51,123 nt of DNA from Actinomycetes bacterium (GTDB lineage: Bacteria > Actinomycetota > CALGFH01). The translations under genes and the position numbers were made by a program. The notes below the pieces were generated by a model. That model worked only from the letters and a program-made list of their open reading frames with translations, searched no databases and had not been told where the DNA came from. The DNA lies in contig DASYUT010000265.1 of assembly GCA_036000965.1 (NCBI GenBank), forward strand, positions 88,555 through 139,677, in the 5' to 3' direction. Shown in pieces: positions 1 to 51,123 of this stretch; the stretch's first letter is position 1; the number at the start of each line of letters is the position of its first letter.

Positions 1-424
1 AGGTGTCCTTGACCCCGAAGTGGCCGAGGATCGCCACGGCGAGGAGGACCGGGAAGTAGGTGTTGACCCCGATCCAGCCCATCGTCATGAGGAACTGCAT
101 CCACGACGACAGGTAGCCGCCCCGCCGGCCGAACGCCGAGCGGGACAGGACCATCTGGTTCACGCCGGTCTTGTGGCCCATCACCGTCATCGCCGCGAAG
201 ATCGCGCAGCCGATGAGGTTGCCGAGGACCACGATCAGCACGGTCTCGACCAGGCCGAGGCCGAGCACGATGCCGAGGGCCCCCAGGATCCAGTTGATCG
301 GCGCGATGTTCGCCCCAGCCCAGATCCACATCTGCTGCAGACCGGTCGAGTCCTTGTCCTGCTCTGGGATCGGCTCGATGCTGTGCGCGTCGAGCTTCAC
401 CTGCGAGGTGATCGCTTCTGCCAT
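1..424 (-). CDS. NCS1-family nucleobase:cation symporter (N-terminal part)
   Basis: Reading from ATG at 424 leftwards gives 141 codons without a stop, running off the window edge. The protein begins MAEAITSQVKLDAHSIEPIP, then a hydrophobic stretch with the motif WIWAGANIAPINW near residue 38, followed by GLVETVLIVVLGNLIG and MGHKTGVNQMVLSRSAFGRR. This pattern is typical of the first three helices of cytosine/purine/allantoin/hydantoin permeases (Transp_cyt_pur), which import nucleobase-like compounds with a cation across the inner membrane. A Shine-Dalgarno GGAGGGG lies just upstream. It is the last visible gene of the catabolic operon, about 280 bp after the DUF6282-type gene. The substrate cannot be told from this part. 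Confidence 0.85.
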   Translation of the reverse strand, partial: MAEAITSQVKLDAHSIEPIPEQDKDSTGLQQMWIWAGANIAPINWILGALGIVLGLGLVETVLIVVLGNLIGCAIFAAMTVMGHKTGVNQMVLSRSAFGRRGGYLSSWMQFLMTMGWIGVNTYFPVLLAVAILGHFGVKDT

Positions 425-554
425 GTCCCCTCCGGATGTCCCCCCGGTCCAAGGTTGGCCGGGTCCCGATCGGATCGGCGGGGCGTCCGAGCGCGTTCAC
501 GGGGTGGACGCCCACTCAGATGGAGGCTCGTGCAGAACTCGCTCGCACACCTTT

Positions 555-606
555 CTTCTCTTCGAGCTGCGGGATGCTTCCTTCTCTTCGAGCTGCGGGA
601 TGCTTC
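555..606. repeat. 26-bp perfect tandem duplication upstream of the permease
   Basis: Two identical adjacent 26-bp units (555-580 and 581-606) lie between the DUF6282-type gene and the permease, in the permease leader region. The core is TTCGAGCTGCGGGATGCTTC. It is one of at least 13 short tandem repeat loci in this window, each with a different unit. Confidence 0.95.
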
Positions 607-666
607 CCCTCCTTGCCAGTCTTAGCTAACGGCTTGCAGTCCGGCGGGCGCAAGAGGCAGGGTATG

Positions 667-697
667 GATTTCTCCACCAATGTTTGGCGGAGAAATC
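667..697 (-). promoter_or_regulatory. 14-bp inverted repeat between DUF6282-type gene and permease
   Basis: Left arm GATTTCTCCACCAA (667-680) and right arm TTGGCGGAGAAATC (684-697) flank a 3-base loop. There is one mismatch, which becomes a G-U pair in the minus-strand transcript, so the RNA hairpin is fully paired. It starts 6 bp after the stop of the upstream gene. No U tract follows, so a classic intrinsic terminator is unlikely. It could be an operator, or a hairpin that ends or processes the operon mRNA ahead of the permease. Confidence 0.5.
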
Positions 698-702
698 GTC
701 AA

Positions 703-1692
703 CTATTGTGGCGGGGTTGGGCTCGCCGCGGGCGCCAGGCAGGGATCGGCGTTCAGGCGCGCCGCCCAGGCGAGGTCGACCGGGCGCGGCGGGGCGTCGG
801 CGGTGTCGAGGTCGAGAAGTTCGTAGGGGTTGCGGCTGATCATGGTGACGACATCCTGCTCGCTCACGCCCTTCTCGAACACGGTCTGGGCGAACACGCG
901 CAGGGCTTCCGACGGCATCGGGTTGTGCCGCTGCCCCGTGTCGGAGACCAGCAGGCAGCGCGACGCGCCGACCCGCCCGACCGCCGCGACGATCTTCTCG
1001 GGAGCGGCGTACTGCCAGGCGGGCGAGATGGTGCAGTAGCCGAACTCGGGCATGGCGCCGAGACGGGCGACCTCCTCGACGGTGTCAAGGTCGAGGTTGG
1101 GAACCCTGAAGAACGGGTGGGTAACGACGATCTTCTCGACCCCGACGTCGCGTGCCTCCCTGACCAGCGCGACGATCTCGGTCGGTGACAGATGGCAGGT
1201 GCCAAGGATCGCCTGGTGCTCCGCGACCAGGGCGAGCACGTCCTTGACCACGGGCTTGAGCCTGCCGTCGGCGTCGGTCACCCAGATGCCCTCGGCCTGT
1301 CGGCGGCCGCCCTGCTGCGCGTCGTAGCCGCCGGTGCCGCCATGGACCTGCGCGTGGTAGCCGGCGTCGACCGTGGGCATCCACACCTCCTTGCCGCCGA
1401 GCCGCAGCGCGGCCTCGACCGCGGCCGGGTTGATGCCGCCGACGTAGGAGTTGAGCACCACCCCGCCGAACACGCGGATGCCGGGCACCATCCGCTGGAC
1501 CAGGTAGGCGCGGGACACGGTGCTCTCGTGGTGGCACTTGAGCACGACCGCCTTCATACCGGCGTCCCGTGCGGCCAGGGCGATGTCGATGTCGTCGGCC
1601 AGGCGCGGGAACAGGTCCGGGTAGGGGTGGCAGTGCAGGTCGACGGCGTCGTCGAGGCTGATCAGCGGCCCGCCGTACGGGGATGTGGCCAT
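703..1692 (-). CDS. DUF6282-type amidohydrolase-like metal-dependent hydrolase
   Basis: 329 residues. Near the start is DLHCHPYPDLFPR, a TIM-barrel amidohydrolase HxH metal motif. Further candidate ligands follow in KCHHES, GTCHLSP, VTHPFF and SDTGQRHNP. This arrangement fits the DUF6282 group of amidohydrolase-like proteins, whose reaction is not well defined; hydrolysis of a cyclic or linear amide is the natural guess. ATG at 1692 is chosen because AGGGAG lies upstream and because the longer open frame is only the translated tandem repeat. It lies in the catabolic operon, separated from the PLP enzyme gene by a 177-bp repeat array and followed by the permease. The family call rests on motif pattern only. 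Confidence 0.7.
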   Translation of the reverse strand: MATSPYGGPLISLDDAVDLHCHPYPDLFPRLADDIDIALAARDAGMKAVVLKCHHESTVSRAYLVQRMVPGIRVFGGVVLNSYVGGINPAAVEAALRLGGKEVWMPTVDAGYHAQVHGGTGGYDAQQGGRRQAEGIWVTDADGRLKPVVKDVLALVAEHQAILGTCHLSPTEIVALVREARDVGVEKIVVTHPFFRVPNLDLDTVEEVARLGAMPEFGYCTISPAWQYAAPEKIVAAVGRVGASRCLLVSDTGQRHNPMPSEALRVFAQTVFEKGVSEQDVVTMISRNPYELLDLDTADAPPRPVDLAWAARLNADPCLAPAASPTPPQ

Positions 1693-1718
1693 GGTCGGCT
1701 CCCTGGTCGATGGCCGGT

Positions 1719-1895
1719 CGACGCCGGCGGTTGGCCGGTCGACGCCAGGCGGTTGAACGGTCGGGGCCAGCGGTTGAACGGTCGACGCCGACGGTTGGAC
1801 CGTCGACGCCGGGCGGTTGGAATGGTCGGCGCTGGGCGGTTGGAATGGTCGGCGCCGGGCGGTTGGAATGGTCGACGCTGGGCGGTTGGAATGGT
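1719..1895. repeat. Eight-unit 21-23 bp tandem repeat inside the operon
   Basis: Eight head-to-tail units follow the pattern CGACGC..GGCGGTTGGAA.GGT. The four units nearest the PLP gene are 23 bp and end GGTTGGAATGGT; the four older-looking ones are 21-22 bp and more diverged. The last unit abuts the stop codon of the PLP gene and the array ends 26 bp before the ATG of the DUF6282-type gene, so it fills the intergenic gap within a polycistronic unit. Decay from one end to the other suggests stepwise expansion. Confidence 0.95.
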
Positions 1896-3064
1896 CAGGG
1901 ACTCCCCACGATCCGCCGGTAGGCCTCCGGGTCGGTCGCGCCCTCCGTGCACAGCAGCAGGACACGGGCGTCTGCTCCAAGGCCGAGGGCGCCTCGGAGC
2001 GTGCCGGCCTCCCGTCCGCCGGCCACCTGGGCAAGGCCGGCGAGGGACGCTGCGCCGGTCTCGCCGGCGACGACGCCGGCCGCGGCCAGGTCGCGCATGC
2101 CGGCGCGTGCGAGGTCGTCGGCGACCGCCACCACCGCGTCGAGGCCGGCCTGCAGGTACGGCCAGGCCACCAGCGAGGGCGTACCGCAGTTCAGCCCGGC
2201 CATGATCGAGTCGTGGGGACCGGGGACGGTCACGATCCGGCCGGCCCGCAGCGAGCGCAGCACGCAGGCGGCCGCGAGCGGCTCGACGCCGACGAGGCGG
2301 GGTGGCCGCCCGAGCCCCTGGCGGCGCCAGTGCCGCACGGCGGCGGCCGCGAGCCCGCCCACGCCGACCGGGACCACGACCACGTCGGGCCGCTCCTCGC
2401 CGTCCTCGGCGAGCTGGTCGTCGACCTCCCAGAAGATGGTGGCGTAGCCCTCGACGACCCAGGCCGGGACCTGCTCGTAGCCGGGCCAGGCGACGTCCTG
2501 GATCACCAGGCACCGGTCTCCGGCGGTGGCGGCGGCCGCGGCCACCGCGCCGTCGTAGTCGCCGTCGACCACCGTGACCCGGGCGCCCTCCCCCTCGATG
2601 GCGGCGATCCGCGCGGCCGCGGTGCCCTTCGGCACGTAGACGTCGGCGTCAAAGCCGAGCAGCGCGGCCATGCGGGCGACGGCCCGGCCGTGGTTGCCGT
2701 CGGTGGCGGCGGCCAGGGTCAGGGGCCGCAGCGGCACGAGCGTCTCGCGCAGCTCGTCGAGGCTCGCCCACGGCTCCGGGTCCCGGCCGAGCCGTTCGGC
2801 CACTGCGCGGTAGGCGGCCCAGCTTGCACCGAGCAGCTTGAACGAGGGCAGCCCCAGCCGGGAGGACTCGTCCTTGACCCACACCCGGCCGACGCCGTTG
2901 GCCCGGGCGAGCGTGGGCGCGTCGGTAAGGGGCGTGACCGCGTAGCCGGGCAGGCGCCGGTGCAGGCCGAGCGGCGCCCTCGGCGGTGGCGCCATCGAGG
3001 CGCCCGGATCCGCCGCCGGGTTGAGGAGCACCTCGCCTCCCGCCAGCCCGGGCGTCGCACTCAC
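1895..3064 (-). CDS. Diaminopropionate ammonia-lyase family PLP enzyme
   Basis: 389 residues, close to the ~400 of YgeX/DpaL. Fold-type II PLP signature: VKDESSRLGLPSFKLLGAS, with the Schiff-base lysine in SFKLLGA, then TDGNHGRAVA (phosphate-binding region), VPKGTAAARIAAIEGEGA, QDVAWPGYEQVP, the glycine-rich PVGVGGLAAA and DSIMAGLNCGTPSLVAW. These match diaminopropionate ammonia-lyases better than threonine dehydratases. The known reaction is 2,3-diaminopropionate to pyruvate and two ammonia. In E. coli the homologue ygeX lies in an xdh-containing purine-breakdown cluster. GTG start at 3064 overlaps the stop of the upstream Mo-hydroxylase gene by 4 bp, implying coupled translation. Substrate is inferred from family only. 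Confidence 0.85.
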   Translation of the reverse strand: MSATPGLAGGEVLLNPAADPGASMAPPPRAPLGLHRRLPGYAVTPLTDAPTLARANGVGRVWVKDESSRLGLPSFKLLGASWAAYRAVAERLGRDPEPWASLDELRETLVPLRPLTLAAATDGNHGRAVARMAALLGFDADVYVPKGTAAARIAAIEGEGARVTVVDGDYDGAVAAAAATAGDRCLVIQDVAWPGYEQVPAWVVEGYATIFWEVDDQLAEDGEERPDVVVVPVGVGGLAAAAVRHWRRQGLGRPPRLVGVEPLAAACVLRSLRAGRIVTVPGPHDSIMAGLNCGTPSLVAWPYLQAGLDAVVAVADDLARAGMRDLAAAGVVAGETGAASLAGLAQVAGGREAGTLRGALGLGADARVLLLCTEGATDPEAYRRIVGSP

Positions 3065-5400
3065 CGGTCGTCACCGGCCGCGTCGATGGCGGCGAGCAGG
3101 CGCTCGGGGGTGATCGGCAGCCGCGTCACCCGGACGCCGGTCGCCGCCGCCACGGCGTTGGCGATGGCCGCGGCCGGGTTGGCGATGGGCGGCTCGCCGA
3201 TCCCTCTGGCCCCGAACGGGCCTTTGCCCTCGCCGCTCTCGACCACGACCGCCCGCACGTCGGTCAGGTCGGCGGCGTTCGGCATGAGGTAGCTGGCGAG
3301 CAGCGTGGAGGCGGTCTGGCCGTCGTGCACGACGACCTCCTCGCCGAGCGCGTAGCCAAGACCCTGGTAGGCGCCGCCCTGGATCTGGCCCTCCACCCGC
3401 AGCGGGTTGATGGCCCGCCCGACGTCGTGGGCGGCCGCATACCCCAGCACCCACACCTGCCCGGTCTCGGTGTCGACCTCGACGTCGGCGGCGTGCGCCC
3501 CGAAGGTGTAGTCGGGAAAGCTCGCGCCCTGGCCCTTGGCCGGGTCGAAGGTGCCGGACTCGGCATACCAGGTGCCGAGCTGCGAGGTCGACACGCCGCG
3601 GCGCTGGCACGCGGCGGCCACCTCGGCCAACCGGATGCCGTGGCCGTCGCCGTCGACCCGGTCGAGCGTGCCGGACCCGCCGCCGAGCGCCCGCACCATC
3701 CCGTCCTCGAAGACGAGCGCACCGGGATCGGCGCCGAGCAGCTCGGCGGCCACCGGCAGGAGCCGGTCGCGCAGCTCGCGGGCTGCCGCGAGCGCCGCGT
3801 TGCCGGACATGTACAGCTGGCGGGTGGCGAAGGTCCCGCCGGCCCGCGGGTTGAGCTGGGAGTCGCCGATGTGGACGCCGATCTCGCCGAGCGGGACGCC
3901 GAGCACCTCGGAGGCGATCTCGGCGAGCGAGGCGGCCTGGCCCGCGCCGAGGTCGGTGACGCCGCTGCGCAGCAGCAGGCTGCCGTCGGCCTCGAGGCTG
4001 ATCCAGCAGGCGGCCCGGTCGTGGAACCAGACGGTGCGGCCGTAGGGTTGCATGTTGGCGGCGAAGCCGCGGCCGACACGCCGGCCCGGCCCGCTCGGGG
4101 GCGCGGGCTCGCCGAGCGCCGCGAGCGCGCGCCGCAGGCATTCGCCTACGGCCACCGTGGTGTCCAGCCGTTCGCCGGTCGGGATCGTGTCCCCCTTGGC
4201 AAGGAAGTTGCGCTCCCGCACCACCTGCGGCGAGAGACCCAGCCGCTCGGCGACCCGGTCCATCTGCTGCTCGTACCCGAAGGTGACCTGCATCGCCCCG
4301 AACCCGCGGAAGGCACTGGTCGGGACGTTGTTGGTGAACACGGCGCGGGCTCGGTGGCGCACGTTCGGCACACGGTACGGCCCCGACGCGGTCACGCACC
4401 CGGCGAACAGCACCCGCGGGCTCAGGTAGGGGTATGCGCCGGCGTCGCCGACGATGTCGACGTCCTGGGCGACGATGGTGCCGTCGTGCCGCACGCCGGT
4501 GCGGTAGCGCATGATGAACGGGTGGCGCTTGGTGCTGGCCATGATCGAGTCCTGGCGCTCCCACACCATCCTGACCGGCCGGCGGGTGCGCCAGACCAAC
4601 AGCGCAAGGTAAGGCTCGACGGTCATGTCCTCCTTGCCGCCGAACCCGCCGCCCATGTAGGCGCCGATCACCCGGACGCTGCTCTCGGGCAGGCCCAGGA
4701 TGGTGGCGATGGTGGCGGCGTGCTCGATCACCTGCGTGGCGACGCGCAGGGTGACGACCCCGGAGGTGTCGAGCCAGCCGACGCCGGCCTCGGGCTCGAG
4801 GTAGGCGTGCTCCACCCGCTGGGTCCGGTACTCGCCCTCGACCACGAGATCGGCCGCTGCGAGCCCCGCCTCCACGTCACCCCGGGCGATGGTCCAGCTC
4901 ACCAGGACGTTCCCCTCGTCGTGCACCAGCGGCGCGCCCGGCTCGCACGCCTGCTCGGCGTCGAAGACCCCCGCCAGGTCCTCGTACTCGACCTCGATCA
5001 GCTCGGCCGCCTGCTCGGCGACCTGCGGGGTGACGGCGGCGACCACGGCGATCGGCTCACCCTGGTAGCGCACGCGGTCGGTGGCGAGCACCGGCATGGC
5101 GACAGCCAGCTCGCCCAGCCCACCGGTGGCGCGCTCGACCACCTGGTTCCATGGCACGTCGGCGGCGGTGAGCACCGCTACGACGCCCGGCAGCGCCCGC
5201 GCGGCCGACACGTCAAGGGCGGCGATCCTGGCGCACGGCACCTCGGCCCGCGCGACCTTGCCGTGGAGCAGGCCGGGGAGCTGCCAGTCGGCGGCGTACA
5301 GCAGCGACCCTTCGACCTTGTCGACGAAGTCGTGGTGCGCCAGGCGCTGCCCGACGACCCGGAAGGCCTCCTGGCGGGCCGGGGCCCTGGTCTCAGGCAT
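3061..5400 (-). CDS. Xanthine dehydrogenase-type molybdopterin-binding large subunit
   Basis: 779 residues. N-terminal a/b hammerhead domain (VEGSLLYAADWQLPGLLHGK, ARALPGVVAVLTAADVP), then the Mo-cofactor domains with GAYMGGGFGGKEDM near residue 240, SAFRGFGAMQ, and near the C-terminus RGIGEPPIANPAAAIANAV, which carries the conserved active-site glutamate. It hydroxylates a carbon next to nitrogen in an aromatic heterocycle or aldehyde using water; the partner Fe-S and FAD subunits pass on the electrons. ATG at 5400 fits the domain start and overlaps the small-subunit gene by 8 bp. The order FAD, Fe-S, Mo matches CoxMSL-type operons. The substrate (purine, nicotinate, other) is not determinable here. 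Confidence 0.92.
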   Translation of the reverse strand: MPETRAPARQEAFRVVGQRLAHHDFVDKVEGSLLYAADWQLPGLLHGKVARAEVPCARIAALDVSAARALPGVVAVLTAADVPWNQVVERATGGLGELAVAMPVLATDRVRYQGEPIAVVAAVTPQVAEQAAELIEVEYEDLAGVFDAEQACEPGAPLVHDEGNVLVSWTIARGDVEAGLAAADLVVEGEYRTQRVEHAYLEPEAGVGWLDTSGVVTLRVATQVIEHAATIATILGLPESSVRVIGAYMGGGFGGKEDMTVEPYLALLVWRTRRPVRMVWERQDSIMASTKRHPFIMRYRTGVRHDGTIVAQDVDIVGDAGAYPYLSPRVLFAGCVTASGPYRVPNVRHRARAVFTNNVPTSAFRGFGAMQVTFGYEQQMDRVAERLGLSPQVVRERNFLAKGDTIPTGERLDTTVAVGECLRRALAALGEPAPPSGPGRRVGRGFAANMQPYGRTVWFHDRAACWISLEADGSLLLRSGVTDLGAGQAASLAEIASEVLGVPLGEIGVHIGDSQLNPRAGGTFATRQLYMSGNAALAAARELRDRLLPVAAELLGADPGALVFEDGMVRALGGGSGTLDRVDGDGHGIRLAEVAAACQRRGVSTSQLGTWYAESGTFDPAKGQGASFPDYTFGAHAADVEVDTETGQVWVLGYAAAHDVGRAINPLRVEGQIQGGAYQGLGYALGEEVVVHDGQTASTLLASYLMPNAADLTDVRAVVVESGEGKGPFGARGIGEPPIANPAAAIANAVAAATGVRVTRLPITPERLLAAIDAAGDDR

Positions 5401-5947
5401 CGCCGCCCGTCCCCTCCCCGGACCCCTCCCGACCGACCGGGGCACCCCTTCGGGGTTCCCCGGACCCCTCCGCGGCCTGCGCGGCGTGCTCTTCGACCGC
5501 GTCCAGGATCTTGCTGTAGCCGGTGCAGCGGCACAGGTTGCCGACCAGCTCCCGGCGGATCCGCTCGCGGCTCGGCCGCGGGTCGCGCTGCAGGAGCGCC
5601 CAGGCGGTAAGCAGCATGCCGGGCGTGCAGAACCCGCATTGCGCGGCGCCGTTGCGCAGGAAGCACGCCTGCAGGGGATGCAGGTCGCCGCCCGGGGCGA
5701 GGCCCCGCACGGTCACGATCGAACAGCCGTCGGCCTGCACCGCCAGCAGCAGGCAGCCGCTGACCGGCTCGCCGTCGAGCAGGACCGTGCAGGTCCCGCA
5801 GACCCCCTCGCCGCAGCCGTAGCGGACCTCGTGGTGGCCGAGGGCATCCCTGAGCACGTCGAGGAGGCTGTCGTGTGGGAACACCCAGGCATCCCGGTCC
5901 TCGCCGTTGACCGTGAACGTGACGCGCTGCCTGCCCGGGTCGCTCAT
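5393..5947 (-). CDS. Xanthine dehydrogenase-type [2Fe-2S] small subunit
   Basis: 184 residues with both expected iron-sulfur sites. The plant-ferredoxin-like cluster is YGCGEGVCGTCTVLLDG with a fourth Cys in SGCLL; the second cluster is QCGFCTPG plus LCRCTGYSKI. It carries electrons from the Mo centre to FAD. The tail after residue 160 is rich in Gly/Glu and extends past the normal domain end, overlapping the next gene. ATG at 5947 is chosen as it directly precedes the ferredoxin-like strand RVTFTVNGE. A 46-bp gap separates it from the FAD subunit. Confidence 0.93.
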   Translation of the reverse strand: MSDPGRQRVTFTVNGEDRDAWVFPHDSLLDVLRDALGHHEVRYGCGEGVCGTCTVLLDGEPVSGCLLLAVQADGCSIVTVRGLAPGGDLHPLQACFLRNGAAQCGFCTPGMLLTAWALLQRDPRPSRERIRRELVGNLCRCTGYSKILDAVEEHAAQAAEGSGEPRRGAPVGREGSGEGTGGDA

Positions 5948-5993
5948 CGACGCACCCTCCTGCCACGCGACGCCGCTGGTGCGCCCGCCCTGC

Positions 5994-6905
5994 TCATGTC
6001 TGCTCCCCGTTCCCGCGCGGCGCCAGCTCGGCCTCTGACAGTCCGGCCCGGGCCACCGCCTGGGCCAGCGCCCGCCGGCCGAGGACCGCGGCCAGGCGCC
6101 GCCGGTACTCCCCCGACGCCTGCACGTCGTCCTCGGGACGGAGCATGGCGGCGGCCCGCTCCGCCACCCGCGCGAGCAGCGCCTCCTCCGGTGCCGCACC
6201 GAGCAGGTCCGCCAGCGCCTCCGCCGGGACCAGCCAGGCGCGCTCGGCCACGCCGCCGACCGCGACCGAGGCGGCCGTCACCGCACCCGCCGCGTCCAGC
6301 TCGACCAGGGCCGCGACACCGACCACCATCCAGTCGGAGCTGCGGCGGCTCATCTCAAGGAACGACCAGCCGCCACGCGGCCCCAGGGTGGGCACGCGCA
6401 CCTCGACGACGACCTCGTCGGGGGCGAGCGTGGTGGTCAGGTACGACACCAGCAGGTCGTCGGCTGCCACCGCGCGGGCGCCGTCACGCCCGAGCACGGT
6501 GACCTCCGCGCCCAGCGCGACCGCCACGCAGGGCAGCTCAGCGGCCGGATCGGCATGGGCCAGGCTGCCGCCGACCGTGCCGCGGGTCCGGGTGCGCACG
6601 TTGCCGACGTGCGCCGCCGCCTCGGCCAGGATCGGGCAGCGCCGCCGCACCACCTCGGCCTCCTCGATGGCGCGGTGCCGCGTGAGCGCGGGGAGGCGCA
6701 GGTACCCGCCGTGGTCCTCGATCGGGCCGGCACCGACCGGGTTGACGTCGATCAGCCACTCGGGCCGGGCGATTCGGAGATTCATCATCGGGACCAGGCT
6801 CTGGCCGCCGGCGATGACCTTGGCGTCCTCGCCCCGCTCGTGCAGCGCCCGCACGGCCTCCTCGAAGGAGGACACACGCTCGTAGCGGAAGGGCGCGGCG
6901 ACCAC
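5994..6905 (-). CDS. Xanthine dehydrogenase-type FAD-binding medium subunit
   Basis: 303 residues. FAD_binding_5 motifs are clear: IAGGQSLVPMMNLRIARP near residue 32 and TRGTVGGSLAHADPAAELP near residue 108; CO-dehydrogenase flavoprotein C-terminal domain follows. It transfers electrons from the Fe-S subunit to the final acceptor. GTG at 6905 is used since it lies just after the stop of the isomerase-type gene and starts the usual (V)APFRYERVSS strand. The three subunit genes are adjacent and complete, so the enzyme is probably functional, provided Mo-cofactor maturation genes exist elsewhere. Confidence 0.92.
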   Translation of the reverse strand: MVAAPFRYERVSSFEEAVRALHERGEDAKVIAGGQSLVPMMNLRIARPEWLIDVNPVGAGPIEDHGGYLRLPALTRHRAIEEAEVVRRRCPILAEAAAHVGNVRTRTRGTVGGSLAHADPAAELPCVAVALGAEVTVLGRDGARAVAADDLLVSYLTTTLAPDEVVVEVRVPTLGPRGGWSFLEMSRRSSDWMVVGVAALVELDAAGAVTAASVAVGGVAERAWLVPAEALADLLGAAPEEALLARVAERAAAMLRPEDDVQASGEYRRRLAAVLGRRALAQAVARAGLSEAELAPRGNGEQT

Positions 6906-6908
6906 CGG

Positions 6909-7613
6909 TCACCCGCCCTGGAGCGCCGGGGCCGCGTCCAGCAGCGCGAGCACCGCGGCGACGGCCGCCTGGTTGCTGGTGACCACCGGCAGGCCGAGGC
7001 GCCGCTCCAGCTCGGGCAGGGCCGAGACCGCCGGGAAGTTGGTGCACGACACGAACGCCAGGTCGACGGGGAGCCCGCGCAGCGTGCGCTCGGCGAAGTC
7101 GCAGATCCGCTCCGCCGGGACCCTGGCGATCTCGAAGTTGTCGGAGATCCCGAGCCCGGCGATCCCTGCCACCTCGACGCCGTCGGCCTCGACGCTCTCC
7201 CGGATGCGCTGGTTGAGCGCGTCGACATACGGGGTGACCACGCCGACGCGGCGCGCGCCGCGCGCCGCGATCGCCTGCCTGACCGAGGCGATCACGCTGA
7301 CGGTGGGCACCCCGGACAGCTCGCTGATGCGCGCGCACAACTCGCCGTCGTAGCCGTTGCCGCGCAGCGCACCGGCGCTGGTGCAGCCGAAGACGATCAG
7401 GTCGGGCCGGGCGGTGGCTAGGTCGCGCGCGGCCGGGAGCACGTGCTCGTCGAGCATCCGGCTCTCGCCTTCGGGGGTGGTGTCCTCGAGGTACATGCGG
7501 CCCGTGTGCAGCGTGGCGCCGGGCGGCAGCGCACGCCAGAGGTCCGGCTCCATCACGGTGTTCGAGGACGGGACGAGCAGCCCGACCCGCCACCTGGTCT
7601 CGACGATTCCCAT
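6909..7613 (-). CDS. Maleate isomerase / Asp-Glu racemase superfamily enzyme
   Basis: 234 residues. Start GLLVPSSNTVMEPDLW is the usual opening of the maleate cis-trans isomerase/arylmalonate decarboxylase branch. Both cysteines of the two-cysteine centre are present: VFGCTSAGAL (near residue 80) and VSCTNFPAVSAL (near residue 190). Members isomerise maleate to fumarate, decarboxylate malonates or racemise amino acids. ATG at 7613 has GGAG upstream and lies 10 bp after the preceding stop. Maleate is the end product of aerobic nicotinate and related pyridine pathways, so the position beside a Mo-hydroxylase is suggestive, but the actual substrate is unknown. Confidence 0.8.
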   Translation of the reverse strand: MGIVETRWRVGLLVPSSNTVMEPDLWRALPPGATLHTGRMYLEDTTPEGESRMLDEHVLPAARDLATARPDLIVFGCTSAGALRGNGYDGELCARISELSGVPTVSVIASVRQAIAARGARRVGVVTPYVDALNQRIRESVEADGVEVAGIAGLGISDNFEIARVPAERICDFAERTLRGLPVDLAFVSCTNFPAVSALPELERRLGLPVVTSNQAAVAAVLALLDAAPALQGG

Positions 7614-7623
7614 GCTCCGCTCC

Positions 7624-8385
7624 TCAGTCCCGCGCCGCTGCACCCGCGTCGAGCTCCCGCAGGATGTCGAGATCTGGTATCGCCGGTGGCTCCAGCTCGC
7701 ACACCTCCGGGTGGACCAGCAGCTCGAAGCCGGTGCTGGCGCGGACGTCCTCCACGGTGACGCCGGGCTGCAGGGCGCAGAGGCGCATGCGCCTGCTCTC
7801 CGGCTCGAAGTCGAGCAGCGCCAGGTCGGTGACGACCGTGCTCGGCCCGCGGGAGACCAGGCCGGCCTTCTCGCGGGCATCGCCGCCACCGAGGTGGCCG
7901 GGGCTGGTCACGAAGTCGACCCGCTCGACGAAGCGGCGCAGCTCATGGGGGGTGACCACCAGCACCTCGTTGCAGAGCGAGGCGATGTCGTTGGCCCCTC
8001 CCGTGCCGGGCAGGCGGACGCGCGGGCGCTCGACCGGGCCGATGACGCTGGTGTTGATGTTGCCGTGCATGTCGATCTGGGCGGCCCCGAGGAAGCCGTA
8101 GTGGAGGAAGCCGCGCTGCGCCAGCAGGAAGACGTCGGTGATGGAGGTGAGCATGGGGGCGTGCCGCGCTGCACGCATCTCGTTGGTGGAGATCGGCAGC
8201 TTGCCCGCGAGCATGCGCGGGCCGATGATGCCGCCCTCGAGCACGATGGTGAGGTCGGGCGCGTGCCGTTGCTTGGCGAGCACCGAGGCGAGCAGCGGGA
8301 CGCCCACCCCGGCGAACACCGCCCGATGGTCTCGGAGGAGGCGGCTGGCCGAGACCGTCATCAGCTCCTGCGGCGTCCAGCTCAC
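7624..8385 (-). CDS. CoA-transferase subunit B (glutaconate CoA-transferase/IpdB-like)
   Basis: 253 residues of the CoA-transferase I beta fold: VFAGVGVPLLASVLAK, then TIVLEGGIIGP where the catalytic glutamate of transferases is expected, GFLGAAQIDMHGNINTSVIG, and LPGTGGANDIASLCNEVLVV. With the A subunit it would move CoA onto an organic acid, or open a ring as a CoA hydrolase as in IpdAB of steroid breakdown. GTG at 8385 overlaps the A-subunit stop (GTGA), so translation is coupled; an ATG 24 bp further in is the alternative. It follows immediately after the A subunit, as is usual for this family. Confidence 0.85.
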   Translation of the reverse strand: MSWTPQELMTVSASRLLRDHRAVFAGVGVPLLASVLAKQRHAPDLTIVLEGGIIGPRMLAGKLPISTNEMRAARHAPMLTSITDVFLLAQRGFLHYGFLGAAQIDMHGNINTSVIGPVERPRVRLPGTGGANDIASLCNEVLVVTPHELRRFVERVDFVTSPGHLGGGDAREKAGLVSRGPSTVVTDLALLDFEPESRRMRLCALQPGVTVEDVRASTGFELLVHPEVCELEPPAIPDLDILRELDAGAAARD

Positions 8386-9335
8386 CGCGCGATCAGCTCC
8401 GCGGCGCGTGCCTGCTGGCCCTCCAGCCGGGACGCGCCGAAGCTCGCCAGGAACGCGGCGAAGTCGGGTTGGCGACGGACGTGGCGGTCCAGGTAGGCGG
8501 AGACCGCGTCGATGCCGTCGCGCCTGACGTCGGCGACGTAGTCGTCGAAGTGTGCGAAGTCCGCTTCGTAGCGGCCGTAGCACTCGTGCGGGAAGGCGCC
8601 CATCGGCGCCTCGACCACCGCGTCCACCTGGAAGTGCGGGAGCACGGTCGCGTCCGGCCGCCCCGCGATGCGCTCGGCGTCGACCACCTCCTCGGTGCTC
8701 ACGATCACCGTGCGGGCCGCCGCCGCCATGTCCGCGTCCATGTGCCTGTAGCCGTCGATCTGGGCGTTGCCGGAACGGTCGGCGCGGTGCACGTGCAGCA
8801 GCGCGACGTCGGGGTTCAGCGCCGGGACCAGCAGCACCTTCTCCCCGGTGAACGGGCAGGTGAGCTCACGGGTGTCGACGAGCCCGACGAGGTCCGAGCC
8901 GAGCATCGTGAAGGTGGGAAGGAACGGCACGCCCATCGCGCCGGCCTTGTAGCGCAGCCCGAGCGCCAGGTGGCTCCACTCCTCGTAGGTCGCCCGACCC
9001 CCCTCCACCAGCTCCCGCACGACCCGCGAGATGCCCCAGGGCAGGCCGATCCCGACCCAGCTGGTCACGATGCCGCCAGCCAGCCCGCCGACCAGGAACA
9101 GCTCCGCCTCGTAGCAGGTGAGCGGGCGGGAGATCGTGAGGCCGCTGCGGCCCTGGCGCAGCAGCTCGAACAGCAGCGCCATGGGCGTGCGGGAGTACAG
9201 GGTGCCGCCGACGGCGATGTGGTCGCCGTCGCGGACCAGCCGCACGGCGGCCTCGGCGGGCACCAGCTTGTCGGCAGGCGGGCTCGGCTTGCCTGCCAGC
9301 GCCTCGCGGAGCTGCCTGGCCGGAGTGCCGTCCAT
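8382..9335 (-). CDS. CoA-transferase subunit A (glutaconate CoA-transferase/IpdA-like)
   Basis: 317 residues. The CoA-transferase I alpha pattern is visible: VRDGDHIAVGGTLYSRTPMA, LVGGLAGGIVTSWVGIG, PFLPTFTMLGSDLVG, NPDVALLHVHRADRSGNAQI and TVIVSTEEVVD. It forms a heterodimer with the next gene product. Likely substrates are dicarboxylic or oxo-acid CoA esters. The ATG at 9335 overlaps the TGA of the LLM gene (TGATG). Its place between an oxidoreductase and an isomerase suggests activation of a ring-opened acid. Confidence 0.87.
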   Translation of the reverse strand: MDGTPARQLREALAGKPSPPADKLVPAEAAVRLVRDGDHIAVGGTLYSRTPMALLFELLRQGRSGLTISRPLTCYEAELFLVGGLAGGIVTSWVGIGLPWGISRVVRELVEGGRATYEEWSHLALGLRYKAGAMGVPFLPTFTMLGSDLVGLVDTRELTCPFTGEKVLLVPALNPDVALLHVHRADRSGNAQIDGYRHMDADMAAAARTVIVSTEEVVDAERIAGRPDATVLPHFQVDAVVEAPMGAFPHECYGRYEADFAHFDDYVADVRRDGIDAVSAYLDRHVRRQPDFAAFLASFGASRLEGQQARAAELIAR

Positions 9336-10327
9336 CAGGTCCGCTCCTCCACGCCCGCGGCCTGGCGGCGCTCGGCCAACCGGCCCGGCTGGAGCGCGGG
9401 CAGGACCTCGGCGGCGACGCGCTCGACCTGCTCGAGCGCGTAGTCGCAGGGCACGAACACGATGTGGCGCTCGCCGGCCGCCACGTGCTCGGCGAGCTGC
9501 TCGGCGCACTGCCCGGGCGTGCCGCGGATGGCGCTGTCGGGCGTGGACTCACTCCACTCGGCGACGTCGAAGTACGCACCGACGAACGCCCGTATGCGGC
9601 GGTCGGCGTCCTCGAAGGAGGACGAGACGCAGATCGGCAGCTGGGCGACGTTCGTGAGCGAGTCGGGGTCGCGGCCTGCCTCGGCGGCGTGGTCGCGGAT
9701 CCTCGCCCAGGCCGAGCGGAAGCTCTGTGTGGTGTAGAAGTACGTCAGCCAGCCGTCGCCCATGGTCGCGACCCGCCGCAGGACCCGGTCGACGTAGCCG
9801 CCGATGAGCACCTGCGGGCGCGGCTGGCTGGCCGGCCGCGGCAGCATCACCACCCCCCGCAGGTCGAGATCGTCCCAGACGCCCCTGACCTCGGGCTCCC
9901 GCCACAGCCGGTCGAGAATTTCGAGATTTCGCTCGAACAGCCGGCCACGCGCCCGGAAGGGGATGCCGCAGGCCTGGAACTCCCGCTCGTACCAGCCTGC
10001 GGCCACGCCCAGGGAGAGCCGGCCCCCGGAGAGCAGGTCCACCGTGGCGGCGACCTTGGCGAGGACCACCGGGTTGCGCAACGGCAGCACCAGCACGCCC
10101 GTGCCCAGGGTCACCGTCGAGGTTCGGGTGGCCAGCGCCGCCAGGGTGGACATCGACTCGAGGAACGGGAAGGGGCGCCGGCTGCCGAGGAACAGGTGGT
10201 CCCACACCCACAGCGAGCGGTAGCCAAGCGACTCCGCCGCGCTCGCGTAGGCGAGGATCCGGCCGGTACTCGGGCGCTTGCTCGCGGGGGTGAAGTTCTC
10301 GACCGCCAGGCCGAACTCGACAGGCAT
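9335..10327 (-). CDS. LLM-class flavin-dependent oxidoreductase
   Basis: 330 residues, a luciferase-like (bacterial_luciferase, LLM) TIM-barrel: opening EFGLAVENFTP, SLGYRSLWVWDHLFLG, VTLGTGVLVLPLRNPVVLAK, LSGGRLSLGVAAGWYEREF and PQVLIGG. Such enzymes use FMN or F420; some oxidise or cleave rings, for instance RutA on uracil. It is the first gene of the minus-strand operon. ATG at 10,327 is preceded by GAGGGGA. Whether it uses F420 or FMN cannot be told; subgroup features resemble F420-dependent LLM proteins common in actinomycetes. Confidence 0.88.
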   Translation of the reverse strand: MPVEFGLAVENFTPASKRPSTGRILAYASAAESLGYRSLWVWDHLFLGSRRPFPFLESMSTLAALATRTSTVTLGTGVLVLPLRNPVVLAKVAATVDLLSGGRLSLGVAAGWYEREFQACGIPFRARGRLFERNLEILDRLWREPEVRGVWDDLDLRGVVMLPRPASQPRPQVLIGGYVDRVLRRVATMGDGWLTYFYTTQSFRSAWARIRDHAAEAGRDPDSLTNVAQLPICVSSSFEDADRRIRAFVGAYFDVAEWSESTPDSAIRGTPGQCAEQLAEHVAAGERHIVFVPCDYALEQVERVAAEVLPALQPGRLAERRQAAGVEERT

Positions 10328-10386
10328 GTGGGGAGTCCCCTCAGTAGGGCAGGTTGGCGTTCACGACCGGCGGGCGCCCGCGCTCC

Positions 10387-10413
10387 GCTCCCGGTTCTTG
10401 TCGATCCGGGAGC
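10387..10413. promoter_or_regulatory. 8-bp inverted repeat in leader of the catabolic operon
   Basis: GCTCCCGG (10,387-10,394) and CCGGGAGC (10,406-10,413) are perfect complements with an 11-bp centre, 60-86 bp upstream of the LLM start codon. It may be an operator half-site pair for the divergent PucR-type regulator or a leader hairpin. Confidence 0.4.
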
Positions 10414-10530
10414 CCATCCGGCATGCATGCACGACGCCCACGAAACCGGCGACGTTCCGGTGACCACCTTCGCCTCGCCGCAAACACACAGGCAATTTAC
10501 TGGACACATTCGCCAACGGGAATTGTTCTG

Positions 10531-10560
10531 GTGATGAGCGCCAGGGTGATGAGCGCCAGG
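10531..10560. repeat. 15-bp perfect tandem duplication
   Basis: GTGATGAGCGCCAGG occurs twice in a row in the divergent control region. Confidence 0.95.
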
Positions 10561-10678
10561 AAGATGGTAGGGCGGCTGCCCGACCGAAGGCACTGGCAAA
10601 TCTCGCCGAAGCTCGAGCGCGAGGCTTGTTGACTCTTGCCGTGCAAGCCGGTCCTTCGTCGCGTTAGCCTTGACCGTC

Positions 10679-10726
10679 GCGGCAGCGTTGAAGTGCCGTT
10701 CTGCGGCAGCGTTGAAGTGCCGTTCT
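10679..10726. repeat. 24-bp perfect tandem duplication
   Basis: Two identical 24-bp units (10,679-10,702 and 10,703-10,726), core GGCAGCGTTGAAGTGCCGTT, lie upstream of the PucR-type gene. Confidence 0.95.
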
Positions 10727-10767
10727 CTCGTAGCCACGGGCGTGTTATGGTGAAGAATCAACATCAT

Positions 10768-10828
10768 CCCGCCCACTGGGTGTTCCAGATCATCCCCGCC
10801 CACTGGGTGTTCCAGCGGGGTGTTCCAG
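10768..10828. repeat. 27-bp-period tandem repeat just upstream of pucR-type gene
   Basis: CCCGCCCACTGGGTGTTCCA occurs at 10,768 and 10,795 (period 27), followed by a third partial copy ending GGTGTTCCAG at 10,828. The array stops 7 bp before the Shine-Dalgarno of the regulator gene, so copy number could change its leader. Confidence 0.9.
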
Positions 10829-10847
10829 GAATTCGGGAGGCCTCGAG

Positions 10848-12737
10848 CTGACCGCTCCCAGCGATGCCGGCCAGCCCGCCGGCGAGGAACCCACCCGGGC
10901 GGCTTCGGGGGCGCTTCCCCGGGGGCTGTCCATCGGCGAGCTGCTGCGGCTGCCGACGCTGTCGGCCGCGCAGGTCCTCGCGGGCCATACCGGCCTGCAC
11001 CGGGTCGTGCAGCGCCTGAACGTGATGACGGTGCCCGACATCCTCCCGTGGGTGAAGGAGAACGAGTTCCTGCTGGCGACCGGCTATCCGCTGCCGCGCT
11101 CGGCCGCTGAGCTGGCAGAACTGGTGTCGGCGCTGGACGCCTGCGGCCTGGCGGCGCTCGGCGTGAAGCTCGGAAACTACATCGAGGCGCTGCCGCGGGC
11201 GATGCTGCAGCGCGCCGACCAGCTCGACTTTCCCATCATCGACATCCCGCGGCACGTCGGCTTCGACGACATCCTCAGCCAGGCGCTCACCGACATCATC
11301 AACCGGCAGTCGGCAGTCCTGGCACGCGCCGAGGAGATCCACCGCGTCTTCATGCGGATCGTCCTCGACGGTGGCGGTCTCCCCGAGATCACCGAGAAGC
11401 TCTCCCAGCTCATCGAGGGTGCGGTGGTGGTGCTGGCCGACGACGGACGGGTGCTGGCGGAGGCACGGCTGGCGGAGGTCGCTGAGTTGCTGGCCACCGC
11501 GGGGCTGCTCGGAGAGGACGGGCGGATCGTCGTCGGCGACGCGATCGTCCCAGAGACCCGCGTGCAGGCCTCTGGGGACGTGCGCTGGGCGCTCGCGCCG
11601 GTGCTGGCCGGTTCGATGCGCCACGGCCGCATCCTTGCCGTCGAGGGTGAGCGGCCGCTCCGGCATGACGTGCTGATCGCCCTGGAGCGCGCCTCCACCG
11701 TGATTGCGCTGGACGCGGCGAAGAAGCTCGCGGTCACGGCGGTGGAGAGGAAGTTCCAGTCCGATTTTCTCCACGAGCTGCTCAGCGGCAGGGTGCGGAA
11801 CGTGCGGGAGGTCTTGAACCGCGCGACGTCGCTCGGATGGTGCCTGGACCGGCCACTGGTCGTGATCGTCGCAGAGCTCGAGCGGGCCCCGGGGGACGAA
11901 CTCTCCGACCTGGAGGAGCAGCGGCTGCGCGCACGGCTCACCGACGGCTGGACCTACGCGGTGCACGACTGTGACCCTGGCGCTGCCGCGGCCGGCTTCG
12001 CCACCGAACTCGTCGCCATTGTTGGCGCGCCCGACCACCGCAGTGTTGGCGCACCCGATCACCGCAGTAGTGTTGGCGCACCCGACCACCGCGTTGTTGG
12101 CGCGCCCGACCACCGCGACCTGGCCGAGACGGCGGTGTCGCTGTCTCGCTCGATCGCGGCCGGTGTGGCGCGGCGCAGCCGCCGGGTCCTCTCCGTTGGA
12201 GTCAGCCGTCCGGTCGCCGCGCCGGTCGAGCTCGCCACCGCCTACGACCAGGCCACCAAGGCGATGCAGATCGGCCGGCGCATCCACGGTCCGGGTACCG
12301 TCACCCGCTTCGACAGCCTCGGGGTGTTCCGACTGCTGAGTCTGATCGACGACACCGAGGAGCTGCGCTCGTTCGCGTTCGAGAGCCTCGGGCCGTTGCT
12401 GCTCCTCGCCCCGGCCGAGCGCGACGACCTGCTGCGAACCCTCGAGGCGCTGGTGGAATGCAACCTCAACGTGGCCAGGGCGGCACGGCGGCTGTACTTC
12501 CACTACAACACGCTCAGGTATCGCATCACGAAGCTGGAGCGGCTGCTCGGCCCCTTCACGACCGACCCGAACCGCTGCCTCCAGATTGCGCTGGCACTCC
12601 AGATCCTCCGCATCCGCGAGGTGCTCCAAGACATGCCCCACCAGCTCCGGGCCCCGGACGCGGGACACGCCGACCAGGAACTTGCGGGATGGGCCGGGAC
12701 GGCTGGGGACGGGCGGACGGTCGCACCGCTGCATTGA
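10848..12737 (+). CDS. PucR-family transcriptional regulator
   Basis: 629 residues. N-terminal PucR domain begins LSIGELLRLPTLSAAQVLAG and includes MTVPDILPWVKENEFLLATG; a GGDEF-like middle follows; the C-terminal PucR helix-turn-helix is LVECNLNVARAARRLYFHYN followed by TLRYRITKLERLLG. The family controls purine, hydantoin and related catabolic genes. The frame has no ATG/GTG/TTG before residue 54 that would keep the PucR domain; CTG at 10,848 has GGGAGG seven bases upstream and is the best start. Starting at GTG 11,007 would cut off the domain. Between residues 392 and 424 there is an odd insertion of four VGAPDHR units encoded by a DNA repeat. It diverges from the catabolic operon and probably regulates it. 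Confidence 0.85.
   Translation: MTAPSDAGQPAGEEPTRAASGALPRGLSIGELLRLPTLSAAQVLAGHTGLHRVVQRLNVMTVPDILPWVKENEFLLATGYPLPRSAAELAELVSALDACGLAALGVKLGNYIEALPRAMLQRADQLDFPIIDIPRHVGFDDILSQALTDIINRQSAVLARAEEIHRVFMRIVLDGGGLPEITEKLSQLIEGAVVVLADDGRVLAEARLAEVAELLATAGLLGEDGRIVVGDAIVPETRVQASGDVRWALAPVLAGSMRHGRILAVEGERPLRHDVLIALERASTVIALDAAKKLAVTAVERKFQSDFLHELLSGRVRNVREVLNRATSLGWCLDRPLVVIVAELERAPGDELSDLEEQRLRARLTDGWTYAVHDCDPGAAAAGFATELVAIVGAPDHRSVGAPDHRSSVGAPDHRVVGAPDHRDLAETAVSLSRSIAAGVARRSRRVLSVGVSRPVAAPVELATAYDQATKAMQIGRRIHGPGTVTRFDSLGVFRLLSLIDDTEELRSFAFESLGPLLLLAPAERDDLLRTLEALVECNLNVARAARRLYFHYNTLRYRITKLERLLGPFTTDPNRCLQIALALQILRIREVLQDMPHQLRAPDAGHADQELAGWAGTAGDGRTVAPLH
12021..12119 (+). repeat. 24/27-bp tandem repeat inside the pucR-type coding region
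   Basis: Four in-frame units (12,021-12,044; 12,045-12,071; 12,072-12,095; 12,096-12,119), each starting GTTGGCGC.CCCGA.CACCGC and encoding VGAPDHR plus one or two residues. Unit lengths are multiples of three, so the frame is kept. The repeat lies in the linker between the GGDEF-like part and the C-terminal HTH. Confidence 0.95.
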
Positions 12738-12862
12738 GCGCGCATCCCTATGGCACATGGGGGGTGGCTCCCTTGGGGGAAGAGGGGAGCCGTCGCACCG
12801 CGTCGCGGACCGCGGGATGACAACCCCGACGGCCGCGGCGCTTGCCGAGTCTGGTCCTGCGG

Positions 12863-13190
12863 TTATGGCAGCTGGCAGGTGCCGAACTCGTGGGTGATCA
12901 GCTCGCCGTCGCGGAAGCGCTCCACCAGATGGACGCTGTCTGCCACCCCGCCTCCGCGGGCGATGATCAGCAGGTTGTGGGTGGCGGTGATCACCTCCGC
13001 GCCGGTGTTGTCGTTGGTCACGCCGCCGAACCAGACCGCGCCACGCATCGTGTACGTCGCCCCCTGCTGGTCGACCAGGACGACGTGCTGGGGTGTGTCG
13101 GTCAGGGTGAACATCCGGTTCCCGGACTGGGACTGGACCTCTTGGAGCACTTCCTTGATGGTGCCGGACTGGACGGTGTAGGTCGCGTCA
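12863..13190 (-). pseudogene. Orphan C-terminal fragment, family unknown
   Basis: About 107 codons in one frame end at 12,863: TYTVQSGTIKEVLQEVQSQ, then FTLTDTPQHVVLVDQQGA, VWFGGVTNDNTGAEV and VERFRDGELITHEFGT. It reads like real protein and not a shadow, but has no start of its own; its 5' end is joined directly to a truncated response regulator in another frame. I do not recognise the family. It is probably the tail of a gene cut by a deletion. Confidence 0.45.
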
Positions 13191-13314
13191 GGACGCCGGT
13201 GGCGGCCTCGGCGACGACCTCGACGTCGGCGACCGAGGTGAGCAGAGCACGCAGGCCACGGCGGAACACCGGATGGTCGTCGGCGATGAGGACGCTGACC
13301 GGGTCCACGCTCAC
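13190..13314 (-). pseudogene. NarL/LuxR-type response regulator, N-terminal stub
   Basis: GTG at 13,314 starts SVLIADDHPVFRRGLRALL followed by VADVEVVAEAATG, the classic start of a NarL-type receiver domain with the acidic pair ADDH. It breaks off after about 41 residues, before the phosphorylation aspartate and the HTH, at the joint with the orphan fragment. The start overlaps the stop of the kinase fragment (GTGA), as in intact two-component operons. Confidence 0.8.
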
Positions 13315-13440
13315 GCCATCCAGATCGGCAGCTGGGCCCGCACACGGGTGCCGCTGGCGGCCACCGACTCGATCGTGCAGGCGCCGCCGAGCTCGGCCGC
13401 CCGCTCACGCAGCGAGGTCAGTCCCACGCCGCCCGGTAGT
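13311..13440 (-). pseudogene. Histidine kinase C-terminal fragment
   Basis: A frame ending at 13,311 reads PGGVGLTSLRERAAELGGAC, then SVAASGTRVRAQLPIW and stop. This is the G2-box end of an HATPase domain from NarX/DesK-type kinases (GL.SLRERAAELGG). Upstream of about 13,440 the homology ends, so the rest of the kinase is missing. It forms a decayed two-component pair with the next fragment. Confidence 0.75.
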
Positions 13441-13734
13441 CGGGGACCAGTGTCCCATCGCCTCAGGAACACGACGGGGAGGCCAGCAGCCGATCAGGCA
13501 ATGCCGCAAGCCACCTCGACATCCTCGACCGGCTCGGCGAGCGGGGCAGGCTTGACTGGTCACGGGCGAGCGTGGACTCCGCCAGCGTGCGCGCCAAACG
13601 CGGGGTATCGACCGCAGAACAGGAATGGTCCAAGGTGGTCAGACCAACCCCACCCAGATCGAGCACCCATCGCACGGCGACGTCCGGTCCCTGCCCGAGG
13701 GCGCGGGCATGGGACCGGAGTGGGTGGGCGACGG

Positions 13735-14034
13735 CTAGGGTTGCGTCTCGGAGGCCGATGGGATCCCGGGCTGTGCCGCGGTCGCCTGCTTGTCGACCTG
13801 GAACTCATGGACGTGCAGACGCTTGACCTCGAGGTCCTCGATCTTGAGGTGCCGGACGACCGCCCGGCCGACCGCCAGGCGGCCAACCGCCAGGGCGCCG
13901 ACGGCACCGGCCCCAACCGCCGCCGCCCCGACCGCGGTCGCGCCAACCCGAACCGCTGCAAGCTGCATCGCCGCACGCTGCCGGCGGCGGCGAGGCATCG
14001 AGAGGGGACGGGAAGCGCGTCGTAGGGTGTTCAT
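13735..14034 (-). CDS. Small protein with VGAxAVGxLAVGR repeats
   Basis: 99 residues from ATG at 14,034, with a strong GAGGAGG upstream. After a basic head (MPRRRRQRAA) comes AVRVGATAVGAAAVGAGAVG followed by ALAVGRLAVGRAVVRHLKIE and DLEVKRLHVHEFQV, a five-residue periodicity of small residues then R-L-x-I/V. This is seen in small bacterial proteins of unknown role and suggests a stacked-coil fold. No enzyme motif is visible. It looks intact, though its neighbours are broken. A GC-rich stretch of about 290 bp (13,441-13,734) after it shows no recognisable gene. Confidence 0.65.
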   Translation of the reverse strand: MNTLRRASRPLSMPRRRRQRAAMQLAAVRVGATAVGAAAVGAGAVGALAVGRLAVGRAVVRHLKIEDLEVKRLHVHEFQVDKQATAAQPGIPSASETQP

Positions 14035-14075
14035 GACAAGGTCCTCCTCTGTTCGACAATCGCGTGGCCTCATCC

Positions 14076-14310
14076 TCACTGCCCGAACTTGTCGTTGACA
14101 ATCGCGGCCGAGGCGGCCAGCGACCGCCGTTGGCTGGCCAGGGCGAGGCGAGCCCGCTGATCCAGCGCCCGACCAAGCCGCCCAGGGGCAGGACGAAGCC
14201 CATTTCAAGGGTCAGCCGGGTCGCCGCACCGGCCGGCTCCAGCTCGAAGGCGACCTGCAGGTCGCGGAGGGCCAGCACCAGTGTGCTGCTGGCGGCGTAG
14301 CCGTCCCCGC
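14076..14310 (-). pseudogene. SRPBCC-type lipid/polyketide-binding protein, C-terminal fragment
   Basis: One frame reads LVLALRDLQVAFELEPAGAA then TRLTLEMGFVLPLGGLVGRW, typical of the last strands and helix of SRPBCC domains. The natural end, SLAASAAIVNDKFGQ and stop at 14,076, is in a second frame, so a one-base shift near 14,165 breaks it. The N-terminal half is absent. It lies head-to-tail with the small repeat protein. Confidence 0.6.
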
Positions 14311-14539
14311 GAGACTGACCGCCATCGCCCCTGCCCAGCGGGACGGCCGAGTCGACGCCGGCTTCCGCGCCGGCCGACCTGCTCGCCCTCGTCCTGGGTC
14401 TCACCGGAGCCTGGTTCACCGCCTCCGAAGCGCTCCGGACCTACGACTCGAACAACCCCTGGTCGCGGAAGCGGCTGGCCCAGTTCAGAGCAGCTGCCGT
14501 CCAGGCCGCCACGCGCATCCTCGCCGGCGCCCCCCCGCC

Positions 14540-14879
14540 ACCCGGCAACGCGGACTGACCGTGCCGCAGATCGCGCGGCGCATGGGCCTGACCCGGCAGA
14601 GCGTGCACGCCAACCGTACAGCGCCTGGTCCGCGACGGCCTCCTGGAGCTGGCGCCCAACGCCGACCACCGCCGCTCCCAGCTCGTCCGCCTCACCAAGC
14701 CCGGCAGGGCCACCTACTCGGCGATCGACCGGCGGCAGGCGGTGTGGGTGAACCGGCTCGCAAGCGGGATCGACCGCTCCGACCTCGAGACGACCGCACG
14801 GGTGCTCGACGAGCTCTGCCGCAGGCTCGAGGCCAACCGCGCCGAGGACACAACCAGCAGCGGAGGAGGAGAAGAATGA
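14540..14879 (+). pseudogene. MarR-family regulator, frameshifted remnant
   Basis: RQRGLTVPQIARRMGLTRQ then SVHAN is read in one frame and VQRLVRDGLLELAPNADHRR, SQLVRLTKPGRATYSAID in another. Together they form the winged HTH of a MarR regulator. The break is one extra C at about 14,613. The dimerisation helix continues to TGA at 14,877, which overlaps the ATG of the next gene. The part before the HTH cannot be recognised. Confidence 0.75.
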
Positions 14880-15200
14880 ACCAGTGGTGGGCCATCCCGA
14901 TGCTGATCAGCGGCGGCCTGTTCGCCGGCGGGGTGGTCTCGATCGCCTGGGAGCGCGTCCCCGCCTGGCGGCAGACGGAACTCTCGGACTTCCGGGCCGC
15001 GTTCGCGTACACGCTCCGACGGGTCGACCGCGTGCAGCCGGCGCTGCTGGCCATCTGCCTGGTCTCGACCATCGGCTTCGCGCTCAATGCAGGCGGCGCG
15101 GCCCGGACGGCTGCCGTACTCGCCGCCGCCGGCTTCCTGGTCGTCCTCCTCGGCTCGGCGGCCTGGCTGGTCCCGATCCAGCGGCGGCTGGTGGCGTCAG
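14876..15200 (+). pseudogene. Membrane protein truncated by a transposase fragment
   Basis: ATG at 14,876 overlaps the MarR stop (ATGA) and has GGAGGAGGAG upstream. About 108 residues follow: a first hydrophobic segment (WWAIPMLISGGLFAGGVVSI), an amphipathic stretch, then two more membrane segments (LLAICLVSTIGFALNAGG, AAAGFLVVLLGSAAWLVPI). It resembles DUF1772-type small membrane proteins, which often sit beside MarR/ArsR regulators. After QRRLVASGSQ the frame runs into transposase DNA and no homology remains. Confidence 0.6.
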
Positions 15201-15834
15201 GATCGCAACCGCCGTCCTCGGAGCTCCAGAGGCTGTCCTGGCCCGGGGCAAGACCCGCCGCAGCCGCGCCCAGGTCACCGCCGAGATCAACCAGCTCATC
15301 CACGACCCCTGGGTCAACCGCGTCATCGGCGTTGAGCTGGCCGGTGCGTCCCCGCCCGAGCACCGGCTCACCTGGCGTATCGACCAGCAGGCCCGCAAAG
15401 ACCTGGAAGCAGCGGTGTTCGGCAAACGCGTGCTGATCACCGGCCGTCACGACTGGCCGATCGCCGAGATCGTTGCCGCCTACCGCTCACAATCAGCGGC
15501 CGAGTCTGCCTTCCGCCAGATGAAAGACCCCCACGTGGTCTCCTTCTCCCCGATGCACCACTGGACCGACCACAACATCCGCGTCCACGTCTTCGCCTGC
15601 GTACTCGCCCTCCAGACCGCCTGCCTCATGCGCCGCCACGCCGCCAACGGCATCGACATGAGCGTCCGCGAGCTCCTGGACACCCTCGCCGGCATCCAGG
15701 AAACCGTGTTGGTCTACCCATCTACCGGGGGACGCCCCAAGGCCCGCCGGATGCTCACCCAGACCACCTCAACGCAAGACCACCTCGTGGAGATCTTCGA
15801 GCTGGCCCAGCAGGCACCCCGTCTTAGGTCATAG
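15200..15834 (+). pseudogene. IS1634-type transposase, C-terminal fragment
   Basis: About 210 residues in one frame: GKTRRSRAQVTAEINQLIHD, WRIDQQARKDLEAAVFGKR, IAEIVAAYRSQSAAESAFRQ, MKDPHVVSFSPMHHWTDHNI and HVFACVLALQTACLMRR. This is the end of a DDE transposase of the IS1634 (IS4-like) group, including the conserved YR...E..FR..K region. The N-terminal half and left end are missing; it was left after truncation of the neighbouring membrane gene. Confidence 0.8.
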
Positions 15835-16392
15835 GAAAACCGAAGATCAAGATCCCCCATGACCAGCGGGAACACCAACACAGACCACGCTAGCCGCGAA
15901 ACTCCCGCTAGTGCCAAGTCCGACCCCGATGTTCCTTCCCACCCCAGACGCCCTCACCAGTGTCCATGAACTCGCAGACCGAGCGCTGATGCCCGATCAA
16001 GCCCCCGCGCTCGGTGATTCGGCGGGAATCAGCAACTGGCGCTCGGCGGTCTTCGACGGGCGGCCTGGGGCCGTACCCATCCGGGTGGCGGGCGAACCAC
16101 CGGTCGCCTCGACGCTTGAGGACCGTCCCGACCGGCCACGGCAAGCAGCTTGCGTCGACAGACGCGCATGCACCTCGGAGTAGTGGCGTGGGCCGCGCAG
16201 CTACCCTGCCGGGACCGCCGGCGGGCGCTGGTGATCGTCGCGGCGACGCGCTCAAGCCCGGACGCCTCGACGGGGACGGGGACCGCGGTGGTCCCGCAGG
16301 CATAGCAGCGCTTCCACTCGGTCCCCTGAGAGTTGCTTCTCTGCACTAGGGCTGCCGATAAGAAACGCGCTACGAGGCCGGACCCCCGGTGA
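15835..16392. other. Degenerate stretch with no supported gene
   Basis: About 560 bp between the transposase fragment and the ABC exporter. It starts with the probable right end of the IS1634-type element. Around 16,020-16,350 the minus strand has short protein-like pieces in different frames (for example VLKRRGDRWFARHPDGYG and CYACGTTAVPVPVEASGLE), suggesting another decayed gene that I cannot name. Confidence 0.5.
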
Positions 16393-18130
16393 TCAGTCGG
16401 CCGCGACCAGGAACTGGGTGGCGGCTAGCTCCGCGTAGAGCGGGTCGGCGTCGAGCAGCTCGGCGTGGGTGCCGACCGCGCGCACCCGGCCAGCGTCCAG
16501 CACCACGATCCGGTCGGACATGGTCACCGTAGACAGCCGGTGGGCGACGACCAGCACGGTGGTGGTGCGGGCCGCCTCGGCGATGGTGTCGCGCAGCGCC
16601 GCCTCGTTGACCGCATCCAGCTGGGAGGTGGCCTCGTCCAGCAGCAGCAGCCGCGGGCGGCGCAGCAGGGCGCGGGCGATGGCCACCCGTTGGTGTTCCC
16701 CACCCGACAGGCGGGTGCCGCGGTGGCCGACCAGGGTGTCCAGGCTGTCGGGCAGGCGCGCGACCTGGCCGTCGAGTCGGGTGGTCCGCAGCACTTGGGC
16801 CAGGTCGTCGTCGCTGGCGTCGGGGGCGCCGAACAGCAGGTTCTCGCTCAGGGTGCCCGACAGCACGGGGGCGTCCTGCTCCACATAGCCGATGGCGGCG
16901 CGCAGCTCGGCGATCGGCCAGTCCTTGACGTCCTTGCCGTCGACCAGGACCCGGCCGGCGTCTGGCTCGTAGAACCGTTCGATGAGGGAGAAGATCGTGG
17001 TCTTGCCGGCGCCGGAGGGACCGACGAACGCGGTCATTCCACGGGGTGGGGCGGCAAAGCTCAGGCCCTGGTGGACCTCAGGCAGCTCGGGGCGGTAGCG
17101 GAAGCGCACCTGCTCGGAGGCGACCGCGGCAGGCGCGACGCCGGACCGGGGCAGGTTGGCCGGGGCGCTATCCGGCTCAACCGGGAGCTGCTCGGCCCCG
17201 CGGATGCGGGCGATCGCGGCGGCGCCGACCTGGTACTGGCTGGCCGCGCCGACCAGCTCCCGCATCGGCGGCATCAGGTAGTACAGGTACAGCAGGAACG
17301 CGATGAGGGTGCCCACGTCGATCGCGCCGGAGGCGACCCGGGCGCCGCCCAGGCCGAGCACGACGATGAACGACACCTGCACGGCCAGCCCGGGCGCGGG
17401 AGATCCGTGGCACGACCACGCCGATGACCGCTTGGGCGCCGCCGAGTACGGCCAGGGTGACCACCAGCAGCAGCGGGTCCAGCAGCGCCATCATCGTGAC
17501 GGTGGCCAGCAGCATCAGGGTGCTGGTGACCGCCGACACCAGCGACCCGGTGGTGACCTCGCGCAGCAGCGTGGTGTCGGAGGTGACCCGGGCCATCAGG
17601 TCGCCGGGCTCGCTGCGGTCCACCGCCGGGATGCGCAGCCGCACCAGGTGCGCCACGAGTTGGCAGCGGGCGTCCAGGACCACCGACTCGGCCGCGCGCT
17701 CCAGCACGTAGCTGCCGGCCGCGCCGATCCCGGCGTTGGCCAGCGCCAGGACGGCCAGCAGCAGCAGCGCCCCGGTCACTGCCCGGTCGTTGGCGAGGTC
17801 GTCGATCAGCCCCTTGGCGGCTAGCGGCAGGGCCAGCCCGACTGCCCCGGTGGCAAGGCTCAGTAGGCCGCCGCCGATCAGGGCCAGGCGGTAGGGCCGC
17901 GCGTAGGCAAGCAGGACCCGCCAGGCCGGCGGGTTGGCTGCCCGCGGGTGGCCATCCTCAGTGGGCCGGTCCACGAGCTCCTCAAGACGCCCGGTGGGAC
18001 TGGACTCGTCCAGGCGCGGGTGGCCGGTGTCGGTGTGCGGTGGGCCGTCCACGAGGTCGTTGCGGTCCTCGCCGATAGTTGGCGTGCGGTACGGTCGGCG
18101 CGTATCGGCGCGCGCCATGCTACCGACCAT
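16393..18130 (-). pseudogene. ABC exporter (fused permease-ATPase) with internal deletion
   Basis: N-part, ~18,130-17,390: TM helices [37 protein letters not shown] and [15 protein letters not shown] plus [17 protein letters not shown], the usual type-I exporter (BmrA/LmrA) half. C-part in another frame, from [21 protein letters not shown]5-6 then ATPase with Walker [12 protein letters not shown]-loop [12 protein letters not shown], signature LSGGEHQR, Walker [14 protein letters not shown] and switch VVAHRL. About 80-90 residues normally between TM4 and TM5 (the RTVKAF/E.R region) are missing at about 17,390-17,410, where the frame also changes. The ATPase alone looks intact. Start is ATG 18,130 or 18,118; neither has a strong ribosome site. 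Confidence 0.8.
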
Positions 18131-18458
18131 GCATCCGCCAAACCAGATCAATCCTGTTGACCAGATTGTATTGGCTTCTACTTGACCAGATTGTATTGGC
18201 GGACCGGAGGATCAGGGTGGTGCTGTGCGCGGTGACCTGCTGCTGGACGTTCGTCCACGCCTTTGACCGTACCGCCCTATCTGGCGGCGCTTCCGCCAAG
18301 GAGATCAGCCTCGTGGAGTTCTTCGACGTCTCGCTGTGGGCCATTGCAGTCAGCGCCGCCAGGTGACATGGCCGCGGCGAATGCCATGGCGTGGTGTCGG
18401 GGCTGCTCCAGTGGCCAATCGGATGGCACCAGCCTCCCGCACGGCGCATAGTGCGTGC
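18131..18458. other. Intergenic region upstream of ABC exporter and nucleotidyltransferase
   Basis: 328 bp separating divergent broken genes. It contains the duplicated promoter-like element (separate entry) and, on the plus strand, a short piece ending at 18,366 (ISLVEFFDVSLWAIAVSAAR) that I do not recognise. No other gene is supported. Confidence 0.5.
18157..18200 (-). promoter_or_regulatory. Duplicated 19-bp element containing TACAAT boxes
   Basis: TTGACCAGATTGTATTGGC occurs at 18,157-18,175 and 18,182-18,200, period 25 bp. On the minus strand each copy carries TACAAT, one change from the consensus -10 box, 27-70 bp upstream of the exporter start. It may be a duplicated promoter or a tandem operator. 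The relatively AT-rich content stands out from the surroundings. Confidence 0.5.
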
Positions 18459-19260
18459 GTGACGCCCAATCGCTCAGCCAGATCCGCCGTCCCCTCCGCC
18501 GCCCCGGACGAGGAGGCGTTGCGGTTCGCCGAGAGGCTTGCGGGTTCCTGCTCCGGGGCGCTGGGGGAGAGCGTCGCCAGCGTGATCCTGCACGGCTCCT
18601 TGACCCTCGAGGACTACGTCCCGGCTCGTAGCGACGTTGATCTGCTGGTTGTCGTCGACGATCCGCTCACCGACGCGCAGCTTGCTGCGCTGACCGCGGT
18701 CGTGGCGAGGCATCGGCCGCAGGCGCCGGGCCGGGTCGATCTGCGGTGGTCACCCGCCAGGTGGCGGCCTCGCCGACACCGGTGCCGCCGATGGAGGCCT
18801 ACATCGAGCTCACGCCGGGGTCCGGGTCGGGCATGCAGGTGGAGCACCGACATCCGGGGGAACGCGATCTCGTGGTCGAGTTCTCGATGTGCCGCTCGCA
18901 TGGCCGGAGCCTGTGGGGCGCGGCGCCCGCCGGGCTGATCGGGGAGGTTCCGGACGAGTGGGTGGTGCACGTCGGCGATGCGCAGCTGGCCGCCTGGGAG
19001 GCCATCGGTGAGGACCCCAAGCACGCCGAGCTGACGGTGCTGACGGCGTGCCGGGTGTGGCGCTTTGCCGAGGAGAGGCGCCACTGCTCCAAGACCGCGG
19101 CCGGGAGTGGGCGCTCAGGCGTGATCGCACGCTCCAGGGGGTTCGTGACGCCCCTCGGCAACGCCGCGGCGACCCGACACGCCGCCTCGACGCCGCGCAG
19201 GTTCGCCAGCTCTTGGCGGTCGTTCGAGCGCGGCTTGCCGAGGCGCGCGGCAGCGCCTAG
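18459..19260 (+). pseudogene. Aminoglycoside nucleotidyltransferase (AadA/DUF4111-like), two frameshifts
   Basis: Frame 1 from GTG 18,459: VASVILHGSLTLEDYVPARS followed by DVDLLVVVDDPLT, the nucleotidyltransferase GS...DxD metal motif. Frame 2 from about 18,745: VVTRQVAASPTPVPPMEAYI to LTVLTACRVWRFAEE and HCSKTAAG. Frame 3 from about 19,103: EWALRRDRTLQGVRDA to LLAVVRARLAEARGSA and stop. Joined, these make an ANT(3'')-type enzyme of about 265 residues with the DUF4111 tail. Both breaks are loss of one G from a G run. If the breaks are sequencing errors, the gene would adenylylate streptomycin/spectinomycin-type drugs; this is family-based inference. Confidence 0.8.
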
Positions 19261-19383
19261 AGCGCCCAGCGCTGCTTGGCCTGCCGTGCTCCCGATCTGA
19301 GCTGTAGGAACCGCCGAGCAGGTCGCGTTGCGACGATGGATTCGTCCACCCAGTTGGACCGTACCGCCAGCTAGGATCCGACG

Positions 19384-19944
19384 ATGCGGTGGCTGGAGGT
19401 CCGTCGGCACTCCTTGACCAAGAAGGGGCCGGCCCGTGGCCGGGGCTCGCACCTGTCCGCGCAGGGCGTCGCACTCGCCCGTGCCGTCGGCGCCGAGCTC
19501 GGGCCGATCGCCTATGTCCTGACCAGCGCCGCGCCACGCGCGATCGAGACCGCGATCGCGATGGGCTTTGCCGTCGACGACACTGTGGATCTGCCATCGG
19601 GCTACGTACCGGGCGAAGTGGGCTTCCATGAGCAGTGGACCTGGACCCAGCCGTGGGTTCGCTACGCCGAGCTCGTCGGGCAGGGCGGGGGGCTTGCCGC
19701 CGTGGCCTGGGCGCATCGGGCGGCGTGGGCCCGTGCGGTGGCGTCGGTGGACGATGGCGCGGCCGCGCTGGTGGTCTCGCATGGTGGCGCGATCGAGCCG
19801 GCGTTGGTGGCGTGCCTGCTCCACGCCGACCACGCGCGGTGGGGTGCGCTGTTGGGTCACTGCGACGGCGCCCGCCTGGGGTTCACGGACGGCTGCTTCG
19901 TCGGCATCCGCTTCCGCAGAGCGCCGATCACGCCCGCTCTCTGA
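19384..19944 (+). CDS. Histidine phosphatase superfamily protein
   Basis: 186 residues. The opening MRWLEVRRHSLTKKG holds the catalytic histidine in RRHS (usual motif RHG), followed by LSAQGVALARAVG, LTSAAPRAIETAIAMGF (usual SxxxRAxQTA) and the second histidine in ALVVSHGGAIEPAL. This is the phosphoglycerate-mutase-like fold that removes phosphate from sugars or signalling molecules. The glycine of RHG is replaced by serine. ATG at 19,384 follows a 123-bp gap after the broken nucleotidyltransferase. No clear partner gene. Confidence 0.8.
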   Translation: MRWLEVRRHSLTKKGPARGRGSHLSAQGVALARAVGAELGPIAYVLTSAAPRAIETAIAMGFAVDDTVDLPSGYVPGEVGFHEQWTWTQPWVRYAELVGQGGGLAAVAWAHRAAWARAVASVDDGAAALVVSHGGAIEPALVACLLHADHARWGALLGHCDGARLGFTDGCFVGIRFRRAPITPAL

Positions 19945-20089
19945 GCACGCACACATCCGGCATCCATGGAAGGGCCACCGGATCGAGCGTACGCGGCAAG
20001 CCTGCGACGGCCCGTAAGCCTTCGGTCGCGCCCAGCCTGACGGGGAGTTGGCGTCCTCGACGTGGCCAGCTAAACCTCGGCAGCCTGGA

Positions 20090-20482
20090 TCAGCCGATGA
20101 TGTGGCAGACCCGCTCGGGTGGGCACTGCTGGGGGTCCAGGCTGCGGGCGCGCTGGGCGAGCTGGTCGAGCTCGCCGCGGAGCTGCTGGAGCTGGGCGAT
20201 GCGGGCGCCAAGCTCGGCGGCGCGCTGCTGGAGCAGCGTGGCGACGTGGCCGCAGGGGGCGGTGCCTTGGTCGCGGAAGGCGATGATCTGGCGGATCTCG
20301 CCCAGCGTGAGCCCGAGCGCCTGGGCGGCGCGCACGAACCCCAGCCTGCTCAGTACGGCCTGGTCGTAGGCACGGTAGCCCGATGAGGTCCGGGCCGGCG
20401 GGGCCAGGATGCCGATCTGCTCGTAGTAGCGGATCGCCTTGGTCGAGATCCCCGCCTGTTCGGCGAGCTCACCGATGCGCAT
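20090..20482 (-). CDS. MerR-family metal-responsive regulator
   Basis: 130 residues. Winged HTH MRIGELAEQAGISTKAIRYY then EQIGILAPPARTSSGYRAY, a long coiled-coil dimer helix, and cysteines in APCGHV and a C-terminal PQQCPPERVCH, as in heavy-metal MerR proteins. It diverges from the merB-type gene, and the intervening DNA has a dyad inside a 20-bp promoter spacer, the standard MerR control layout. ATG at 20,482 matches the family start; a longer frame upstream is ignored. Likely senses organomercury or a thiophilic metal. Confidence 0.9.
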   Translation of the reverse strand: MRIGELAEQAGISTKAIRYYEQIGILAPPARTSSGYRAYDQAVLSRLGFVRAAQALGLTLGEIRQIIAFRDQGTAPCGHVATLLQQRAAELGARIAQLQQLRGELDQLAQRARSLDPQQCPPERVCHIIG

Positions 20483-20515
20483 CGCCACCTCCCGAGTCGT
20501 TCTGGACCGCATCCC

Positions 20516-20547
20516 TTGACCTTCCAGTATACGGGAAGGTCTATGGT
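20516..20547 (+). promoter_or_regulatory. MerR-type promoter/operator of the merB operon
   Basis: -35 TTGACC (20,516-20,521) and -10 TATGGT (20,542-20,547) are 20 bp apart. Within the spacer, GACCTTCC (20,518-20,525) and GGAAGGTC (20,534-20,541) form a perfect 8-bp dyad. The overlong spacer with a centred dyad is the signature of promoters that MerR proteins untwist. Confidence 0.85.
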
Positions 20548-20585
20548 GCCCTCAGTGACATTGAGTGCCGCACGCGGAGTCGTCC

Positions 20586-21326
20586 ATGACCGCCAACCGT
20601 CCCCCTCGGCTCACCTGGCCGTGGCCGCGGGCCCGGCGTAGGCCCATCCGGGGCCTGCTCGTCGGCAGCGTCCAGGACCGCCAGGCCGGCCTGCGCGAGC
20701 CGCTGCAGGAGTTCCACCGTCGCCTGCTTGGCTGGTTCCTGGCCCACGCCGGCCCACCTGGGCCCGCTGCGGTTGCCGACATGGCCGCCGAGCTAGGCCT
20801 GGACCCCCGCGAGGGGCTGGGGGCGTTGGCCGCCGCCGACGTGGTTCACACCGACCCGGCCAGCGGCACGATCATCGTGGCCTACCCGTTCTCGGGGCGG
20901 CCCACCCCGCACCAGGTGGCGCTGGACGGAGGCCCGACCGTGGCTGCGATGTGCGCGCTGGATGCCCTGGGCATCCCCCAGATGACCCGCCGCGACGCAC
21001 GGATCAGCTCCGCCGACCCCACCGGCGGCCAGCCGATCACCATCGAGGTCCGTGGCGGGGCTTGGCGCTTCGAGCCGGCGACCACGGTGGTGCTGGTCGC
21101 CACCGCCGCGGGGGGCGTCTGCGGGGCGGTGGCCGACTGCTGCTGCCCGCACATCAACTTCCACGCCGACCCCCAGCAGGCCGAGGCCTATCTGCAGGCG
21201 CACCCGGGGATGACCGGGCAGCTGCTGGGCCAGCCAGAAGCCGTGGAGACGGCCAGGGGCATCTTCGGCGGCCTGCTGGACCCGCAGCAGCGCCAGGCCA
21301 CAGGCGTCAACGACACCACGAGGTGA
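20586..21326 (+). CDS. merB: Organomercurial lyase family protein (MerB-like)
   Basis: 246 residues. Conserved MerB features: AYPFSGRPTPHQVALDGG, then AMCALDALGIP, which keeps the catalytic Cys and Asp spaced CxxD (C96/D99 in R831b MerB), and DCCCPHINFHADPQQAEAYL with the third catalytic cysteine (C159). MerB breaks the carbon-mercury bond by protonolysis, releasing Hg(II). ATG 20,586 has GGAG seven bases upstream; the GTG at 20,565 lacks a ribosome site. It is the first gene of the MerR-controlled group. No merA reductase is in the window, so Hg(II) disposal must be elsewhere or the target differs. Confidence 0.85.
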   Translation: MTANRPPRLTWPWPRARRRPIRGLLVGSVQDRQAGLREPLQEFHRRLLGWFLAHAGPPGPAAVADMAAELGLDPREGLGALAAADVVHTDPASGTIIVAYPFSGRPTPHQVALDGGPTVAAMCALDALGIPQMTRRDARISSADPTGGQPITIEVRGGAWRFEPATTVVLVATAAGGVCGAVADCCCPHINFHADPQQAEAYLQAHPGMTGQLLGQPEAVETARGIFGGLLDPQQRQATGVNDTTR

Positions 21327-21329
21327 ACC

Positions 21330-21791
21330 ATGGCAGCAACCGACCTCTATCAGCAGCCGGCAGCCCGGCAGCGCAGCATCGGACCGCTGGGCACCGCAGC
21401 GCGATTGGTCGTGGGGCTGGGGCTGCTAGGCAGCGTGACCTGGGGCCACCTGGCCCGAGGGTTCCACCCCTGGTCGTGGGCGCTGGGGCTGGTGGGCTTC
21501 CCGGCGCTGCTGGTTTGCCTGGCAGTGGCTGCGCGCCCGGCGCACCCCCACCCGGCTGGAGGCCACCGGCCCGGTCGGCCACCTGCTCAACCTGGCCGTG
21601 TTCCTGGCCTTGTATCTGTGGGAGCCCACCAGCGACGCCACGCTGGTGTTCTACGGGGCCTCGATGCTGCTGGCGGCGCTGCGCGGCTACGGTGGCTGCG
21701 AGGTGCTGGCCGCCTCGAACTGGCTGCTGGGCCGTGACGACCAGGTGGCTGTGCGCTGTTCTGGCCCGTCGACCGCCTGGAGCATCGGTGA
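21330..21791 (+). pseudogene. Small membrane protein after merB, two frameshifts
   Basis: Frame 1: MAATDLYQQPAARQRSIGPL, ARLVVGLGLLGSVTWGHLAR and LVGFPALLVCLAVAAR (two membrane segments). Frame 2 from about 21,537: RTPTRLEATGPVGHLLNLAV, FLALYLWEPTSDATLVFYGA and GGCEVLAASNWLLGRDDQV. Frame 3 from about 21,744: GCALFWPVDRLEHR then TGA at 21,789. Joined, about 153 residues with four membrane segments and a conserved-looking GGCE. Breaks are one extra C and one lost G. Three bases after merB, so same operon. Function unknown; a mercury-group transporter is possible but not shown. Confidence 0.7.
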
Positions 21792-21807
21792 GCCCGGGAG
21801 GTTGGTG

Positions 21808-22197
21808 ATGACGACGACAAGGCAGGAGGGGCGCCGTCCGCTGATCGAGGTGCTCTACGTGCATGACTGCCCGCATTACCAAGGAGCGCTGGGGCTGGTG
21901 GAGCGGGTCCGCACGGAGCTTGGCATCGACGCCGAGCTGCGCACCAGCCTGATCGGCGACCAAGCGGCCGCCGAGCGCGCGCGGTTTCCGGGCTCCCCGA
22001 CGATCCGGGTCGACGACCGCGACGTCGAGCCCGGCAACCCTGCATCCCGCACTTCCTCGCTGGCGTGCCGGCTGTACCGCCACGAGCATGGCCTTGCCGG
22101 CCAGCCCGCCGAACGCTGGATCCGCGACGCCTTGCTGGCGGCGGCCGGCCGCACCGATGCCACGTCGGCCCCACAGCCGCGCTCCACAACCGACTAA
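21808..22197 (+). CDS. Thioredoxin-fold 'DF family (seleno)protein'-like small protein
   Basis: 129 residues. LIEVLYVHDCPHYQGALGLV, a thioredoxin-like first strand with a Cys at the usual Cys/Sec position, then RFPGSPTIRVDDRDVEPG, which is diagnostic of the small group annotated as DF family (seleno)proteins. Here the site is Cys, not UGA. ATG at 21,808 has GGGAGG upstream. It follows the membrane protein in the merB operon, where a thiol protein handling mercury or reducing a partner makes sense. Exact role unknown. Confidence 0.7.
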   Translation: MTTTRQEGRRPLIEVLYVHDCPHYQGALGLVERVRTELGIDAELRTSLIGDQAAAERARFPGSPTIRVDDRDVEPGNPASRTSSLACRLYRHEHGLAGQPAERWIRDALLAAAGRTDATSAPQPRSTTD

Positions 22198-22209
22198 CGC
22201 ACTGGTTGG

Positions 22210-22806
22210 ATGAACGGCAGCGAGCCCACAGCACCACCGGAGCGACGCATCACGAACACGACCCCAGACCCGCCGTTGCCCAAGCCGGGCGGCCCGGTGG
22301 ACCCGGCTGTGCCTACGTTGCCCGTGGAGGAGGTGCCGCGGCCCGGCCGCTTTACTCTCATGGCACCCGGATGGATGCCACCGGCGGAACTGGTCACCCA
22401 GGCGCTTGGGCTGTGCTTCACCGCCGACGGCCTGGTGGTCATGGTCACCTGGGACGGTCGGCAATGGACCTTCCCCGGCGGTACCGTCGAGGACGGCGAG
22501 TCGATCGCCCAGGCGTTGGTCCGGGAGGTCGCCGAGGAGGCCTGCGCCCGCGTCGTGCGCTACCGCTACCTCGCCAGCCAGCACGTCGCTGACCCGCGCA
22601 ACCCCGATGGCGTGCCCAGCTACTACCAGACCCGCTGGTGGGCGCGGGTCGAACTGGACCCCTGGCAGCCTCGGCACGAGATGACCGGCCGACGGCTCCT
22701 CCCTCCCGACCAGGTCCTGGAAACGCTGTCCTGGCGGCGCAAGGAGCTCGCGGACCGGCTGCTGGACCTTGCGCTGGCCGCAGACCGACACGACCGAGCC
22801 GGGTGA
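22210..22806 (+). CDS. Nudix hydrolase
   Basis: 198 residues. Nudix box GGTVEDGESIAQALVREVAE continuing EACARV matches GX5EX7REUXEEXGU with Ala-Cys in place of the final Gly-U. A Pro-rich N-terminal 60 residues precede the domain (PLPKPGGPVDPAVPTLPVEE). It hydrolyses a nucleoside diphosphate linked to another group; the substrate is unknown. It starts 13 bp after the DF-type gene, probably in the same transcript. A second Nudix gene lies at 24,081-24,584, with similar DPWQPR.EM..RRL region, so the two may be related paralogues. Confidence 0.85.
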   Translation: MNGSEPTAPPERRITNTTPDPPLPKPGGPVDPAVPTLPVEEVPRPGRFTLMAPGWMPPAELVTQALGLCFTADGLVVMVTWDGRQWTFPGGTVEDGESIAQALVREVAEEACARVVRYRYLASQHVADPRNPDGVPSYYQTRWWARVELDPWQPRHEMTGRRLLPPDQVLETLSWRRKELADRLLDLALAADRHDRAG

Positions 22807-22982
22807 GCTGGAATCGTCGCTTCCTGGCTGTCGAACGTCGCGGTACGACGGTAGGATCGTGGTGCGTTGCCGGGCGCGCCCCGTCCGCGGGGAAGGGAGC
22901 ATCCCACCGGCAGCAGCACCGCAGGCAGCTAGCCGACGGACCTCGGCCCGAGCACGCGGACACGGGCAGATAGGGGTTCGCC

Positions 22983-24059
22983 GTGCCTGAACTCCCACCG
23001 CGCCCGTCGCTGGAGTACCTGCGCAAGCAGGCCAAGACCCGCAAGCGTGAGCGCGGGATTGGCCTGAGCCGAGCGCAGCACGAGATCGCCCGCGAGTACG
23101 GCTTTGCCAGCTGGCCGAAGCTCGTGCATCACGTCCAGGCCAGCACGCTGGACGGGATCGAGCGGGCGCTGGCGCTCGCCGACACCAGTGCGTTGGCGCG
23201 GCTCCTGCACGCCGACCCGGCAGCGGCGACCACGGAGGTCGACGGGCTGGCCCCGCTGCTGGTGCTGCTGCGACGGTCGATCGGCGCGCCAGCCGACGTC
23301 CGCGGCTGCGCCCGGCTGCTACTGGACACCGGCGCCGACCCCGACAGCCACACCATCGAGTGGGAAGGCCAGGGTCGGATGTCGGCGCTGTTCGACGCGG
23401 TCGAGCGTGGCGATCTCCCGCTCGCCCGGCTGCTCGTCGAGCGGGGTGCCACAACCGACGAGGACGCGTTCTATCACGCCTGCGAGCAGGCCGACACCGG
23501 GTTCCTGGACCTGCTCTACCAGCCCGGCTTCGAGGGGATGGTCCTGCACAAGCTGGACTTCGAGGACGCCGCCGGCCTGCGCTGGTTCCTGGACCGTGGT
23601 GTGGACGTCAACGCCCACTGCTGTCTGCACCACGCGATCGCCCGCGGGCGGGGCGTGAGGATCCTGACGATGCTGCTGGACGCCGGCGCCGACCCCAACC
23701 TGGGCTGGACGCGCTGGGACGTCGGCCGCAGGCCGCTGGCGCTGGCCGCGCGTTGCGGGCATCTTGCCGCCTACGAGCTGCTGGCCGCCCGTGGGGCGAC
23801 CGCGGACCTGGATGGTGTCGACGCCGCCGTGCTGGCGGTGGCACGCGGCCAAGCCGTGCGCCTGCCGACCGCCCCGCCGCCAGCCCTGGGCCTGCCGGCC
23901 GGCAGCGACTACGGCTGGGTTCTCGGCCAGTTCGCGTCGCTGGGGCGAACCGAGGTCGTGCGGGCGCTGCTGGCAGCTGGCGCACCCACCCGGCACTCGG
24001 GGCCAACTGGCGATGCAACGATCGATGCGCTCCTCGCAACGGACATGGGCACACCCTGA
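22983..24059 (+). CDS. Ankyrin-repeat protein
   Basis: 358 residues from GTG 22,983. N-terminal LEYLRKQAKTRKRERGIGLS and EIAREYGFASWPKLVHHVQ are typical of bacterial ankyrin proteins. Repeats follow: RLLLDTGADPDSHTIEWEG, ALFDAVERGDLPLARLLVER, FLDRGVDVNAHCCLHHAIAR, MLLDAGADPNLGWTRWD, ALAARCGHLAAYELLAARGA and ASLGRTEVVRALLAAGAPTR. Cytosolic protein-binding role presumed; no enzyme motif or signal peptide. It lies 177 bp after the Nudix gene and converges with the next minus-strand operon. Confidence 0.85.
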   Translation: MPELPPRPSLEYLRKQAKTRKRERGIGLSRAQHEIAREYGFASWPKLVHHVQASTLDGIERALALADTSALARLLHADPAAATTEVDGLAPLLVLLRRSIGAPADVRGCARLLLDTGADPDSHTIEWEGQGRMSALFDAVERGDLPLARLLVERGATTDEDAFYHACEQADTGFLDLLYQPGFEGMVLHKLDFEDAAGLRWFLDRGVDVNAHCCLHHAIARGRGVRILTMLLDAGADPNLGWTRWDVGRRPLALAARCGHLAAYELLAARGATADLDGVDAAVLAVARGQAVRLPTAPPPALGLPAGSDYGWVLGQFASLGRTEVVRALLAAGAPTRHSGPTGDATIDALLATDMGTP

Positions 24060-24080
24060 CCGGCGCATGGCGTTGCGGTC

Positions 24081-24584
24081 TCAGGGCCCGACGGGGAGGG
24101 CGGCCTCGACGAAGATCCGGCGGTACATGGGCTCGTAGCCGTCCTCGATCCAGATGCTGCCGAATGCCTCGGCGACGGGAACCAGGCGTCGACGGGCCAT
24201 CTCGAACCGCGGCTGCCACGGGTCGGGGCGGACCTCCGCCCGCCACTGCGCCCGGACCAGCACCAGACCCGCCTGCAGTCCCCGCATGCACACGCCGCGA
24301 CTGAACCCCAGAAGCCGACAGTCGGTCACCGTGGCGCAGGCCTCCTCGCGGACCTCGCGCCGCAGGGTGTCGGCCCAGTCCTCGCCCGGCTCCGGCCGGC
24401 CGCCGGGCAGACCCCAGCGGTTCCCATCGGCACTGACCAGCACCACGGAGTCCCCGGCGACACAGACAGCGGCCGAGCCATGCCAGGTGCCTGGTGGAGC
24501 TTCGGGCGGCGGGTGCCACGCCACCCGCCAGTTCTGCCCGTCGCTGGCGACCACCCACGCGACCGCATTCTCCGCGAGATTCAT
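24081..24584 (-). CDS. Nudix hydrolase
   Basis: 167 residues from ATG 24,584 (a GTG at 24,599, just after the selenoprotein-candidate stop, is an alternative). Nudix box GGRPEPGEDWADTLRREVRE continuing EACATV. N-terminal part WRVAWHPPPEAPPGTWHGSA and VLVSADGNRWGLPGG. It is the last gene of the Clp-N operon, within 20 bp of the upstream gene. Substrate unknown. Confidence 0.85.
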   Translation of the reverse strand: MNLAENAVAWVVASDGQNWRVAWHPPPEAPPGTWHGSAAVCVAGDSVVLVSADGNRWGLPGGRPEPGEDWADTLRREVREEACATVTDCRLLGFSRGVCMRGLQAGLVLVRAQWRAEVRPDPWQPRFEMARRRLVPVAEAFGSIWIEDGYEPMYRRIFVEAALPVGP

Positions 24585-24600
24585 GACCCCAGGCTGCACC

Positions 24601-25218
24601 TCAGCCCAGCAGCGGGGTGAGGTCGCGCGCCAGCCGCTCGCTCTCGCCGATCACCGTCGCACCGGAGCTCGCCGGCCGCGGCGGCGCCTGGTCCCAGACC
24701 GCGTCGGGGCCAAACAGCAGGAAGAAGTCGTAGTCCAGCCCCTCGAATTCCACACCGAACCGCTCCAGGAAGGGCCGGCCGATCACGTTGCCGGCATCCC
24801 ACAGGTGCGTCACCCGCGGGTCGATCATGCCAGCACCGTCGATCTCCGAACGGGCGTCGGTGGGCCACCGCGCCACCCACACCACATACACTCGCAGCCT
24901 GCCGTCGGGGTAGCGCGCCAGGACGTTCTCGGCGGCCCACCTGGCGCCCGCAAGGCACGTCCCTCAGGTGGGCGCCAGCGCCAGCACCAGCCGCGGCGCC
25001 CCCTTGTCGTCGTTGAAGCGCTGCTGGAGCTCCTCGAGACTGCCCAGGTCGGCCACTGCCAGCCCGGCCGGGCGGGTCGCGCCCGGCTCCAGGGTCACCG
25101 TCGGCGGCGTCTTCCCAGACGGGCCCGTATCAGGTCTCGCCCAGGTGATGAACGCAGCGAGCAGCCCGAATGCGCCCAGGCAGGCGGCCACAAACCAGAG
25201 CCGGCCGCGCCGGCTCAT
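24601..25218 (-). CDS. Thioredoxin-like candidate selenoprotein with in-frame UGA at a UxxC motif
   Basis: ATG 25,218 to TGA 24,601, 205 codons, with one in-frame TGA at 24,964-24,966. Before it: signal/anchor LWFVAACLGAFGLLAAFITW, then GAPRLVLALAPT. After it, same frame: GTCLAGARWAAENVLARY, VYVVWVARWPTDARSEIDG, DPRVTHLWDAGNVIGRPFLE. Related thioredoxin-like proteins have CxxC where this reads UGA-G-T-C. An 8-bp-stem hairpin starts 17 bases after UGA. The first half would be a pointless 84-residue stub and the second half has no ribosome site at a suitable start. Alternative: nonsense mutation (TGC/TGT to TGA). No selABCD is seen here. ATG overlaps the Clp-N stop (ATGA). Confidence 0.6.
24915..24947 (-). 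promoter_or_regulatory. Candidate bacterial SECIS hairpin
   Basis: On the minus strand GCGCCAGG (24,947-24,940) pairs perfectly with CCTGGCGC (24,922-24,915). It starts 17 bases after the in-frame UGA, with the apical loop beginning at +25 and a G at its second base, which fits the spacing known for bacterial SECIS elements. Short GC-rich hairpins are common in this genome, so this is supporting evidence only. Confidence 0.4.
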
Positions 25219-25892
25219 GACCCGGCCTCGCGCAGCTTGGCCTCGGCGGCGCGGCGCAGGTCCTCGAGGTCCACGCCGAGCGCCCCCAGCAGCGGCCCGG
25301 CTGCCCCCTGGTAGCCGTCGGGCAGCCCCACGTGCGCGGTGATGCGCCGGTGCCGCCGCGACACCCGCTCCCTGCCGGAAGGCTCGCGCGCATCCAGGAG
25401 CACCCCTAGCAGCACGTGCTCAGGGCGGACCGCATCATGCCCGAGGGTGCTGGCGTGCTGGCTGGCCAGGTGCAGGGCGCGCTTGGCCAGCACCGGCGGG
25501 CCGCACAGTGGCGTCCACACCACCCGCCCGCCCCGCCAGCCGCGGCGGCGGGTCACCCGCCAGGTCGCCTCCCCCACCGCTGTGGAGCCGAAGGCCTGCT
25601 CGGTGGTCCGCCGGATCTCCTCCAGGTCGATGCCGAGCGTGCCGAGCAGCTCCCGGTCACCCGGCTGGGGCGCGGGCACCAGCCCCAGGCGTGCCAGGGC
25701 GAGCAGTTCGTCACGCGCTGCCTGCAACTGGATCCCATGGGCCCGCAGGAGCCGGGCGGCCCCGCTGGCACCCTCGCGCAGGATCCCCAGCAGGACGTGC
25801 TCGGGGCCGAGATAGCGGTGGCCCAGCCCCTCGGCCTCCTCCCGGCCCAGATCCAGGACCAGGTACGCCGGCTCGGTGAACCGCTCGAACAC
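25215..25892 (-). CDS. Stand-alone Clp N-terminal domain protein (copy 2)
   Basis: 225 residues from GTG 25,892, with GGGGAGG upstream. Two Clp-N repeats: GLGHRYLGPEHVLLGILREG with GAARLLRAHGIQLQAARDEL, and TLGHDAVRPEHVLLGVLLDA. No AAA+ ATPase modules follow, so it could act as an adaptor or substrate-binding partner of ClpC or stand alone. It starts 5 bp after the stop of the paralogue at 25,898 and its stop overlaps the thioredoxin-like gene start, so all three are translationally linked. The pair probably arose by tandem duplication. Confidence 0.85.
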   Translation of the reverse strand: MFERFTEPAYLVLDLGREEAEGLGHRYLGPEHVLLGILREGASGAARLLRAHGIQLQAARDELLALARLGLVPAPQPGDRELLGTLGIDLEEIRRTTEQAFGSTAVGEATWRVTRRRGWRGGRVVWTPLCGPPVLAKRALHLASQHASTLGHDAVRPEHVLLGVLLDAREPSGRERVSRRHRRITAHVGLPDGYQGAAGPLLGALGVDLEDLRRAAEAKLREAGS

Positions 25893-25897
25893 GCCAA

Positions 25898-26590
25898 CTA
25901 CCTCCCCGATAGCCTCTGGTGGGCGGCGCCGCCAAGGGCCGCCAGGACCGCATCGCGGAGCCCATCGGGGTCGGCGCCCAGCACGTCCAGCAGCGGCCCC
26001 GCCGCGCTCCGGTAGCCCTCCGGCAGCCCAACCGAGGCGTGCAGCCGCCGCACCCACGGGTTGGACATGCACCGCGGCGGCCGCGTGGTGAGGTCCTCCA
26101 GCACGCCCAGCAGCAGCAGCTCCGAGCCGACATAGCGGTGCCCGAGCTTCTTGGCCCGCTCCCGAGCCAGCGTCAGGGCCTGCACGGCCAGCACCGGCGG
26201 GTCCTGCAGGGGCGTGCGCGCCACCCGGCCGACCCCCCGCCGCCGCGCGCGGGTCGCCTCCCGGATCGCCCACCCCAGCGCCTGCGCTCCGAAGGCCCGC
26301 TCGGTAGTACGGCGGAGCGCCTCCAGGTCGATCCCCAAGCCGCCCAGCAGCTCGGCGTCGCTGGGCCGCGGGCCGGGCACCACCCCCTGCTCGGCCAGCC
26401 GACCCAGCGCAGCGCGGGCCGCCTCCAGATCCACGCCCTGGGTTCGCAGGATCCTCGCGGCCCCACTGCCGTCCTCCCGCAGCATCCCCAGCAGCAGATG
26501 CTCCGGGCCGACATAGCGGTGCCCGAAGCGGCTGGCCTCCTCCCCAGCCAGCTCCACGACCTGGCGGACATACGCGCTGCGCCCGATCAC
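25898..26590 (-). CDS. Stand-alone Clp N-terminal domain protein (copy 1)
   Basis: 230 residues from GTG 26,590, with GGGAGG upstream. Clp-N repeats: RFGHRYVGPEHLLLGMLRED with GAARILRTQGVDLEAARAAL, and KLGHRYVGSELLLLGVLEDL. Same layout as the following gene, including DAELLGGLGIDLEALRRTTE versus DRELLGTLGIDLEEIRRTTE, so they are paralogues. No ATPase domain. It is now the first intact gene of the operon, 67 bp downstream of the IS3-type element, which is transcribed in the same direction and may drive it. Confidence 0.85.
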   Translation of the reverse strand: MIGRSAYVRQVVELAGEEASRFGHRYVGPEHLLLGMLREDGSGAARILRTQGVDLEAARAALGRLAEQGVVPGPRPSDAELLGGLGIDLEALRRTTERAFGAQALGWAIREATRARRRGVGRVARTPLQDPPVLAVQALTLARERAKKLGHRYVGSELLLLGVLEDLTTRPPRCMSNPWVRRLHASVGLPEGYRSAAGPLLDVLGADPDGLRDAVLAALGGAAHQRLSGR

Positions 26591-26595
26591 CCGCG

Positions 26596-26656
26596 CTACC
26601 TCCCGAACCCGAACCGTCTGCCGGCGTACTTCTTGTGCATCGCCTGCTTGGTGAAC
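26596..26656 (-). pseudogene. 3' tail of a gene cut by the IS element
   Basis: The frame reads FTKQAMHKKYAGRRFGFGR and stops at 26,596; this TAG overlaps the ribosome site of the Clp-N gene, a layout typical of adjacent operon genes. The codons stop making sense at the IS end (26,657). It looks like the last 19 residues of a disrupted upstream gene whose family cannot be told. Confidence 0.4.
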
Positions 26657-26695
26657 TGAACTGCCCTGGGTCTGATGGAGGCTTGGGCGGTTGGC

Positions 26696-27581
26696 TTATG
26701 CGACCTCCTTGGGCTCTTGATGCTCACGGTAGTAGATGGCTTCGTGTTCTGCAGGCGGGATGTCGCCGATCGCGCCGTGGAGCCGGCGCTGGTTCCACCA
26801 CTCGACCCACGCCAGGGTGGCCAGCTCGACCTGCTCGGCGGTCCGCCACGGGCCACGACGGCCGATCAGCTCCGCCTTGTACAGCCCGTTGATTGCCTCC
26901 GCCAAGGCGTTGTCGTAGCTGTCGCCGCGGGAGCCAACCGAGGCCACCGCGCCTTCCTCGGCCAGCCGCTCGGTGTAGCGGATCGACAGGTACTCCCACC
27001 CCGCAGTCGGAGTGGTGCACCAGCCCGTCGAGGTCGCCCTGGCGGGCCCAGACGGCCATCTCCAGCGCGTCCAAGGCCAGCTCGGCCCGCAGCGAGGCCG
27101 ACACCCGCCAGCCCACGATCATCCGCGAGCACGCGTCGATGACCAACGCCACGTAGGCGACCCCCGCCCAGGTGGCCACATCGGTGCGGTCGGCGACCCA
27201 CAGGCGGTTGGGGGCCGGCGCGCTGAAGTCCCGCTCGACCAGGTCGGCCGGGCGCTGGTCGGCCTGGTCGGGGGTGGTGGTGCGCCGCGGCTTGCCGCGC
27301 ACCACCCCACAGATGCCCAGCTCACCCATGAGCCGGGCGACCCGGTCACGGCCCACGGCGATGCCTTCGCGGCCGAGCTGCCGCCAGACCTTGCGGGCCC
27401 CGTAGACCTCGAAGTTGGCCTTGTAGACCCTGGCGATCTCGACCTTGAGCTCGGCATCGCGGAGCGCTCGGGCCGACGGCGGCCGGCTGCTGGCGGCGTC
27501 GGAGGTGGAGGGGGCGACCTGCAGCACCCGGCAGATCGGCTCGACCCCCCAGCGGTCTCGGTGCGTGGCGATGAAGCTCAC
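26696..27581 (-). pseudogene. IS3 transposase OrfB (DDE integrase), one frameshift
   Basis: Start GTG 27,581 overlaps the OrfA stop. MSFIATHRDRWGVEPICRVL, YGARKVWRQLGREGIAVGRD, then the catalytic core: first Asp in VADRTDVATW/LVIDACSRMIVGW, second Asp in LVHHSDCG, and after a frame change near 26,998 the Glu region SRGDSYDNALAEAINGLYK, ending EHQEPKEVA. The break is one extra G in the run before TGGGAGTAC. All three DDE residues remain. Confidence 0.85.
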
Positions 27582-27923
27582 GACCTCGGCGGTCGCGGGC
27601 CTGGCTCCCGCGCGAAGAAACTGGCGGCTGCCTTGAGGATCTCGCCTGCGCGGCGCAGCTCACGGTTGTCCCGCTCCAGCTCGGCGATGCGCCGACGCTC
27701 CTCAGTCGTGATGCCCGGGCGGCGGGCACCGTCGACCTCGGCCTGCGCGACCCAGGAGCGCAGCGACTCGGTGCCGACCCCGAGCTGGCGCGCCACCCCG
27801 AGTGATCACCCCGAACCGCTCGCCGGTCTGCTCGATCGCCTCCTGGACCATGCGGACGGCCCGCTCACGCAGCTCAGGCGGGTACCGCTTCTGGGATGGG
27901 TGGGTGCTCCGGTTGTCTGCCAT
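27578..27923 (-). pseudogene. IS3 OrfA (HTH), one frameshift
   Basis: Start ATG 27,923: MADNRSTHPSQKRYPPELRE, RAVRMVQEAIEQTGERFGVI; after a frame change near 27,800, VARQLGVGTESLRSWVAQAE and the leucine-zipper-like EERRRIAELERDNRELRRAG. One extra G in a G run causes the break. Typical IS3 OrfA length once joined (about 114 residues). Confidence 0.85.
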
Positions 27924-27977
27924 GACTCCATCTTCCCTTCCAAGCGATGGAGCCTCCAGGAAACCCAGGGGGAATCA

Positions 27978-28258
27978 AGACCCAAGCCCACAAGCGGCGC
28001 CTCGTCCGCCAACCGGAGAAGCTGGGCCACCGAGTCATCCTCGAGCCCGCCGCCTGATCGTCCTCCAACCAGCCATGTCGGGGCGACGCCCCGACCGCTG
28101 ACGCGCGCCCACGGCCAAACTACTCAGAAGCATTCTCGTCTCAGAGGGCACTTGTCACATTGATTGCCTTGCTTGGGTCATCATCGCATCGGTAGACCCA
28201 GGCTACCCAGGCTAGGTGATCAGCAGGCCGCCAAGTGGCGTGATGCGAATGCGGCCGG
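27978..28258. other. Gap between IS element and secreted repeat protein
   Basis: 281 bp. Immediately after the IS right end, the plus strand reads KRRLVRQPEKLGHRVILEPA then stop at 28,056, resembling the tail of another transposase (low confidence). The rest shows nothing recognisable. Confidence 0.4.
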
Positions 28259-31200
28259 TCATGGGGTGGTTTGGCGGACATTGCTCGTCGACGGGCGTCG
28301 GTGGGCCTTCGGTGTGCGGGCGGCGACGCCCTCGGCGGACATGCCGGTGCGGGCGGCTTGAGCGGCGTGAGCGGGGCTGACGCTGAGGACGGACCGGCTA
28401 GTCACCGTGATGGGGTGAGTGGGGTCCACGGTGAACTGCCACTGCAGTGCGAGGCCGCTATCGTGGATATCGTGGCGAACAGTGTCAGGGAGAGGGTCCG
28501 GAGATCCAAGCGCGCCCCATACGTCAGCGTAGAACGCTTCCAGGTGATGCACACCATCGCGCGAATCCGGGACGTAGGAGATCTGGTGGGCGGCGTCCTG
28601 ACAGCTGACGGCACCGGTGGCCGGGTCCTCGCCACCGCTTGAGAAGTCGTTGTCGTCGATGTAGCAGTCGGCAGCGCGGTAAACGGAGATCGTGTGCGTG
28701 CCGCTAGTGCTGGTGATGCGAAGGCTGGTAGTCCAGCTCGTGTCACCGTCGGTGTAGCGGTCGGTCTCGGTGATCCGCACGCCGGTGTCACCGGCAGCGA
28801 CGGTGGCGGAGAACACGTGCGGTGTGCCGCCGCCCCCGGTCGGCGGAAGGAACTCGACCGGGGTGTAGTCCCGGCGGCCAGGGATATCCGCTGCGGGCAG
28901 TGCCGGCCCGTAGCCCTGCCCGTCCACGCGGATAAACGTGCCGCACGCCGGGCGGGGGCTAGAGCCGTAAAAGATGCTATGAGCAATGCCCGTCTCGTGG
29001 GCATCACAGGACAGGTCGTCGTGCAGGTCGAAATCCGCCAGTGTGGTTGGCGGTACCACAGTCAGGGCCAGAATAATCTCAGCCGTGGCGCCCCCAGCAT
29101 CGGTCACTCTGATCCTTGGGTTCGTGGTCTCTGCCGTCGTCGGCGTGCCTAGGATTTGGCCGGCCGCCGGGTCCAGGGTGAGGCCGGCGGGGAGGCGGTC
29201 GCCAATCACCGCCCAACGATATGGGGTGCGGCCGCCCGTAGCATGCAGCGTCTGGGAGTAGGGCCGGCCGATGGCACCTGCACCAAGGGTGGTCGTGGTG
29301 ATCTCCAGCGGGAGTGGTGGCGGGGGCGTTGAGGCCCGAGCAAGCACACGAGACCAGTGCAGGATATCCGGCCGAGTCTTGGAGAAGTGCAGCGCCGGGA
29401 TCGTGATGCCGCCGCCCGCGTCGACCGTCAGGGTGAACTTCCACCACGGCGTATCCGAGGTGGACGCACGCAGCGCGAGGGTAGCTGTCAAGTTGAGCGT
29501 CGGGCCCGCCACACCATAGATGAGAAGGTCCAACGTGGGTCCAAAGCTGGCTGACACCCCGCCAGTCGCCTGGGGGGTCGGTGGCTGGAAACTGCTGCGG
29601 TCGCTGATCGACGACACCGGTTGCAACCGCCCGTTCTCCCATACCAGCCCAGCGCTCGCGGTGTAGCTGGCGGTCGCGCTCGCGCTGACCTCGGCGCGGA
29701 TCTCCCCCCTGGCCATCAGCCACAGTTGCAGTTCGGGGACGAGGACGACCGGGACGGGTCCGACATTCACGGTGATAGGTCGAAACCGCAGCGGCGTCCG
29801 CAGCAGCGGGGTGCGTTCCAGCGTGCAGCCCACGGTCGCTCGCGCCGTCGCCGACAGGCGTGCGCTTGCGGTCACATCGCCAGTGAAGCTAGCTCGCTGG
29901 ATGCCCGGGTGAAATACCCCACCCCAGCGCACGTCGAAATGTAGCGAGGGCGTCACGCTGACATCGCCGTCGACTGAGATGGACCCGCCGCCCTGGCAGC
30001 TGACGTTCCGGGCAATCCGCTGTCCGATCGGGGAGGGCGCTCCGGAGGCCGCCCGGATGGTGAGCTCGCGTGGCGTCAGCGGCGTGATGCGGGCGGCCGA
30101 AGGATGAGACGGCGGGCTGGCGCCGCCGCCAGTCACGTCGTCAGCACTGAACTCGGCGTCGATGTCGATGGATCCGCTTGGCACCGCTTGGTCAAGCGTT
30201 GCGGGGGCAAGGGTGAGGACTGTGGTGCCGCCCTGCGTCGCAACGTTCTCAACCTGGCCGAGCAACCCGTCAGGGACCTCTGGGCCGACGTCCACGGCCA
30301 CGATCTGCCCGGCATGCGGCGGTGTGCCGCCGACCAGCACGGTCACGGTTCGGATGCCGTCGGCGGGACCGACCACGTCGGTCACCTGGCTGGGCGGGAG
30401 GACGGCGGCCTGCGGCGAGACGAAGGTGTCGCCGGAGGCGTAGCCGAACACGTCAACCATGACGTGGGCCCGGCCGGCCGAGATCGCCAGCGCAAGCGAC
30501 CCATCCGAGCCCAGCTTGGCGACGACGAGGTTGGACACCGACTGGCCTCGGCGGAAGGCCAGGTCCGCGGCTGCCGGGCGGTCGATGCCGGTCGGGAAGA
30601 CCGTCAGAGAGCCGTTCGTCGTCGGCGCCATCACCGTCACCGTGGCGACGACCGCCGTGGCCGGGATCGACCTGGGGGCTGGTGGGACGCCGCCATGCCC
30701 GGCGACGGTCAACAGCTTGGGAGCGTCGGAGCCCACCGGCCGACCGATGCCGCCCAACTCGGAGCGAGTGTCCAGCAGCCGGGTCGGCGCAAGTGGGGTG
30801 ATTCCCGCCACGGCCACATCCTGGTCGCCTCCGCCGGATACGACGCCGTTGATGTCAGCGGCGAGCTGGACTGTGCTGCGTGTCCCGTTGAAGATGGAGA
30901 TGGTGCCGCCGGCGCCAAGAGGCACCACAACCCGTTTGGAAACGGTCTGACCGGCACTCACCTTCAGCTCCGGCGTTCTGGGACGGGCTCGCCCCGACGG
31001 CCAGACCGTGATGTATCCCGACCGGCTCGCCCCCGTCGCGGTGATATTGAGCACCACCGCAGACGCGCCGCTGGCTGGCACCCCCCCACGGCCTGTGACC
31101 TTCACTCTTATTGTGCCGCCCGCGCGCGGCGCCTGGCCGCCGAGCCGGACACGCGTGTCCAGGATACGCACAGGCACCTGCGGACGGAGAAGCCCAGCCG

Positions 31201-31981
31201 AGCCACGTACGGCAGACACAGCCGACACCCAGCCAGAGATGTCAACTGAGAGCTGCGCAGTACCTGCGGGGATAAACAAGGAGATCCGGCCGCCAGCCCC
31301 TAGTTGGACCATGACCAGGCCGGCCACGGTCTGCCTTGCTGTGAAGCTCAAGCTCCAGACCGTAGGCCGGGCTTGGCCAGCAGGGAACACAGTGACATGA
31401 CCGGCCCGCGTTTGCGCGGTGACCGTCACGTTCGCCACCACAGCGACGGCACCCGTCAACGGAACGCCACCCCGCCCGGCCACCCGCACAGTGGCAACTT
31501 GTCCGCCCCGTACTGGGCCGCGGATGCCGCCAACCCCGGTCCGGGTATCCAGGACGCGCGCAGGCGACACCGCATTCAGTTGGCCGCCCGACGCCAACGG
31601 AACAACCGCGTTCGAAGGAGACGATGCCAACCCGGAGCCTGCGGCATTCAGCGCGGTTACGGTAAACGTGTACGCCGATCCGGGCCGTAGGCCACCAATG
31701 ACCGCCGACCGCGCCGCACCTGACATGTGAACCTGGACGCCTCCCGGTATGGCTCGCACCACGTAGCTGGTCACCGACCCCCCGCCGTCGGACTCCGGCG
31801 GCGCCCAGGACACCGTCGCTGACAACACACCAGCCACCGCGACCACCTGCCGCGGTGCTGTCGGCGGATCGGCCGGGGCTGCCGCAGCGGGTAGTGGCCC
31901 AACCGACCACAGCCACACCGCGAGCGCCAGAAGCCCACCCACCCGCGTGATCGCAGAACTACGTGAATTCGTGACCGCCAT
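28259..31981 (-). CDS. Large secreted cell-surface protein (FnIII, three DTR-type repeats, putative Ig)
   Basis: 1240 residues. Signal peptide VGGLLALAVWLWSVGPLPAA/AAPADPP. Residues ~35-125: fibronectin type III (PRQVVAVAGVLSATVSWAPP). Residues ~135-510: three ~120-residue repeats, each with P.R.LDTR.G.GG at the start, GRGGVP...A.AVV.N.T, T.FP.G..RP and D.SG at the end, a pattern common in actinobacterial surface proteins. A long central region has two cysteines (RNVSCQGGG, VGCTLERT). Residues ~925-1010 are a He_PIG Ig-like domain (GRPYSQTLHATGGRTPYRW, LPAGLTLDPAAGQILGTPT). The C-terminal part has paired Cys in DDLSCDAHE, PACGTF, ADCYID and SCQDA. No sortase signal, so secreted or loosely attached. 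GGGGGG precedes ATG 31,981. Confidence 0.85.
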   Translation of the reverse strand: MAVTNSRSSAITRVGGLLALAVWLWSVGPLPAAAAPADPPTAPRQVVAVAGVLSATVSWAPPESDGGGSVTSYVVRAIPGGVQVHMSGAARSAVIGGLRPGSAYTFTVTALNAAGSGLASSPSNAVVPLASGGQLNAVSPARVLDTRTGVGGIRGPVRGGQVATVRVAGRGGVPLTGAVAVVANVTVTAQTRAGHVTVFPAGQARPTVWSLSFTARQTVAGLVMVQLGAGGRISLFIPAGTAQLSVDISGWVSAVSAVRGSAGLLRPQVPVRILDTRVRLGGQAPRAGGTIRVKVTGRGGVPASGASAVVLNITATGASRSGYITVWPSGRARPRTPELKVSAGQTVSKRVVVPLGAGGTISIFNGTRSTVQLAADINGVVSGGGDQDVAVAGITPLAPTRLLDTRSELGGIGRPVGSDAPKLLTVAGHGGVPPAPRSIPATAVVATVTVMAPTTNGSLTVFPTGIDRPAAADLAFRRGQSVSNLVVAKLGSDGSLALAISAGRAHVMVDVFGYASGDTFVSPQAAVLPPSQVTDVVGPADGIRTVTVLVGGTPPHAGQIVAVDVGPEVPDGLLGQVENVATQGGTTVLTLAPATLDQAVPSGSIDIDAEFSADDVTGGGASPPSHPSAARITPLTPRELTIRAASGAPSPIGQRIARNVSCQGGGSISVDGDVSVTPSLHFDVRWGGVFHPGIQRASFTGDVTASARLSATARATVGCTLERTPLLRTPLRFRPITVNVGPVPVVLVPELQLWLMARGEIRAEVSASATASYTASAGLVWENGRLQPVSSISDRSSFQPPTPQATGGVSASFGPTLDLLIYGVAGPTLNLTATLALRASTSDTPWWKFTLTVDAGGGITIPALHFSKTRPDILHWSRVLARASTPPPPLPLEITTTTLGAGAIGRPYSQTLHATGGRTPYRWAVIGDRLPAGLTLDPAAGQILGTPTTAETTNPRIRVTDAGGATAEIILALTVVPPTTLADFDLHDDLSCDAHETGIAHSIFYGSSPRPACGTFIRVDGQGYGPALPAADIPGRRDYTPVEFLPPTGGGGTPHVFSATVAAGDTGVRITETDRYTDGDTSWTTSLRITSTSGTHTISVYRAADCYIDDNDFSSGGEDPATGAVSCQDAAHQISYVPDSRDGVHHLEAFYADVWGALGSPDPLPDTVRHDIHDSGLALQWQFTVDPTHPITVTSRSVLSVSPAHAAQAARTGMSAEGVAARTPKAHRRPSTSNVRQTTP

Positions 31982-32402
31982 GATCCCCCCAGTAACTAAT
32001 GATCGGTCCCGGCTCGTTCACTGGCCCGGTCGCGAGGTGCTTTGGTGACCGCTTCGTACTCCAGCACGGACAGGGAGCCGTAAGCGCAACCAATCTGTTG
32101 CACGTCTCATGCAAGGCCCTTCGCGCCGAAATGAGCTGGGCTGGGATGCTCTCACGGACGTCCCAAGAGGAAAAGTTTCGGTAGAAAGCTAGTCCTCTTG
32201 GCATGGCTTCCTCTTTGAACAAATAAAGCAGTACTACCGTCTAGCGGCGTGTCGCCTAAATGGGGAAACTATTAACAAACCGCCTGCCCGTGCAGTCCTC
32301 TGGCGCCAGCCCGAGCGCGGTGTGGATCGAGCATGAATGGACGGCTCGCTGACCCATTTCCCCCGAACGCGCTCACCAACGGCTCGGTCGGCATCGCCGG
32401 TC
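31982..32402. other. 5' region of the secreted repeat protein
   Basis: 421 bp, clearly more AT-rich than the rest of the window, especially 32,160-32,280 (AAATAAAGCAG, AACTATTAAC). It includes a strong hairpin and a possible minus-strand leader frame of 81 codons starting at 32,204 (MPRGLAFYRNFSSWDVRES) and ending inside the start of the big gene. No other gene. Probably holds the promoter and a structured leader. Confidence 0.5.
32163..32201 (-). promoter_or_regulatory. Long hairpin in the leader of the secreted protein gene
   Basis: CCAAGAGGA (32,201-32,193 on the minus strand) pairs with TCCTCTTGG (32,171-32,163). Inside, AGCTTTC and GAAACT form a second stem with one bulge around a TACC loop. 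The structure lies about 180-220 bases upstream of the ATG. It may be a leader RNA element or an early attenuator. Confidence 0.45.
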
Positions 32403-32930
32403 GACCTGAGCGTAGGTGGAGATGCCCTCGTCGACGAAGTAGCGCGACAGCGCCCGGGCGGTCAGTGACTTGCCCCGCACCAGAAACCGCCGCCCATCCG
32501 ACGACGACAGCGTCCCGCCACCCCAGGCGGTAGCGAGCGGATGGCGATGCTGGTGGTTGACGATCGCGGTGTCGGCCGCGTCCAGCGTCTCCTCGCGCAG
32601 GTACCACTCGGTGGTCCACGCCAGGGTGTGGTAGCTGATCCCGGAGGCCTCCGCCATCCCGGTCAGACCCAGGTTGCACGCCTGGGCCAGGATCGCGGCG
32701 TACAGGTTGCGGCGCAGCTCCCGCGGGCGGCTGGTCCTGCCGCCCGCGTGGGTGGGCCGGTCGCTGAACCCGGTGGCACGGTCGATCTCGATCAGCAGCT
32801 CGGCGAGCTGCGGTCGCGGGAGCAGCTCGACCACGGCGTCGCGGAGCTCGGTGACACCCTCGGGCAGCTCCTCGGCGGGCAGTCGGCCGACGACCAGCTC
32901 GCCGGCCTCGTTGAGCCGAACCGCCGATGA
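32403..32930 (-). pseudogene. Tn3-family transposase, internal fragment
   Basis: One open frame: AVRLNEAGELVVGRLPAEEL, AELLIEIDRATGFSDRPTHA, NLYAAILAQACNLGLTGMAE, ASGISYHTLAWTTEWYLREE, NHQHRHPLATAWGGGTLSSS and KSLTARALSRYFVDEGISTY. This is the middle of the Tn3 DDE domain (about 175 of some 980 residues). Both ends are cut: the 5' side abuts the integrase stop and the 3' side ends at AQV near 32,403. Confidence 0.88.
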
Positions 32931-32967
32931 TCTGATGCCGGGTTGTCCACCGAGAGGACTATTGGTG

Positions 32968-34235
32968 TCAAGCGTCACCTGCGCTAGGACGCCGGAGGCT
33001 GCCGCCGAGCAGCTCGGCGGCGCGGCGGTCGGAGGCGGCCAGGAACGCCGCGTACACCCGCAGCGTGGTCGCGCCCCCACCGCCGTGGCCGAGGCGGCCC
33101 GCAACCGTGCGCAGGTCGACGCCGGCGGCGAGCAGCTGCGTCGCCGAGTAGTGGCGGAGCTGGTGCAGGTGGGCGGGCACGCCGACCCGGTGGGCCAGGC
33201 GCCGGAACCGCTGGGTCACCGAGTCGGGCAGCAGCGGCGCGGACCCGTCAGGCTGGGCCGAGAAGACGTAGCCGTCGGCGAGCAGCGGGACGCCGCAGGC
33301 GGCGGCGCGCTCGCCGCAGCGGTCGCGGTGCTCGGCGAGGACGGCGACGGTGGCGTCGTCGAGCGCCAGCCGGCGGCTCTGGTGGGTCTTGGTGTCCTTC
33401 TCCTGCCGCTCGCCGCCGCGCGTGATCAGGTTGCGCGCCACGAACAGGTCCCGTTCGGCGAACCGGATGCTCGGCCAGCGCAGCGCGCACAGCCTCCCGC
33501 GGCGGGCGCCGGTCACCACCGCCAGCCACAGCAGCGTGCCGAAGTCCGGGCTGGACGCCCAGGCGGCGTTGATCAGCGCGGAGACCTGCTCGGGGCTGGG
33601 CGGGGCGGCCTCGTGGTGCTGGGGGCGGGGCGGCCTGGCGATCGCGGCGGGGCTGGCGGGCAGCCAGCCCAGCGGACCGCCAGGCCGAGCGCCGCGCTCA
33701 AGATGAAGTGGATCTTGCGCACCGTCGCCGGCGCCATCGGCAGGCCGCGGGCGCAGTCCGGCTCGTGGACGACCTCGGCGGCGCCGGGGCCAGGGGTGTA
33801 GCGCTCGCCGGCGCGCAGCGCGGCCTTGCCCTCGCGCGCCAGGAGCGCGCAGCGCCGGCAGCGGCTGCCGTGGCGGCGCAGCTCCACGTAGAACGCGTCG
33901 AGGCCGTCGACGGTGAGCTTGCGCAGCGGGACGTGCCCGAGCCTGGGGCGCAGGGTGCGCTCGATGTAGCCCTGGTAGGCGTGGCGGGTGCTCAGCTCGA
34001 GGTCGGCGGTGTCCAGCCAGCGGTCGAGCAGGTAGCCAACCGTCGCGCCGGTCGCCGGGCGGTGCTGGCGTCGACCTGGCCGAGCAGCCGGGTGAGGGTC
34101 CGCTCGGCCTCGGGCGCGGGTGTGGGCGGTGGCGGTGAGGCGCCGCTCCTTGCCGGTGACCGGGTCGCGGCCCGCGTAGACCATCACGCGGAGGCTCCTC
34201 CCGCGCTTGACGATCTGCATCTGCCCTCGCGCCAT
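32968..34235 (-). pseudogene. Tyrosine recombinase (integrase) next to tRNA-Thr, three frameshifts
   Basis: ATG 34,235: MARGQMQIVKRGRSLRVMVY, VGYLLDRWLDTADLELSTRH (SAM-like core-binding domain), a CxxC insert in SRCRRCALLAREG, then in the last frame LAVVTGARRGRLCALRWPSI (catalytic Arg), KDTKTHQSRRLAL (Lys), HLHQLRHYSATQLLAAG (HxxR), GRLGHGGGGATTLRVYAAF (H and the nucleophile Tyr). All catalytic residues are present. The breaks (about 34,115, 34,055 and 33,672) are +1 C, -1 C and -1 G in runs. Its 5' end lies 76 bp from the 3' end of the tRNA, the usual arrangement for an element inserted there. Confidence 0.85.
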
Positions 34236-34310
34236 GGCCCCGATGCCTACACCCGGTACCAAGCGGCCACCTGGGAGCGAGTCCGGGAAGACGAAGCCCC
34301 TGCTAGATGG

Positions 34311-34387
34311 TGGAGCCCTCGATCGGAATCGAACCGATGACCTGCGCTTTACGAGAGCGCCGCTCTGACCGACTGAGCTACGAGGGC
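34311..34387 (-). tRNA. tRNA-Thr (anticodon CGT)
   Basis: 77 nt including encoded CCA. Acceptor GCCCTCG pairs with CGAGGGC; D arm GCTC...GAGC; anticodon stem GCGCT/AGCGC around loop CTCGTAA (anticodon CGT, reads ACG, Thr); T arm ATCGG-TTCGATT-CCGAT. Flanked on both sides by integrase genes, so a likely integration hotspot. A second CCA follows the encoded one. Confidence 0.97.
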
Positions 34388-34790
34388 TAGCTGCGACAAC
34401 AGGCTACGAGCCTTGTCCTTGACCCGCCAAGTTGACCGCCATCGGCGTCATCGTCGTCCTGGCTGTCAAGGAGCCTGCCCATGGCCTCGGCGCGCCGGCG
34501 TGCATCGTAGCAGTGACGTGGGAGTACAGGTCCAGGGTAATGCGGATCTGGCTGTGGCCGAGCAGGTCGCTCACGATCTTGGGGTGATGCCCTCCCCGAG
34601 CAGCAAGGTGGCGCAGCTGTGGCGGAGGTCGTGGAAGCAGATGTGCGGCAGGCCGGCACGGTCAAGCAGCGGGTGGAAGTACTGCTGCCGCAGGTTGCTC
34701 GGGGTTGATCGGCTTGCCCACGGTGTTCGGGAAGACCAGGCCGTGATCCTCCCAGCGGCCGCCGCAACGCCGCCCGCTCGCCGGACCCCC
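34387..34790 (-). pseudogene. Second tyrosine recombinase, C-terminal remnant
   Basis: Pieces in successive frames: WEDHGLVFPNTVGKPINP; NLRQQYFHPLLDRAGLPHIC then FHDLRHSCATLLLGEGITP (catalytic HxLR); KIVSDLLGHSQIRITLDLYS then HVTATMHA (H and Tyr); EAMGRLLDSQDDDDADGGQL to the end. Joined, this is the C-terminal catalytic domain of an actinobacterial phage-type integrase. Breaks near 34,700, 34,580 and 34,500 are +1 C, -1 C and -1 C. The N-terminal two-thirds are missing. The TAG stop shares its last base with the first base of the tRNA. Between 34,790 and 34,984 nothing is recognisable. Confidence 0.8.
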
Positions 34791-34984
34791 TTTCCGTGCA
34801 CGAGCCAACCCATCAGCGCCGACGCGTAGGTGGGATCGGGGGTCGGGCCTGGTGGGCTGGACGCTGGTGACGGTGATCTGCGCGGCGCCGAACACGACCA
34901 GCAGGCAGCGCAGGGACGGCGACCTGGTCAACCTCCCGGGCGCCAGCACCCGCGGGTGAACCCGCTTCATGGTACCGGATCCGG

Positions 34985-36148
34985 CTACCGGCGGATCTCG
35001 AGGCGGGCCATGGGGATCCGAGGGCCGGCGAAGGCGGCCTGGACCGACAGGAACGCGGCTTCCAGGGTGAGCAGGGGCGCGGCTCCGATGGCAAGGCGGC
35101 GGTCGGCCTCCTCGAGCGCGGTGGCGGCGCGGACGGCGGCGGACGGGTCGGTCCCGGCCGCGAGCCGCTCCGAGGTCGCGGCTCGGTCGGGGTGCACCAG
35201 CCGGTCGGGCGGGCCGCCGCCGCAGAGCAGGGCCATGTCCCGGTAGGCGCCGAGCAGGTCGGCCAGCGCCTCGCGGATGGCGTCGAAGCGGACCCGGCGC
35301 AGCTCGCGGCGGTGGCGGGTCTCGAGCCGCTTCCGGACCGTGCCCGTGCCCCGGCCGCTGCCGAAGGTCTCCTCGAGCTCGGCCAGCTCGCGCGCCTGCC
35401 TGGCCTTGCTGGCCGCGGCCACCTCGTCGGCGAGGGCGACCACGGCGGCCGCGGCGGCGAGCGCCTCGGACGCCTGCCCGCCGGCGAGCCGCCCGACCAG
35501 GTCCAGGGTGGCCGACCGGCGGGTGCGGACCGCCTCGTCGGTGAGCAGGGCACGGGCCCGCGCGAGCCGGCCGTGGCTGGCCGCCGCCGCCCAGGCCGCC
35601 TGCTCGGGTGCGATCCCGAGCCCGTCGACGAGCGCGGAGGTGACCACGGCGGGCGGCAGGCTGGCGAACGCGAGCACCCGGGCACGGGACGGGATGGTTG
35701 CCAGGAGCGCCTCGGTGTGCCGCGTGACGAGCACGAACACGACCTCGGGGGGCGGCTCCTCGAGCACCTTGAGCAGCGCGTTGGCGGCTGCCTCGGTCAG
35801 CCGGTCGGCCTCGTCGAGGATGAACACGGCGGTGCGGCCCTCGTGCCGGGAGCGCGACGCCTCGTCGCGGAGGGCACGGACGTCCTCCACCAGGAGGTTG
35901 TCGCCCTCGGGCTCCAGCAGGTGCACGTCCGGGTGCACGCCTCGCAGGACCCGGCGACAGACGCCGCAGGTCCCGTCGCCCCCGGCCGGGCAGTTGAGGG
36001 CGGCGGCGAACACCCTGGCCAGGTGCACCTTGCCGACCCCGGGTGGGCCCGTGAACAGCCAGGCGTGGGTCACCCGGCCGGACTCGACCGCCTCGCGCAG
36101 GGTGGCCACCGCCTCGCCGTGGCCGACCACCTCATCCCAGACCGACAT
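34985..36148 (-). CDS. holB: DNA polymerase III subunit delta' (clamp loader)
   Basis: 387 residues. WDEVVGHGEAVATLREAVES and HAWLFTGPPGVGKVHLARVF start a DnaX-like AAA+ domain; zinc-site cysteines in LNCPAGGDGTCGVC; Walker B-like VFILDEADRLTEAAANALLK; sensor PEVVFVLVTRHTEALLATIPSR. It belongs to the replicative clamp loader. The P-loop has Val where Ser/Thr is needed for Mg-ATP (GKV), as expected for delta' proteins that do not hydrolyse ATP, and only three of the usual four zinc cysteines are clear. It overlaps tmk by 17 bp, the usual actinobacterial tmk-holB order. ATG 36,148. Confidence 0.92.
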   Translation of the reverse strand: MSVWDEVVGHGEAVATLREAVESGRVTHAWLFTGPPGVGKVHLARVFAAALNCPAGGDGTCGVCRRVLRGVHPDVHLLEPEGDNLLVEDVRALRDEASRSRHEGRTAVFILDEADRLTEAAANALLKVLEEPPPEVVFVLVTRHTEALLATIPSRARVLAFASLPPAVVTSALVDGLGIAPEQAAWAAAASHGRLARARALLTDEAVRTRRSATLDLVGRLAGGQASEALAAAAAVVALADEVAAASKARQARELAELEETFGSGRGTGTVRKRLETRHRRELRRVRFDAIREALADLLGAYRDMALLCGGGPPDRLVHPDRAATSERLAAGTDPSAAVRAATALEEADRRLAIGAAPLLTLEAAFLSVQAAFAGPRIPMARLEIRR

Positions 36149-36770
36149 GGTGCTCCTCCAGGCGGGCGAGCACGGCCGCGCGCACCCGGTCGGCGACCTG
36201 CCCGGCGGGCGGACCGGCGTCGACCACGACGAACCGGTCGGGGTCGGGGTCGGACTTGGCCAGGTCGCGGAACGCCCGCCCGACCGCGCGGTGGAACTCG
36301 AGCTCCTGGTCCTCGATCCGGTCGCGGGTGCCGGTCCGGCGGGCCAGGCCGACCGACGGGTCCAGGTCGAGCAGGACCACGACGTCGGGGAGCAGCCCCC
36401 CGGTCCCCCACTGGTTGACCGCTTCGACCGTCTCGACGCCGAGGCCGCGGGCGGCGCCCTGGTAGGCAAGGGACGAGTGGAGGTACCGGTCGCACAGCAC
36501 CACCGCCCCCCGGTCCAGGGCCGGGCGGATCACCTGCTCGACGAGCTGGGCCCTGGCGGCCGCGAACAGCAGCGCCTCGGCCCGCGGGTGCATGCCGGCC
36601 GAGGAGGGGTCGAGCAGGATCGCGCGGACGCGCTCCCCGAGGGGCGTGCCGCCGGGTTCCCGGGTGGTGACGACCTCCCGGCCGAGCCGTTCGAGCTCCC
36701 GCCCGAGCAGCCGGAGCTGGGTGGACTTGCCGGCCCCCTCGACACCCTCGAACGCGATGAACCGACCCAC
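36132..36770 (-). CDS. tmk: Thymidylate kinase
   Basis: 212 residues. P-loop FIAFEGVEGAGKSTQLRLLG, TREPGGTPLGERVRAILLD, the DRY motif in VLCDRYLHSSLAYQGAARGL, and RTGTRDRIEDQELEFH in the lid region. It converts dTMP to dTDP. GTG 36,770 gives the usual family start (V)GRFIAFEG. The frame stays open upstream through a 27-bp tandem repeat to an ATG at 36,922, so an extra Pro/Ala/Gly-rich tail of about 50 residues is possible. Overlaps holB; follows topA. Confidence 0.93.
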   Translation of the reverse strand: MGRFIAFEGVEGAGKSTQLRLLGRELERLGREVVTTREPGGTPLGERVRAILLDPSSAGMHPRAEALLFAAARAQLVEQVIRPALDRGAVVLCDRYLHSSLAYQGAARGLGVETVEAVNQWGTGGLLPDVVVLLDLDPSVGLARRTGTRDRIEDQELEFHRAVGRAFRDLAKSDPDPDRFVVVDAGPPAGQVADRVRAAVLARLEEHHVGLG

Positions 36771-36786
36771 GCCCCGCTGGTCGGCG

Positions 36787-36894
36787 GCTGGTCCGGGGCC
36801 GTCCAGACCGGCAGCCGGTCGAGGGCTGTCCGGCCCGGCGGCCGGTCCGGGGCCGCCCGGCCCGGCGGCCGGTCCGGGGCTGTCCGGACCGGGC
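36787..36894. repeat. Four 27-bp tandem repeats upstream of tmk
   Basis: Four exact 27-bp units (36,787-36,813; -36,840; -36,867; -36,894) with pattern GCCGGTC.GGGGC.G.CC. On the minus strand in the tmk frame each unit encodes nine residues (GPDSPGPAA type). Length is a multiple of three, so copy number changes would not break the frame. Confidence 0.95.
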
Positions 36895-36937
36895 CCGACT
36901 CGGGAGGCGCGTGCTTGGCGCATGGCGGCCGGCAACG

Positions 36938-39175
36938 CTACGCGCTGACCAGCTCGGCCACCTGGACCTGGCTGCCGCACTTGGCGCAGGTCGCGGTGTC
37001 GCCGTCCTTGTCGGGGGCGAGCAGGCCGCCGCAGGTCGGGCACTTCTGGGCGAGGGGCGCCTGCCAGAGCGCGAAGTCGCAGTCGGGATAGCGGTTGCAG
37101 CCGTAGAACGTCTTGCCTCGCTTGGTCCGCTTGGAGACGACCTCGCCCGCGCCGCACTTGGGGCAGGTGCCGAACGACTGCTCGCCGAGGTTCTTGATGC
37201 CCTTGCACTTGGGGTAGTCCGAGCAGCCCAGGAACGGGCCGAAGCGGCCGCTGCGCTTGACCATCGGCTTGCCGCACTTGGGGCAGGGCACGTCGGTCAG
37301 CTCGGGCTCGGCCTGCTCGGCCTGGTCGGCCGACTGCTTGGCGTTGCGCCGGTACTTGCAGTCGGGGTAGCGGCTGCACGACAGGAACCAGCCGTAGCGG
37401 CCCCACTTGCGGACCAGCTTGGCGCCGGTCTCCGCACCGCACTGCGGGCAGGTCTCGTCGGTCGGCTCCTCGGGCCGCGAGACCTTCTCCTGACGCTCGG
37501 CGATCGTCCCCTCGACCTCGTCGAAGAAGGTCTTGACGAGCGGCTCCCAGGCTTTGGAGCCTCTCGCGATGCAGTCCAGGTCCTCCTCCATCTTGGCCGT
37601 GAAGCTGAGGTCGACGACCTTGGGGAAGACGTCGGCGAGCAGGTCGGTGACCACGATGCCGACGTCCTCGGGGTGGAAGCGCTTGCGGTCCAGCCGCACG
37701 TACTTGCGCTCCTGCAGGGTCGAGATCGTCGGCGAGTAGGTCGAGGGACGGCCGATGCCGTGCTCCTCGAGCGCCTTGACCAGGCTGGCCTCGGTGAAGC
37801 GGGGCGGCGGCTCGGTGAAGTGCTGCTCGGGGGTGAGCTCGACGAGCCGCAGGACCTGGCCGACGGTGAGCTCTGGCAGGGTGCCGGCCTCCTCCTCGAG
37901 GTCGTCGTCGCGGCCCTCCAGGTAGACGCGCACGAAGCCGTCGAAGCGCATGACCGACCCCGAGGCGCGGAACACCAGCTCCCCTGCCTCGATGTCGACG
38001 GTGGTCTGGTCGTAGACGGCCTGGGCCATCTGGGAGGCCACCGTCCGCTTCCAGATCAGCTCGTAGAGCTTGCGCTGGGCCGGCTCCAGGTGGCCGTGCA
38101 GCGACTCGGGCGTGCGCCTGACCCCGACGGGCCTGATCGCCTCGTGCGCCTCCTGGGCGAGCTTGGTCTTGGGCTTGTACTTCGTGGGGCGCACGTACTG
38201 GCTGCCGTAGCGCTCCCGCACCAGCCCGGCGATCTCGCCCTGGGCGACCTGCGACAGCGCCGGCGAGTCGGTGCGCATGTAGGTGATCAGGCCGACCGAG
38301 CCCTCGCCGGGCAGCTCGACCCCCTCGTAGAGCTGCTGGGCGATGGCCATCGTGCGCTTGGACGAGAAGCCGAGCTTGCGCGACGCCTCCTGCTGCAGGG
38401 TGGAGGTGGTGAAGGGCGGGGCCGCGCCGCGCCTGCGCTCGCTCTTGGTGACGTCCCGCACGATCCAGGTCGCGGCCCGGGCCGCCTCGGCGGCCACGGT
38501 CGCCGAGCCCTCGTCGCCGAGCACGAACTTCTGCTTCTCGCCGACCGGGTAGCGGGCGTGCACGGCCTCGTCGGCGTCGGTGGCCAGGTCGGCCTCGAGG
38601 CTCCAGTACTCCTGGGCCCGGAACGCGTCGATCTCCCGCTCGCGGTCGACGATCATCTTCAGGGCGGCGGACTGCACCCGCCCGGCCGACAGCCCGGCCC
38701 GCACCTTCCTCCAGAGGACCGGCGAGAGCTTGTAGCCCACGATGCGGTCGACCACCCGGCGTGCCTGCTGGGCGTCGACCAGGTGCGCGTTGATGTCGCG
38801 GGGGGCGGAGAACGCCTGCCGGACCGCGTCCGCGGTGATCTCGGTGAACGTGACCCTCCGGGTCGCGCCCGCCGCGAGCTTGGCCGCCTGGGCGATGTGC
38901 CAGGCGATCGCCTCGCCCTCACGGTCGGGGTCGGTGGCGAGGAAGACCTGCTCGGCGCCCTTGGCCGCCTTGCGGATCTCAGAGACCACCTTCTTGCCCT
39001 TGGCGGTCACCTCGTAGGTGACGGCGACGCCACCGTTGATCTCGACGGCGAAGTCTGACTTGGGGAGGTCTCGCACGTGCCCCATGGAGGCCAGGACGGA
39101 GTAGTCCTTCCCCAGATACTTTCCGATGGTCTTCGCCTTCGCCGGCGACTCGACCACCACCAGGTTGCGTGCCAA
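36938..39175 (-). CDS. topA: DNA topoisomerase I
   Basis: 745 residues. Toprim domain ARNLVVVESPAKAKTIGKYL with ATDPDREGEAIAWHI (acidic triad), active-site tyrosine in SVGLITYMRTDSPALS, and HEAIRPVGVRRTPES. The C-terminus carries four zinc-ribbon-type repeats (CPQCGAETG, CPKCGKPMVKRSGRFGPFLG, CPKCGAGEVVSKRTKRGKTF, CPTCGG...CAKCG). It relaxes negative supercoils. Start is TTG 39,175 with AAGGAAC upstream, giving the family-standard (M)ARNLVVVESPAKA; the frame is open further up to another TTG at 39,310 but without homology. Head of the topA-tmk-holB group. Confidence 0.96.
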   Translation of the reverse strand: MARNLVVVESPAKAKTIGKYLGKDYSVLASMGHVRDLPKSDFAVEINGGVAVTYEVTAKGKKVVSEIRKAAKGAEQVFLATDPDREGEAIAWHIAQAAKLAAGATRRVTFTEITADAVRQAFSAPRDINAHLVDAQQARRVVDRIVGYKLSPVLWRKVRAGLSAGRVQSAALKMIVDREREIDAFRAQEYWSLEADLATDADEAVHARYPVGEKQKFVLGDEGSATVAAEAARAATWIVRDVTKSERRRGAAPPFTTSTLQQEASRKLGFSSKRTMAIAQQLYEGVELPGEGSVGLITYMRTDSPALSQVAQGEIAGLVRERYGSQYVRPTKYKPKTKLAQEAHEAIRPVGVRRTPESLHGHLEPAQRKLYELIWKRTVASQMAQAVYDQTTVDIEAGELVFRASGSVMRFDGFVRVYLEGRDDDLEEEAGTLPELTVGQVLRLVELTPEQHFTEPPPRFTEASLVKALEEHGIGRPSTYSPTISTLQERKYVRLDRKRFHPEDVGIVVTDLLADVFPKVVDLSFTAKMEEDLDCIARGSKAWEPLVKTFFDEVEGTIAERQEKVSRPEEPTDETCPQCGAETGAKLVRKWGRYGWFLSCSRYPDCKYRRNAKQSADQAEQAEPELTDVPCPKCGKPMVKRSGRFGPFLGCSDYPKCKGIKNLGEQSFGTCPKCGAGEVVSKRTKRGKTFYGCNRYPDCDFALWQAPLAQKCPTCGGLLAPDKDGDTATCAKCGSQVQVAELVSA

Positions 39176-39389
39176 TCCAACGTTCCTTCGTTCGAGGTCA
39201 TCGACAGGCGACCGGGTACCTGCCTTGGGAGCCGGTCGGTTCCGTTCGACGGAACCGGACCGTTTCAGGGGAGACGGCGTAGTGTTCAGACCGCTCGCCT
39301 GAACTGTCAAGGCCGAAACAGCATCGCGCTATTCCCGCCCGTTGTCAGCCGGGCATCCACAGGCCGACGCTCCACCACCATCCTACCCA

Positions 39390-39439
39390 CGCCCGCAACG
39401 GCGTACCCAGCCGGCGCCCGCAACGGCGCACCCAGGCCG
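39390..39439. repeat. 25-bp tandem duplication between hppA and topA
   Basis: Two 25-bp units (39,390-39,414 and 39,415-39,439), both starting CGCCCGCAACGGCG.ACCCAG, with a few differences, in the 276-bp gap between topA and hppA. No terminator is obvious in the gap. Confidence 0.9.
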
Positions 39440-39451
39440 TCAGGCACGGGG

Positions 39452-41791
39452 TCAGCGGACCTCGTCGACGTTGGCCGGCTGGGACGCGGGCGCACCCGCC
39501 GCACCGGCGCCCGAGACCTGGTGGTTGCGTCCGGGCGCGGCCGGGCTGGGCGCGGGCGGCATCTTCTCGGCCTGGGTGGCGATCAGCTCGGCACCGCCGG
39601 CCCGGCTGGAGCGCCACAGGGCCCAGCCGAGGACCGCCGTGCCCGCCACCGCGATCAGCACCCGCACGGCCGTGTCGTCCCCGAGCGCCACCACGGTCGG
39701 GACGATCAGCACCGCGACCAGGTTCATCACCTTGATGAGCGGGTTCAGCGCGGGCCCGGCGGTGTCCTTGAACGGGTCGCCGACGGTGTCGCCGATGACG
39801 GTCGCCTTGTGGGGCTCGGAGTTCTTGCCCCCGTGGTGGCCGTCCTCCACGTACTTCTTGGCGTTGTCCCAGGCCCCGCCGGCGTTGGACAGCATCACGG
39901 CCAGGAGCTGGCCGGTGAGGATCGCCCCCGCCAGGTAGGCCCCGAGGGCCTCGGCCTGGAACAGGAAGCCGACCGTGATCGGCGTCACCACCGCGAGCAG
40001 GCCGGGGGTGAGCAGCTCGCGCAGCGAGTCCCTGGTGCAGATGTCCACCACGGCTGCGTAGTTGGGCCGCTCGGTGTAGTCCATGATCCCCGGGTGCTCG
40101 CGGAACTGCTTGCGCACCTCGAACACGACCCGGCCGGCGGCCCGGCCCACGGCCCGGATCGCCTGGGCGGAGAACATGAACGGGACCGAGCCGCCGATCA
40201 GCAGGCCGACCAGCACTCCGGGATGGTCGATCCGGATGTCGACGAGGTCCGGGGGCACCCCGGCGGCGAGCAGGGCGCGCCGGAAGGCGCCGAACAGGCT
40301 GGTGGCGGCCAGCACGGCGGTCGCGATCGCCATGCCCTTGGTGATCGCCTTGGTGGTGTTGCCCACCGCGTCGAGCTTGGTGAGGACCTCGTTACCGGCC
40401 TCGCCGACGCTTCCCGACATCTCGGCGATGCCCTGCGCGTTGTCGCTGATCGGCCCGAAGGTGTCCATGGAGACGATGACGCCGACGGTGGTGAGCATGC
40501 CCATGCCGGCCAGGGAGATCATGTAGAGCTGGAAGTCGAGACCCTGGCCCGACCCGATCAGCACGCAGCCCATGATCGCCGCGACGATGGCGAGCACCGC
40601 GTACACGGTCGACTCGAGCCCGATGGCGAACCCCGACAGGATCGTGGTGGCCGGCCCGGTCTCCGAAGCCTGGGCGATCTCCCGCACCGGCTTGTACTCA
40701 GTCGCCGTGTAGTAGGAGGTCATCAGCTGGATCACGCTGGCCAGGACCAGCCCGAGGACCACGGCCGCAAGCGGTCGCCAGTCCTCCACGTAGGCGATCG
40801 ACACCACGCCGACCAGCACGGCCGAGACCACCGCGGCCCCGAAGAACCCCCGGTTGATCGTCGTCATGCCGCCCTCGCTCTCGGAGCGGGGGCGCACCAT
40901 CCAGATCCCGACGATCGAGGCCACGATCCCGATGGCCTGCACCATGAGGGGGAAGAGGAGCCCGACGATGGGCCGGTCGGGGAAGGCGGCGGTGCCGAGC
41001 ACGATCGCGGCGACCAGGGTGACCTCGAAGGACTCGAAGAGGTCGGCGGCCATCCCGGCGCAGTCGCCCACGTTGTCGCCCACGTTGTCGGCAATCGTTG
41101 CCGCGTTGCGCGGGTCGTCCTCGGGGATCGACCGCTCCACCTTGCCGACCAGGTCGGCGCCCACGTCGGCCGCCTTGGTGAAGATCCCCCCGCCGACGCG
41201 CATGAACATCGCCAGCAGGGCCGCGCCGAAGCCGAAGCCGAACAGCACGTTGGCGGCCTCGCCCTTGTAGAGCAGGACCACGGCGGTGGCCCCGAGCAGC
41301 CCCAGACCGACGACGAACATGCCGGCCACCCCGCCGGCCCGGAACGCGATCGGCATGGCCTTGAGCAGCCCGCCGCGCTCAGCCGCCGCCGCCACCCGGA
41401 CGTTGGCCCGCACGGCCAGGCTCATCCCGGTCCGGCCGGCCACGGCCGAGAAGACGGCCCCGACCAGGAAGGCGACCGACCGGCCGATGCGCACCGAGTT
41501 CGACGGGGCCTCGATCAGCAGCAGCAGGAAGAACAGCAGCGCGACGAACACGGCCAGGGTGCGGAACTGCCGGTTCAGGTAGGCACGGCTGCCCTCCTGG
41601 ATCGCCGCGGCGATCTCGCGCATCCGCTCGGTGCCCTGGTCCGCGGCGAGCACCTGCCTGACCAGCACGAACGCCACGGCGATGGCGAGGACCGAGACCA
41701 GCATGACCACCAGCAGGGTGGTGTTCTCGAACCTGCCGAACTCGATTCCTCCGACGCTGCCCTCTTGGGCGAGCAGCCGTACCTGGCCCAT
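39452..41791 (-). CDS. hppA: Membrane-bound H+-translocating pyrophosphatase, K+-independent type
   Basis: 779 residues, about 16 membrane segments. Substrate-site motifs: DVGADLVGKVERSIPEDDPR (near residue 210) and NAATIADNVGDNVGDCAGMA, SDNAQGIAEMSG, and near the C-terminus NAGGAWDNAKKYVEDG and KATVIGDTVGDPFKDTAGPA. It pumps protons with the energy of PPi. The K+-type determining segment reads DAVGNTTKAITKG, with Lys where K+-dependent enzymes have Ala, so it should be K+-independent, like Streptomyces. C-terminal 35 residues are a Pro/Ala tail. ATG 41,791 with GGAGG upstream. The following 275 bp to the kinase gene contain no gene. Confidence 0.96.
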   Translation of the reverse strand: MGQVRLLAQEGSVGGIEFGRFENTTLLVVMLVSVLAIAVAFVLVRQVLAADQGTERMREIAAAIQEGSRAYLNRQFRTLAVFVALLFFLLLLIEAPSNSVRIGRSVAFLVGAVFSAVAGRTGMSLAVRANVRVAAAAERGGLLKAMPIAFRAGGVAGMFVVGLGLLGATAVVLLYKGEAANVLFGFGFGAALLAMFMRVGGGIFTKAADVGADLVGKVERSIPEDDPRNAATIADNVGDNVGDCAGMAADLFESFEVTLVAAIVLGTAAFPDRPIVGLLFPLMVQAIGIVASIVGIWMVRPRSESEGGMTTINRGFFGAAVVSAVLVGVVSIAYVEDWRPLAAVVLGLVLASVIQLMTSYYTATEYKPVREIAQASETGPATTILSGFAIGLESTVYAVLAIVAAIMGCVLIGSGQGLDFQLYMISLAGMGMLTTVGVIVSMDTFGPISDNAQGIAEMSGSVGEAGNEVLTKLDAVGNTTKAITKGMAIATAVLAATSLFGAFRRALLAAGVPPDLVDIRIDHPGVLVGLLIGGSVPFMFSAQAIRAVGRAAGRVVFEVRKQFREHPGIMDYTERPNYAAVVDICTRDSLRELLTPGLLAVVTPITVGFLFQAEALGAYLAGAILTGQLLAVMLSNAGGAWDNAKKYVEDGHHGGKNSEPHKATVIGDTVGDPFKDTAGPALNPLIKVMNLVAVLIVPTVVALGDDTAVRVLIAVAGTAVLGWALWRSSRAGGAELIATQAEKMPPAPSPAAPGRNHQVSGAGAAGAPASQPANVDEVR

Positions 41792-42066
41792 CAGACCTCC
41801 TCAGACGCCCCGCCGTTGGGACGTGGTCTCGATCCACACGAACCGGGAGCGTTCGGCTGGTGGGAGCGGGAAAGCGTGAAGCGCGGGCTGGCAACGGCAC
41901 CGCCCACCCCTCGCCGGGGCGCACGCTCGCCATGTCCCAGACCCGCGAGAATTGGGGGAATACTGCCATCGACCTCCGAGCCGGGCAACCTTTCGGAGGG
42001 CCCGACCGGGCCTGCGACCGGCGGACGATCCTGACCATCGAAGCAATCCGGGACAGCCCTTCAACC

Positions 42067-42516
42067 TCAGGCGCGTGGAGGCGGCAGCTCCTCGCGGCCT
42101 CGGCGCAGCCAGAACCTCGTGCTGTGGCCGCCGCCTTCCAGCGTGGTGCTGTGCAGCCCGTCCACCAGGGCCCCGACCAGCGCGAGGCCGAACTGGCGGT
42201 CGTCCACCTCACCGTCCTCGGGCATGCTGGACGCGTGCTCGCCGGCCGGCGCCCGGTCGCGCACCTCCACACCGAGCCGGCCGGGCTCTTCGACCAGGTC
42301 GAGCTCGATCGGGGTGGAGAGCCCGGCCCAGGTCAGGTCGCCCACGGCCACCGCGCAGGTCTCGGACACGGCCACCTTCAGGTCCTCGACTCCCTCCTCG
42401 TCCACGCCGGCCTTGCGGGCCACGATCCCGACCACGAGGCGGACGGTGCCCAGCAGCGCCGGCTCGGGCGGGAACGCGAGGTGGACGACTGCCGAGGCAG
42501 GCTCGCTCGAGGCCAC
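42067..42516 (-). CDS. Anti-sigma-factor-type (RsbW-like) HATPase protein, possibly inactive
   Basis: 149 residues from GTG 42,516. HATPase_c_2 layout: LAFPPEPALLGTVRLVVGIV, then VEDLKVAVSETCAVAVGDL (N-box region), LGVEVRDRAPAGEHAS (G1 region) and DRQFGLALVGALVDGLH (G2 region). Next to bldG, as SCO3548 in Streptomyces, whose product partners BldG. Two oddities: the N-box Asn (SEACTNAV in active kinases) is Val, and the G1 DxGxG is DRAPAG. ATP binding may therefore be lost or altered. It starts 9 bp after the bldG stop. Confidence 0.8.
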   Translation of the reverse strand: MASSEPASAVVHLAFPPEPALLGTVRLVVGIVARKAGVDEEGVEDLKVAVSETCAVAVGDLTWAGLSTPIELDLVEEPGRLGVEVRDRAPAGEHASSMPEDGEVDDRQFGLALVGALVDGLHSTTLEGGGHSTRFWLRRGREELPPPRA

Positions 42517-42524
42517 GGGCGGTG

Positions 42525-42869
42525 CTACTCGGCCGAGTCCGAGATCGCCTCGGCGACCGACGAGTGGATCGGGAACACCTTGGTCAGGCCGGTGATGCGG
42601 AAGATCTTGAGGATCTTCTCCTGGGTGCACACCAGCTGCAGGGAGCCGTCGTGGTTGCGGACCCGCTTCAGGCCTCCGACCAGCACGCCCAGGCCGGTCG
42701 AATCCAGGAAGTCCACCTTCTCGAGGTCGACGACCAGATGGTATTCGCCGTCGCTGACCAGCTCGATGAGCTTCTCCCGTAGCTTGGGGGCGGTGTAGAC
42801 GTCGATCTCGCCCCCAACCCCGAGGACTGCGTGGTCCCCTTCCTTCCGTACGTTCAGGTCGAGGTCCAT
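42525..42869 (-). CDS. bldG: STAS-domain anti-anti-sigma factor (BldG-type)
   Basis: 114 residues from ATG 42,869 with GGAG upstream. [20 protein letters not shown], then [20 protein letters not shown], and the phospho-serine loop [20 protein letters not shown], ending [20 protein letters not shown]. Phosphorylation of the Ser in DSTGLG by a partner kinase controls anti-sigma binding. In Streptomyces BldG governs differentiation and stress sigma factors. Position beside the RsbW-like gene and hppA agrees with the known locus. Confidence 0.92.
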
Positions 42870-42975
42870 GCCATCTCCAGTCTCGATCACCATTGCAAAC
42901 GCAGCCGAGAGGCTAACGTCGGCTCCCCGTGCGGGCAAGAAAGCGTCACCTTAGGCGCGCTGGGGACCAGCGGCA

Positions 42976-43054
42976 AGCGCGCCCGGGGCGAGCGCACCCG
43001 GGGGGGGAGCGCACCCGGGGGGGAGCACACCCGGGGGGGAGCGCACCCGGGCGA
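42976..43054. repeat. G-run-rich tandem repeat between bldG and lipoprotein
   Basis: About five units of 15-17 bp with pattern GCGCACCCGGGGGGGA; the number of G in each run varies (4 to 8). It lies in the 300-bp divergent region between bldG (42,869) and the lipoprotein (43,170), so it may affect promoter spacing. The rest of this gap shows no gene. Confidence 0.9.
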
Positions 43055-43169
43055 GTTGCCCGTTGCAACCGGCCTCGATAGCCTACGACGCGCCTTCCGA
43101 CCCGAGATCCGGCCTGAGATCGCTGAGGTCTCGCCCTCCAGGACCAGATCGCAGCCAAGGAGCGGAGCC

Positions 43170-43769
43170 CTGTCAAGGTTCACCCGTGCCACCGCCGCGC
43201 TCGCAGCCGCCCTGCTGCTCGCCGCGTGCACCTCGAGCAAGGACGGCGTGACCACATCCAGCGGGACCGGCCAGCCGGCCACGTCCGGGCCACCCAAGGC
43301 CGGGCCGCTGCAGCTCGAGTTGAAGTCCGCAGCGCAGGGGCCGGAGCGGGGCTTCAACCCCAAGACCGCCGCCCAGCGGGCCACCCCCGACATGGAGCGG
43401 TTCATCCGCCGTTACGTCACCGCCGCGTTCCTGGACCCTGGGCAGCCACGGGCCGGCTGGCGCGACCTGCTCGCCATGTTCGACACCCCGGTGCAGCGGG
43501 CGGCCAGGCGCGACCTCGAGTCGCTCTCCCTCGGGACCGCCGCCGCCCAGGTCAAGACCGTCCGGCCCGGCCGGGCCAGGGCCGCCGTGATGTTCCTGTA
43601 CCAGGGCGGCCGGCCGGTCGGCGCCACCGTCAAGCTCGCCTTCGACGGCTCCGCCGACGTCGAGCAGGGCACCGGCCCGGTCCGACTGCGCTCGGTGTTC
43701 CAGCTTCTGCGGACCGCTCAGGGCTGGCGGATCGTGTCGTACCAGAGCCAGACGGGAGCTTCCGCATGA
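43170..43769 (+). CDS. Secreted lipoprotein of unknown function
   Basis: 199 residues. Signal peptide SRFTRATAALAAALLLAAC with lipobox LAAC and CTSSKDG after it, so membrane-anchored outside. The mature part has PDMERFIRRYVTAAFLDPGQ and RARAAVMFLYQGGRPVGATV to LRTAQGWRIVSYQSQ, resembling small NTF2-like or Mce-associated domains. No ATG, GTG or TTG fits; CTG at 43,170 has AAGGAG exactly seven bases upstream and gives a perfect signal peptide. Stop overlaps the LCP start (ATGA). Likely envelope role together with the LCP protein. Confidence 0.75.
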   Translation: MSRFTRATAALAAALLLAACTSSKDGVTTSSGTGQPATSGPPKAGPLQLELKSAAQGPERGFNPKTAAQRATPDMERFIRRYVTAAFLDPGQPRAGWRDLLAMFDTPVQRAARRDLESLSLGTAAAQVKTVRPGRARAAVMFLYQGGRPVGATVKLAFDGSADVEQGTGPVRLRSVFQLLRTAQGWRIVSYQSQTGASA

Positions 43770-44680
43770 GACGCCCCATCGCCGTCCTTGTGACCCTGGC
43801 CCTCGTCGGGGTGGCCGGCACGGTCGGCGTCACCACCCTCCTCCTGAACAGGAGCGACGCCGCCCCGGCAGTCACCGTCCAGCGCGCCCACAAGGGCGCC
43901 GCCGCCCCGAGCTTCAAGCGGCGGATCACCTTCCTGGTGGTCGGCTCCGACTCGGGAGCGCCGAAGTTCGGCCGCGGCGGCGCCGCCGCGCACGGCCGGG
44001 CCGACTCTCTCCACCTGGTCGTGCTGGACCCCGTCAAGCGCCAGGGCATCGTCATGGGCTTCCCGCGCGACAGCTACGTGCCCATCCCGGGGCACGGCAC
44101 CAACAAGGTCAACGCGGCCATGTCGTTCGGCGGCCCCGCGCTGCTGGTCCGCACCTTCGAGCGGCTCACCGGCATCCACATCGACTACTTCGCGCTCACC
44201 TCCTTCGACGGCCTCACCGACCTGGTCAACAGGGTCGGCGGCGTGCGGGTCAACGTCGACATGAACATCCGCGACCACGTCGCCGGTGCGTTCATGAACA
44301 AGGGACCGCAGCGGCTCTCCGGAGCGCGCGCGCTCGCCTACGCCCGCGCCCGCAAGACCGTGCCCGGCGGCGACATCGCCCGCTCCCGCCACCAGGGCCA
44401 GATCCTGATCGGCGGCCTCGCCACCTACCAGGCCCAGGTCGCCAAGGACCCGGCCCGGGTCATGAAGTGGCTCGCGATCATGAACGACGAGGTGCAGACC
44501 GACCTGCCGATCAGGGAGCAGCTCAACCTGGCGCTGTTCGCCCGCACCGTCGCGCCCAGCCGGCTCCACAACGTCGTCGTCCCCAACACCACCGGCACCG
44601 CCGGCAGGGCCTCGATCGTCCGCCTCCTCCCCGGCGCCTACTCCCTGTTCGCCCGCGTCCGGGCCGGTAGCCTCGCCTGA
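43766..44680 (+). CDS. LytR-CpsA-Psr (LCP) family cell-wall glycopolymer transferase
   Basis: 304 residues. N-terminal anchor PIAVLVTLALVGVAGTVGVT, then the LCP domain: ITFLVVGSDSGAPKFG, GRADSLHLVVLDPVKRQ (catalytic Asp/Arg), MGFPRDSYVPIPGHGTNKVN, GIHIDYFALTSFDGLTDLVN, VDMNIRDHVAGAFMNKGPQR and GARALAYARARKTVPGGDI with RSRHQGQILIGGLA. LCP enzymes attach teichoic acid, arabinogalactan or capsule chains to peptidoglycan from lipid carriers. Start overlaps the lipoprotein stop, so they are co-translated. Confidence 0.93.
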   Translation: MRRPIAVLVTLALVGVAGTVGVTTLLLNRSDAAPAVTVQRAHKGAAAPSFKRRITFLVVGSDSGAPKFGRGGAAAHGRADSLHLVVLDPVKRQGIVMGFPRDSYVPIPGHGTNKVNAAMSFGGPALLVRTFERLTGIHIDYFALTSFDGLTDLVNRVGGVRVNVDMNIRDHVAGAFMNKGPQRLSGARALAYARARKTVPGGDIARSRHQGQILIGGLATYQAQVAKDPARVMKWLAIMNDEVQTDLPIREQLNLALFARTVAPSRLHNVVVPNTTGTAGRASIVRLLPGAYSLFARVRAGSLA

Positions 44681-44725
44681 GCCGCACCCCGCCCACGCCG
44701 GCCAGCATGTTGTGGACGAAGCGCT

Positions 44726-44820
44726 GGTGGCCGGGCCAGCCCGGGAGACGCTCGTGGCCGGGCCAGCCCGGGAGACGCTGGTGGCCGGGCCAGCCCGGGA
44801 AGCGCTCGTGGCCGGGCCAG
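44726..44820. repeat. 27-bp tandem repeat upstream of the helicase
   Basis: Three and a half 27-bp units (44,726-44,752; -44,779; -44,806; part to 44,820), core GTGGCCGGGCCAGCCCGGGA. Translated in the helicase frame they give nine-residue units (WWPGQPGRR / SWPGQPGRR), so an in-frame N-terminal extension is possible from an ATG at 44,707. Confidence 0.95.
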
Positions 44821-44910
44821 GCGGGAGCGGCACCCGAGGCAGGCCAGCCGGGCTCCCACCCGAGGGGTGAGGCCCAGCCGCCGGGTGGGTGCCGCGACTA
44901 CCATGACCGG

Positions 44911-47310
44911 GTGTCCGCCACCGACCCCGCCGTCCTGGTCGAGCACCTCACCGGCGACCCCGACTACCGCGGCCAGCTCGTGCACCTGGAGCAGCTGCCG
45001 GCCCGACCCGCCCGCCTGGTCGCGCTCCCCGACGACCTGCCCGAGCTGCTCCTCGGCCGGCTCCGGGCACGGGGGGTGGCGGCGCTCTGGAGCCACCAGG
45101 CCGAGGCGGTCGCCCTCGCCCGTTCGGGCACCCACGCCGTCGTGGCCACCGGCACCGCATCGGGCAAGAGCCTCTGCTACCAGCTCCCGGTCTTCGAGGC
45201 CCTGCTCGGCGGCGGTCGCCGCACCGCCCTCTACCTGTCGCCCACCAAGGCGCTCGCCCACGACCAGCTCCGCGCCATCCGCTCGTTCGCGCTCACCGGC
45301 GTCCGGGCCGCCTCCTACGACGGCGACACCCCCGCCGAGGAGCGCCCCCTGGTCAGGCGGAACGCCAACCTCGTGCTCACCAACCCCGACATGCTCCACC
45401 GGGCCGTGCTCCCCGCCCACGAGCGATGGGGCGCGTTCCTCGGCCGGCTTGCCTACGTGGTCGTGGACGAGGCCCACACCTTCCGGGGGGTGTTCGGCTC
45501 GCATGTCGCGGCCGTGCTCCGCCGTCTGCGCCGGCTGGCCAACCGGTACGGCGCCCGGCCGGTCTTCCTGCTCGCCTCGGCCACCCTCGGCAACCCGGCC
45601 GAGCTGGCCGAGCGGCTCGTCGGCCTGCCGGTCGAACCGGTGACCGCCGACGGCTCGCCCCGCGGGCCGGTCGCCTTCGCCCTGTGGGAGCCGCCGCTGC
45701 TCGACGAGACCACCGGTATCCGGCGCAGCCCCAACGTCGAGGCGGCCGCCTGGCTCTCGGCCGGCGTGGAGGCCGGCATCCGCAGCCTGTGCTTCACCCG
45801 CTCCCGCCGGGCCGCCGAGCTCGTCGCCACCTACACCAGACGCCGGGTCGCCAACGTCGACCGGGCCGCGCGCGCCGAAGGCGAGCGGGCCGCGCGCGCC
45901 TCGGGTGAGCCGCGCGCCCTCGCCCGCCGCGTCCGCGCCTACCGGGCCGGCTACCTCGCGGAGGAGCGCCGCGAGCTCGAGCGCGGCCTCGCCAGCGGCG
46001 AGCTCCTCGCGGTCGCGGCCACCAATGCGCTGGAGCTCGGCATGGACATCGGCGGCCTCGACGCGGTCGTCCTGGACGGGTTCCCGGGCACAGTCGCGTC
46101 CATGTGGCAGCAGGCAGGGCGGGCCGGACGGCAGGGCGGCCCGTCCCTGGCCGTCCTGGTCGGGTCGGACGACCCGCTCGACGCCTACCTGCTCCACCAC
46201 CCCGCCGACCTGTTCGGCCGCCCTCACGAGTCGGCCCTCGTGGACCCCGCCAACCCCTACGTCCTCGCCCCCCACCTCGAGTGCGCCGCCTACGAGGCCC
46301 CCCTCACCGAGGAGGACCTCACCCTGTTCGGCCCGGCCGCCCGCGACGTCGCGGCGGACCTGGAGACCGAAGGCACCCTGCGCCAGCGCTCAGGCGGCCT
46401 ACACACGGCATCCGGCCGCACCCCGGCTGCCGACATCGACCTGCGCAACGTCGGCGGCCCCCCGGTCACCATCGTGCTCGCCGACTCCGGGCAGGTGATC
46501 GGCACCGTCGACCGGGCCAGGGCCACCTCGACGGTGCACCGGGGCGCCGTCTACCTTCACCAGGGAGAGCCCTACCGGGTCGCCGAGCTCGACCTCGTCA
46601 CCGGCGCCGCCCTGGTCGAGCCCGCCGCCGGTGACGAGTACACGCAGGCCCGCCGCGACGTCGGCATCGAGGTCGTCCAGCCGGCCCGCCGGGTCGACTT
46701 GCCCCGCTCGGCCCTCTGGCTCGGCCGGGTCGCCGTCTCCGACCAGGTGATCGGGTACGAACTGCGGCGGGTCGGCTCCGGCGAGATCCTTGGCTACGAG
46801 GAGCTCGACCTGCCCCCAAGCCTGCTGCCGACGGTCGCCTACTGGTACACCTTGACCCCCGAGCTGCTGGCCGCGGCCGACCTCGCCCCGGCCACCGTGC
46901 CGGGCGCCGCCCACGCCGCCGAGCACGCCCAGATCGGCCTGCTTCCCCTGTTCGCGATGTGCGACCGCTGGGACATCGGCGGCGTGTCGACCGCCTGGCA
47001 CCCCGACACCGGCATGGCCACCATCTTCGTCTACGACGGCTACCCGGGCGGTGCCGGCATCGCCGAGCGCGGGCACCTGCTTGCCGCCAGGCACCTCCGC
47101 GCGACCCGCGACACCGTACGCGACTGCCCCTGCGAGACCGGCTGCCCGTCGTGCGTGCAGTCCCCCAAGTGCGGCAATGGCAACCACCCGCTCGACAAGG
47201 CGGGCGCGGTCCGTCTGCTCCACGAGCTCTTGGCTGACCTGGACGCCCCGGCGGCCCACGACACCGCCGGCCCGGCTGCCGAGCTGTCCCGGCCGGGGAC
47301 CGGGCGATGA
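44911..47310 (+). CDS. DEAD/DEAH-box helicase with DUF1998 domain (MrfA/Hrq1-like)
   Basis: 799 residues. ALWSHQAEAVALARSGTHAV, Walker A VVATGTASGKSLCYQLP, LYLSPTKALAHDQLRAIRS, Walker B VVVDEAHTFRG, LLASATLGNP, and the helicase C half LAVAATNALELGMDIGGLDA, VASMWQQAGRAGRQGG. C-terminal DUF1998 with four cysteines in RDCPCETGCPSCVQSPKCGN. Homologues such as B. subtilis MrfA act in mitomycin/crosslink repair. GTG 44,911 starts the conserved part; the open frame continues upstream through the 27-bp repeat. Conserved neighbour of bldG (SCO3550 type). Confidence 0.92.
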   Translation: MSATDPAVLVEHLTGDPDYRGQLVHLEQLPARPARLVALPDDLPELLLGRLRARGVAALWSHQAEAVALARSGTHAVVATGTASGKSLCYQLPVFEALLGGGRRTALYLSPTKALAHDQLRAIRSFALTGVRAASYDGDTPAEERPLVRRNANLVLTNPDMLHRAVLPAHERWGAFLGRLAYVVVDEAHTFRGVFGSHVAAVLRRLRRLANRYGARPVFLLASATLGNPAELAERLVGLPVEPVTADGSPRGPVAFALWEPPLLDETTGIRRSPNVEAAAWLSAGVEAGIRSLCFTRSRRAAELVATYTRRRVANVDRAARAEGERAARASGEPRALARRVRAYRAGYLAEERRELERGLASGELLAVAATNALELGMDIGGLDAVVLDGFPGTVASMWQQAGRAGRQGGPSLAVLVGSDDPLDAYLLHHPADLFGRPHESALVDPANPYVLAPHLECAAYEAPLTEEDLTLFGPAARDVAADLETEGTLRQRSGGLHTASGRTPAADIDLRNVGGPPVTIVLADSGQVIGTVDRARATSTVHRGAVYLHQGEPYRVAELDLVTGAALVEPAAGDEYTQARRDVGIEVVQPARRVDLPRSALWLGRVAVSDQVIGYELRRVGSGEILGYEELDLPPSLLPTVAYWYTLTPELLAAADLAPATVPGAAHAAEHAQIGLLPLFAMCDRWDIGGVSTAWHPDTGMATIFVYDGYPGGAGIAERGHLLAARHLRATRDTVRDCPCETGCPSCVQSPKCGNGNHPLDKAGAVRLLHELLADLDAPAAHDTAGPAAELSRPGTGR

Positions 47311-47316
47311 CCTGCC

Positions 47317-47429
47317 CGACCACTGGCACAACCCCCGACCACTGGCACAACCCCCGACCACCGGCACGATCCCCGACCACCGGCACAACCCCACCACTGG
47401 CACAACCCCCGACCACCAGCACGATCAGG
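47317..47429. repeat. 19-bp tandem repeat, about six units
   Basis: Units CGACCACTGGCACAACCCC and close variants (CGACCACCGGCACGATCCC) run without a break from 47,317 to 47,429, filling most of the gap between helicase and the SLOG gene. Confidence 0.95.
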
Positions 47430-47475
47430 ACACGAGCCGACTGGTGAGGCCACACAGAGGAGGAGCCTTCAGCAC

Positions 47476-47961
47476 ATGACCCTGTACATCGGCGTAGCGG
47501 GAGCGTCGCAACCCGAGCCCGAGCTCGCCGACCTGGCCGAGACACTCGGGCGCCGCCTGGCCGAAGCCGGCACGATCGTGGTCTGCGGCGGCGGCACCGG
47601 GGTGATGGCGGCCGTCTGCCGGGGGGCGGCCGCGGTGGGCGGGACCACGGTGGGCCTGCTGCCCGGGGGGAACCGGCACGACGGCAACCCGCACCTGAGC
47701 GTCGCGCTGCCCACTGGCCTCGGTGAGGGACGCAACGTCCTGCTCGTCAGGGCCAGCGACACCCTGGTCGCCATCGGCGGCGGATACGGCACGCTGTCGG
47801 AGATCGCCCTCGCCCTGCGCACCGGCGTCCCCGTGGTGGGGCTGCGAACCTGGTCGCTCGCGCTGGCCGGACGGCCGGTCGACGCCTTCCCAGTCGCCGA
47901 GCAGCCCGATCAGGCGGCGCGCCTGGCCATCGCGTCGGCAGAGGCCCACGCCAGTGGCTGA
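47476..47961 (+). CDS. SLOG/TIGR00725-family Rossmann protein
   Basis: 161 residues. YIGVAGASQPEPELADLAET, ETLGRRLAEAGTIVVCGGGT and GVMAAVCRGAAAVGGTTVGL are the nucleotide-binding signature of TIGR00725/LOG-like proteins; NVLLVRASDTLVAIGGGYGT and LSEIALALRTGVPVVGL form the second half. Relatives bind or cleave nucleotides (cytokinin LOG enzymes) or sense them; this branch is uncharacterised. ATG 47,476 has GAGGAG upstream. No clear partner. Confidence 0.85.
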   Translation: MTLYIGVAGASQPEPELADLAETLGRRLAEAGTIVVCGGGTGVMAAVCRGAAAVGGTTVGLLPGGNRHDGNPHLSVALPTGLGEGRNVLLVRASDTLVAIGGGYGTLSEIALALRTGVPVVGLRTWSLALAGRPVDAFPVAEQPDQAARLAIASAEAHASG

Positions 47962-48086
47962 CCCGGGACCCCGCACCCGGGACCCCGCACCGGGTCGCAC
48001 TCCGCCGTTTCGCGGACAGTGGTGGCGGGCACCTCCGGGCCGAGCGGGCACGGCCCACCCGACCTTGCGCATGAGAGGCGACCTCC

Positions 48087-48734
48087 ATGGCTGTGATCTT
48101 CCTGCTGCTCGCCATCGGCGTCGGCGCCGCGATCGGCGACGCCGTCTACGAGAGCACCGACCCTGGCACCCTCACCATCCTCCAGCAGACGACCGGCCGG
48201 TTCAGCCAGGGGCAGCTCCTGGCCATCTTCGCCGGGCTCGGCTTCCTGCTCGCGCTCCTGCTGCTCCTCGCGGGCAGCTCGACCCGGCGCCGTCGCACAC
48301 GACGCAAGGAGCTGCGAACGGCCAGGCAGGACATGGAGGACCGCGTCGCCGAGCTGGAGCGCGACAACGCGAGACTCCACAACGACCTCGCCCGGTGGGA
48401 CCAGGCCGTGGCTGACCGGGACGCCGCGCTCGCCCACCGCGACCAGCTCCTCGCCTACAAGGACGAAGAGCTGGCCCGACTGCTCCACCGAGCCAGGCAG
48501 GCACCGGCCCCGGACCGGCCGAGGCCACCCGCCGACACCACCACAGCGGTTATCCCCGACCGGTCGCAGTACTGGCACGGGCCGGAGGACGCCCAGGAGA
48601 CCGGGTCGGCCGCAGCGCGCCGCGACCGCCCGACCCGCCAGCTCGACCCGGGCCGTGACGATCCGGCGAATCCAAGATGGGCCGGTCCGGAAGGGACGCC
48701 CCGGCCGACGCGAAGGCCCGGTGGGACCACATGA
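48087..48734 (+). CDS. Two-helix membrane protein with coiled coil, unknown function
   Basis: 215 residues. TM1 MAVIFLLLAIGVGAAIGDAV, short outer loop, TM2 GQLLAIFAGLGFLLALLLLL, then a basic stop RRRRTRRKE and a coiled coil (MEDRVAELERDNARLHNDLA, LAHRDQLLAYKDEELARLLH). The last 75 residues are disordered, rich in Pro, Arg and Asp. Likely a cytoplasm-facing scaffold. I do not recognise a family. It stands alone, 125 bp after the SLOG gene. Confidence 0.7.
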   Translation: MAVIFLLLAIGVGAAIGDAVYESTDPGTLTILQQTTGRFSQGQLLAIFAGLGFLLALLLLLAGSSTRRRRTRRKELRTARQDMEDRVAELERDNARLHNDLARWDQAVADRDAALAHRDQLLAYKDEELARLLHRARQAPAPDRPRPPADTTTAVIPDRSQYWHGPEDAQETGSAAARRDRPTRQLDPGRDDPANPRWAGPEGTPRPTRRPGGTT

Positions 48735-48918
48735 GGTGACGCGTGTGAATAGTTGGTTAAGTTGGTTGCGAGACGTTTAGCGGGAGTGCTCGCGGGGCTC
48801 ATACTGGTTGCGTCGTGGCGCTCGGCCCCACCCCGGGCGCCACCAGCGGCGCCCTACCCGCAGCGGCGCCGTGTGCCCTGGCCGTCCCGCTCCCACCCGG
48901 CGACGTCCATGGGGCAGA

Positions 48919-48949
48919 ACGAGCGGGACCCGGTCCGGGTCCCGCTCGT
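48919..48949. terminator. Strong hairpin, probable bidirectional terminator
   Basis: ACGAGCGGGACCCG (48,919-48,932), loop GTC, CGGGTCCCGCTCGT (48,936-48,949): a perfect 14-bp stem with CGTTTG following on the plus strand. It lies between the end of the plus-strand membrane protein (48,734) and the end of the minus-strand Tad genes (48,991), where converging transcripts must stop. The T run is short. Confidence 0.65.
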
Positions 48950-48990
48950 CGTTTGTCCGGCCCTTGCCATGCTCGTTGTGTTGTTCACCG

Positions 48991-49455
48991 TCATGCCGGA
49001 GCAATCGAGCCCATGCTGCGGGTGGGCGCTGCTGAGCGTGGTGTCGATCCGCTCCCGTCCGCACCCGAGGTGGGCAGTACCGCTCTGGCTCGGGCGTGCA
49101 GCACGACCGGGAGCCCGGTGGGTGGCAGCACCACCCGCCCGCGCACGGTCACGACCGCCTCCGCCGCCGAGCAGGCACACCCTACAAGCGCAGCCCCGTT
49201 GGCCCGCGCGACCCCCACGGTGCTGGCCACGGCTGGCTCCCCGGTCGCCGTCAGCGCCGCCAGCGCCGCCAGGTCGGCAGCGGTCTGCACCCGCGCCCGC
49301 GCCGCGACCAGCACCCCGACATCGAACGCGGCAAGCCCGGCCAGCACCACCACCACCCCAAGCGCCAGCGCCACGACCGTCACCGAACCGCTCTCGCGCT
49401 CACCCGCCGCGGGTGCCGACCGCAGTCGACCACCCACCGATGCCCGACTGCTCAC
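48991..49455 (-). CDS. TadE-like (Rv3654c-type) helical secreted protein
   Basis: 154 residues from GTG 49,455. SGSVTVVALALGVVVVLAGL then AAFDVGVLVAARARVQTAAD and LAALAALTATGEPAVAS, the pattern of Rv3654c/TadG-like proteins: one membrane helix after a G-S-V-T-V processing-like site, then DLAALAAL. The start overlaps the TadE stop (GTGA). Last gene of a three-gene Flp/TadE-type set; no tadABC ATPase genes are in the window, although in actinomycetes they usually lie next to it. Confidence 0.8.
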   Translation of the reverse strand: MSSRASVGGRLRSAPAAGERESGSVTVVALALGVVVVLAGLAAFDVGVLVAARARVQTAADLAALAALTATGEPAVASTVGVARANGAALVGCACSAAEAVVTVRGRVVLPPTGLPVVLHARARAVLPTSGADGSGSTPRSAAPTRSMGSIAPA

Positions 49456-49829
49456 GGTCCAGCGGGGGCCGGCGCCGGGCCCGGTTCGACGGCCGCGACC
49501 GCCGCCGCCCGCACCGTGACCACCGGCACCCCAGGCAGCAGGACCACCGGCAGCGTGACCTCCACCCGCACCCGGCCCGGGGTGGCTGCGACCCTGACCC
49601 CGGCACGCCGGCCAGCGGGAACCGCCGCCCGCGCGGCCGCGACCGCCCTGGCGTGACCGCCGCCCAGGGCGGCCTCGCGCGCGCCCTCCCGGGCGGCTCC
49701 CTGGGCCACGACCTGGGCCAGCGCCATGCCGACCAGCGCGACCATGACCAGCGTCACCGCGACCAGCAGCGGAATGGCCGCTGCCAGCTCCACCGTCGCC
49801 ACCCCCCGCTGGCTGCGCGACGACCCCAT
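49452..49829 (-). CDS. TadE-family pilus assembly protein
   Basis: 125 residues from ATG 49,829. SQRGVATVELAAAIPLLVAV then TLVMVALVGMALAQVVAQGA and AREGAREAALGG: the TadE pattern G-x-x-x-V-E-x-A with a single helix and the REGAR.A.GG motif. It is a pseudopilin-like component of Flp pili. Begins 3 bp after the Flp-like gene stop. Confidence 0.85.
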   Translation of the reverse strand: MGSSRSQRGVATVELAAAIPLLVAVTLVMVALVGMALAQVVAQGAAREGAREAALGGGHARAVAAARAAVPAGRRAGVRVAATPGRVRVEVTLPVVLLPGVPVVTVRAAAVAAVEPGPAPAPAGP

Positions 49830-49831
49830 CG

Positions 49832-50023
49832 TCAGCCCACGCCCAGCATGCCGCGGACCTGCCGCACGACCGCGTCGAGCAGGCCCGCGACGGCACCGTT
49901 TCGGGCCCACGCCAGCGCCAGCGCCGCAATCGTCGCGGCGAGGATCATGACCAGGGCGTACTCGGTTGTCTGGCTGCCGGCCTCAGGTTCGGCACCGGCG
50001 GAACAGGCTGCGACGGACAGCAC
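49832..50023 (-). CDS. Flp/DUF4244-type pilin-like protein
   Basis: 63 residues from GTG 50,023 with AAAGGAG upstream. AGSQTTEYALVMILAATIAA then LALAWARNGAVAGLLDAVVR: the Flp pilin core G-x-x-T-x-E-Y with Glu at +5 of the mature helix. First gene of the small Tad operon, with a tandem repeat 30 bp upstream of its start. Confidence 0.85.
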   Translation of the reverse strand: MLSVAACSAGAEPEAGSQTTEYALVMILAATIAALALAWARNGAVAGLLDAVVRQVRGMLGVG

Positions 50024-50052
50024 GAGATCACTCCTTTGAGATCGTGAGATCG

Positions 50053-50100
50053 CTTGAGGAACCCCAAGCCTTGAGGAACCCCCAAGCCTTGAGGAACCCC
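50053..50100. repeat. 17-18 bp tandem repeat upstream of the Flp-like gene
   Basis: CTTGAGGAACCCCAAGC (50,053), CTTGAGGAACCCCCAAGC (50,070) and a partial third unit CTTGAGGAACCCC (50,088). Within each unit CTTG...CAAG is itself an inverted repeat, so it might also serve as an operator. It is in the leader/promoter area of the Tad operon. Confidence 0.9.
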
Positions 50101-50198
50101 TGAGGAAGGGGGGGTGGCGCCAGGGCAGGCATGCCTGCGCTACGGCGCCAGGGCGCGGACCGCTCCGGCCACGGTCGGCACGACGGTCAGCAGGACGA

Positions 50199-50228
50199 TT
50201 GTCAGGCTATCCAGCAAGCTGCTATGGT
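50199..50228 (+). promoter_or_regulatory. Promoter of the serine recombinase
   Basis: TTGTCA (50,199-50,204) and TATGGT (50,223-50,228) are 18 bp apart. Transcription would start about seven bases after the -10, near 50,235, only a few bases before the ATG at 50,238, implying a leaderless mRNA. Confidence 0.6.
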
Positions 50229-50237
50229 GCTGCCACG

Positions 50238-51123
50238 ATGCCGAAGCAGCAGCTCGCAGCCGGGGTCTACGCGCGGATCTCCTACGTCCGCCAAGCGGAT
50301 GGCACACCGGAGCGCCTCGGTGTCGAGCGCCAGGTGCCGCCGTGCCGCGAGCTGGCCCGGCGCCAGGGCTGGACGGTGGCCGAGCCGGTCTACGAGGACA
50401 ACGACCTCAGCGCCTACTCGGGTAAGCGCCGGCCGGGCTACGAGCAGCTCCTGGCGGACGCCAAGGCCGGGCGGATCAAGGTCATCGTCGCGTGGCATGC
50501 CGATCGGCTCACCCGGCAGCCGACCGAGAACGAGGCGCTGATCGCGCTGGCCGAGCGGTACGGCATCCAGCTCGCCACCGTGACCGGCGAGCATGACCTG
50601 GCGACGCCATCGGGCCGGCTGCACTTCCGGATGCTCGGCTCGATCGCCCGCTACGAGTCAGAGCACCGGGCCGAGCGGCTTCGGCTCAAATGGGATGAGC
50701 TGGCCCGGGCCGGCAAGCCGAAGGGCGGCGGCGTGCGCCCGTTCGGCTTCGAGCCAGACCGGATGACCCTCGACGAGGTTGAGGCGGCGCTGCTTCGTGA
50801 GGCGGCCGAGCGCGTGCTGGCCGGTGAGGGCCTGTACGCGGTGCTCCGGGACTGGCACGCCCGGGAGATCGTCACGCCGACCGGGAAGGTGTGGAGCACA
50901 ACGAGCCTGCGCCGGGCACTGCTCGCGCCGCGGTCGGCGGGCCTGCGTGAGCATCGCGGCGAGGTGCTCGGCCCGGCCGTCTGGCCGGCGATCCTGGACG
51001 AGACGACCCGCAAGCGGCTGCTCGAGCTGTTCGGGCGCGACGACCGCAAGCGGCAGGGGCGGCCACGGACCTACCTGCTCAGCGGCATCACGATCTGCGG
51101 CCGGGAAGGATGCGGCCGGGCGA
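50238..51123 (+). CDS. Large serine recombinase (partial)
   Basis: 295 codons to the window edge. Resolvase domain: AAGVYARISYVRQADGTPER with catalytic Ser in YARIS, GVERQVPPCRELARRQGW, VYEDNDLSAYSGKRRPGYEQ, VIVAWHADRLTRQPTENEAL and LHFRMLGSIARYESEHRAER. Recombinase domain follows (GGGVRPFGFEPDR, GKVWSTTSLRRALLAPRSAG), then the start of the zinc ribbon LLSGITICGREGCGR. Such proteins integrate actinophages and conjugative elements at attB sites. No ribosome site is visible, in line with a leaderless start. The element would extend to the right, out of the window. Confidence 0.9.
   Translation, partial: MPKQQLAAGVYARISYVRQADGTPERLGVERQVPPCRELARRQGWTVAEPVYEDNDLSAYSGKRRPGYEQLLADAKAGRIKVIVAWHADRLTRQPTENEALIALAERYGIQLATVTGEHDLATPSGRLHFRMLGSIARYESEHRAERLRLKWDELARAGKPKGGGVRPFGFEPDRMTLDEVEAALLREAAERVLAGEGLYAVLRDWHAREIVTPTGKVWSTTSLRRALLAPRSAGLREHRGEVLGPAVWPAILDETTRKRLLELFGRDDRKRQGRPRTYLLSGITICGREGCGRA

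Follow-up and report, generated by a model that had tools for sequence, protein, structure and literature searches.

Two open reading frames of 84 and ~120 codons lie in the same phase on the minus strand of the window (the whole 51,123-nucleotide stretch of DNA analyzed) and are parted only by a TGA. This arrangement, which was the starting point of the original prediction, is confirmed for positions 25218–24601, with a start ATG at 25218–25216 and a terminating TGA at 24603–24601. The joined 205-residue protein has a hydrophobic N-terminus, followed by a linker and a domain containing LALAPT-U-GTC-LAGARW, and the TGA indeed occupies the first position of the expected U-G-T-C. A genetic code in which TGA specifies tryptophan was ruled out: the gene terminates with TGA, and the tryptophan codons are TGG.

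The start codon overlaps the stop of the upstream Clp_N gene in an ATGA (25215–25218), suggesting translational coupling, and the two Clp_N proteins previously described as part of the operon are real according to Pfam. Clp_N neighbors were found only in the lineage of this genome (the window and contigs C24 and C140), and they were set aside as a lineage-specific context. At a distance of 2.4–4.9 kb from the selenoprotein gene, and mostly on the opposite strand, are genes for a regulator of the MerR family and a homologue of MerB (both ~4 kb away) and for a DF family protein (Table 1). The MerB homologue scores 69 of 193 bits with the NCBIfam MerB model, far below the cut-off, and is a divergent lyase. 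Beside it, a small membrane protein (21330–22197) seems to change frame ahead of the DF domain (from 21330–21737 to a frame starting at 21598), through either a frameshift or a sequencing error. Directly upstream of the Clp_N-selenoprotein operon is an IS3-family transposase in two frames (26724–27796), a region that also contains a predicted ALIL pseudoknot (RF01497, 27510–27626). The Clp_N-selenoprotein region may be mobile.

Table 1 Features of the selenoprotein gene and its surroundings in the window.
Feature	Position	Strand	Basis and remarks
MerR-family metalloregulator of the nearby mercury cluster	20090..20512	-	Pfam MerR, MerR-DNA-bind
Organomercurial lyase MerB homologue	20565..21326	+	Pfam PF03243, 110 bits
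DF family (seleno)protein domain, Cys form (YVHDCPHYQ)	21844..22131	+	NCBIfam NF049942, 100 bits (cut-off 70)
NUDIX protein, directly downstream	24081..24599	-	Pfam PF00293
Selenoprotein gene	24601..25218	-	205 aa with UGA85 taken as Sec; predicted thioredoxin-like (TlpA/ResA-like) domain behind a signal anchor
bSECIS-like hairpin GGCGCC-AGGUG-GGCCGCC	24931..24948	-	Loop 21 nt after the UGA; family comparison
TGC, Cys88, putative partner of Sec85 in UxxC	24955..24957	-	Invariant in the family alignment
In-frame TGA, codon 85, interpreted as selenocysteine	24964..24966	-	First position of UxxC
Predicted transmembrane signal-anchor helix, residues 3–27	25138..25212	-	AlphaFold2 secondary structure; hydrophobic sequence WFVAACLGAFGLLAAFITW
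Clp_N protein, directly upstream	25215..25880	-	PF02861, residues 145–193 of ORF 25215–26273; start uncertain
Second Clp_N protein	25898..26590	-	Pfam PF02861

Taken alone, a TGA-split frame is weak evidence for selenocysteine (Sec), because such pairs are common in GC-rich DNA of this kind. The window contains 81 TGA-split frame pairs of similar size, and ~20% of random 120-codon frames at its composition are free of stops. These frequencies would also fit a locus that does not encode a selenoprotein at all, whether a stop-split pseudogene, the product of a sequencing error, or a chance open frame beyond a normal stop, and decayed copies of the family do exist (C140, by deletion, and G167, by frameshift). 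The case for Sec therefore rests on comparison between relatives.

Since single-sequence scans of genome contigs, plasmids and viral contigs gave no relatives, alignment-based searches were needed. Three more complete or almost complete copies are present in the same genome, and each is interrupted by one internal TGA at the corresponding position (C24, UGEC; C164, UPEC; C280, UTEC; 43–69% identical by search). With a profile of the own-genome copies, intact relatives were detected in six further genomes of a 397-genome phylum sample, along with a broken copy and a truncated copy in two more, and eight loci were detected in a species-wide collection. The latter carry the labels Ktedonobacteraceae, Chloroflexia, Anaerolineae, Chloroflexi, Thermomicrobiales, Rubrobacter, Propionibacteriales and Krumholzibacteriota, and the one labelled Rubrobacter is identical in sequence to G309 of the phylum sample. 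A class-level search was limited to three genomes, and a separate class search centered on G037 yielded no carriers beyond the three already known.

Homologues had been named as a check on whether Cys occurs at the TGA position. In the 17-member alignment, 16 sequences (four copies from this genome and 12 relatives from several phyla) have TGA and one, from Propionibacteriales, has TGC (Cys), so that Sec is apparently the usual form among the aligned members. The family signature is SPTUxxCxxGA...DPRVxHLWD, in which P-T-U-x-x-C and several F, R, W and D positions are invariant. Downstream of the TGA, dN/dS between the window copy and its nearest paralogue is ~0.33 (0.167/0.512), strong evidence at the codon level that selection against amino-acid change persists past the TGA. 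Two copies are not intact. In the remnant on C140 (L033:8334–8486), the anchor is joined directly to the last 32 residues and the Sec region is gone, with Clp_N sequence again alongside. In G167 (contig C2; L065:8121–8560), the frame is broken right after SPTUSEC, reflecting either decay or mis-sequencing; this copy sits within a mer-type cluster (MerR, DF).

An 8-bp stem starting 17 bases downstream of the TGA had been proposed. A stem is present, but its details differ: the hairpin consists of 6 bp plus one bulge around the loop AGGUG (-9.3 kcal/mol), with the loop at 21 nt, and the C24 stem likewise has one bulge. The folding energy of the region departs only modestly from expectation (z = -1.8), which is weak evidence, and the claim of a stem thus rests on comparison. 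The Sec copies share a GC-rich block just past the TGA that forms a stem of 5–6 bp, and in 15 of the 16 this conserved stem places the start of the loop 21–22 nt after the UGA; the exception, L052, has retained the loop sequence, but its stem is weaker. According to the bSECIS rule, the loop has a G followed by U or G (PMC13188914), and the loop of the Sec copies always reads N-G-[U/G]. In most members, one base pair of the stem joins the third positions of a Gly and a Val codon, and these synonymous positions covary (C-G 10, U-A 3, G-C 1), with a score reached by 3 of 500 shuffles. When the stem is slid, pairing drops from 94% to at most 55%. The loop Ser codon is AGT in all ten copies that have it, a codon used for 1–17% of Ser in the same loci, and where the loop residue is Arg or Gly instead, the codon is still NG[T/G]. 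The Cys (TGC) relative has no SECIS-like block. The covariation signal comes mainly from a single base pair, and the aligned sequences are related, meaning that counts of conservation and covariation are not independent events. Within these limits, the element sought downstream of the TGA was found, bSECIS-like and conserved with covariation.

The genome encodes selB (275 bits), selA (482 bits) and selD (378 bits), all above curated cut-offs, with selA and selB adjacent on contig C118. No tRNA-Sec was found on C118, and an Rfam search of the genome for tRNA-Sec yielded nothing but Ser, Gly and Arg tRNAs that scored under the cut-off. A pattern search recovered the 3' half of a tRNA-Sec on contig C121, with anticodon TCA and a long variable arm; an intact copy was not found in this fragmented assembly. 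Thus, of the machinery on which the original prediction was said to depend, selA, selB and selD are present and selC is represented by this half only. A genome of the same family (G001) contains an intact tRNA-Sec (78.6 bits) that is 82% identical over the C121 half, and we infer that the absent 5' half reflects an assembly gap or a displaced fragment. On C121 (L035:827–898) the 3' half is attached to an unrelated 5' part and lies beside sequence resembling an IS3-type transposase, an arrangement that may have been left by an insertion or created by a join during assembly. In the phylum sample, selA is present in all nine carrier genomes versus 229 of 397 genomes overall (p ~0.007).

An identical TGA in 16 copies across phyla, purifying selection downstream, a conserved SECIS-like stem and the presence of Sec machinery all stand against a pseudogene, a sequencing error or a chance frame. 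By these comparisons such a reading is already contradicted, and we regard it as barely tenable, while the selenoprotein reading of the interrupted gene is supported.

To describe the encoded protein, a structure was predicted with AlphaFold2 from the 17 sequences (pLDDT 87). The model has an N-terminal helix (residues 3–27) and a thioredoxin fold, in agreement with the single thioredoxin-like domain behind a signal anchor inferred earlier, and U85 immediately precedes helix 86–100, the first helix of the domain. Fold matches in the PDB include ResA, CcmG/DsbE, secreted mycobacterial disulfide oxidoreductases and GPx (TM ~0.5–0.65 by target length), and GPx4 and tryparedoxin peroxidases are also among them. 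None of the 17 members has an informative Pfam or NCBIfam match at E ≤ 0.1 or an informative PDB sequence match, and models for SaoT, GOS_C, redoxin (PF08534), Thioredoxin_3 (PF13192) and other selenoprotein families were unmatched by all 17 at the same threshold. The predicted fold is TlpA/ResA-like, and on the model the protein qualifies as a thioredoxin-fold oxidoreductase. The GPx4 and tryparedoxin peroxidase matches, and the fact that Sec is typical of such enzymes, could point to a Sec-dependent peroxidase of the GPx or peroxiredoxin type that counters oxidative stress, including stress caused by mercury. However, a UxxC motif whose Cys, three residues after the Sec, is invariant is characteristic of thiol-disulfide oxidoreductases, and no Pfam or NCBIfam sequence match to peroxidase families was obtained, making a peroxidase improbable. 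By eye, some relatives have lipoprotein-like starts (LTAC, ISSAC), and both anchor and signal are missing from L054 and L055; protein location therefore varies within the family.

Mercury-related genes recur around the relatives. MerR and MerB are found 1.3–3 kb from the C24 copy, and ArsR and a DF protein immediately precede the C280 gene. The G037 locus contains, in a row, MerB, ArsR, MerA, the selenoprotein and a CcdA-like protein; G363 has a MerB-like match, ArsR, CcdA, the selenoprotein and DF; and G309 has CcdA, the selenoprotein and DF. In L054, which also has a MerB-like match, the selenoprotein is fused in frame to the start of MerA (GGTCVNVGCIPSK; TIGR02053, 110 bits over 101 positions, where the contig ends). 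L058 contains MerR, DF and a MerT-HMA-selenoprotein fusion. Linkage or fusion to mer genes thus applies to the window, C24, G037, G363, L054 and L058, and not to every locus: no mer gene was found in the stretch seen for C164, L051, L055, L061, L063 and L064. MerB occurs in 2.4% of bacterial genomes in one survey (PMC8261052), which makes the repeated proximity unlikely to be due to chance, although no formal test was computed. The DF protein beside this family is in the Cys form at every locus examined. Judged across these neighborhoods, the telling context is the mercury-resistance genes and not Clp_N.

A CcdA-like neighbor or fusion occurs in ~11 loci, and at some loci that lack a mer gene only CcdA is present, leaving room for a general redox function. 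The protein would then be a Sec-containing TlpA/ResA/CcmG-like thiol-disulfide reductase, fed by CcdA and acting on extracytoplasmic disulfides in general, with a mercury link that is secondary and due to co-transfer or co-regulation. CcdA/DsbD-like partners are indeed the commonest context, the structural matches are to ResA, DsbE and CcmG, and several loci lack a mer gene. This remains the main rival, but we consider it unlikely in view of the fusions to MerA (anchorless in L054) and to MerT-HMA, and of the recurrence of MerB, MerR and DF neighbors in distant lineages. Our preferred reading, to which we assign a probability of roughly 0.7, is that the locus encodes a Sec-x-x-Cys thioredoxin-like selenoprotein of an apparently undescribed family that works most likely in mercury detoxification, as a selenol/thiol oxidoreductase for which Hg binding is inferred rather than demonstrated. 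Comparison of sequences supports the Sec coding, the family, the SECIS-like element and the context; decoding in the cell, Hg binding, the electron source and the direction of transfer are inferred, and there are no biochemical data.

For this mercury-detoxification selenoprotein, UGA85 would be decoded as Sec by SelB and tRNA-Sec through the hairpin 21 nt downstream, giving a 205-residue product that is anchored in the membrane by its N-terminus and carries its Sec-x-x-Cys active site in a TlpA/ResA-like thioredoxin domain. In most members, the protein is expected to act outside the cytoplasmic membrane, where the Sec85 selenol, with Cys88, may engage Hg(II) or organomercury or may reduce Hg-damaged thiols. 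It could then be recharged by electrons from the cytoplasm through a CcdA/DsbD-like membrane carrier, or could hand mercury to Mer proteins. Direct mercury transfer is suggested by the fusions to MerA and MerT-HMA, which would put the selenoprotein domain in the place usually taken by NmerA or MerP. A more specific and only tentative proposal, which we would not yet favor, is a Sec-based Hg(II) relay in which a thioredoxin-fold Sec-xx-Cys domain replaces NmerA/MerP and passes Hg to MerA/MerT, while CcdA resets the oxidized form. If true, it would constitute a mercury-resistance architecture dependent on selenium.

Several known systems resemble this family in part. TlpA/ResA/CcmG oxidoreductases share the thioredoxin fold with a membrane anchor, a CxxC-type site at the first domain helix and a CcdA partner, and selenoproteins have been reported in that group (a UxxC thiol-disulfide isomerase-like protein, a redoxin and a UGC TlpA). 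In contrast, this family lacks an informative Pfam or NCBIfam match and has its own signature and mercury-gene linkage. The Sao system also encodes a thioredoxin-like UxxC selenoprotein with a MerB-like lyase; however, the SaoT model (NF040730) is unmatched, the window MerB reaches only 48 bits with SaoL (cut-off 140), and other Sao components were not identified. NmerA and MerP, HMA domains that deliver Hg(II) to MerA and MerT, correspond in placement, N-terminal to MerA in L054 and behind MerT-HMA in L058, but theirs is an HMA fold with CxxC whereas this family has a thioredoxin fold with Sec-xx-Cys, for which Hg transfer has not been shown. The DF family (NF049942; PMC12013277) is likewise a small thioredoxin-like protein of mercury clusters, found beside this family and known in a Sec form, but the selenoprotein family described here is separate.

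The 119 prokaryotic selenoprotein (sub)families in a 2026 review include several linked to mercury, such as MerT-like, SaoL, SaoT, HgcA/B and a metal-binding putative mercuric reductase (PMC13188914). Those among them with Pfam or NCBIfam models gave no match to the 17 members. We found no description of the family in the open-access literature, and a prior description elsewhere cannot be excluded. It appears to be a new selenoprotein family, one that is easy to miss, given that deep-Sep may fail to identify selenoproteins without Cys homologues (PMC12013277).

The mer neighbors and fusions suggest that mercury handling includes a selenium-based step that has not been described. As a matter of general chemistry, mercury is bound more tightly by selenium than by sulphur. 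A selenol encoded in mer operons or fused to mercuric reductase would naturally use this selenium-mercury chemistry and, in uncultured bacteria, would tie mercury resistance to selenium supply in a way that can be tested. As for annotation, several mer-associated genes are currently split into two meaningless pieces. In two Chloroflexota-labelled loci (L056:5018–7249 and L052), the selenoprotein continues into a C-terminal domain that, by eye, has the look of a secreted, ScyD-like beta-propeller.
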